From: Cenarchaeum sp. SB0675_bin_21
GTDB taxonomy: Archaea > Thermoproteota > Nitrososphaeria > Nitrososphaerales > Nitrosopumilaceae
Direction of reading: 5' to 3'
NCBI GenBank assembly: GCA_009843815.1
Contig: VYCS01000003.1
Span: 1 to 36,275, forward strand
Length of the DNA stretch: 36,275 nt
This document shows, piece by piece, positions 1 through 36,275 of this stretch. Every line of letters starts with the position of its first letter. The stretch's first letter is position 1. The position numbers were made by a program, and so were the translations under genes. The notes below the pieces were generated by a model, which worked only from the letters and a program-made list of their open reading frames with translations, ran no database searches and had not been told where the DNA came from.

Positions 1-117
1 AAGTTGGGCTCAGAGGCCATGCATGGTCAACTAAACTTACGAAACTTGCCGGACCCCCGTGCTTGCAGTAGGAACCATAGTCTGTATTATTGCAGGGTTT
101 TCGTTTTAGTGGTGTGA
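1..117 (+). CDS. tnpB: TnpB C-terminal end (partial, runs off left edge)
   Basis: The open frame enters from the left edge and stops at TGA 115-117. Its first codons read KLGSEAMHGQLNLRNLPD, identical to residues 385 onward of the TnpB encoded at 26828-28165, so this is the tail of a second copy of the same family. After LPD the two copies part: this one jumps straight into the terminal sequence (CCCCCGTGCTTGCAG...), having lost roughly 170 bases that the other copy has between these points. The last 20 or so residues are therefore read from the element end and flanking DNA. The catalytic part lies outside the window, so activity cannot be judged. Confidence 0.75.
   Translation, partial: KLGSEAMHGQLNLRNLPDPRACSRNHSLYYCRVFVLVV
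53..76 (+). repeat. Right terminal repeat of the left-edge TnpB element
   Basis: Twenty-four bases here, ending in GTAGGAACC, are identical to the reverse complement of 26786-26809, the terminal repeat on the 3' side of the complete element. This marks the outer end of the left-edge copy. If target duplication applies, bases 77-84 (ATAGTCTG) would be one copy and the other lies outside the window. Confidence 0.7.
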
Positions 118-133
118 GTTAACCTGTGTATAA

Positions 134-610
134 TCATTGTATAGTAACTTTGAGCATCTTGGCTTCCTGTAAAGGGCAGTCGTTGCCATCTCGGGGCAGG
201 CTGACTATCTTGTCGGCCACATCCATACCAGAGACTACTTCGCCAAATACGGTATACTGACGGTCTAAGAATGCTGAGTCTGTAGTCACTATAAAGAACT
301 GTGAGCCGGCGCTGTCAGGGTCTTGCGCTCTAGCCATAGACACTATTCCTCTCTTGTGTGAGCGAGAGTTAAACTCGGCCTTTATGGTATAGTCTGGGCC
401 TCCCTGGCCCCATGTGCGTTTATTATTTGTTTTAGTGTTGGGGTCTCCGCCCTGTATCATAAAGCCGGGTATAACACGGTGAAAGAGTGTGTTATTGTAA
501 AAGTTGGATTTTGCCAGAGATTCAAAGTTTCTTACGGTTTCGGGCGCCAGTTCAGGCAATAAACGAAAAGATATTGTTCCATGATTCGTCTCTATGACAA
601 CTATACTCAT
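134..610 (-). CDS. Cyclophilin-type peptidyl-prolyl cis-trans isomerase
   Basis: A 158-residue single-domain cyclophilin, which speeds cis-trans isomerisation of Xaa-Pro bonds during protein folding. The family signature FHRVIPGFMIQGGD is at residues 43-56, with the catalytic Arg in FHRV, and the second active-site strand SAGSQFFIV at 100-108. The expected tryptophan loop reads DRQYTVFGEV, close to the LDGKHTVFGEV form of bacterial cyclophilins. No signal peptide is present, so it should act in the cytoplasm. Length is normal for prokaryotic cyclophilins. It is a single gene downstream of the large exported protein on the same strand, with about 120 bases between them. Confidence 0.95.
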   Translation of the reverse strand: MSIVVIETNHGTISFRLLPELAPETVRNFESLAKSNFYNNTLFHRVIPGFMIQGGDPNTKTNNKRTWGQGGPDYTIKAEFNSRSHKRGIVSMARAQDPDSAGSQFFIVTTDSAFLDRQYTVFGEVVSGMDVADKIVSLPRDGNDCPLQEAKMLKVTIQ

Positions 611-733
611 TGAATTTTTGTCTTAACTACATAATAATAGTGTATACTTGTTTGAGATATATGATCAAAAACTCTATAGATCATGGTAAAAAATGGGTAA
701 TACCCATCATATGGTCATAAAAAATTTAGTATT

Positions 734-2374
734 TTATTGTGATGTGCATTCTCCACCATCTACGGTGTCATATGTGAACTGTATCACTAATCCTGAGCCG
801 ACGAGTGCATCACCCTCTACCTTCAGGTTAGTAGCTTCAAATTCTATTGGATAACTATATTTCTCCGTTAGCATTGAGGTGTTGTTTGCAAATGTGAACT
901 CAGCCTTTGTGTCATCGTCTACCGTTAATTTCATGTTAACATAGTTGTTAAAGCCATCAGCGCCAGTAAGATCTGCAGTAACACCTGTAATCCTCACAGC
1001 GTTAAGGTCACAATCCATCTCTGCTTCATACGTTGTCAATACTCCAGTACCAGATATATCTGGACTTATGAATAATATCTGATCAACGTTATCAAGTGGA
1101 GCTATATCAGCTGGGGTTATCTTACATTTAGGATCTGCAGCCTCAGAGTGATAGTTTACTGTTACCGAATATACAGTGGCAGCACCAAGTTGTGCTTTGG
1201 TAGTGGCAAGGCCAGTATATCCAGATGCAAATGTTTCGTCAGTAGTACTAGTAATGCCTGTAGCATTGGCAGTATTAAACTCTGTATTTGCATACTTGTC
1301 TAGTGCAGTAATATTAGTATTAGGATTAGCATTAGCACCACGCGATTCCGTCGTGGATTCAAATGTCAGCGTCTTGCCGGCCTTTAGTTCCATAAGTTTA
1401 AAGTCGTGGTGAACATCATATATTTCAGGATCATCAGTACCAGAAGTTCCAGTAAATCTACTATCAAAGATTAAATTGTCACCAACATGTAAGGTAGCAT
1501 GTGCTTCATCAGCATCAGTAGCTAGATCAGCATACACTGGGTTGGCAACTACATTTGTGCTTGTCATAGTACCATTGTACTGGAATGTAATGCCATCTGT
1601 TCCGTCAGTAAAGTCACTGGTTTGAGTACTATCACCAATGGTAGAGCTCACAGTACCAATAAAGACATCAGATTCACAAGTAAAGTGGTATTCGGTCATG
1701 TATTTATCATTTGCTGGTTCTTTATCTAGTCTATGGGCATACCATGCTAGCTTGACATCTTCTGTAAGTTCATGGTTGGACAGCTGTTCGGGTGCTGATC
1801 CAACTACGGTCTGGGCGGTCTCCTTGACTAAACCTAACTCACCTTGTATTGATTCAACTTCGGTCTGAATTGTAGCAAGTGTACTACTAAACTCATTAAG
1901 TTGAGTTGTTATAGAATCAACCTTATCTGCAAGGTCTCCTACACTGGCATCTCCTGCCAACGTAGATATTTTGTTTTGTATGTCTGGCAAAGCCTCTGAC
2001 AGACTTTCAATCTGTTCTTTGAGTTCTGCAGAGTCGCTTGCTCTTGTTGCGGCGTAGTTATCAAGTTTGTCCTCAAGTGTATCCACCTTAGCACTGGTGG
2101 CCATTACATCATCAGATAAATCAGATATTTCACCCGATATTGTGGTTATCTCTGCAGCAACCATATTAAGGGCATCTGTTATAGGTGTAAATTGACTACC
2201 GAAGTTGTTCCAAATTTCGGTAAGTTGTGCAACTTTACTATTAGTATCAGAAGTAGTATCAACAACAGTCGCTAATCTCTCTGTATTTGTCTGCGCAAAA
2301 GCGTCATTAATCGTCACTGCTCCTGCAATCATTACAGCTGATAACAGGAGTGCATGAAATGTTTTTACTTTCAT
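734..2374 (-). CDS. Large exported protein with N-terminal coiled coil
   Basis: A 546-residue protein. Residues 1-28 form a clear signal peptide (charged MKVK, hydrophobic LLLSAVMIAGAV, cleavage after DAFA). Residues 35-200 are rich in heptad-like repeats with D, S, E, L and I, with no proline in most of the stretch, indicating a long coiled coil. The rest is Thr-, Asp- and Ala-rich with beta-prone segments. Cysteines are few (around residues 230, 415, 455 and the C-terminal ECTSQ) and could form disulfides outside the cell. There is no C-terminal membrane anchor. It is probably a cell-surface or secreted structural protein; I do not recognise a named family. A TATA-like TTTATATAAA lies about 25 bases upstream of the ATG, so the mRNA is probably leaderless. 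Confidence 0.8.
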   Translation of the reverse strand: MKVKTFHALLLSAVMIAGAVTINDAFAQTNTERLATVVDTTSDTNSKVAQLTEIWNNFGSQFTPITDALNMVAAEITTISGEISDLSDDVMATSAKVDTLEDKLDNYAATRASDSAELKEQIESLSEALPDIQNKISTLAGDASVGDLADKVDSITTQLNEFSSTLATIQTEVESIQGELGLVKETAQTVVGSAPEQLSNHELTEDVKLAWYAHRLDKEPANDKYMTEYHFTCESDVFIGTVSSTIGDSTQTSDFTDGTDGITFQYNGTMTSTNVVANPVYADLATDADEAHATLHVGDNLIFDSRFTGTSGTDDPEIYDVHHDFKLMELKAGKTLTFESTTESRGANANPNTNITALDKYANTEFNTANATGITSTTDETFASGYTGLATTKAQLGAATVYSVTVNYHSEAADPKCKITPADIAPLDNVDQILFISPDISGTGVLTTYEAEMDCDLNAVRITGVTADLTGADGFNNYVNMKLTVDDDTKAEFTFANNTSMLTEKYSYPIEFEATNLKVEGDALVGSGLVIQFTYDTVDGGECTSQ

Positions 2375-2394
2375 TTTACATAGATAAACTACTG

Positions 2395-2405
2395 TTTTTA
2401 TATAA
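2395..2405. promoter_or_regulatory. TATA-like box for the exported protein
   Basis: The sequence TTTTATATAAA is read on the minus strand as TTTATATAAAA, about 25 bases before the ATG at 2374. That is the spacing expected for a leaderless archaeal transcript. Confidence 0.5.
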
Positions 2406-2417
2406 ACATAATGGATA

Positions 2418-2585
2418 ATGTACTATAAATTTTATCAAAATAGTATAGGTCACCCATCGTATGATGACTATACAGGCCAGACAGCATTAGAGCATTACGA
2501 TGTACTCAACGGAGGTAAAATATCAGTAGTTCTCCAGAATACTACGTCTAAACGCTCTACAATTTTTCGGCCCAAATCTCGGTAA
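2418..2585 (+). CDS. Possible 55-residue protein or gene remnant
   Basis: An ATG-initiated frame of 55 codons in the otherwise empty 328-base gap. It reads MYYKFYQNSIGHPSYDDYTG and continues with a soluble, protein-like composition through NGGKISVVLQNTT before TAA. Similarity to a known family is not recognised. It could be a small gene or a leftover piece of a surface protein. No strong ribosome binding site is visible, and the TATA-like box at 2395-2405 is too close to serve it well. Bases 2586-2670 hold nothing else I can identify. Confidence 0.25.
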   Translation: MYYKFYQNSIGHPSYDDYTGQTALEHYDVLNGGKISVVLQNTTSKRSTIFRPKSR

Positions 2586-2672
2586 AGTTTACCTTTGGCA
2601 CTATACCAGATTTGGAGCAACGTGTTAGGTATGTTCACTCGAGTATGTAACTTCTAACCCGAATAGAGCCTC

Positions 2673-2680
2673 TTTAAATA
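2673..2680 (+). promoter_or_regulatory. TATA-like box before the 81-residue HTH gene
   Basis: TTTAAATA lies 21 bases before the ATG at 2702, the position expected for a leaderless or nearly leaderless transcript. Confidence 0.55.
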
Positions 2681-2701
2681 CACAATAAATGAGCTTAGTG
2701 T

Positions 2702-2947
2702 ATGAGTAAGCCTCAAAGCCAGACCATAAAAGACACAATCATGATACATCTAGGCGAGGGTATTACAGACAAACAAGAGATATACACAAAAGTTGCTACA
2801 GCCCTAAAGGTTCCCAGGCCAACCGTACGTCGGGTAGCTGGAGATCTGCGTCGCGAAATCGAAGAGAAGATACAGAGTATGGAGGCACAAAGACAACATA
2901 TTGAGGGGCAGTTAAGAGTGTCCACAAAGCCTGCCAGTACATCTTGA
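2702..2947 (+). CDS. Small helix-turn-helix protein
   Basis: An 81-residue protein with a single predicted HTH or winged-helix domain: TIKDTIMIHLGEGITDKQEI forms the first helices and VPRPTVRRVAGDLRREIEEK (residues 38-57) reads as the turn and recognition helix. The C-terminal 20 residues are polar and Gln-rich. Small single-domain proteins of this pattern are common in Nitrososphaerota and are presumed DNA-binding. The regulatory target is unknown. It has its own promoter and stands alone, followed by a tnpB that looks like a later insertion. Confidence 0.7.
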   Translation: MSKPQSQTIKDTIMIHLGEGITDKQEIYTKVATALKVPRPTVRRVAGDLRREIEEKIQSMEAQRQHIEGQLRVSTKPASTS

Positions 2948-3049
2948 ACTATTAGAATCACAGAATGTTATAGGACAGTAGTGGTTATGCAGAAGCCTAA
3001 TGACGGCAAACGCCGGCTTGCATTATCAGACCATCGGATTCAATGACGC

Positions 3050-4342
3050 ATGTCTGTTCGGATCCATCCGGCCATGCGGGGCAAGGAACTGAGGCGCAGG
3101 GCGGTACACCACACACGTGTGTATCAAACACGCTTTGCCGACTACATTGTATTGGATGTATTTGGAAGTCACAAGGCATGGCGTACAAAGCAATTGACGG
3201 ATAAACATGCCCGCGCGCCGCACTTTCGTAATCCGGTGGCGCAGACCGACATATTTGAGTTGGCATTTGATGATACATCAAAACGGTGGAACGGCACGCC
3301 GTCAATCCATGTAGCAGTATATGGAACGGGTCGGCAGAATAGGTCGTGGATGGCATTTCCGGTACCGCCATATGTCGTAAATGAGCTTGGCAGGCCAAAC
3401 AGAACACCCAAAACCGTATCCATAAACAGGGATGAGATATTCATCACGTATCAGGAGAATGTGCAGGATAGTAAAGCCGTAATGTGGGCAGATGTGGATA
3501 TGAATGCAAAGAACAACGCGTATTCATTCACTGATGGTACGGTAACTATTGTGGGCAACCGAAATGGGAGTGAGTACAACAGGGCGTGTAGCAGGATATT
3601 GAAGGTGAGGCGGCGGAACGATGACCGCATCATGGCAAAGTATACGGGAAAGGCATGGAAAACATACGGGAACCGCATACGCAATGATGTACATGTGGAG
3701 GCCAAAAGGTTGGCCAATGCGCGGTGTGTCGTAGGGTTTGAGACGCTGAACATCCACAACCTGTACAACAAAAATGGTAAAATGTCGCCATATGTCCGCG
3801 GCAAGACGAAAGCGACACTGAATACCGGCCAGAGGCAGGCTGCCCTCAAGAACGCGGCAGAGTCCGCGGGGCTGCCAAGTGTGGGCGTTGAGCCGCGCAA
3901 CACGTCTGCCAAATGCCACAAGTGTGGCGGAAGACTGGCGTTTCACAGTAAACGGAGCGGCGAGGTGCCGCTGCGCAACATGCGCTGCGGGGGTGTGTGC
4001 AGGGCAATGCGGGAGAGGGATGCCAACGCCAGCACCAACATATTATTGCTTATAATACGGGAATTGATGGGTGATTCTGTCGTTTCGACTGGAACCATCA
4101 CGACGTCCGAGCTGCTGCAACTACTCAAAGTGGTGGTTGCCAATCGCACAGTCCCGCATCGTAAGAAATTAATCGACATCATGCGGCTCTTAGAGGGTCG
4201 TAGCGCAAACACCTTGTGGTGTTTGTCGGGGGTGCACAAACCAAAACACCGTAATTACGTCGACGGTGACTCCATGGGTGTATTTGGGGTGGGCGATGCC
4301 GGCCGGAACGGTCCGGGGCCGCCCAATGCTGCCAAGTTGTGA
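3050..4342 (+). CDS. tnpB: TnpB-family RuvC nuclease, solitary (no tnpA)
   Basis: A 430-residue TnpB, the RNA-guided nuclease of IS200/IS605-type elements. All three RuvC acidic residues can be placed: Asp150 in WADVDMNAKNN, Glu231 in VGFETLNIHN and Asp324 in RERDANASTNIL. The zinc ribbon is unusual: CHKC at 289-292 is normal, but the second half is CGGVC at 313-317 (CxxxC instead of CxxC). About 100 residues follow the last catalytic Asp and are GC-rich in DNA, as expected where the guide RNA scaffold overlaps the gene end. The start is the first ATG after an in-frame TGA at 3044. The sequence differs strongly from the other two tnpB genes here, so it belongs to another lineage. No transposase is adjacent. 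Confidence 0.85.
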   Translation: MSVRIHPAMRGKELRRRAVHHTRVYQTRFADYIVLDVFGSHKAWRTKQLTDKHARAPHFRNPVAQTDIFELAFDDTSKRWNGTPSIHVAVYGTGRQNRSWMAFPVPPYVVNELGRPNRTPKTVSINRDEIFITYQENVQDSKAVMWADVDMNAKNNAYSFTDGTVTIVGNRNGSEYNRACSRILKVRRRNDDRIMAKYTGKAWKTYGNRIRNDVHVEAKRLANARCVVGFETLNIHNLYNKNGKMSPYVRGKTKATLNTGQRQAALKNAAESAGLPSVGVEPRNTSAKCHKCGGRLAFHSKRSGEVPLRNMRCGGVCRAMRERDANASTNILLLIIRELMGDSVVSTGTITTSELLQLLKVVVANRTVPHRKKLIDIMRLLEGRSANTLWCLSGVHKPKHRNYVDGDSMGVFGVGDAGRNGPGPPNAAKL

Positions 4343-4354
4343 TTATGCATAATC
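4341..4354. repeat. 14-bp perfect palindrome at the end of tnpB
   Basis: GATTATGCATAATC is its own reverse complement and overlaps the tnpB stop codon. It could be part of the element end or of the RNA scaffold. TTATGCA also occurs at about 2983 just before the gene, in the orientation an inverted end would have, but the surrounding match is weak. Confidence 0.4.
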
Positions 4355-4374
4355 TCTAGTAAGTGTCTGTTACA

Positions 4375-4384
4375 TTTTTTAAAC
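4375..4384 (+). promoter_or_regulatory. TATA-like box before the CopC/YtkA-like gene
   Basis: TTTTTTAAAC ends 19 bases before the ATG at 4404, consistent with a leaderless transcript. Confidence 0.5.
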
Positions 4385-4403
4385 GTATTTTGGGCTTTAA
4401 AAT

Positions 4404-5030
4404 ATGAGATTATTTGTTCTTGTATGCCTCATTACAGTCTCATACTTTGGGATGGCACATGCACATACTCTTGATTCATATGACAAGTACAGGTTAGAGA
4501 TTGGGTGGGAGAATGCCCCTCCCTACTCAGGTGAGGTCAATGCTATTCTAATATATGTGAGTCCACTAGTCGAGGGAATAGAGTTGGAGGAGCAACCCTT
4601 CAAAGATGGTGTTACCGGCTTAGAAGATACACTTAGGATGGAGGTGCTAAATCGTGACTCCAGCATCACCTTACTTCTTACGCCTTCGGAAACAGATGGT
4701 CTATATCGTACATTTGTCAAAATAGACAAAGCTGGTTTCTATCAAGTCAATCTGATTGGAGATATACAAGGTACGCCCATCAGCCTCTCTATGCACCCGC
4801 CCCAAGTCATGAGCTCAGAGGACATATCTTTCCCACCCAATTATGATATCATTGGTATAGAATTGCAAGAGCAGTTAGACGCACTAAACGCCACACATAG
4901 TGCCGAATTAGACTCTCTTCGTAGTAGTATGGAAGGGCATAATGCTTCATTGTTGGCCGCTCAGATTCTGGGAGGTGCCGGTGTAATAGTAGGCATAATA
5001 TCTTTGGTTCGCAGCCGCAAAGGTGCATAA
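4404..5030 (+). CDS. Exported, membrane-anchored CopC/YtkA-like protein
   Basis: A 208-residue protein with an N-terminal signal peptide (residues 1-20, MRLFVLVCLITVSYFGMAHA). A single immunoglobulin-like domain follows at about 20-135, with the family-like stretches YRLEIGWENAPPYSGEVNAI and GFYQVNLIGDIQGTPISLSM. Residues 150-178 form a short helical linker, then a C-terminal transmembrane helix (ILGGAGVIVGIISLV) and a basic tail. The mature protein would begin HTLDS, close to the amino-terminal His arrangement of copper-binding CopC domains. Metal binding is an inference and the usual ligand set is not complete. The domain would face outward, held by the C-terminal anchor. It is a single gene. 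Confidence 0.65.
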   Translation: MRLFVLVCLITVSYFGMAHAHTLDSYDKYRLEIGWENAPPYSGEVNAILIYVSPLVEGIELEEQPFKDGVTGLEDTLRMEVLNRDSSITLLLTPSETDGLYRTFVKIDKAGFYQVNLIGDIQGTPISLSMHPPQVMSSEDISFPPNYDIIGIELQEQLDALNATHSAELDSLRSSMEGHNASLLAAQILGGAGVIVGIISLVRSRKGA

Positions 5031-5374
5031 TGTCATAATTAGCAGTATTTGGTTGCGCAGACAATAGTAGGGCCGGGAAGGGTATGCTGTATTATATTTG
5101 CAAACACCGCCTAAAACCGTTAATTTATTTCCAGTTTAGAGGTAAGACATCTGTTTAGCACTTTAATATACACACGGCATGTGGTATGGCGGCGCAGAGC
5201 ACAATGGTAGAACCATACGCAAGGGGACCGTGTTATATGTGATTTATTGTTGATGTGTGCAAATTTTCAAAGTTGTAGAACATCAAAGGGTGATGGTATT
5301 TGAGATATTCTCTTGACTGTACCGTTTTCCCAAATGAACAAAAGGTCATATGGCACAGTACAGTTGCGTATAGA
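5031..5374. other. Intergenic region with nested inverted repeats
   Basis: No gene is seen in these 344 bases between two convergent genes. A TATA-like CTTTAATATA at 5161-5170 is followed by nested complementary segments: ACACGG (5172-5177) with CCGTGT (5228-5233), and GTATGG (5184-5189) with CCATAC (5213-5218). A competing hairpin ATGGT/ACCAT lies inside. A small RNA is possible but not shown, and the TATA box is too close to the outer stem for it to be fully transcribed. Confidence 0.3.
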
Positions 5375-6271
5375 CTATACATCAATAACCAACAGGTCTT
5401 GAGCGGCAATCACTGAATCGTGTATGCAACGGGCCTCCTTTAGGTGCGTATCAACATCTTTGTATCTGGTAGAGAAGTGTGTAAGTATTAGATTTTTGAC
5501 TTTGGCATCTTTAGCCAATGTTGCCGCTTCTTCTGATGTGGAATGGCCTGTTTTAATGGCGCGTTGTGCCATATTATTGGCAAACGTAGAGTCAAATATT
5601 AGATAGTCACAGCCGGTAAAGAAGCGCCTCAGTTCAGGACTAGGCCTGGTATCTCCCGAATATCCTATCATCATACCTGGCCTAGATGAGCCTAGAACCT
5701 GTTCGGGCGTGACCTGACCGCCCTGTATAGATATACTGTTGCCCTTTTGTAGTTCCCCCCACAAGATGCCCTCTGGTACTCCCAACTTGTGAGCTTTTTG
5801 TGTATCAAACCTACCCGCTTTATCACGCTCTTTAAACAGATACGAAAGAGCCCGAATGCTATGATCTGCTACACAGGCATGTACTGTATATGATGCGGTC
5901 TCGCATATCTCGCCTTCAGTTATATCCTCAACAACGACCTCAAAGCGCGGCACAGTGCCTAACATACGCATGTTCTCCTGAACAAACTCCTCTATACCTG
6001 GGGGTCCGTATATTGATAGTCTCTTGTCACGATCTTGTAAAGACATGGTCTGTATCATGCCTAAAAGTCCCAGACAGTGATCTCCGTGCAGGTGGGATAC
6101 AAATATGGACATTCTCTTATTCCAACCCAAACCCGCTGTGCGATAAGATATCTGTGATCCCTCGCCGGCATCAAACATCAATATCTCGCCATCCCTCTGT
6201 ATACATACACATGGAGAGGCGCGTTGCTTGGTGGGGACTGCAGCAGATGTACCCAAAAATACAATCTTCAC
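5375..6271 (-). CDS. rnz: tRNase Z (tRNA 3' processing endonuclease)
   Basis: A 298-residue metallo-beta-lactamase of the ElaC/RNase Z type, which removes 3' trailers from pre-tRNAs. The zinc motif HLHGDH is at residues 60-65. The upstream GTSAAVPTKQRASPC segment, the later FDSTF/YSGDTRPS strand and the HFSTRY motif near the C-terminus complete the family pattern. Length is normal for the short form. The chosen start is GTG at 6269-6271, which puts the conserved KIVFLGTSAAVP strand immediately at the N-terminus. The tRNA in this window encodes its own CCA, so processing there must spare or stop after CCA. Its neighbours are unrelated housekeeping genes. Confidence 0.93.
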   Translation of the reverse strand: MKIVFLGTSAAVPTKQRASPCVCIQRDGEILMFDAGEGSQISYRTAGLGWNKRMSIFVSHLHGDHCLGLLGMIQTMSLQDRDKRLSIYGPPGIEEFVQENMRMLGTVPRFEVVVEDITEGEICETASYTVHACVADHSIRALSYLFKERDKAGRFDTQKAHKLGVPEGILWGELQKGNSISIQGGQVTPEQVLGSSRPGMMIGYSGDTRPSPELRRFFTGCDYLIFDSTFANNMAQRAIKTGHSTSEEAATLAKDAKVKNLILTHFSTRYKDVDTHLKEARCIHDSVIAAQDLLVIDV

Positions 6272-6531
6272 TATAGTGTAACATTATATCCTGCTTATTA
6301 TCGGCATCGGTTTGGATTCTTCTTACAAATATACATGATGTTCTAAACTCAAATCTGGCCGTATCAAGGTATAGCCGTAAGGTCTTGGAGTATACTACTT
6401 GTGAGTCATCCATATCTGTATAACTTTGTTTATGGGACCATTCTGTACCCAAAGTCTGGCAGGTACTAAGAGATGATCTGTTATGTACAACCTGCTAACT
6501 TAATATTGGGAGCGGCGATGAAAGAATTTTG

Positions 6532-7200
6532 ATGAGTACAAATAATCCAAGGCTGGTACTGGTGGACTTTACTGCTAGACTGCCAGATGGTTCTGTAATC
6601 GACACCACACAGAGTGATCACAGCCAAGGCATACCCACTCAACCTCTAAGGCCAAGATTAGTATCTTTAGGGCACCCATCATTTGTAGTGGTTAAGGGTT
6701 TGGAGAGGGCACTCGAAGATGCCGAATTAAACGTACCACAAACCATAGAGGTGGAACCAAAGGATGCCTATGGTGAATGGAATCGTAAGTTGCTGCGGAT
6801 GGTGACCGCCAGAAAACTAGAGGATCCAGAAAAATCTGCCGTAGGGGATGAAATAAAGATTAACGGTAGAACAGGATTCATTAAATTTATGAGTTCTGGG
6901 AGAGTCCAGGTAGACTACAATCACAGGTATGCAGGTAAAAAGATACGATACGACTTTACTGTTACCGACCTTTTGGATGCCGATAAGGCAAAGGTAGAAG
7001 CCATCTTGGAAGAGGCGGGTTTTGGTGATGAGCCCAACTACCAACTTGATGAGGGTTCACTGGAGATATCAATACCAAACGATATGCTTAAGGACGAAAA
7101 GTTTCAGAACAGAATATTCCAGCTTCATATGAACATATTCCGTTTTGTATCAGATCTCAAAGACATACGATTCACAATAGAGTTTACAGCGCCAGCTTAG
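6532..7200 (+). CDS. FKBP-type peptidyl-prolyl isomerase (SlyD-like)
   Basis: A 222-residue archaeal FKBP/SlyD-type isomerase and chaperone. The FKBP core begins VLVDFTARLPDGSVIDTT and contains the strand-and-loop VVVKGLERALEDAELNVPQTIEVEPKDAYGEW. An insert-in-flap region (about 105-135, FIKFMSSGRVQVDYNHRYAGKKI) is placed as in archaeal FKBPs, where it has chaperone activity. A further 80-residue C-terminal domain is present. ATG 6532 is preferred over the adjacent TTG 6529; a TATA-like TTAATATT lies near 6509. It ends tail-to-tail with the G1P dehydrogenase gene, the two sharing four bases. Confidence 0.9.
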   Translation: MSTNNPRLVLVDFTARLPDGSVIDTTQSDHSQGIPTQPLRPRLVSLGHPSFVVVKGLERALEDAELNVPQTIEVEPKDAYGEWNRKLLRMVTARKLEDPEKSAVGDEIKINGRTGFIKFMSSGRVQVDYNHRYAGKKIRYDFTVTDLLDADKAKVEAILEEAGFGDEPNYQLDEGSLEISIPNDMLKDEKFQNRIFQLHMNIFRFVSDLKDIRFTIEFTAPA

Positions 7201-8252
7201 ATTATGCCGCTCTCCAGAGCCAGTCTCTTGGCGGAGGATGCATCTAGTGGTACCTCTTTTAGTATCGTGTAGCGCTCTGGCCGTAGGCTCTGGGCCATGC
7301 ATAGTGCCTGGACAACATCCTCATCAGAGAGCCCTATGTCGGCAGCAGTTGTGGGGGCGCCCACATTCTTAAGGGCAGTAGTTATACTCTGATGGTCCAA
7401 GTCATGTAGTTTGGCCATTACTATAGAGCCAATTCCGCACTTTTCACCGTGCAGTCCCTTCCCTGGAGTTATCTTGTCCAGTGCATGTGAGAAGAGATGC
7501 TCAGCTCCCGAACACGGTCTGCTACTACCGGCTATACATGATGCCACACCCGCACTGATCAAAGCTTCCACAATAAGACGTACTTCTGGGCCCTTCTCGG
7601 CAAAGGTGGCCGCATTCTCCATAATCATGTTGGCGCTCATCATGGCCAAGCTGGCAGAGTATCTCCCATAGTACTCGCCGGTCTTTTCGTGAGATAGTTG
7701 CCAGTCCTGAACGGCTATTATATTAGCCACCAAATCACCACAGCCACTAGCCAGTAATTTGGCGGGGGCGCTCTTTATGATATCCAAATCAACAAATACT
7801 CCCAAAGGTGACCTCGCCACTCTAGAATGGGGACGGTCTCCCTTTACAGACACAAAGGGGCTGGCCATACCATCATGTGAGGCTGCCGTAGGAACACTGA
7901 CGTATGGTCTATCCAGACTGGTGGCGGTCATCTTTGCGATATCAACGGACCTGCCTCCGCCTATACCCACCACAACATCTGGTCTATCCTGCGTGATGGC
8001 GCTCTTGGCCATCGTAAATGACACAGTATTGTTGTCCTGAAAGATATGCCATGTGTATCTTATATTTGCCGCCTCCAGTGAGGCCTCAATTATACTACCT
8101 AGAACTCTTTTGACGTTCGCTCCAGAGACCAACGATGCGCAGCCGCCCTTTATCAAATGTATTAAAAAGTCTCCTATCTCTTGTATGTTATTCTCGCCTA
8201 TAACTATACGGCGGGGCAGCTCCATAATATGAGGGGCATTTGACACCAACAT
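7197..8252 (-). CDS. egsA: sn-glycerol-1-phosphate dehydrogenase
   Basis: A 351-residue enzyme that reduces dihydroxyacetone phosphate to sn-glycerol-1-phosphate, the step fixing the stereochemistry of archaeal membrane lipids. The NAD(P)-binding GIGGGRSVD is at residues 96-104. The zinc ligands are Asp173 (SGCGDLVAN), His252 (GAEHLFSHAL) and His268 (GLHGEKCG), as in the family. Length is normal. It is transcribed divergently from the proteasome beta gene, 61 bases apart. Its product feeds the GGGP synthase encoded at 16159-16905, so two consecutive steps of ether lipid synthesis are in this window though not in one operon. Confidence 0.95.
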   Translation of the reverse strand: MLVSNAPHIMELPRRIVIGENNIQEIGDFLIHLIKGGCASLVSGANVKRVLGSIIEASLEAANIRYTWHIFQDNNTVSFTMAKSAITQDRPDVVVGIGGGRSVDIAKMTATSLDRPYVSVPTAASHDGMASPFVSVKGDRPHSRVARSPLGVFVDLDIIKSAPAKLLASGCGDLVANIIAVQDWQLSHEKTGEYYGRYSASLAMMSANMIMENAATFAEKGPEVRLIVEALISAGVASCIAGSSRPCSGAEHLFSHALDKITPGKGLHGEKCGIGSIVMAKLHDLDHQSITTALKNVGAPTTAADIGLSDEDVVQALCMAQSLRPERYTILKEVPLDASSAKRLALESGII

Positions 8253-8313
8253 ACATCAGAATTATAAAGTTATTTAAAAGGGTGCCATACTAACAGAGTT
8301 ACAAGGTGAACTT

Positions 8314-8943
8314 TTGGAGATCATACAGGATAAAATTCTACATGGGACAACTACAGTTGGCATAAAGGCCGATGAAGGTGTGGTGCTATGCGCCGATATG
8401 CGAGCCAGCGCTGGATACTTTATCGCCAACAACAACACAATGAAGATACAAAAGATAGACCATCATGCCGGTCTCACATTGGCCGGCGGTGTAGCTGACG
8501 CTCAAAATATAGTAGACATCCTTCGGTATCACGCAAACTTACACCGTCTAACAAATAATATCCCCATACCAATCAGATCATTGGCCCGTCTTACATCCCT
8601 ACTGTTTCATAGAAATCGTGGATACCCGTTTATCGCGGATATTCTAGTGGGTGGATATGATAGTGACGGAGCTGCCTTATTCAATATCGACATGTTCGGC
8701 TCCGTAGAGGAGAAGTCATTTGTCACCACAGGAAGTGGTTCGCCGGTTGCCTATGGTGTTCTTGAGAACGAGTATACGGATAATTTGACCATACAAGATG
8801 CCAAAAGAGTTGCGTTGCAAGCAGTCAAGGCGGCCATAGTCAGGAATATCGGTACCGGAGATGGCATCAACATTGCCATTATAGATAAAGATGGATTCCG
8901 TCTACTAACCGAAGAACGGAAGAAGGCCATAATCAACCTCTAG
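8314..8943 (+). CDS. psmB: Proteasome beta subunit
   Basis: A 209-residue catalytic subunit of the 20S proteasome. An 11-residue propeptide (MEIIQDKILHG) is followed by the nucleophile Thr12 in TTTVG. Counting from that threonine, Asp17 (CADMR) and Lys33 (NTMKI) are where the family requires them, and the SGSPVAYG loop of the active site is also present. The start is TTG at 8314, with a GGTGA ribosome binding site (8304-8308) five bases before it. FttA follows seven bases after the stop, so the two are very probably cotranscribed. No alpha subunit is in the window. Confidence 0.95.
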   Translation: MEIIQDKILHGTTTVGIKADEGVVLCADMRASAGYFIANNNTMKIQKIDHHAGLTLAGGVADAQNIVDILRYHANLHRLTNNIPIPIRSLARLTSLLFHRNRGYPFIADILVGGYDSDGAALFNIDMFGSVEEKSFVTTGSGSPVAYGVLENEYTDNLTIQDAKRVALQAVKAAIVRNIGTGDGINIAIIDKDGFRLLTEERKKAIINL

Positions 8944-8950
8944 AGGTACA

Positions 8951-10879
8951 ATGTCCAAAAAGAGTGATAGGGATAATCCCAATCAAAACATAATTGCAAC
9001 CATACTTCAAAAGATACCACCGGGTTCCCAGATAACAAAGATTGAGTATGAAGGGCCCCGCATAGCCATATACACCACATCCCCAAAGTTCCTATTAGAG
9101 AGAAACAAGACATTATCGAATTTAGTAAGCACCATAAAGAAGAGAATAGTAGTACGGACAGACCAATCCATACGCAAGCCCGAAGCGGAGGCCAAAAAGC
9201 TTTTGACAAAACTTGTACCCAAAGATGCAAAACTGCAAGGTGCCTTCTTTGATGATACCATAGGCGAGGTAACCATAGAGGTTAAGCGTCCATGGCTCTT
9301 GCAGAAGAACCCAGAATTTTTACAGAATGATGTTGTAGAGCAGTTGGGGTGGCGTATCCGTGTGCGAAAAGCCACAACTACATCCTCATCTACCATTCAG
9401 ACCATAAACTATATGCTAAAAGTTTCGACGCAGGAACGCTCAAAGCAGCTCCGCCAGATTGGTGATGACATATTTCGGCCCAAGATAGCACCAAAGTCCG
9501 AAGTGTCGCTACTGACATTGGGCGGATTCGGACAGGTGGGCCGCTCGTGCATGTTGCTGACTACGCCTGAGAGTCGCATTCTGCTGGATTGTGGTGTCAA
9601 TCCTGGAGCCCGCACCGCCAGTGAGGCATACCCTCGTCTGGACTGGGCAAATATTGCACTATCAGATATAGATGCCGTGGTGATAGGGCATGCGCATCTG
9701 GATCATACTGGTTTTCTGCCGGTGTTGTGTAAATACGGGTATGGAGGTCCCATATACTGTACGGAACCCACACTCCCCATGATGAATCTTATACAGTTGG
9801 ATGCCATAAAGGTGGCTAGCGCGCAAGGTAGAATACCATTATACTCAGAGCGGGATGTAAAACAGGTGATGAAGCAGGCCATCACACTTTCGTATAATAT
9901 GGTTACCGACATATCACCAGATATAAAGTTGGTATTGGCCAATGCAGGCCACATATTGGGCTCGGCATTGTGCCACTTTCATATAGGTAATGGGGATCAT
10001 AACTTTGTATACTCAGGCGATATAAAATTTGGTAAGAGTATTCTGTTTGAGGCGGCAGACTGGCGCTTCCCCCGGGTGGAGACGCTGCTTATAGAGAGTA
10101 CATACGGTCTAAAGGAGGACATACAGCCCAATCGTCAAGAGGTGGAGTCGGCGTTCGTCAATGTGGTAAACCAGACTCTGGCCGATGGTGGCAAAGTACT
10201 CATACCCATACCCGCTGTGGGGCGTGCGCAAGAGATAATGATGGTAATTGATCATTACATGAAGGCCGGTAAGATGGTCGAGGCTCCGGTCTTTACGGAA
10301 GGCATGATATCTGAGGCATCAGCCATACATGAGTCATATCCAGAGTATTTGGCCCGAGAACTACGCCAAAAGATACTAGAGACGGATGATAACCCCTTTG
10401 ACTCAGAGTACTTTACCAATATAGAACATACTAGTTCTCGGGGCGAGGCCCTGCGTGAAGACTCACCGGGAATAGTTTTGGCCACATCAGGAATGTTGGA
10501 GGGCGGTCCTGTTCTGGAGTACTTTAAGAATATAGCTCCCCACAAACAGAACAAGATATTGTTTGTATCATATCAGGTGAACGGCACAATGGGTAGACGC
10601 GTTCTAGATGGCGCACACCAAGTCTCAATGTTGGGCAGAGGAGGAAAGGTTGAGGCTGTAACCATAAACGCAGGTATAGAGAAGTTGGATGGTTTCAGCG
10701 GCCACAGTGACTACAACCAACTAATGTCATTTGTACATAGGCTACGGCCAAAACTCAAGCGTGTATTAGTAAATCATGGTGAGAGGCGAAAGTCTGAAAA
10801 CCTGGCAGCGAACATTCGGCGCATGTATAGACTGCATGCGCACAACCCTCAGATACAAGAGGCAATAAAGTTATTTTAA
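8951..10879 (+). CDS. fttA: FttA/aCPSF1, KH-metallo-beta-lactamase termination nuclease
   Basis: A 642-residue archaeal CPSF-like protein that cleaves nascent RNA and terminates transcription, the archaeal relative of CPSF73. Residues 1-140 hold the two KH-type RNA-binding domains. The metallo-beta-lactamase core has HAHLDH at about 247-252, and the beta-CASP domain has SGDIKFG, ESTYG, PAVGRAQE, SGMLEGGP and the terminal SGHSDY and NHGE motifs. Length is normal. It follows psmB by seven bases and ends tail-to-tail with sepF, overlapping it by nine bases. The catalytic residues appear intact. Confidence 0.96.
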   Translation: MSKKSDRDNPNQNIIATILQKIPPGSQITKIEYEGPRIAIYTTSPKFLLERNKTLSNLVSTIKKRIVVRTDQSIRKPEAEAKKLLTKLVPKDAKLQGAFFDDTIGEVTIEVKRPWLLQKNPEFLQNDVVEQLGWRIRVRKATTTSSSTIQTINYMLKVSTQERSKQLRQIGDDIFRPKIAPKSEVSLLTLGGFGQVGRSCMLLTTPESRILLDCGVNPGARTASEAYPRLDWANIALSDIDAVVIGHAHLDHTGFLPVLCKYGYGGPIYCTEPTLPMMNLIQLDAIKVASAQGRIPLYSERDVKQVMKQAITLSYNMVTDISPDIKLVLANAGHILGSALCHFHIGNGDHNFVYSGDIKFGKSILFEAADWRFPRVETLLIESTYGLKEDIQPNRQEVESAFVNVVNQTLADGGKVLIPIPAVGRAQEIMMVIDHYMKAGKMVEAPVFTEGMISEASAIHESYPEYLARELRQKILETDDNPFDSEYFTNIEHTSSRGEALREDSPGIVLATSGMLEGGPVLEYFKNIAPHKQNKILFVSYQVNGTMGRRVLDGAHQVSMLGRGGKVEAVTINAGIEKLDGFSGHSDYNQLMSFVHRLRPKLKRVLVNHGERRKSENLAANIRRMYRLHAHNPQIQEAIKLF

Positions 10880-11146
10880 TCCGTATTCAGGCTTCCATAT
10901 ACGCACATCTTTGGGTGCAATTATAATTCTCTCATCACCTAGACGAGCAATCTCGGCATCCTCCTTCCTTGTAATTGCGTATAACTCTTCCACCATACTT
11001 CTCAGCTCCTGAACATCTTTCTGTGACATGGGCCCGACACGTATTATGAGAATCAGGCCGTTTTGGATATCCTTCTTTATGATGTCAATATCGGTATGAT
11101 CATGTACAGTAAAGGCTTTCAGATATAATGGTTTTGTTGGGGCCAT
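10871..11146 (-). CDS. sepF: SepF-like cell division protein
   Basis: A 91-residue single-domain SepF. In archaea that divide with FtsZ it anchors FtsZ to the membrane. The core pattern is clear: YLKAFTVHDHTDIDIIKKDI, then a hydrophobic strand GLILIIRVGPM, a long helix and the closing DERIIIAPKDVRIWK. The amphipathic N-terminal helix normally used for membrane binding is very short or missing here (MAPTKP...). The gene converges on fttA with a nine-base overlap. Most Nitrososphaerota divide with CdvABC, so the role here may differ. Confidence 0.85.
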   Translation of the reverse strand: MAPTKPLYLKAFTVHDHTDIDIIKKDIQNGLILIIRVGPMSQKDVQELRSMVEELYAITRKEDAEIARLGDERIIIAPKDVRIWKPEYGLK

Positions 11147-11254
11147 GGTATATTATAATTCTTGTGACAAAAAAATCTTGTGGATCGTTGTTGCCTAGAA
11201 AAATTAGACTATAGCACACAATACCACTACTGTGGGGCTACATTCACAAGATGG

Positions 11255-11263
11255 TTATAAATT
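11255..11263 (+). promoter_or_regulatory. TATA box fixing the start of glyA
   Basis: TTATAAATT lies 22 bases before ATG 11286. An in-frame ATG at 11232 is upstream of this box and cannot be in a transcript made from it, which decides for the shorter protein. Confidence 0.65.
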
Positions 11264-11285
11264 GGGAGAAAAAAACCATAATACC

Positions 11286-12599
11286 ATGTCTGTAAAAGAG
11301 TCGTATAGTGATATTTTTGAAAAACTAGAGAGGCATCATAAATGGTTCAACGAGTCTCTGCCCCTCATAGCCAGTGAGAATATACCCAGTCCGGCAGTGC
11401 GGGAGGTGTTGGTTTCAGACTTTGGAAATAGGTATGCCGAGGGGTGGCCCGGTGAGCGAGTTTATGCAGGGTGTACCTACATAGATGAGGTTGAAGTAAT
11501 CTGCATGCGGCTGGCCCAAAAGTTATACAATGCGGAGTTTGCTGATGTACGGCCACCATCCGGCGTACTGGCCAATCTAGCCATATATTCAGCGTTTGCG
11601 CGGCCACATGATATTATGATGGCGCCATCCATACCGGCCGGAGGGCACATCTCCCATGGTAAGCGCGAGCACGCAGGGACTGCAGGGTTGGTACATGGAC
11701 TTGATGTAGAGTTCTATTCCTTTGATGCCACACAGATGAATATTGATGTTGATAAGACAAAGCAGAAGGTACGACAGATGGTACAAGATGGCAGAACGCC
11801 CAAGATGGCCATGTTTGGCGGCTCACTCTTTCTGTTCCCTCATCCCGTAAAAGAGCTGGCAGACTTTCTAAAAGGGCATGATATTCACATAAACTATGAT
11901 GCAGCCCATGTGGCGGGCCTCATCGCCGGGGGTGTATTTCAAGACCCTCTAAGAGAGGGAGTAGACACCATGACCATGAGTACACACAAGACACTCTTTG
12001 GACCTCAGGGAGGGCTGATATTAGGGTTCGAGAGGCACATGGAGGATATAAAAAAATCTGTATTTCCGGGCACGACTAGCAGCCATCACATACATCACAT
12101 GGCAGCTAAGGCCGTTGCATTTGCTGAAATGTTAGAGTTTGGTGTGTCATACGCACAACAGGTGGTTGCAAACGCAAAAGCATTGGCAGAGTCTTTGAGC
12201 GATATGGGATTCAAGGTACTGGGCGAAGATAACGGATTTACCAAGTCGCACCAGGTAGCAGTCAACGTTTTGGATTATTCGGACGGGGGCAATGTGGAGG
12301 CGGACTTGGAGAAGGCCAACATTATAGTGAATCGACAGTTGATACCTGGTGATATAAAGGCGGGTCGAAACTACTTTCATCCGGGCGGTATACGTCTAGG
12401 TGTTTCTGAAATTACAAGGTTAGGTATGAAGGAATCTGCCATGAAGGAGGTGGCCAATTATATCAAACAGGTAATAATAGACAAAAAGAATGCCGATACA
12501 ATAAAGGATAGTGTTAGGTTATTCCGGCAGGACTACCAAAATGTACAGTATTGTTTTGATGGGAAGCTTGGCGCCTACGAGTACATCAAACTGCGATGA
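11286..12599 (+). CDS. glyA: Serine hydroxymethyltransferase
   Basis: A 437-residue PLP enzyme interconverting serine and glycine with transfer of a one-carbon unit to a pterin. Recognisable parts are ESLPLIASENIPSPAVRE at the N-terminus, NRYAEGWPGERVYAG, the PLP-contact AHVAGLIAGG and the Schiff-base lysine in TMSTHKTLFGPQGG (near residue 237). The start at ATG 11286 matches the usual N-terminus and the TATA box. Archaeal forms use a tetrahydromethanopterin-type or tetrahydrofolate carrier; the sequence alone does not tell which. It stands alone. Confidence 0.95.
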   Translation: MSVKESYSDIFEKLERHHKWFNESLPLIASENIPSPAVREVLVSDFGNRYAEGWPGERVYAGCTYIDEVEVICMRLAQKLYNAEFADVRPPSGVLANLAIYSAFARPHDIMMAPSIPAGGHISHGKREHAGTAGLVHGLDVEFYSFDATQMNIDVDKTKQKVRQMVQDGRTPKMAMFGGSLFLFPHPVKELADFLKGHDIHINYDAAHVAGLIAGGVFQDPLREGVDTMTMSTHKTLFGPQGGLILGFERHMEDIKKSVFPGTTSSHHIHHMAAKAVAFAEMLEFGVSYAQQVVANAKALAESLSDMGFKVLGEDNGFTKSHQVAVNVLDYSDGGNVEADLEKANIIVNRQLIPGDIKAGRNYFHPGGIRLGVSEITRLGMKESAMKEVANYIKQVIIDKKNADTIKDSVRLFRQDYQNVQYCFDGKLGAYEYIKLR

Positions 12600-12689
12600 T
12601 TATACTATAATGATTGGTTCTCTTATAGATGATATATTATATGCAAATTATACACCATAAAGTCGCTTTACTCTTAAATGCCACACGCC

Positions 12690-12706
12690 TCTAATTACAA
12701 ATTAGA
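12690..12706. repeat. AT-rich hairpin in the gap after glyA
   Basis: TCTAATT, ACA, AATTAGA is a 7-bp perfect stem with a three-base loop, lying in the 227-base gap between the convergent glyA and polD large-subunit genes. It may help end transcription from either side. No other feature is seen in the gap. Confidence 0.35.
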
Positions 12707-12826
12707 ATATTCATTTGACTGTACCTTTTGTATATGCATCGCCGCTCTGAATTTCTATATTATTTGTTATTCTCAGGACTTGCTGGCTAACACCCAAACT
12801 TGTGTGAGAGAAACCCTGATTGCACA

Positions 12827-15800
12827 TCACGTGTAGTCGGTCAATAACATCTGTTCTCCACTACCTTTTCCAAATACCAGTTCAATCTCTTCGGATAAGG
12901 CACGTACACGATCCTTCTGATATTCGCCCACATCATACTTTGACACCAGCCTTTGAGTTATTTGGAGATATTTTGACACGGATGCTCGAGATATTGTAGG
13001 TATGGGGACTTTGCCGCAGGTGCACCGCCCGGTCAGTGGTGGACGACGAAACTTCCCATTACAGGATGTGCATCTGAATGTTTGCCTGGCGTACGCCCGC
13101 AAGTTTCCCATTATATCTGGTACAAGGTGGGTATTTATCACATTATTTACTGTCTCGGGCGTGTCCACAGCGTCTATCAGGTTGGCGTTTTTAATCTGCA
13201 TATCCAACTTGTCCAACATAGAACCAAGTGTAGAGTAGGCGCTCTGGGACCGTGATGTAACCAAAGTCGATGTATCATGTGTAAACAGATAATCAGAGAA
13301 TTGTTTTGGTGTGTCAAGACGATCACGGGCCAGCTCTATACTCGTGATGTCAGCAGCCTTCTTCTTCATCAACGTATCCTCAAAGAATTGTATGGAGTAA
13401 GCATCACAGACCTCCAGATTATGAGCTTGAGATGGAGATTCGTGGGGAAGAACCGTGGGTTGTATCAGTAGGGGCGCATCCATCAGGCCGCCAATTTTGT
13501 CGGAGAGGAATTTTTTAGAAAAGTTCAACAGGGCATCCAGTAATAATATGACTGAATCTGCATCACCATCAGCATCTCGACGTTTGGCTGCATGCCAGTT
13601 TGGGGTTGCAAAGCAGACCTGCGTGTTGGTAAACCCGATTATGCGGCCTGCCACTCCGACTGAGGTATGGGGAGCTAAACCTGCCACAAGATGACCCACC
13701 AGATCATCGATGGATTGTACATTGTAGAACCGCTCTTTATTATAGAATTTGGATAATAGATCGTCCACATATGCCGCTGCCTGCGCAAAGTATCTACCGC
13801 ATTCAGCTGGGAGTATAATGTCTTGTATGAATAACTCTACTGTTTGGTCTTTATCTATAAGTGGTCTTCCATGCATGTCATGTGTATAGCCCAATCTTTT
13901 GAGGGACTCAAGGGAGGTGCTAATCCAAGAGGGTTTAAAGTGGGTTAGTGTGACGTTGGTGGCATCAAAGCGAACCGTGCCATCTTTGAATACAGTTAGA
14001 TTGTGGGCTTGTCGTAGCAGTCCTTTCTCTAATGGTTCAGGTACCTTATCATAACTTATCAAAGATTCGACGCCTTTGAAGGGTTCATGTGCACGATATT
14101 TTATACGAGCCTGTGCTCTAACAAGTTCAGACTTTAATGGAAATTCACGTCTTTGGTGCGCATATGTGTCCTTGTGACATTTAGGGCACGTTAAGTCATC
14201 TGAGAATATCTTACACCATTTACACCATCTCTTAGTGCCGGTGTCACTGTTACACTGGCGACAGACCAGACCTAGTGAAGTCTCACCGCAGTCTACGCAT
14301 CCGCGCAACATTATATCAGTGAGGAAGGGTTCGGTGCGGGAGGCTTTTATTATGTCTCGAGTAGGACCCCCGTCATTATTTATGGGAAAGAGGGAATGTA
14401 TAGGTGGGTTCATGGTACGGGGCGCAGCCTTTTCGGGACGGCCAATTCGTACCCCTATAGATATTGAAGATTTGGGGCGCAGTGTTATTCCCGAGGCTTG
14501 ACTTAGCGCCAATATTGGCGGTACATCAAGTGCGGGCCGCTTATTTAGTACAATTGTTCTGAATAGTTTGGCCTCATCTCCCGTCAATATTGCCAAACCA
14601 CTCTGCATAACATGTGGAACGCCCAACTTTTCTAGTACTCTTTTGGCTTTACTACCATATGTTATAGAGTTATCATCTGAACTTTCGGGCTCTAACAATA
14701 GTTGTAGCTCGTTACTGGATAAAAGATCCCAAAAGTACAGATATTTGGGGTGTAAGGGCACAGATAGTTTAGCGGATATGTCTAGCGCCTCTGAGAGTGT
14801 GGGGGTGTTGTCCAGTACTACCTGTTGTTGTGCCGCCTCTCTACTCCAAAACTCCTCGACATATCCGGAAGGTACCAGTGTAGAGTTGTTCTCTAAAAAG
14901 TCACCGAATGGTATTAGTATATCGCCTAGATGTAGTATTCGGTGTACACTGTTTTTTAATGTCAGGGCATGTTGCGCATCTGTGATTTTAACAACGTCCC
15001 CGTTATGTAACATGACAGTTGGAGTCTCTATAGAGTCAACAAAGGCAATAGTTGCGCCTTTACCGGGTATGTTGGTCTTTATCTGCGTGCCGGCTACAAT
15101 GGTATACTCTAGTAACTCTGCCACGGCGGGATGAAGGCCCACAGTTGCGAATCCGGTATTGCACGCGCGTCCATATCTTAGACGGAAACCTCCTATCTTT
15201 CCGGCAGTGGATAGTACCGAACGTCCTGTAATCACACCCCGCATGCGTTTTGTCGAGTCGTCTTCTGCGTCTTGTGACTTTTTTGCGCCTTCTATCTCCT
15301 CAAGCCACTCCCAGCCTTTTAGTTTGTACATCTCTACACGTTTGCGCAGTTTCTTTGCCCTGCCTATCAGGCCATCATTGAGTACACGGAGGGCACCTCC
15401 CCGAACCCGGTCCGTCTTTATCCGGTGCATATTTCTGTGGTTTACGACCTCTACGTTGTCTGTATCCACTCCGGCCAACTCGACAGGCAAGTTTGAGATA
15501 ACATGTATGATATCCTCATCTATAACATTATACTGAAAGTTGCCAGCATCCCTCTCGTATATCCTCAACTCCTCTACAAAACGGCCAGTCTCATCATCAC
15601 CAAAAGAGTTTGCCTTGTACTTGTCGAGTCCGGCAATTGTTCTGGCATGGTCTGCAATCAACATTGTAACTGCAGACTCGGTACCGCCTGCAGACCTCAT
15701 GGGGCCAGCAATTGAGACGGACAGATACTTTGTCCCATCCCTATTCTCCTTTATGTCAACACTGCTTATACCTTGTAGTGGTGCTATTGTAACCCCTTCA

Positions 15801-16156
15801 GTAACAATTGCCAATCCTACACGAACAGCCATATCAAGACGCTCTTCTAATGATACATTAGGTGGTAGAAATTCACCCTTTACAATACGACTGGCCATCT
15901 CCAAAGCAGACATCTCTTTGTTCGTCTTGGCTAGCATATCTCGAAGTGTCTCTGCAATGTCAACATCGTGCATTTTTGCAACGCGGTCGGATAGGTCAAA
16001 GGCCACCTTTGGTTCGACCATATAAGATACATCAAATTTTGTAGATTTAGCGTCGGCTGCCACTTTATAAGTACTGGTAGTATAGTCTACCAATGAATGG
16101 TAGTACAGCCTATACTCATTAGGCATGGGTATGTCATCTAGTGGTGTGTTAGGCAA
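12827..16156 (-). CDS. polC: DNA polymerase D large (catalytic) subunit, DP2
   Basis: An 1109-residue catalytic subunit of archaeal replicative polymerase D. The active-site stretch KRRDADGDADSVILLLDALL (about residues 858-877) holds the DxDGDxD-type aspartates. Zinc-binding clusters occur at about 618-660 (CVDCGETSLGLVCRQC, WCKWC, CPKC) and near the C-terminus (CTSC ... CTCGK, about 1045). The MDAPLL segment after the active site is also typical. The length is that of an intein-free protein; no splicing blocks interrupt the active site. It starts two bases after the GGGP synthase stop, so the two form an operon. Its partner DP1 is encoded at 20217-21629. Confidence 0.97.
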   Translation of the reverse strand: MPNTPLDDIPMPNEYRLYYHSLVDYTTSTYKVAADAKSTKFDVSYMVEPKVAFDLSDRVAKMHDVDIAETLRDMLAKTNKEMSALEMASRIVKGEFLPPNVSLEERLDMAVRVGLAIVTEGVTIAPLQGISSVDIKENRDGTKYLSVSIAGPMRSAGGTESAVTMLIADHARTIAGLDKYKANSFGDDETGRFVEELRIYERDAGNFQYNVIDEDIIHVISNLPVELAGVDTDNVEVVNHRNMHRIKTDRVRGGALRVLNDGLIGRAKKLRKRVEMYKLKGWEWLEEIEGAKKSQDAEDDSTKRMRGVITGRSVLSTAGKIGGFRLRYGRACNTGFATVGLHPAVAELLEYTIVAGTQIKTNIPGKGATIAFVDSIETPTVMLHNGDVVKITDAQHALTLKNSVHRILHLGDILIPFGDFLENNSTLVPSGYVEEFWSREAAQQQVVLDNTPTLSEALDISAKLSVPLHPKYLYFWDLLSSNELQLLLEPESSDDNSITYGSKAKRVLEKLGVPHVMQSGLAILTGDEAKLFRTIVLNKRPALDVPPILALSQASGITLRPKSSISIGVRIGRPEKAAPRTMNPPIHSLFPINNDGGPTRDIIKASRTEPFLTDIMLRGCVDCGETSLGLVCRQCNSDTGTKRWCKWCKIFSDDLTCPKCHKDTYAHQRREFPLKSELVRAQARIKYRAHEPFKGVESLISYDKVPEPLEKGLLRQAHNLTVFKDGTVRFDATNVTLTHFKPSWISTSLESLKRLGYTHDMHGRPLIDKDQTVELFIQDIILPAECGRYFAQAAAYVDDLLSKFYNKERFYNVQSIDDLVGHLVAGLAPHTSVGVAGRIIGFTNTQVCFATPNWHAAKRRDADGDADSVILLLDALLNFSKKFLSDKIGGLMDAPLLIQPTVLPHESPSQAHNLEVCDAYSIQFFEDTLMKKKAADITSIELARDRLDTPKQFSDYLFTHDTSTLVTSRSQSAYSTLGSMLDKLDMQIKNANLIDAVDTPETVNNVINTHLVPDIMGNLRAYARQTFRCTSCNGKFRRPPLTGRCTCGKVPIPTISRASVSKYLQITQRLVSKYDVGEYQKDRVRALSEEIELVFGKGSGEQMLLTDYT

Positions 16157-16158
16157 TT

Positions 16159-16905
16159 TTAGACTGATATAACCGCCTGTGCCATCTCTGAAAGTTTGTG
16201 CTGATTCTCCTTCTGCTCAAAGAGGGTGCCTATAACAAGTGCATTGGCTCCGGCCTCCACCAAATCTTTGGCGGTCTGTGTGTCGGCTATGCCACCTCCC
16301 ACAATCAAGAATCCATCAAAGGCCTTACGAACGGCTCGTACCATCTCCGGAGTGATGGCCCTCTTTGAGCCTGAACCAGCCTCTAGATACACAAATCGCA
16401 TGCCAAAGAATCTGGCCGCCAATGAATATGCAGCGGCTATCTTTGGTTTATCAAAGGGTATGCCACGAGCAGACCCTACAAACCAGGCAGATGTTCCATC
16501 GCCTATGACCAAGTATGCTGTAGGGAGTGGTTCTATACCAAATTTTAGAATATTTGGGGCGCCCAGCGCCTGAGCCTGAGTAATATAGTAGGGATTCTCA
16601 GAGTTTAAAAGGGAACTAAATAGTATTGCGTCCGCATCTGGAACTATTCCTGTAATGTTGCCGGGAAATAACACAACAGGTATCTGAATGTTTTGTTTTA
16701 CACTTTTAACCACGCCGGCCATCTCAAATGAGTTTGTAGCTGATGAGCCGCCCACCAGTATCACCGAAGCTCCTGCTCGCTCGGCTGCAGCTGCTCGCTC
16801 GGCTGCTTCAGCCTCACTGGAGTCTTCTGAGTCTAAAAGAACAAAGAGTAGTGCTCTTTTGGTTTTCAGCTCTTCATTGAGATACTTTTCTATCGACTTC
16901 ATCAT
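16159..16905 (-). CDS. Geranylgeranylglyceryl phosphate synthase
   Basis: A 248-residue TIM-barrel prenyltransferase joining geranylgeranyl diphosphate to sn-glycerol-1-phosphate, the first ether bond of archaeal lipids. Phosphate-binding motifs include VGGSSATNS, FPGNITGIVPDADA, YLEAGSGS and VGGGIADTQTA, and GANALVIGTLFE closes the barrel. It is a group II type by these motifs. The helix with AEAAERAAAAERAG is encoded by an 18-base unit present twice. It is the first gene of the operon with polC. The close pairing of a lipid gene with a polymerase gene need not be functional. Confidence 0.93.
   Translation of the reverse strand: MMKSIEKYLNEELKTKRALLFVLLDSEDSSEAEAAERAAAAERAGASVILVGGSSATNSFEMAGVVKSVKQNIQIPVVLFPGNITGIVPDADAILFSSLLNSENPYYITQAQALGAPNILKFGIEPLPTAYLVIGDGTSAWFVGSARGIPFDKPKIAAAYSLAARFFGMRFVYLEAGSGSKRAITPEMVRAVRKAFDGFLIVGGGIADTQTAKDLVEAGANALVIGTLFEQKENQHKLSEMAQAVISV
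16773..16808. repeat. Two tandem 18-base units inside the GGGP synthase gene
   Basis: CTGCTCGCTCGGCTGCAG is followed directly by a copy matching 16 of 18 bases. It is in frame and codes for a duplicated Ala/Glu/Arg helix turn, so copy-number change would lengthen or shorten a helix without a frameshift. Confidence 0.7.
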
Positions 16906-16970
16906 ACCACAAGATAAGATGTACCCTTTAAAGTCTTTAATAGTTGTATATACAATATTGTATAGTAAAT

Positions 16971-17315
16971 ATGGTCTCTGATGAATACAGTTTTAATAAG
17001 ATATTGAACAAAATTATAGAAAAATCATCATTTACAAAAAGAAATGTTGAGATAATGTTAAGTAAAAGCCATCGACAGTTACAGATAAGCAGTGGCGCAT
17101 ACTATAGACAAAAGAGTCAGATAAAGCAAAAGACCGAGTCAATCATATACTCACTGGTGTTACTGCAGGCGTTAAATATGCTCTCAAAAGAGAGTTTATA
17201 TAGTATGGAGCAAATGTCCGAGAGTGTGAGTGTGATATTAGACAGTGATGTTAGTGAGGAGAGTGATATCATGCGTCTTTTGGATGAGATTGTAAAGAGG
17301 AGTGTTGTGATGTGA
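16971..17315 (+). CDS. Conserved-looking 114-residue protein of unknown function
   Basis: An all-helical, charged protein beginning MVSDEYSFNKILNKIIEKSS. The middle (RNVEIMLSKSHRQLQISSGAYYRQ) resembles a DNA-binding helical region, and the C-terminal half is a long acidic helix. No signal peptide or membrane segment is visible. The start at ATG 16971 is preferred to an in-frame ATG at 16944 because the intervening residues (MYIQYCIVN) look like translated promoter sequence. It lies divergent to GGGP synthase with 65 bases between starts. Function is not recognised. Confidence 0.55.
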   Translation: MVSDEYSFNKILNKIIEKSSFTKRNVEIMLSKSHRQLQISSGAYYRQKSQIKQKTESIIYSLVLLQALNMLSKESLYSMEQMSESVSVILDSDVSEESDIMRLLDEIVKRSVVM

Positions 17316-17419
17316 TTAACGTACGCCTGTGTTGTGATATATGAGGGGTTTGGAGAGGGGGATGTATAACTGTGATAATGTATGTTGTGATATTTGTTTA
17401 TATTGTGAGTGATTGTGAT
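17306..17419 (+). promoter_or_regulatory. Cluster of six TGTGAT motifs
   Basis: TGTGAT occurs at 17306, 17311, 17333, 17371, 17386 and 17414, all on the same strand, ending seven bases before the ATG of the membrane winged-helix gene. The region is strongly G+T-rich on this strand. It may be an operator array, possibly for the downstream regulator itself. Confidence 0.4.
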
Positions 17420-17425
17420 TAAGGT

Positions 17426-17821
17426 ATGGATTATGTGATGTTGTTTTTAGTGGGAATGGGAATATTTAGTGTGAGCCTTGTAACTGCATATATCACAATG
17501 AAAAATAGATGTGATGTGTACCGTGATGAGTTGATCAAACTAAAAATTAAAGTTGATATGTTATCACAACCTGAAGAATCACCTAGACAATCACGTTTTG
17601 ATAATATCACACATGAGATTTTAAGGTTAGTTAGAGAAAAATCCTTGACTGCACGGGAGATACAAGGCGTGTTAGGCCAGAGCCGAGAGCATGTAGCCCG
17701 GCTTGTCAAGAAGATGGCCGATGATGGATATTTGAAGCGGATGAACACAAGACCCTACACATATAAGATAACAGAGAAGGGCCTAGATTTACTCAAAGAT
17801 GCCACCCAAAAGTCTGGGTGA
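17426..17821 (+). CDS. Membrane-anchored winged-helix protein
   Basis: A 131-residue protein. Residues 3-25 (YVMLFLVGMGIFSVSLVTAYITM) form one transmembrane helix, followed by a 30-residue charged linker and a winged-helix domain at about 60-125. The recognition region reads LTAREIQGVLGQSREHVARL and the wing YLKRMNTRPYTYKITEKG, resembling MarR/ArsR-type regulators. The DNA-binding domain would lie on the cytoplasmic side. Its target is unknown; the repeated TGTGAT motifs just upstream are candidates. It is a single gene. Confidence 0.65.
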   Translation: MDYVMLFLVGMGIFSVSLVTAYITMKNRCDVYRDELIKLKIKVDMLSQPEESPRQSRFDNITHEILRLVREKSLTAREIQGVLGQSREHVARLVKKMADDGYLKRMNTRPYTYKITEKGLDLLKDATQKSG

Positions 17822-18228
17822 TGGTAAACAAAGGTAATCATACATAACGTTAGGGGCGCCGCTAGGATAGGGCTGGATATAGTAGTAAGATGTCATTTAT
17901 GATTGAGATCGTAGTAAGTTTGATGTAAGGGTAACAGAGAACGACTTCTCTTTCATTCCAAGAACAATCTGGACTTCATCTGTATGCTGATGGTCACCAG
18001 ACACAAGATCTCGCGCCGCATGGAGAGTGACCTATCGGTGATAAGGGTACAGGGGTGAAATGGCGAGCCCGTCCCGTATCACAACACCATAGATATGCAC
18101 CTGCGGACTATCCCATACTGTTGGCTGGTTGGGATGTTGGTCAGGCTGTGTATGGCCGAGTGGTTGTGTAAACTTTTTGGTGTATATGGTAGGGTTGTGT
18201 TAGGTATCATAGAATGGTTAGACGTTGA
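17822..18228. other. 407-base intergenic region, no gene recognised
   Basis: This gap lies between two convergent genes. Around 18055-18110 the order of CCCGTCCCG, CAACAC and CACCTGCGG recalls 5S rRNA loop C, but the complementary strands of helices I and III are missing. No tRNA, SRP RNA or RNase P RNA core could be found. An uncharacterised small RNA cannot be excluded. Confidence 0.3.
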
Positions 18229-18615
18229 TCAATGCCTAACTTTGAGATGGGGGTTTACATTAGTAGGAATGATATATGTCCATTCCCGGCCAGTTTTATG
18301 TCTCTGCATCTTTAACTTATCTGAAAAGCGGGCTAAGTATGTAGATACAACACTAAGTTTGATGGGTTCGTTGTATTCATCCTCATACTTCTCCAACACC
18401 ATATTAGAGGTAAAGTTCCCAGGAGTAAAGTATTTTTCAGCTACATGCCAAATTTTCGCACCAATAGAGTCTAGTGGTGCAGTCTTTTTACCATCCATTA
18501 ATTCTATCATCTCATATACTTTCAACAACTTTTCTTTGGTGACCTCACCTTCCAACTTTATATCAAAACGGACACCATCACCATCATCTACATCAATGCG
18601 TATGCGTTTTCTCAT
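18229..18615 (-). CDS. Putative DNA-binding protein beside the origin
   Basis: A 128-residue protein. The first 40 residues are beta-rich (RKRIRIDVDDGDGVRFDIKL) followed by a helix. Residues 45-120 look like a winged-helix fold, with APLDSIGAKIWHVAEKYF, a recognition-like helix IKLSVVSTYLARFSDKLKM and a basic wing RHKTGREWTYIIP. It is transcribed away from the origin, with its 5' end next to the TTAAC-rich part. A role as local regulator or origin-associated protein is suggested only by position. Family name unknown. Confidence 0.6.
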   Translation of the reverse strand: MRKRIRIDVDDGDGVRFDIKLEGEVTKEKLLKVYEMIELMDGKKTAPLDSIGAKIWHVAEKYFTPGNFTSNMVLEKYEDEYNEPIKLSVVSTYLARFSDKLKMQRHKTGREWTYIIPTNVNPHLKVRH

Positions 18616-18751
18616 CTATAAGATATTAACAATTGTTCACTTATTACCACCTTTGTCAAAATCTGTTAACAACTAACATTGTTAATTTTGACAAGTGAAT
18701 TTTCCATATATTATTTTTGGATTTAATGTATAATATAGAAGGAGAGGGTAG

Positions 18752-18790
18752 AATGATGCCTGGAGTGGAAATGAAGGGGTCAGAATCAGC
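18752..18790 (+). repeat. ORB-like box 1 within a 39-base perfect repeat
   Basis: The core is TGGAGTGGAAATGAAGGGGT (18761-18780). The whole 39-base segment recurs without a mismatch at 18813-18851, 61 bases later. The GTGGAAA and GGGG parts match the archaeal ORB/mini-ORB pattern. Confidence 0.8.
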
Positions 18791-18812
18791 GATTAACATG
18801 TTAACCACACAT

Positions 18813-18851
18813 AATGATGCCTGGAGTGGAAATGAAGGGGTCAGAATCAGC
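18813..18851 (+). repeat. ORB-like box 2, identical 39-base copy
   Basis: An exact copy of 18752-18790 in the same orientation. The 61-base period puts the two sites on nearly the same face of the helix (close to six turns). Confidence 0.8.
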
Positions 18852-18897
18852 ATATTTCTTATTCTAGTTAACTTGATATTAACTACTGATTAACAGA

Positions 18898-18925
18898 GGC
18901 CCCCTCCCCACCATTTCCACTCCAC
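18898..18925 (-). repeat. ORB-like box 3, inverted
   Basis: On the minus strand this reads GTGGAGTGGAAATGGTGGGG and continues with more G. It shares the GGAGTGGAAATG core with boxes 1 and 2 but has a longer G-run, and it faces them across an AT-rich spacer. Confidence 0.75.
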
Positions 18926-18996
18926 TATAATAAAAAATAAAAAAAGAGTGATCAAGAATAGATATCAGTATGAGATGTATCATATTCATAATGAGA

Positions 18997-19019
18997 TGGA
19001 ATGGAAATGAAGGGGTGAG
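18997..19019 (+). repeat. ORB-like box 4 overlapping the orc1 leader
   Basis: TGGAATGGAAATGAAGGGGT followed by GAG. It ends six bases before the GTG start of orc1/cdc6, and its GGGGTGA could double as the ribosome binding site. Binding here would cover the gene's translation start and possibly its promoter. Confidence 0.75.
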
Positions 19020-19025
19020 TGTCAG

Positions 19026-20225
19026 GTGGATCCAATAGACCGTCTCTTAGATGAAGCAGAATCAGGCCTCTCTCTGATTAAGAATCGGGATGCCTTACGC
19101 TTTACATTCATCCCAGATAGAATACAACATAGAGATAACGAATTAACACAAGTAACACAATCATTACTACCCATACTTAAACAATCTAGACCATCCAATC
19201 TACTAGTGTATGGTAAACCAGGTACGGGAAAGACTCTTGTAGTTAAAAAAGTGATATCAAAGATTCAAGAGCGTGTGAAATCCACCAACTTTCCCATAAA
19301 ATTAGTGTATACTAACTCAAAGGTTGAGACTACTCTGTATGGTTTGTTGTTGAACTTTGGTCGTCAATTGGATATGTCTGAGAAGGAACTACCATGGACT
19401 GGAATATCCATAAGTGAGGTATTTAGGAGAATTCTGGATGTTATAAACAACAAAAAACTAAACGTCATACTGGTGATCGATGAGATAGACTTTCTAGTCA
19501 AATTAGTTACAAAAGGAAATAAAGACATTCTATACCATATCACAAGAGCTAATGAGAGATTGAATAATGGTTCTCTTACTCTGGTGGGAATATCTAATAA
19601 TTTAACATTCAAAGATCATCTTGATCCTAGGGTAATAAGCACATTAGGCGAAGAAGAAGTTGTCTTTACAAGTTATACTATAGAGCAACTACGCTCTATA
19701 ATACAAGAGAGAATAAGAATGGCATTTGATAGAGATGTAGTATATGACTCCACACTGAATCTCTGCGCAGCGTATGCAGGCCGTGAGCATGGTGATGCCC
19801 GCCGAGCAATAGACTTGATTCGTGTAGCAGGTGAGATTGCCGAACGGGATCAATCTACATCTGTACAACCAGACCATATTGAAGAGGCATTAAAGAAAAT
19901 TGAAGAAGACAAAGAGACGGCAGCCCTAAAATCCTACCCACTACACGAGAAACTTTTGATATTGGGTGTAATGCGTACGGATGGTTCTACTACTGGGAGT
20001 ATATACAATGTATACAAAGAGATGTGTAGAAAGATACAACAGAAAGAGCTCTCATATCGTCGCATAACACAAATGCTTAGTGAGATAGAGATGTCTGGTT
20101 TAATATCCAGTCGTTTGGTCCATCAAGGCGTACATGGCAACACAAAAAAATTCAAACTGACCATATCACAAAGTATAGTCAAAGAGACATTATACCTAGA
20201 TGATACATTAAGAGAGTTAATTTGA
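19026..20225 (+). CDS. orc1/cdc6: Orc1/Cdc6 replication initiator
   Basis: A 399-residue AAA+ initiator that binds origin boxes and helps load the MCM helicase. Walker A GKPGTGKT is at 63-70 and Walker B ILVIDEID at 148-155. Sensor-type segments follow (TLVGISNNLTF, and GREHGDARRAIDLIRVAGEIA as the sensor 2 arginine region), then a winged helix from about 310 (EKLLILGVMRTDGSTTGSIY). The chosen start is GTG 19026, placed after ORB box 4. Its 3' end overlaps that of the PolD small subunit by nine bases. The origin and its initiator are thus one locus, with the polymerase subunit immediately beyond. Confidence 0.96.
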   Translation: MDPIDRLLDEAESGLSLIKNRDALRFTFIPDRIQHRDNELTQVTQSLLPILKQSRPSNLLVYGKPGTGKTLVVKKVISKIQERVKSTNFPIKLVYTNSKVETTLYGLLLNFGRQLDMSEKELPWTGISISEVFRRILDVINNKKLNVILVIDEIDFLVKLVTKGNKDILYHITRANERLNNGSLTLVGISNNLTFKDHLDPRVISTLGEEEVVFTSYTIEQLRSIIQERIRMAFDRDVVYDSTLNLCAAYAGREHGDARRAIDLIRVAGEIAERDQSTSVQPDHIEEALKKIEEDKETAALKSYPLHEKLLILGVMRTDGSTTGSIYNVYKEMCRKIQQKELSYRRITQMLSEIEMSGLISSRLVHQGVHGNTKKFKLTISQSIVKETLYLDDTLRELI

Positions 20226-21629
20226 AAAGTCCCTCAAGACTATCTGATGAGTCTTTAAGTTGAACAATACCGCAATACCGGGTGTAGGTACCTGACCCAC
20301 GCGTAATTGAAAAGGTGTCTGTCTCTGCCAAGCGCCAGAGTTTATCACCTTTACTCCCTTGTATACATCTATCTCAGTTACATGGACATGGCCTGCATGA
20401 AACACATCAGGTATATTCTCTATAACTAACAAATCCTCTTTTTCTGGGGCAATGGGGGTCTGGCTCCCAAATATGGGAGATAAATGCCTCGCACGCAGTA
20501 TACTTCTCATTACATCTGCCGGATGAGCGTACTCCATACCAGCCACCCCCTTTACTATATCATCAATACTCTGTCCGTGGAACATCAATACTTTGATATT
20601 ATTTACGCTTATCATGGCAGGATTTCCCAACATGAATACATTCTCCTTATTCCAAAGGTTTGGAGCACTACCTTGTGGTATGGCTGGTTGGGGCAGGGCG
20701 CGGCGGCCCGGGTCGTGATTACCAGGAGAGATAAAGACTTTGATATAATCAGGTATTAACGAGAGTAACTCGGCAGCCTTCTCTAACTGTTTGTATATAG
20801 TCTTCTCTTCTAACTCTTTATCTTGATCCGGAAATATACCCACACCATCTATGATATCCCCAGCTATCAGAATGAACCGTACCTTTAAGGCGTATGGATC
20901 AGAACTTGACAACCAATCCAGAAATTCCCTAAACTCCCTCTCCATGAAATACTTACTTCCTATATGTAAATCTGAGAGTAGTATGGCAAACGCTTCACTG
21001 TCACCTTTATTTGTGCTGTGCAGGGGCACGTCTGGTTGTATTATATCGGTGAATTTTACATCACCACCCTGCTTGTCAACCTTTACCATCACAAATTGAT
21101 CTAGAAACAACTCTCTGAGCGTATTACGAGCCTGGTCTACAACAAATCCCTCTAGAGTTCCAGTCATATCCTCTACAGTAAGCCGAAAAGTGTTGTCTTT
21201 GATGACTTTGTTATTTACAAGACCACAAACATAGGAATCCTGCTCATCTTTGTTTTGTATGTTTGATATATTTCTTAGATTCTTAGCTTCGGGACGCTGT
21301 TCCATTATATTTTTCAATTTTTCAAATCTACTTTTAAAAAGTGAATCAAAACCCTCACTTTCTCCCGGCATGGTTAGACGGGCAGTACAGTCAAAGAGTA
21401 TCTCATGCTTACTCTGTATGTTTGTGTCTACTTCAAGTCCCAAATATCTTATAATATCATTACCGGTTATGTGAAAATCCTGGTCAATCGACTTTTCTCG
21501 TATTATCTCTTTGATGATTTTATCTAGGTTTTTGTCTTCCACACCACCTAATATCTCTACGACCTCTGGATGTATTTGGAAACCCTTCTTGAAAGCATAA
21601 TCTAGGGCTCTTTTTACATTTCTTCGCAT
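20217..21629 (-). CDS. polB: DNA polymerase D small subunit, DP1
   Basis: A 470-residue small subunit carrying the 3'-5' proofreading exonuclease. An N-terminal helical region (1-60) is followed by an OB fold at about 130-205 and an Mre11-like phosphoesterase. Metal motifs are DLHIG (220-224), GDIIDG (257-262), GNHDPG (303-308), MFHGQS and AGHVHVTE (near 417), all intact, so proofreading should be active. It converges on orc1 with a nine-base overlap, and its 5' end faces the SpoIIM-like gene. Its partner is the large subunit at 12827-16156. Confidence 0.96.
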   Translation of the reverse strand: MRRNVKRALDYAFKKGFQIHPEVVEILGGVEDKNLDKIIKEIIREKSIDQDFHITGNDIIRYLGLEVDTNIQSKHEILFDCTARLTMPGESEGFDSLFKSRFEKLKNIMEQRPEAKNLRNISNIQNKDEQDSYVCGLVNNKVIKDNTFRLTVEDMTGTLEGFVVDQARNTLRELFLDQFVMVKVDKQGGDVKFTDIIQPDVPLHSTNKGDSEAFAILLSDLHIGSKYFMEREFREFLDWLSSSDPYALKVRFILIAGDIIDGVGIFPDQDKELEEKTIYKQLEKAAELLSLIPDYIKVFISPGNHDPGRRALPQPAIPQGSAPNLWNKENVFMLGNPAMISVNNIKVLMFHGQSIDDIVKGVAGMEYAHPADVMRSILRARHLSPIFGSQTPIAPEKEDLLVIENIPDVFHAGHVHVTEIDVYKGVKVINSGAWQRQTPFQLRVGQVPTPGIAVLFNLKTHQIVLRDFSN

Positions 21630-21750
21630 ACAACACTACTATATTGTATGCAGAATAAAACCTAAGGCTTCCTACAAATTTTGAACTACATTCCTCTACA
21701 AGGTAGCCTGCAGGCCCGCGGCTTGTAAAGGATCTACTCGGCGCCGGCAT

Positions 21751-21777
21751 CGCCAACATCTGCCGTACGGCAGGCTG
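21751..21777 (+). repeat. 27-base repeat with a 12-base palindrome, copy 1
   Basis: It contains TGCCGTACGGCA, a perfect palindrome, followed by GGCTG. It matches 32636-32662 in 26 of 27 bases and ends 70 bases before the start codon of the SpoIIM-like gene. It is a candidate protein-binding site. Confidence 0.6.
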
Positions 21778-21847
21778 GTATGTACCTGTAACTTCCCAGT
21801 TCCCATGAACCCAACCACAAATATGTCACTACACATTAGACATTTTA

Positions 21848-22363
21848 GTGAACCGCATCTATGCCTTCTTTGGTTTTATGGTAGTCTTTACCTCGGCATT
21901 TTATGCGGGATCCCTCTTTGAGCATGACCCATTACAAGCTCAGTTGTTAGTGGATGAGTTTATGGAGAGTATAGAGGGTATAGACGGGCTGGGAATATTT
22001 ACGCATAACCTATCTTTGTCACTTCCAATGTTTATACCAGGCTTTGGCGTGGCCTGGGGAATATTTTCAGGTATATCCACAGGGTATATACTCTCTGCCA
22101 TTATTACACTCAACCCGGAGGTGGCAATATCACCCTTGGAGTTGTTGTTTCTATCACCATTTGGCCTTTTAGAGATAACGGCCTACTCTCTGGCAGGCTC
22201 ACGCAGTTTTTTGTTGGTTTACAAAATGATACAGAAAGTTAGCATAAGACCCGACGCCAGAATAGTTGCTACGGAAGTAGGGATAGTCGCCGGTCTACTG
22301 TTTGCTGGCGGGATTATAGAGTATTATATGATTGAGATGGCAAGAGAGGCAGGCATCTTTTAA
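21848..22363 (+). CDS. SpoIIM-like integral membrane protein
   Basis: A 171-residue protein of the SpoIIM (DUF95) superfamily type. It has about four hydrophobic helices: residues 5-25, a central pair around MFIPGFGVAWGIFSGISTGYILSAI, and a C-terminal helix GIVAGLLFAGGIIEYYM. The FTHNLSLSLPMFIPGFGVAWG stretch is characteristic. Its function in archaea is unknown. The start is GTG 21848. It ends tail-to-tail with the J-domain gene, sharing four bases. Confidence 0.75.
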   Translation: MNRIYAFFGFMVVFTSAFYAGSLFEHDPLQAQLLVDEFMESIEGIDGLGIFTHNLSLSLPMFIPGFGVAWGIFSGISTGYILSAIITLNPEVAISPLELLFLSPFGLLEITAYSLAGSRSFLLVYKMIQKVSIRPDARIVATEVGIVAGLLFAGGIIEYYMIEMAREAGIF

Positions 22364-23481
22364 TGTCTTCCAAAGACGCCCCAGCGGCTCTTCTTGTATC
22401 CCCCTATTACACGGTCTAGCATATCATATGTGATGGTAAAACCATTTCCAACCATGGTGTCATTCTTGTCATATTTACCTGGGTCGTCCACGACATCTCT
22501 TATCTTTCTGGATTTGATGTCTCGAAGGAACAACCTCTTTCCATCCTCTAATGATACAATCATATCATCACTCAGACCTATTATGGAATACTTTTCAAAG
22601 AAGCGTATGGAGCCACCCTTTCGTACCATCACACTACAGTCGTATGTAGCTTTACTCCCATAGATGGAGATGTCGTGGCCTATAATGCGAACATCATCTT
22701 CCATGTTTTTGATGATTATGTTCTCCCCCTCCAATAGTACAGTGTCAGTAGCGTTCTCCAACACCACACTTCCATGAGGCGCATACAGGTGCGTTCTATG
22801 CTCTTGTACTGTGTACAGACCCACGCGGCCGTCCGGGTCATTAACCCTGTACTTTCTACCGCGAACATCCCCCACCACAATGTTGCCTCTCTCGGCAGTT
22901 ATGTTGGCCCCGTTCTCTATACGGTATCTATTCTTTAAAGGGTCAACCATCTTAAAGTCGCCCGATTGTAGTTTGATATCAGTCTTGAACTCTTTGGTCC
23001 ATGATGGACTGTTTATGCTGCCCTGCATCAGCATAGGGCCAGCATATGTCAGGGCACCTGCCATGTAGTTTCCCTTCATGTATAATGTTTTATTGGCTTT
23101 CACCTCAAACTCCATCTCACCAAACGTCTTTGAGCCGAACATTCGGGTTCCAGTTACACCACTGCGCAGGAGGGCTCCGGCCCACTCTTGCGCAGCATTC
23201 ATCTGGGCGCTTATCTCCTGTCCTAATATCTCATTTCTCTTCTTTATCTCCCGGTCCGTATCACCCGAGAAGACCCGAGAGTTTCGTAATTTTTCCAGAG
23301 GTGTGTCTGGATACTTCTTTCCCCTCTTTAGATCCTCGTAAGCCTGCTTTATCTTCATGAATCTACTACTGTCCCCACCCCGGTCTGAATGCTCTAATAG
23401 TGCCATGTGCCGGAAGGCATCCCGGATGTCTTTCTGAGTAGCCCCCTCTTTTATCCCTAGAATATCATAGTTGCTCTCCAT
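22360..23481 (-). CDS. J-domain protein with a beta-rich C-terminal region
   Basis: A 373-residue protein. Residues 4-55 form a J domain (YDILGIKEGATQKDIRDAFR, then KIKQAYEDLK), the part of DnaJ proteins that stimulates Hsp70 ATPase. The invariant HPD tripeptide reads HSD here (residues 31-33). There is no G/F region, zinc centre or classical substrate domain. From about 110 to 350 the sequence is a run of short strands with G/D/N turns, like a beta-solenoid. The normal Hsp70 partner is not in the window. With the altered motif it may not stimulate Hsp70. Confidence 0.8.
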   Translation of the reverse strand: MESNYDILGIKEGATQKDIRDAFRHMALLEHSDRGGDSSRFMKIKQAYEDLKRGKKYPDTPLEKLRNSRVFSGDTDREIKKRNEILGQEISAQMNAAQEWAGALLRSGVTGTRMFGSKTFGEMEFEVKANKTLYMKGNYMAGALTYAGPMLMQGSINSPSWTKEFKTDIKLQSGDFKMVDPLKNRYRIENGANITAERGNIVVGDVRGRKYRVNDPDGRVGLYTVQEHRTHLYAPHGSVVLENATDTVLLEGENIIIKNMEDDVRIIGHDISIYGSKATYDCSVMVRKGGSIRFFEKYSIIGLSDDMIVSLEDGKRLFLRDIKSRKIRDVVDDPGKYDKNDTMVGNGFTITYDMLDRVIGGYKKSRWGVFGRH

Positions 23482-23541
23482 GAGTATGTAATGCTATATT
23501 ATCACTTTTTTATGATTCTTTTTTTGACTCTGGTGCCACTG

Positions 23542-23547
23542 ACCTTA
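23542..23547. repeat. Direct repeat ACCTTA, left of element
   Basis: ACCTTA directly precedes the left inverted repeat and is repeated directly after the right one (25016-25021). This is the pattern of a 6-bp target-site duplication. Confidence 0.65.
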
Positions 23548-23575
23548 AGGGAATTATATACAAAAGTACACAACC
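23548..23575 (+). repeat. Left terminal inverted repeat (28 bases)
   Basis: An exact reverse complement of 24988-25015. The last residues of tnpB (VVYFCI) and its stop codon are encoded within this repeat. Confidence 0.9.
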
Positions 23576-24906
23576 TCGGCTGTACACTCATGCCTTTTCT
23601 GACGGCCTCGTTGTATGGAGCGGAGCATGGCGGGTGTTGGCTTGTAGTCCTCCTTGTGCCCCGGCCGTCTTAGGACGACCTTCCCCGCCGCCCTATGCAG
23701 AATATTCCAGGCGGCATTGACATCCGCGTGGAATACCCTGGTACAATTACTGCAAATGAATTTGTCGCGTGTGACACGCGACTTAGCATTCACCGTCCCA
23801 CACACATGGCACGTCTGGCTCGTATATTTGGCCGATGCCCCCAACAGCGGTATGTTGTGCATCTCACACCACTGCGCAAGCTTGCGCAGGAACTCCCCAA
23901 CATGGTTCTCCCGCATTGAACGGTTCATGGCGCGTTTGTAATTCCCGCCATGTGTGGTCATGTCTTTTACGGAGAGCGACTCGACCACGACTGCGTCCAC
24001 ACCATTAGTTATCTGCGCAATCGTCTGATTTATGGTGTTCGCAGCTATGTTGTTGGCCTTCCTGTATAGCCGCTTTATTTGGTCATTCAATATATGCCAC
24101 TTCCGGCCATGCCGTGTCTTGTGGTCACGCAAACTCTTTAGCGCGTCAATCTCCCGCAGGATTGCTCTATGGCGGGTGTTGTGTATTGTAACATTACCAT
24201 TTGTGTCGACAGTGACGGCGAGATGCTTGCCTCCCACATCGACACCCCGTATTGTACCAGTATTGCGGTGCGACTCTACCGGTTCATGTAGGGCAATATG
24301 TAGCTCAAACATGTGGTCTGACGGCTTTGTATGCTTGTCCACCCGTTTGGTGACATCAACTATCTTGAATGAGCGCATGTCCCATGATGTATTGATGGGC
24401 TTGGCGGTCTCCACCGTACCATATCCGGGGATATGTACTGTATGGCTATCTTTCCGTACAGGCGGTGTAACGGAACTCAATATGATGCGGCCGTCTTTGC
24501 GGCGGTATGGCGCGTGGCCGGAGTTGTCATCTACAACTCTTCTACATGCGATAGAGGCATCCTGTATGGCGCCCCTACCAAACGATGTGGGGCACTCGCG
24601 CAGCCATGTATGTTTGGCGCGCCACCCCGTAAGCTGTTTGTGCATGCCGTACTTTAATGCCCTCTTTGACGGCCCAAAATCATATGTATGGTAGTCATCG
24701 TCCAGCATACCTGATGTAAAATCCAGCTTGCCCGGCAGTTTGAAGGGCTGCAGGATGTCCACTACCACCCTCTCCATATATTCGCCACCAAACAAATACT
24801 CTGATACGGCGCGGTTGTACACATATCTTGACGCATGATTCGTGCGGTGCGCCCACTCTGCAAACAACACAGCCCTCCGTAGTGGTACCTTAACTATCCG
24901 TATCAT
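23554..24906 (-). CDS. tnpB: TnpB-family RuvC nuclease inside a TIR element
   Basis: A 450-residue TnpB with all catalytic positions: Asp223 (RGVDVGGKHLAV), Glu309 (VVVESLSVKD) and Asp395 (FHADVNAAWNIL). The zinc ribbon cysteines are at 366, 369, 385 and 388. The N-terminal part up to about 215 is the RNA/DNA-binding region, with SRYVYNRAVSEY as the family-like helix. A TATA-like TTTAAATA about 22 bases upstream of ATG 24906 supports that start. The stop codon lies inside the terminal repeat, so the gene fills the element almost exactly. No tnpA, serine recombinase or DDE transposase accompanies it. The DNA is more GC-rich than its surroundings. Confidence 0.92.
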   Translation of the reverse strand: MIRIVKVPLRRAVLFAEWAHRTNHASRYVYNRAVSEYLFGGEYMERVVVDILQPFKLPGKLDFTSGMLDDDYHTYDFGPSKRALKYGMHKQLTGWRAKHTWLRECPTSFGRGAIQDASIACRRVVDDNSGHAPYRRKDGRIILSSVTPPVRKDSHTVHIPGYGTVETAKPINTSWDMRSFKIVDVTKRVDKHTKPSDHMFELHIALHEPVESHRNTGTIRGVDVGGKHLAVTVDTNGNVTIHNTRHRAILREIDALKSLRDHKTRHGRKWHILNDQIKRLYRKANNIAANTINQTIAQITNGVDAVVVESLSVKDMTTHGGNYKRAMNRSMRENHVGEFLRKLAQWCEMHNIPLLGASAKYTSQTCHVCGTVNAKSRVTRDKFICSNCTRVFHADVNAAWNILHRAAGKVVLRRPGHKEDYKPTPAMLRSIQRGRQKRHECTAEVVYFCI

Positions 24907-24987
24907 AATATATAATACGGTATGCTGGTATTTAAAGGGAGTTGTATGGACGCGATCCGTGGTTCAGGCATTAACTCTCAGAATCGG

Positions 24988-25015
24988 GGTTGTGTACTTT
25001 TGTATATAATTCCCT
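24988..25015 (-). repeat. Right terminal inverted repeat (28 bases)
   Basis: An exact reverse complement of 23548-23575. The outside base sequence continues as ACCTTA, the right copy of the putative target duplication. Confidence 0.9.
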
Positions 25016-25021
25016 ACCTTA
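25016..25021. repeat. Direct repeat ACCTTA, right of element
   Basis: The second copy of the 6-base flanking repeat (see 23542-23547). Confidence 0.65.
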
Positions 25022-25023
25022 AC

Positions 25024-25031
25024 AATATAAG
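25024..25031 (+). promoter_or_regulatory. TATA-like box of mscS
   Basis: AATATAAG lies about 22 bases before ATG 25053. The tnpB element ends only eight bases upstream of it, so any upstream activator or BRE sequence was replaced by the element end. Confidence 0.5.
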
Positions 25032-25052
25032 ACATAATACAAAATATAGCAT

Positions 25053-26780
25053 ATGGTTGAGGAGGAACTATCCCAAATCTCAATAACGGAGTTTGAGAAT
25101 ATATGGATGCTCTTTCTGTCTTCTACATCGATACAGGTTGCTTTTGTAGTACTGATATCGGGTATGATTGGTATAATTAGCGGGTATAGAAAGTTCTCCA
25201 ATTGGGTTACCGGTCAAAAATTCTACTATGAGAGACCACATGCGTCACGGTTCCTGCGGCGAGTTGCCTTACCATTCTTTGCCATCGCACTTATCACATC
25301 ATTTAATGTGTATACACAATTTACTTTGAGTAGTGCAGAGACGCATAATGTGGCCGCCGAGGAGACATTATCAAAGATACTGAATACCTTCAATATACTG
25401 GTTATAGGGTATACTGTAGCACATCTTGTTCCTATAATACTGAACAAGATTGAGAAGAGAAAGCTGGAAGAGTTGGATTTTGATATATGGTTTGAGATGC
25501 GTGGGTTTGTTGATGACGCTGATGGGTTCTTCCATAAATTATACAGATGGGTTCCGCCCCGAACCGCCCCCGAAGAGATAGGCGAAGAGAGATTCACTGA
25601 ACTACTCAAAACACCCGAAGGCATCTTGTATCTAGAAGCGTTTAGGACATCAAAGGGGGTCTCTATAGGTAGTTATGAGGAACTACAGGATGATACATTT
25701 GAGACCTGGAAGAAGTCTGAGAGAAGAAAGTTTGAAAAATATTACAACGACTGCATAAGTGGGGACAACCAGTCGGGCAGAAAACTGAAACCCAACTCCA
25801 TACCACGCGAGATATTTTCCATAGATATATGGCGGGAAGAAAAACGCCTGAACGGTTATGATTATGTGGTGCCAGGTGCCCGACCCCCCGGCCACGCAAC
25901 AAGAAAGAAGAAGGATGCGCCCATGTCCTTACAACGCATCTTACCATTGGTTATATTCGCCGCCGTTGGATTGGGAGTTGCTGCCTCATGGGGCATAGAC
26001 TTGTTTGTTCTGGCTACTGCCACCGGCGGCTTCTCCATAGGGTTGGGACTGGCACTACAAGAGACGATGCAGAACTACTTTGCGTATATAACTATACGGA
26101 AAGACAAGATAGTCGTTGAGGGTGACCGTATAAAGTTGGAGAGCGGTTACAATGGGAATGTGCACAAGATAACTCCACGAGTTACATATATCATGGACCC
26201 ACTATACGAGTCTGTCGCCATAATTCCGACCAGGCAGCTGGTTGCCACCCAGATTGTAAACTATACAAAAGAACACCATGTGGTTCCGGCAGTGGTATCT
26301 GTGGGGGTATCATACTTGAACAACCCCCGCCAGGTGGCATCTATTCTACATAAGGTGGGAGTACGCGCCATGCGTGAAATTGTCGATGACAAAGGCAGGC
26401 ACATCATACGACAACATCGATGTCCAAACTTGGATGAAAACAAGGCCAGTTGTGGTTGTGATCGAGACGTACACGAAAATCTGTCACAACCTATTGTACG
26501 CTTTTCGAACTTTGGCGACTCGGCTTTGGACTTTACTGTGCTGGTTTACGTTCGTAACTATGGATCCCAGTTCAAGACTAAAACTGAGATGCGGGTTATG
26601 ATATATGAAGAGTTTGAAAAATACGACATTCGTATACCCTGGCCTATCCGAACCATATACAACAGCAATGAGGCTCAGGAACGTGAAGATATAGCCAAAC
26701 GTGATAAAGCCCGTGAAAAGTTGATGAAAGAGTATAATGTGTTTGATATTGTTCCGAGTGATGATGGTTCAACAGAATAG
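25053..26780 (+). CDS. MscS-family mechanosensitive channel
   Basis: A 575-residue membrane protein. N-terminal hydrophobic helices are at about 27-46, 70-86 and 111-130, then a soluble region of about 150 residues. The MscS core follows: two helices (LQRILPLVIFAAVGLGVAAS, and LFVLATATGGFSIGLGLALQETMQNYFAYI as the pore-lining TM3 with its Gly/Ala pattern) and the beta domain with KIVVEGDRI, VHKITPRVTYI and IIPTRQLV. It would release solutes at high membrane tension. Unusual is a Cys-rich insertion near 457-470 (CPNLDENKASCGCD) in the C-terminal cytoplasmic domain. The stop codon is part of the direct repeat flanking the next tnpB element. Confidence 0.88.
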   Translation: MVEEELSQISITEFENIWMLFLSSTSIQVAFVVLISGMIGIISGYRKFSNWVTGQKFYYERPHASRFLRRVALPFFAIALITSFNVYTQFTLSSAETHNVAAEETLSKILNTFNILVIGYTVAHLVPIILNKIEKRKLEELDFDIWFEMRGFVDDADGFFHKLYRWVPPRTAPEEIGEERFTELLKTPEGILYLEAFRTSKGVSIGSYEELQDDTFETWKKSERRKFEKYYNDCISGDNQSGRKLKPNSIPREIFSIDIWREEKRLNGYDYVVPGARPPGHATRKKKDAPMSLQRILPLVIFAAVGLGVAASWGIDLFVLATATGGFSIGLGLALQETMQNYFAYITIRKDKIVVEGDRIKLESGYNGNVHKITPRVTYIMDPLYESVAIIPTRQLVATQIVNYTKEHHVVPAVVSVGVSYLNNPRQVASILHKVGVRAMREIVDDKGRHIIRQHRCPNLDENKASCGCDRDVHENLSQPIVRFSNFGDSALDFTVLVYVRNYGSQFKTKTEMRVMIYEEFEKYDIRIPWPIRTIYNSNEAQEREDIAKRDKAREKLMKEYNVFDIVPSDDGSTE

Positions 26781-26785
26781 TCATG
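26778..26785. repeat. Direct repeat TAGTCATG, left of element
   Basis: The eight bases before the left inverted end match seven of eight of those after the right end (TAATCATG, 28300-28307). The first three are the stop codon of mscS. Confidence 0.5.
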
Positions 26786-26810
26786 GGTTCCTACTGCAAG
26801 CACGGGGGTT
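26786..26810 (+). repeat. Terminal inverted repeat on the 3' side of tnpB
   Basis: Twenty-five bases beginning GGTTCCTACTGC, lying after the tnpB stop codon. Twenty-four of them are identical to the end of the left-edge copy. Confidence 0.75.
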
Positions 26811-26827
26811 CCCGCATCCACAATACA

Positions 26828-28165
26828 TCACACGTCACGCCAGAGGACGACGGTGCATGATACATCTCGTTCCCCGGTCTGTGCTTGACGTTTCTCAGGG
26901 GAGCTGATGCAAGAACCCTCCACGTCCAGACACCCCTTAACATGGGTGCTGCCGGTATGGTCCGGCAAGTTTCGTAAGTTTAGTTGACCATGCATGGCCT
27001 CTGAGCCCAACTTTTTTAGCCCCGCATCCTCTATGTTTGAGCCCGCATTACAGTCGGCATGATACGTGTAGCCACACTTCTTACACAAGAATTTTCTACC
27101 ATCCCGGTTATCCTTATGTGTATAACCGCACGAGTAGCACCGTTGACTTGTATACGCTGCCGCAACCCAAATTATTTCGCCAGCCAACTTGTACGCCAAC
27201 AGTAATGCCAACAGCCCCCAGCACTGCTCCAGGATGGCCTTATTGAGACCAGATTTCTGCGCAACGTTTTTGCCGGGGTTTTCTTCCGTACCTTTGGCGG
27301 ACTTTGCCATGTTTTGTATAGGAAGTTTCTCAAAGGCTGCATGTGTGGTGCTGTCCGATATAACGCGTGATATTTTATGCGCGGTGGTCTTTCGAATGTT
27401 TGCAGCTTTGCGTTTGTTCTTGGCAGCCCTCTTAGCGGCTTTCACCCACCGTCGAGAACCAGGTTTACGATTCGTATAGTCGGGTTTCTGCCTGCGTGAC
27501 GCTATCTTTTGTGCCTTAGAGGCTGTTTTTTCGGCGTTGTTCATGCGGCGTGCCACCTTTTCGGGTATTATCATCACACAGTCAGGTGTGGCCACATTAC
27601 CGACATTCCGGTCTATACCAATAACAGTCGGTTCCGTCACGGTTGGCTTCTCATCGGGTATATCACAGGATATGGTAATCCTCCACCCGCCATCCGGTAG
27701 TTGAAACAGTTGGGCCGTCTTGTATCGGTAATTCAAGACGGGAAACTCCCGCGACAGTTTAACCTCGCCCATCTTGGCTATCTTGATTGTACGTGTATCG
27801 GTGAAGCGCGCTTGACCAATAGTGCCATCATGCGTTATTGTAAACGGGATGGAGATGTGACCTCCATATTTCTTAAAGTGCGGTTCACCAAACTCCGCCT
27901 TAGGTTTGATGTTGACAGCCTTCAGCTTCTCTGTTTCCACATATTGGTCATAATGCCTGCCCAAGTCATGTAATATTTGGCGCGTCACCCCGGATATGGA
28001 TTGACGCATCCAACGCGGACCTGAATGGTTGCGCAAGTCCGTATACCACGCGTTTATCCTACCACGCGTAGTGTTGACCCTCCCAGCTCGACGGTACTCC
28101 TCCTTGAAGGTTTCCAATAGTTTGTTATACACGTACCTGTCCATGCCGGCCTGTCTGGCCAACAT
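26828..28165 (-). CDS. tnpB: TnpB-family RuvC nuclease, possible non-standard start
   Basis: From the first ATG this is a 445-residue TnpB. Catalytic residues are Asp185 (VIGIDRNVGN), Glu279 (AAFEKLPIQN) and Asp371 (YHADCNAGSNIED). Zinc cysteines are at 343, 346, 361 and 364. The reading frame continues upstream of the ATG with VLRTYTFGVRFRKGFKKE, the normal first strand of TnpB, back to an ATA codon at 28220-28222, 26-28 bases after a TATA-like CTTTTTAAA. No ATG, GTG or TTG lies between that ATA and the ATG, so either translation begins at ATA or the N-terminus is truncated. Residues after about 400 (LDVEGSCISSPEKRQ) are missing in the left-edge copy. Confidence 0.88.
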   Translation of the reverse strand: MLARQAGMDRYVYNKLLETFKEEYRRAGRVNTTRGRINAWYTDLRNHSGPRWMRQSISGVTRQILHDLGRHYDQYVETEKLKAVNIKPKAEFGEPHFKKYGGHISIPFTITHDGTIGQARFTDTRTIKIAKMGEVKLSREFPVLNYRYKTAQLFQLPDGGWRITISCDIPDEKPTVTEPTVIGIDRNVGNVATPDCVMIIPEKVARRMNNAEKTASKAQKIASRRQKPDYTNRKPGSRRWVKAAKRAAKNKRKAANIRKTTAHKISRVISDSTTHAAFEKLPIQNMAKSAKGTEENPGKNVAQKSGLNKAILEQCWGLLALLLAYKLAGEIIWVAAAYTSQRCYSCGYTHKDNRDGRKFLCKKCGYTYHADCNAGSNIEDAGLKKLGSEAMHGQLNLRNLPDHTGSTHVKGCLDVEGSCISSPEKRQAQTGERDVSCTVVLWRDV

Positions 28166-28245
28166 CTCCTTCTTGAACCCTTTACGGAATCTAACGCCGA
28201 ATGTGTATGTGCGTAGTACTATTAGCGTACAGTACGGTCTACATG

Positions 28246-28254
28246 TTTAAAAAG
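28246..28254 (-). promoter_or_regulatory. TATA-like box of the second tnpB element
   Basis: On the minus strand this reads CTTTTTAAA. The same CTTTTTAA and following ACCGTACTGTAC occur in the decayed copy at 32310-32330, so the promoter is part of the element. Confidence 0.55.
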
Positions 28255-28274
28255 ATAGTTGAGATGTGATACAT

Positions 28275-28299
28275 AACACCCGTCCTTGCGGGAGGAACC
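28275..28299 (-). repeat. Terminal inverted repeat on the 5' side of tnpB
   Basis: Reads inward GGTTCCTCCCGCAAGGACGG and matches the opposite end in 21 of 25 bases. Confidence 0.75.
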
Positions 28300-28307
28300 T
28301 AATCATG
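28300..28307. repeat. Direct repeat TAATCATG, right of element
   Basis: Matches TAGTCATG at 26778-26785 in seven of eight bases. It is a probable target-site duplication with one later change. Confidence 0.5.
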
Positions 28308-28344
28308 CAAGATTTATGAATCCGCCAAATAATACGTCATACTA

Positions 28345-29220
28345 TTGACAAAAACCACTGTAATTGTTGGCAGCTCCCCCACAGAGTTGGCTCACAGTAT
28401 AGCGCAGAGATTAGATGCTGACATTGTGACCTCGAAGATTAAAAGATTTCCTGACGGTGAGTCAAAGATAACACTCTCTGGCGAACCTTCGGGCAGATGC
28501 ATAGTGGTGCAGTCTACGCACCCGCCTGTGGACACCAATACCATACTTGCACTCTCTTTGGTGTTGCAGGCTGCTAAACAGTCTGATGATGTAACAGCCG
28601 TCATACCCTACATGGGGTATGGTCGGCAGGACAAGGAGTTTCTGCCTGGCGAATTAGTTACCATTCAAGGAGTAGCAAAACTCTTTCTATTGGCCGGGGC
28701 AAAGAACATACTAACTGTAGACATTCATAGCATGACTGCTCTTGATTACTTTGGGGGCGGGGCCAAAAACGTCTCGGCCATACCCTCCCTCGCCGAATAT
28801 ATTCTCACAATGAACTTGGAGCGTCCACTGGTTGTATCACCGGATCAGGGCGGGATAGATAGAGCAGATAAATTTGCCCACATACTAAATGCTGAGAGTT
28901 TTGCCTTAGAGAAGAGGCGGGATAGAGAGACCGGCGATGTTAAAATACAAAACAGTAAGGTGAACGTCCATAACCGTAATATTATTTTGGTGGATGATAT
29001 GGTGAGTACCGGAGGAAGTATAGTCAAGGCTGCTCAATTTTTGATAAGTCAAGGATGCGCCGATATCTATGTAGCCTGTACTCATGCCCTCTTGGTAAAT
29101 GATGCACTACAAAACATCAAAGATGCCGGTGTACAAAAGGTAATCAGCACCAACACAATACCTAATAGTACCACCTCTGTGGATGTATCCGCAACAATAA
29201 CAGACGCCCTCCAGGCTTGA
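28345..29220 (+). CDS. prs: Ribose-phosphate pyrophosphokinase (PRPP synthetase)
   Basis: A 291-residue enzyme making PRPP from ribose 5-phosphate and ATP, for nucleotide, histidine and tryptophan synthesis. Family motifs are GSSPTELAHSIAQRL at the N-terminus, KRFPDGESKI, the ATP loop YGRQDKEF, VDIHSM, SPDQGG and the PRPP-binding VDDMVSTGGSI. The length is that of archaeal forms. The start is TTG 28345 with a TATA-like TTTATGAA about 28 bases upstream, so a leaderless mRNA is likely. Its promoter lies just outside the end of the second tnpB element. Confidence 0.95.
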   Translation: MTKTTVIVGSSPTELAHSIAQRLDADIVTSKIKRFPDGESKITLSGEPSGRCIVVQSTHPPVDTNTILALSLVLQAAKQSDDVTAVIPYMGYGRQDKEFLPGELVTIQGVAKLFLLAGAKNILTVDIHSMTALDYFGGGAKNVSAIPSLAEYILTMNLERPLVVSPDQGGIDRADKFAHILNAESFALEKRRDRETGDVKIQNSKVNVHNRNIILVDDMVSTGGSIVKAAQFLISQGCADIYVACTHALLVNDALQNIKDAGVQKVISTNTIPNSTTSVDVSATITDALQA

Positions 29221-29253
29221 ACAAGTCCGTACTGAGTCAAGGCTGGGGTGTGC

Positions 29254-29270
29254 TTGCCGCCAGGCTGTCA
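29254..29270 (+). repeat. Partial copy of the palindromic repeat
   Basis: TTGCCGCCAGGCTGTCA resembles the copy at 32645-32665 with the centre of the palindrome missing. It lies about 85 bases before the tRNA. It may be a decayed copy. Confidence 0.3.
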
Positions 29271-29355
29271 ACCTACGCGCATGTCTGTGGGACAAGCGCT
29301 GTAGATGGGACAGTTCCTATAGATTAATAACGAATAATCGAATGAATCAAACAGC

Positions 29356-29432
29356 GGGCCGGTCGTCTAGTCGGTTAGGATACCGCCTCGACACGGCGGT
29401 GGTCGTGAGTTCGAATCTCATCCGGCCCACCA
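29356..29432 (+). tRNA. tRNA-Val (GAC), C at position 33
   Basis: A full cloverleaf: acceptor stem GGGCCGG/CCGGCCC (29356-29362 with 29422-29428), a D arm with GTCT/GGAT, a five-pair anticodon stem CCGCC/GGCGG (29383-29387 with 29395-29399) and a T arm GTGAG/CTCAT with loop TTCGAAT. A73 is followed by an encoded CCA (29430-29432). There is no intron. The anticodon loop reads TCGACAC, giving anticodon GAC for valine with C instead of the near-universal T at position 33. Reading T at 33 would need a nine-base loop. A TATA-like TTAATAA lies about 30 bases upstream. Confidence 0.88.
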
Positions 29433-29437
29433 TACCA

Positions 29438-29941
29438 TTATTGCATCATGGAAGACTCAAAGTTAACTTCCACAATAGCCCATGCCGATTCTACCGTGAT
29501 CAAACCACTAGCGGCGTACTCTTGTATGTTATTACTAACTATATTCTGATATTGTGCGCCACCATCTGCTGTTATTGTCATCGTACTCTTTAGTGGTATG
29601 GATGCGCCACCATAGAACGCAGCCCTACCCGGCATTGCAATATCTTCAGTAGAGTACTGTCCAGCGCCTATTACCTGGCCGTCCCCAAACAACTCGTATG
29701 ATATGGATGGTACGGTGAAAGTCTTATCAGTAGGATTAGTCACTAAGAACGTCACTTGTAATGTTGCAGTATTCTGTATGTTATTGATATTAGTGATCTG
29801 AACACTCTCCAACTCGATCTCTACTTGTTCTAGAAATGGGTTATCCAAACTACTATAATATACAATTCCGCCCATAAGGGCCAACATGGCCGCAATGGCC
29901 GCATATACAGTCAGCTTACTCTGTAGCATCATACTAAACAA
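29438..29941 (-). CDS. Membrane-anchored LEA14/WHy-like protein
   Basis: A 167-residue protein. Residues 9-30 (KLTVYAAIAAMLALMGGIVYYS) are a transmembrane anchor, and the rest is an all-beta extracytoplasmic domain. The pattern VEIELESVQITNINNIQNTATLQVTFLVTNPT resembles the WHy/LEA14 domain, and the ASIPLKSTMTI and AYVSF-like strands fit. Its job is unknown; such domains are linked to desiccation or stress in other organisms. The gene ends six bases from the tRNA, on the opposite strand. Start could also be the ATG at 29932. Confidence 0.6.
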   Translation of the reverse strand: MFSMMLQSKLTVYAAIAAMLALMGGIVYYSSLDNPFLEQVEIELESVQITNINNIQNTATLQVTFLVTNPTDKTFTVPSISYELFGDGQVIGAGQYSTEDIAMPGRAAFYGGASIPLKSTMTITADGGAQYQNIVSNNIQEYAASGLITVESAWAIVEVNFESSMMQ

Positions 29942-29950
29942 TAGGACAAT

Positions 29951-30142
29951 TTACCTAAATAGCTTCACATGTGAAGAACCATCTGTGGCCGGATCCGCCC
30001 TGAATGACACGTATGCCGGCTTTTTCTGGTACACTATGACTCCAAACAGATTCTTTTTTGCCTTCCCGTTGACTCTCAGGTAGTAGTATCTGCTTTGCGG
30101 ACCCGCGAGCGGATTTAGCCTCTTCGCAACAGCGCTTATCAA
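29951..30142 (-). CDS. Short open frame, possible gene remnant
   Basis: A 63-codon frame from TTG 30142, with a stop only six codons upstream. The product is basic and protein-like (YYYLRVNGKAKKNLFGVIVY, then FRADPATDG). It has no clear promoter or ribosome binding site, and its GC content is higher than that of its neighbours. It could be the C-terminal remnant of a transferred gene. No family recognised. Confidence 0.3.
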   Translation of the reverse strand: MISAVAKRLNPLAGPQSRYYYLRVNGKAKKNLFGVIVYQKKPAYVSFRADPATDGSSHVKLFR

Positions 30143-30296
30143 GTCAGAAATATTATTTCACATTGTGGTTTGACTTTGCCAGAATCACCTCTTGATATGG
30201 GCCGTCCTAGGCGTCTATATTGAACAGTTTAGATCATTACTCAACTATAAGAGATTTTTACATAAACTCTAATATTTCTTGAAAATTATTATAAGC

Positions 30297-30791
30297 ATGG
30301 CTATGGAGCAGGCACTCATTACTTGGGTGCATCTGGTAGCTTCGGCTATCTGGGTGGGCGGCTCCATATTCTTGGGAGTGATACTCTCACCAATACTACG
30401 TCAAGTGACACCAAACATAGAGGAGCGCTTACGCCTTATGATACTGGTAGGGAGGCGATTTAACAAGATAGCCATACCTTCTCTGATAGTTTTGGTGGCA
30501 ACGGGCATATACAACTCCCGCGTCTTATTGGCCAATTACACATTACTGGATGATTCAAGCTACGGTGTATTTCTTGTTGTAAAGATGACGCTGGTTGCAA
30601 TGTTGGTTGTAGTATATCTGACACACGTTCGTATAATTCGTCAAGATGTTGTAGATAAAATAATGTCAAAAAATATGGAAGAGTCCGAGTTAAAGCGCCT
30701 TCGGATTAAGATCATAATACTAGGCGAAATCACCGTTGTTCTCTCGATAGCCATACTCTTCTTTGCAGCCTTATTGGATGCGGGCGTCTGA
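30297..30791 (+). CDS. CopD-like four-helix membrane protein
   Basis: A 164-residue protein with four transmembrane helices at about 8-28, 52-72, 90-112 and 140-160. The first contains the WVHLVASAIWVGGSIFLG motif, where His and Trp-Val-Gly-Gly are typical of CopD-type proteins, and the helix after RFNKIAIPSLIVLVATGIYN also fits. Members are implicated in copper handling or in heme/redox membrane complexes. ATG 30297 is preferred to TTG 30279. Nearby at 4404 is a CopC-like protein, but the two are not linked. Confidence 0.7.
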   Translation: MAMEQALITWVHLVASAIWVGGSIFLGVILSPILRQVTPNIEERLRLMILVGRRFNKIAIPSLIVLVATGIYNSRVLLANYTLLDDSSYGVFLVVKMTLVAMLVVVYLTHVRIIRQDVVDKIMSKNMEESELKRLRIKIIILGEITVVLSIAILFFAALLDAGV

Positions 30792-30833
30792 TGTTAAAAT
30801 AGTCTTGCAGGCAGAGATTTCCATCTAATGAGT

Positions 30834-30860
30834 TGGTAACCTACGCGACGTTTAGTTACC
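30834..30860. terminator. Inverted repeat after the CopD-like gene
   Basis: GGTAAC and GTTACC form a six-pair stem around a 14-base loop, in the gap between two convergent genes. It may mark transcript ends. Archaeal termination depends more on T-tracts, so this is weak. Confidence 0.3.
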
Positions 30861-30874
30861 AGCCCACCATCTAA

Positions 30875-32218
30875 CTATGAGAGACTGTACTTTTCTTTCA
30901 TCTCTTGGTCAAAGAAGAACGAGTCTTCAAAGACAGGCTTTAGGTCATCAAGCCATATGGCATCCTCGTCGTACTTTGCAAAGAACGGCCTCTGCACCCA
31001 GTCAGGGTTTCGTCCCTGAAGGAAGCGTAACTGCATTACTCTTTGACCATTGATGGTGGGCGTGCCTTCTATCATCACCTTTCCTGGCGTCGCAGACATG
31101 CTAGGGCCACGAACCGTTCTCCCCAGACCACTTGTCTTCATGTACGCGGTACGGAATATGTTGTGCGCACGTACTAGGGGTACGCCAAAGTAGTGCTGCG
31201 CACCAGTGTCCCGTACTACAAACATGTAGTATGGAATACAACCCATCTGCACTTGAAGGTGCCACATACGTGACCACATTTCAGCGTCATCATTTATGTG
31301 GGCCAAAAGAGGCGACTGTGTCCTTATCTGCGCACCGGTACGTCGCACGGCTTGGATGGCATCCTTTAGGGCAGGAGTGGTCATCTCGTTGATGTGATTA
31401 AAGTGCGCCATTATTGCGACTTGAAGTCCACTTTGTGTAATTCGATCAAAGATGTCTAACATCTCATCGGCATCCTTGTCTGTAAGGAATTTGTAAGGCC
31501 AGTAAGAGAGTGATTTTGTACCAATGCGAATAGTCCTTAGATTTGGAATTTTTGCCTCAAGTAATGTGTCTACGTACGCTCCAAACATCCGTGCGCTCAT
31601 TATCATGGGGTCGCCACCAGTGAATAAAATATCGGATATCTCCGGATGTTCCTGAACATACTGAACTAACTGCTCGCCCTCCTTCATCGCAAACTTCATC
31701 TCATCCATTCCCACAAATTGAGGCCAGCGAAAACAGAAACTACAATACGCATGACACGTCTGACTCTGACTGGGAAAGAAGAGGCATGTCTCTTTGTATT
31801 TGTGTTGCATTCCGTATAGCTTTGTCCCATCCTTCAACTGGGGAACGTTCAACTCCATCTGGCCTGCCGGGTGCGGATTTAGTTTAAGGCGTATCTCATT
31901 GGCCGCCTCGGATATCTCTTTTCGGTCACCGCCACTCTCCAATACAGATGCCATCTTGGCATAATGATGAGGCTTGAGCATACCTTTTTGGGGGAACGTG
32001 AGTACGAACATGGGATCATTGGGAATATCGCCCCAATCTATCAGCTGTTCAATGACGTAGTTGTTGGCTTTAAACGGGAGAACGTTGCCGACCACCTCCA
32101 TCTCAAACTTCTTCTCTTCTGGCATCTCTTGAATTTGTGGTATCTTACGAAAGTTAGCTAGTGTATATGAGCCCAAATGTGGAGATTCATCCCAGACGGT
32201 TTCCTGATAAGTCAACAT
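30875..32218 (-). CDS. Radical SAM protein, lysine 2,3-aminomutase-like
   Basis: A 447-residue radical SAM enzyme resembling the KamA family. The iron-sulfur cysteines are in CHAYCSFCFRWP (residues 155, 159 and 162 from this start). ILFTGGDPM is the SAM/GGE-type motif, and RIGTKSLSYWP, MAHFNHINEMT and QSPLLAHINDDAEMW match the family. It may interconvert a beta-amino acid such as beta-lysine, made as a compatible solute in some archaea, but the substrate is not proven. The start is ATG 32218: the minus-strand TATA-like TTTAAAGAT centred near 32240 would give a leaderless mRNA. A longer frame to 32299 passes through the promoter. The decayed tnpB copy begins 38 bases upstream. Confidence 0.85.
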   Translation of the reverse strand: MLTYQETVWDESPHLGSYTLANFRKIPQIQEMPEEKKFEMEVVGNVLPFKANNYVIEQLIDWGDIPNDPMFVLTFPQKGMLKPHHYAKMASVLESGGDRKEISEAANEIRLKLNPHPAGQMELNVPQLKDGTKLYGMQHKYKETCLFFPSQSQTCHAYCSFCFRWPQFVGMDEMKFAMKEGEQLVQYVQEHPEISDILFTGGDPMIMSARMFGAYVDTLLEAKIPNLRTIRIGTKSLSYWPYKFLTDKDADEMLDIFDRITQSGLQVAIMAHFNHINEMTTPALKDAIQAVRRTGAQIRTQSPLLAHINDDAEMWSRMWHLQVQMGCIPYYMFVVRDTGAQHYFGVPLVRAHNIFRTAYMKTSGLGRTVRGPSMSATPGKVMIEGTPTINGQRVMQLRFLQGRNPDWVQRPFFAKYDEDAIWLDDLKPVFEDSFFFDQEMKEKYSLS

Positions 32219-32256
32219 AACATATACGTATAATCTATCTTTAAAGTTATTCATAT

Positions 32257-32563
32257 GGTTCTTATTGCAAACATGGGTATTGAGAGCGCCACACCACAAA
32301 CGCCTTTTTAAGCACCCAAACCGTACTGTACACTAATAATTCCATACATCTACACTTTCGGCGTTAGATTCCGTAAAGGGTTCAACATGGGAATATTGGA
32401 GCGGCAGTTGGGTATGGACAGGTACGCGCATAACAAACTGTTAGAAACCTTCAAGGAGGAATATCGTAGAACTGGTAGAGTGAATACGACGTGTGGCAGG
32501 ATAAACGCCTGGTATATTGACCTGCGCAACACATCAGGACATCTACATCAAATTATGGCATAG
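32257..32563 (+). pseudogene. Decayed tnpB element: 5' terminus, promoter and first 63 codons
   Basis: Bases 32257-32281 match the terminal repeat of the second element in 17-19 of 25 bases, mostly by transitions. The TATA-like CTTTTTAA, the ACCGTACTGTAC block and an ATA codon at 32336 lie at nearly the same distances as in the full copy (79 against 77 bases from the end). The frame then reads FGVRFRKGF, ERQLGMDRYAHNKLLETF and RINAWYIDLRN before similarity stops and TAG follows at 32561. It cannot encode a nuclease. A possible decayed 3' end (AACCCC ... AGGAAC) lies near 32586-32607. Confidence 0.8.
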
Positions 32564-32635
32564 GCTGTCCAAAGGACGGGCGTCAAACCCCGGCCAACAA
32601 GGAACATCTCATGGAATCTCCTCTGGATGGCAACT

Positions 32636-32662
32636 CGCCAACATTTGCCGTACGGCAGGCTG
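32636..32662 (+). repeat. 27-base repeat with a 12-base palindrome, copy 2
   Basis: Contains TGCCGTACGGCA followed by GGCTG. It differs at one base from 21751-21777 and ends 71 bases before the start codon of the PP-loop gene, against 70 in the other locus. Confidence 0.6.
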
Positions 32663-32733
32663 TCATATCCCTCTAAGATTTGACAGCTCCTCGAGGACGA
32701 TATATTAGTGGGATACATCCTGTGGTTAGAGTT

Positions 32734-33735
32734 ATGGCAAAGAAGAAAGTTGTTGCTTTGTTGTCTGGAGGTTTAGATAGTCAGCTGGCGGTACGAATGA
32801 TGCAGAAGCAAGGCTTTGAAGTATCCGCAGTAGCGATAAAGACCCCCTTCTGCGACTTTGATTGTGGACGTGGTTGTGGCTTTGAGATACGAGAGAGGGC
32901 AGATGACCTGAATGTCAACCTCAAGACCGTATATCTAGGTGATGAGTACATCAAGATGCTCAAAAATCCAAAGTATGGTAGGGGAGCTGGTTTCAACCCC
33001 TGCGTAGACTGCCGAGCCATGATGTTTGATGCTGCAAAAGAACACATGGAAGAGATAGGAGCTGATTTTGTAATATCTGGTGAAGTTGTGGGCCAGAGGC
33101 CAATGAGTCAACATAGAAGAGCCCTCAAAACCATAGAAGAAGAGTCTGAACTCGATGGTGTAATTGTAAGGCCCCTCTCAGGAGGACTACTGCCAGCCAC
33201 CAAACCCGAAAAGGATGGACTCATACAGCGGAAGGATTTGGGTATGATTAGGGGCAGGAGTCGAAAACCGCAACTGGCAATGGCTAAAGAGTTTGGTATA
33301 CGAGACCCGCCCAATGCGGGAGGTGGATGCCTGCTGACAGACCCGGGCTTTGGATTACGCGCCGAGGATCTTTTTTCACATATAGAGACCCCTACAATCA
33401 ACGATATAGATTTGCTAAAAGTAGGCAGGCATTATCGTTTAGACCAGCAGACAAAGATGGTTATAGGACGAAACAAGACGGAGAATCATACAATACAGAT
33501 GCTAGCTTTACCCAATGATATAACACTAGAAGTCAGAGATCATATGGGCCCCACCACCATACTACGGGGTGATACCGCCAAAGATTATGTAGAGTTTGCC
33601 GCATCAGTTACACTGAGATACTCCGATGCGCCTGATGGGTATGGAGTCGTAACAGTCTTGGGCAACACAAAGACCGAGTGTAAGGTGAAAGCCGCCATCG
33701 AAGACGACTATCTAAAATACCGAATCAATCCATAA
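32734..33735 (+). CDS. PP-loop ATPase, tRNA thiolation-like
   Basis: A 333-residue protein. The adenylation PP-loop SGGLDS is at residues 11-16. Cysteines follow in CDFDCGRGCG and NPCVDCR, as in sulfur-transfer enzymes of the MnmA/ThiI type, then GEVVGQRPMSQHRRAL, a conserved patch of the archaeal group. The C-terminal 100 residues (KVGRHYRLDQQTKMVIGRNK, then DITLEVRDHMGPTTI) look like an NFACT-R type RNA-binding domain. Thiolation of a tRNA uridine is the likely role but is not proven. The start is ATG 32734, with TATA-like ATATATTAG near 32700-32708; the in-frame ATG-less extension to 32680 lies over the promoter. Confidence 0.8.
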   Translation: MAKKKVVALLSGGLDSQLAVRMMQKQGFEVSAVAIKTPFCDFDCGRGCGFEIRERADDLNVNLKTVYLGDEYIKMLKNPKYGRGAGFNPCVDCRAMMFDAAKEHMEEIGADFVISGEVVGQRPMSQHRRALKTIEEESELDGVIVRPLSGGLLPATKPEKDGLIQRKDLGMIRGRSRKPQLAMAKEFGIRDPPNAGGGCLLTDPGFGLRAEDLFSHIETPTINDIDLLKVGRHYRLDQQTKMVIGRNKTENHTIQMLALPNDITLEVRDHMGPTTILRGDTAKDYVEFAASVTLRYSDAPDGYGVVTVLGNTKTECKVKAAIEDDYLKYRINP

Positions 33736-33989
33736 TTTGTTATATAACGACTAAATCAAAGATTGACTAGAGTTCGCACGTTATGAATCTGCGCAAACTG
33801 CAAGGTAACAAAATATGATGATATACGCGTACAGTATTGGGTATGCGTGGAGTATAAAATTAGGTAACATCAAACTATGAATTTATTCCACATCTCCACG
33901 ACACGGTAATCACTTTGAGCGTGCAGCACACTCGTAGTTTGCCCTACAATACATTAACATTATAAATCACCATATAATGGATTTAATCT
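33736..33989. other. Intergenic region, 254 bases
   Basis: No gene is seen. It holds TATA-like TATAAA at 33961-33966, placed 23 bases before the ATG at 33990. ATGATGA at about 33813 has the form of a box C, but no matching box D (CTGA) follows, so no C/D small RNA is called. Confidence 0.4.
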
Positions 33990-34469
33990 ATGGGGTATCT
34001 AAAGAACCATTTAGCTACTTTGGTAACGGGGGTCTTTGCTGCTGTAATGACCGTGTTGTGGGCGTGGTTTAACGGATTTGCACCCGTGCTAGACTTTGTC
34101 TTTATAATGGCAGTCCCCATATCGTGGTTCTTGGTGATAGTACTCTGGCTTGCGCAGATGAGTACCGACTATATGCATAATCAGAACCATTCTGCCGAAT
34201 CAGGTACACATGTAGCACAAAAGACAAAGTCTGTACATAGCATGAGCCATTCTACTGAGTCGGGTACGCAGGTGGCAGTACAAAACACAGAGATGCAGTC
34301 TGCCCGGGAGGATTTGAGTAAAGAGCTGGAGAGTCTGAAGAAGGATGTTAAACTAAAAGACGAACAGATAGAGCGCCTACAAAAACAGATATCCGCCCTA
34401 AAGACACGCGTCGAAATAGAGTCCATACAGGCAGAGTTGGCCCGACTACGAGCAATGACATCAGACTAG
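33990..34469 (+). CDS. Two-helix membrane protein with C-terminal coiled coil
   Basis: A 159-residue protein. Two hydrophobic helices (residues 8-28 and 33-56, VFIMAVPISWFLVIVLWLAQ) are followed by a polar Ser/His/Thr region with a twice-repeated motif (HSAESGTHVA, HSTESGTQVA, 21 residues apart). Residues 108-155 form a long coiled coil (LSKELESLKKDVKLKDEQIE). The coiled coil would lie in the cytoplasm if the loop between helices is outside. The function is unknown. It ends four bases into the Cys-rich microprotein gene on the other strand. Confidence 0.65.
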   Translation: MGYLKNHLATLVTGVFAAVMTVLWAWFNGFAPVLDFVFIMAVPISWFLVIVLWLAQMSTDYMHNQNHSAESGTHVAQKTKSVHSMSHSTESGTQVAVQNTEMQSAREDLSKELESLKKDVKLKDEQIERLQKQISALKTRVEIESIQAELARLRAMTSD

Positions 34470-34567
34470 TGGCAGCACTTTACACCGTGATTTCTTTTAC
34501 AACTAGGACAGCTATGTGCACCACCATAATGGCATTTACAATCACATAACTCTGTGGGGTCAATCAA
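34466..34567 (-). CDS. 33-residue Cys-rich zinc-finger-like protein
   Basis: A frame of 33 codons whose TTG start overlaps the stop of the FMN reductase gene by four bases (TTGA), the arrangement of translational coupling; GGTGA lies about 12 bases before it. The product contains CDCKCHYGG, HSCPSCKRNHG and ends VKCCH: seven Cys and four His in 33 residues, spaced as metal ligands (CxCxCH, CxxC, CCH). Such density is not expected by chance. It may bind zinc or iron, or serve a redox role with the reductase. Confidence 0.6.
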   Translation of the reverse strand: MIDPTELCDCKCHYGGAHSCPSCKRNHGVKCCH

Positions 34568-35091
34568 GATCCTCTCACCTTTCTGGTAAGTGTCAGTGTA
34601 TCATCAACCATCTGTCGGAGTCTCTCTTTGGTAGGTTCAGCAACAACACCATCCACCACATCTTGTGTGGTCATGTATACCGCTTTTGGATTTGCAATCA
34701 CTTGAAAATAACTAAGTAACTGTGTAAGTAATGTTTGAACGTCGGTAAAGCCAATATTTCCTGCTGCTAAAATTGCCATTCCTGCCACCTTACCTGCTGT
34801 TGCTTTGTAGTTTATGTATTCGAACAAATTTTTAAGGGCACCACTAAAAAACGAGTTATAGATGGGTGTGCCTACAATCCAAACATCTGCATCAGTAATC
34901 AGTTTGGCCGCCTTTGTTGTATCCTCATTGTACTGTATACCATACCCTCTATAACACTCAATATCATACTCGGCCAGATTAATAAATTCGACTTCTACAT
35001 TTTGGGACAATATATACTCGTGCACATACTTCATGGGTATTTGAGTTACAGAGTTTGCGCGGGGACTACCGGATATAACCACAACCTTCAT
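34564..35091 (-). CDS. NAD(P)H-dependent FMN reductase-like flavoprotein
   Basis: A 175-residue flavodoxin-fold protein. The FMN phosphate loop SGSPRANS is at residues 7-14, and the isoalloxazine-contact loop GTPIYNSFFSGALKNLFEYI, typical of NADPH-dependent FMN reductases, is near the middle. It may supply reduced flavin or reduce quinones or metals. The start is ATG 35091: a minus-strand TTTAAATAG about 24 bases upstream makes the ATG at 35112 too close to the TATA box. The downstream Cys-rich microprotein is coupled to it by a four-base overlap. Confidence 0.85.
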   Translation of the reverse strand: MKVVVISGSPRANSVTQIPMKYVHEYILSQNVEVEFINLAEYDIECYRGYGIQYNEDTTKAAKLITDADVWIVGTPIYNSFFSGALKNLFEYINYKATAGKVAGMAILAAGNIGFTDVQTLLTQLLSYFQVIANPKAVYMTTQDVVDGVVAEPTKERLRQMVDDTLTLTRKVRGS

Positions 35092-35186
35092 GCGTGTAAA
35101 ACATACTGCCATCTATTTAAACCAAAGTTTGCCTCTAAAATATCTGATAAATGCAAATTTATTGGTAAATAGTTATCTAATATGCG

Positions 35187-36275
35187 ATGAATTCAGATAT
35201 CTCCAAGATGCTTGTCAGATGCATTGACGACGCTGCGCCATATCGCATATCCGGCTCGGATGTTTCACTGTTTTTAAAGTCTCCCTTCTCTTTATACTGC
35301 AAAAATTTTGTAGACCACTCCGAGATGGACTCTTACGATTATAGTCAAGAGATCTTTACAAAGTACGGTCATGACTATGAAGGTGAACTTTTGAACAAAA
35401 AGTATCCTGATATACCACACAAAAAACACAGTCAGAAAAAGCAGACAAAACACAGGAAAACAAATCCAGACAATACTCGTAAAAGGAATTTTCAAAAGAC
35501 ATTATACCACATGTATAATGGTACAGAGAGTCTCTTGGAACCACTACTGTGTTTTTTGCCCTGGGGGATGCATGGCAGTCCAGATATTTTAGAACGGCAG
35601 GAGGGAGAGTCGAATTTTGGCGAATATCACTATATAGTAAAAGAGATCAAATCATCAAAAAAGATAAAGCAGAGACATACCATGCAGGCCGCATTTTATA
35701 ATATGATGTTAGGTGAAATACAAGGGTACATACCTGAGAAGTTTTACTTGTTAAATGGAGCTGGCGATGACATAGAGTACAGCTACAAAGAGTGTAGAGA
35801 GGAGCTAGCCAGTATCTTAACAAAGATTGTTAAGATAAAGAATGGCCACGTACCGCCTGCACTGTACGGTCGAGGTATATTTCCCTGGAGTAATTACTGT
35901 GATAAGATGGCCATACATAATGACGATATATCACTAATAAGTAAAATTGGAGATGGTACCCGTCTAATATTAGAGGAGAATGGAATCAATACACTAACAA
36001 AATTACTAGATTATAATATACAAAAATTACTAGAATTAAGGATAAAGCCCAAAGAAGCGCACTACTACATCACTAAAGCCACTGCATTAAAGACAAAAAG
36101 TGCTGTAGGTTTTGGGAGTGTTGTACCTATTTCATCTGTAGAGAATGAGATATTTCTAAGGCTTGATGAGGGTATGAACGGAGAGCCATACATGCTGGGA
36201 GTATTAACTCGCAACAAAAAGTCCAAAGAGTACATGTCGTTTATATCGGCAGGTCCGGGGCAGGATGATAAATTA
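35187..36275 (+). CDS. RecB-like nuclease, TM0106 type (partial, runs off right edge)
   Basis: Open for 363 codons to the window edge, with no stop. Beginning MNSDISKMLVR, it shows ISGSDVSLFLKSPFSLYCKN, then GSPDILER and a strand YIVKEIKSSK with the D...ExK pattern of RecB/Cas4-type nucleases, then HTMQAAFYNMMLGEIQGYIP. A helix-hairpin-helix-like region follows (ENGINTLTKLLDYNIQKLL, residues 265-300), and from 335 an RNase H-like start reads EIFLRLDEGMNGEPYMLGVL. This order fits the TM0106/YprB family, often linked to DNA repair or defence. The RNase H motif is unusual: related proteins have FDIE where this one has LRLDE. The rest is outside the window. Confidence 0.7.
   Translation, partial: MNSDISKMLVRCIDDAAPYRISGSDVSLFLKSPFSLYCKNFVDHSEMDSYDYSQEIFTKYGHDYEGELLNKKYPDIPHKKHSQKKQTKHRKTNPDNTRKRNFQKTLYHMYNGTESLLEPLLCFLPWGMHGSPDILERQEGESNFGEYHYIVKEIKSSKKIKQRHTMQAAFYNMMLGEIQGYIPEKFYLLNGAGDDIEYSYKECREELASILTKIVKIKNGHVPPALYGRGIFPWSNYCDKMAIHNDDISLISKIGDGTRLILEENGINTLTKLLDYNIQKLLELRIKPKEAHYYITKATALKTKSAVGFGSVVPISSVENEIFLRLDEGMNGEPYMLGVLTRNKKSKEYMSFISAGPGQDDKL

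Follow-up and report, generated by a model that had tools for sequence, protein, structure and literature searches.

We argue that the DNA upstream of orc1 in this stretch is very probably a chromosomal replication origin of the ORB type, with four boxes for Orc1, and that it holds a proposed second element, an array of short TTMAC/GTKAA sites between and beside the boxes. An Orc1 origin of the ORB type is an already known kind, and this one is probably the only origin of its host. The window, by which we mean the whole 36,275 nucleotides that were analysed, belongs to an organism that we take to be a sponge-associated, ammonia-oxidising thaumarchaeon, Cenarchaeum-like. Its genome is a draft of 48 contigs and 1,610,300 bp (99.6% complete). 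Among named relatives the nearest is Cenarchaeum sp. SB0662_bin_33, whose orc1 is 90% identical to that of the window. Ammonia-oxidising archaea are among Earth's most abundant cells, and to our knowledge their origin has hardly been dissected so far. The second motif and the gene next to it look like an unrecognised part of the replication start machinery. The locus puts names to a motif and to a candidate gene, and there are natural examples in which the gene has moved and the motif was kept.

The flanks of orc1 were compared with 40 other loci from the family Nitrosopumilaceae and 33 loci from the order and class. Box measurements cover 40 Nitrosopumilaceae loci, which are the window and 39 others, in 21 genera. 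Lineages were designated as families f1-f50, genomes are G-numbered and loci L-numbered. The features of the window are these:

18229..18615, minus strand: small winged-helix DNA-binding protein, 128 aa; left flank of the origin, divergent from orc1
18626..18699, no strand: left TTMAC/GTKAA cluster, sites at 18626, 18636, 18665, 18681 and 18695; AT-rich DNA from the winged-helix gene to box 1
18752..18790, plus strand: copy 1 of the 39-bp repeat; ORB box 1 is 18761-18780
18793..18805, no strand: palindrome TTAACATGTTAAC between boxes 1 and 2
18813..18851, plus strand: copy 2 of the 39-bp repeat; ORB box 2 is 18822-18841, G-run rightward
18867..18894, plus strand: phased TTAAC triplet between boxes 2 and 3, sites at 18868, 18879 and 18890 in 11-bp steps
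18905..18924, minus strand: ORB box 3, inverted; 17 of 20 box bases, then a C/G run; G-run leftward, towards box 2
18925..18996, no strand: A/T tract behind box 3, AT 0.70-0.78; candidate unwinding element and orc1 promoter region
18997..19016, plus strand: ORB box 4, 9 bp 5' of the orc1 start codon
19026..20225, plus strand: orc1/cdc6 initiator gene (Pfam Cdc6_lid and Cdc6_C); start codon GTG at 19026
20217..21629, minus strand: PolD small subunit, DP1 (Pfam DNA_pol_E_B); convergent with orc1

The boxes are unique to this locus. A 20-bp box pattern was searched across the whole 1,610,300-bp genome with up to 3 mismatches. It has four matches, all of them here, and the reversed control has zero under the same settings. 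The common ORB pattern published with Ori-Finder 2 (PMC4164010) matches boxes 1, 2 and 4 with 2-3 mismatches, where 0.01 matches are expected; the fourth box of ORB type, box 3, was identified by the window's own box pattern rather than the published one. No exact box match was found in viral contigs. In place of TCCA, the dyad half of the ORB, the window's boxes have TGGA. The two 39-bp repeats are perfect copies with a gap of 22 bp. Boxes 2 and 3 face each other, and the AT fraction is up to 0.72 between them and 0.78 behind.

There is a single copy of orc1 in the host genome. The closest solved structures of its product are archaeal Cdc6/Orc1 proteins (2qby_A, which is Cdc6-1, at E 6.8e-85, and 2v1u at E 2.5e-81). 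The PolD small subunit is convergent with orc1 in every family locus where it was found, and the PolD large subunit is also near orc1 in the window.

An earlier note on this DNA had described much of this layout, and most of its description holds. The two perfect 39-base repeats 61 bases apart (start to start) and the inverted box with its extended G-run are where the list puts them. The claimed AT-rich DNA among the boxes is there too, with AT at 0.70-0.85 in 18640-18740 and 18920-18980. The Pfam matches agree with its naming of orc1 and the PolD small subunit. The 61-bp spacing, which was said to keep the first two boxes on one helical face, is about 5.8 helical turns. The fourth box was said to touch the orc1 start; the box is real, but "touching" is slightly generous for a 9-bp gap.

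The layout is conserved across the family. In 39 of the 40 Nitrosopumilaceae loci (21 genera) the spacing of boxes 1 and 2 is 61-62 bp, and box 3 usually lies 70-100 bp past box 2. As an inverted box, box 3 can be recognised in 38 of the 40, with no more than 5 mismatches from the family form; it is weak in L037 (6 mismatches) and not convincing in L065 (9 mismatches). In most genera the family form of box 4 is found either 22-31 bp or about 115-150 bp upstream of orc1, and in L039 and L074 it is more distant. The T-run/A-run behind box 3 is found again in most relatives. Outside the family, in the order and class, the boxes in the same place are the canonical ORB CTCCAGTGGAAATAAAGGGGT, so the change of the dyad half to TGGA/TAGA is specific to the family. 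The numbering of many complete relatives begins about 150 bp upstream of orc1. This agrees with the convention in N. maritimus, whose genome start was set before the ORB repeats and the cdc gene (PMC5797428). In one origin (L058, genome G013) about 130 extra bp separate box 3 from the TTAAC array, box 3 being 216 bp from box 2, and there is an additional CACACACC-like box.

When the origins are aligned, the TTMAC/GTKAA motif occupies fixed, helically phased positions between the boxes. The site offsets from box 1 are -53, +29/+37, +50, +103, +114 and +125. Taking one genome per genus in the 21 genera, 124 of 147 such slots are filled, against a mean of 1.07 (maximum 8) for random anchors in coding DNA and 1.54 (maximum 7) for shuffled origin DNA. 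The window occupies 5 of its 7 slots. Of the 21 genera, 18 have a site about 53 bp to the left of box 1; the window is without one at that exact position. At the place of the palindrome the left half is found in 18 of 21 genera and the right half in all 21. The triplet forms direct TTAAC pairs 11 bp apart, where 0.11 such pairs are expected over the whole window, and its offsets are the same in most genera. TTCAC takes the place of TTAAC in lineages f4 and f9.

The motif is also abundant. In the flanking DNA there are 221 TTMAC sites against 59 expected in the family, 300 against 91 in the rest of the class and 144 against 59 outside the class, absolute counts that are inflated by scoring GTTAAC on both strands and that come from related, non-independent loci. 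Direct pairs 10-12 bp apart number 40 against 0.5 expected in the family, 29 against 0.9 in the rest of the class and 9 against 0.6 outside it. The stronger argument is not the number of sites but their fixed offsets across genera in which the intervening sequence has diverged. A search of the open literature found neither the phased TTMAC array nor the linked winged-helix gene, though earlier notice is possible.

It is worth considering the gene on the other flank. The winged-helix protein is encoded once in the host genome. Its AlphaFold model is a wHTH with pLDDT >90 for residues 51-110. At cut-off it belongs to no Pfam or NCBIfam family, and no solved relative by sequence is better than E 0.4. 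A fold search returned generic winged helices of ArsR, BlaI, MarR and Fur (E >0.003) and no functional lead. Of the 73 Nitrososphaeria loci with enough flank, 69 have a homologue next to the origin, and in 68 it is divergent from orc1. In the four exceptions the gene, always single copy, is about 3 kb off (G176, G182 and G217) or on another contig (G177). The TTAAC sites remain at the ORB boxes in all four. Since the sites stay when the gene has moved, this argues that the array is part of the origin and not just the gene's operator.

In a survey of the phylum the winged-helix protein was found in 130 of 200 genomes, one copy each. Outside the class it adjoins orc1, divergently, in 19 of the 46 genomes having the gene, and these span 10 families. 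This limited linkage counts against the protein as the candidate. A strong Cren7 match (>60 bits) is present in 12 of 19 sampled genomes without the winged-helix protein and in 0 of 23 sampled with it. By eye, the recognition helix has no clear co-variation with TTAAC or TTCAC. On balance we put the chance that this protein binds the TTMAC array a little short of even.

Several other readings of the TTMAC sites have to be weighed. One can imagine that the array is read by an unlinked nucleoid protein or a regulator of the Lrp/AsnC type, and that the winged-helix gene is linked for some other reason. TTAAC-3-GTTAA is a 5-3-5 palindrome, a form favoured by Lrp/AsnC dimers, and in G003 and G034 the sites away from the origin have an Lrp-like gene beside them. 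However, the origin has no linked gene for a protein of this kind, for which direct 11-bp repeats would also be atypical, so we consider this scenario rather doubtful.

Alternatively, the sites could be transcriptional operators of orc1 or of the divergent winged-helix gene, with no role in replication. The array does lie between two divergent genes, its left cluster is in the winged-helix promoter, and TTAACATTGTTAA precedes other genes too in relatives. This does not fit the four exceptions, where the array did not leave the ORB boxes; in G177 the relocated gene has a single, distant site in the 300 bp upstream of it. Nor does it fit the offsets, which are fixed relative to the boxes while the start codons drift by >100 bp. 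We regard pure operators as unlikely.

It is just as unlikely, in our opinion, that the sites are weak Orc1 half-sites between strong ORBs, which would leave only one origin-binding protein. Every site is inside the Orc1 region and phased with the boxes, and the TTCAC of f4 and f9 resembles part of the ORB dyad. However, TTAAC has no core in common with GTGGAAA or the G-run. In archaeal Orc1-DNA complexes the known contacts are at the ORB core and the G-run, which also speaks against half-sites.

The reading of the locus as an origin comes from the earlier note too. It is supported by the unique ORB boxes, the sole orc1 next to them, the layout conserved in 21 genera and a skew that turns here in two of three relatives; what that note overlooked is the TTMAC array and the origin-linked winged-helix gene. 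It had also predicted a switch in GC skew. Since the host genome is a draft, skew was sampled in three complete relatives (G003, G085 and G058), with G003 done in 40 windows of 20 kb, and the outcome was mixed. The switch is clear in G003, the best-sampled close relative. There the curve of cumulative GC skew peaks at 1530 kb for an origin at 1539 kb and is lowest at 650 kb for an antipode at 716 kb, a fit equalled by 3% of possible origin positions. It is weaker in G085, with a maximum at 910 kb for an origin at 828 kb and 9% of positions as good. It is absent in G058, where GC skew does not fit the origin and 49% of positions are as good. The skew sign is identical in all three. This supports an origin, but it is weak evidence and not proof.

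The remaining scenario, in which the boxes serve only the autoregulation of orc1, or form a dormant origin, and the true origin is elsewhere, would account for the overlap of box 4 with the orc1 start region, and origin activity here is a prediction, but the genome has no further box match at 3 mismatches, orc1 is single, the layout is conserved and one origin was mapped in N. maritimus (PMC4010727, PMC5333045), so we consider it very improbable indeed.

The locus is best compared with other ORB-type archaeal origins of the oriC1/cdc6 family (Pyrococcus oriC, Sulfolobus oriC1 and the predicted and mapped N. maritimus oriC). They share the G-run ORB boxes, an inverted pair around AT-rich DNA, the adjacent orc1 and the PolD small subunit by cdc6 (PMC4010727, PMC4164010, PMC2643942). 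The differences here are the change of the dyad half from TCCA to TGGA/TAGA in the Nitrosopumilaceae, the four boxes with the first pair fixed at 61-62 bp, and in addition the TTMAC array and the flanking winged-helix gene. We infer that the neighbouring gene supplies the Orc1 that occupies all four boxes. Given the inverted arrangement of boxes 2 and 3, whose G-runs point at each other across about 60 bp, MCM helicases would be loaded in the interval that they enclose, and replication would fire from here. In Sulfolobus ORB2 and ORB3 flank AT-rich DNA, and MCM is thought to be recruited between them (PMC12141716). By binding box 4, which lies across the start region of orc1, Orc1 would be able to act as its own repressor.

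The TTAAC triplet and the TTAAC palindrome between boxes 1 and 2 would make up the second conserved element, on roughly one helix face. A second origin protein may occupy it, in a role like that of UBP on the ucm of Sulfolobus origins. The ucm is an essential mid-motif between ORBs that is bound by UBP, which contacts MCM, and UBP is reported only from Desulfurococcales and Sulfolobales (PMC12141716). Both systems have a conserved non-ORB motif between two inverted ORBs, and the distance between these is of the same order, about 100 bp here and 130 bp in ucm origins (PMC12141716). However, TTMAC is unlike ucm in sequence, and there are several phased copies here instead of one. The best candidate here would be the single-copy winged helix of the other flank, whereas UBP binds DNA via beta-hairpins. 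The two distributions appear complementary. No match to the Sulfolobus ucm (about ATTATACAAAC) was found in 18600-19060 at up to 2 mismatches. Since the array follows the ucm/UBP plan but the motif and the candidate protein differ and ucm is absent, we propose a functional analogue and not a member of that system.

The widest form of our proposal is that Nitrososphaeria and several other Thermoproteota have a two-protein origin, with Orc1 on the ORBs and a dedicated, single-copy, origin-linked winged-helix protein on the phased TTMAC array. This would be an undescribed analogue of UBP/ucm that was lost or replaced in the Crenarchaea that bear Cren7. We offer it tentatively, as a scenario that may well be wrong. 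Bacterial oriC (DnaA boxes with IHF/Fis accessory sites) and plasmid iterons share the plan of initiator boxes with phased accessory sites beside an initiator gene, but the proteins and sequences are unrelated.

Several minor observations must be noted. Palindromes of TTAACATTGTTAA cluster away from the origin in G003:C1:1095475-1097269 (L131), G032:C1:803958-804836 (L132) and G034:C1:728976 (L133). The genes near them are for a two-helix membrane protein, a cupredoxin-like protein and an Lrp-like protein. None of these is a segregation gene, and the idea of a centromere or SegB-type site was dropped for that reason. Since the palindromes lie near unrelated genes in several relatives, some other regulator may read the sequence.

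The leader of about 110 nt that separates box 4 from orc1 carries 3-6 GATC sites, against 0.3-0.5 expected, in about ten Nitrosopumilaceae genera (L038, L040, L041, L046, L047, L052, L053, L057, L062, L068, L069, L072 and L076). It is absent from the window, is non-coding as judged by in-frame stops, and is reminiscent of the GATC clusters of bacterial oriC.

Some relatives (e.g. G030, G034 and G103) have a second Orc1/Cdc6 that shares about 30% identity with the main one, and integrated elements of Thaumarchaeota are known to carry orc1/cdc6-type genes (PMC6563490). The 36-kb window also has three TnpB/IS605 OrfB-like genes (3050-4342, 23554-24906 and 26828-28165). At 734-2374 it encodes a large coiled-coil protein, secreted and with a signal-like segment at its N-terminus, that may be a surface protein.
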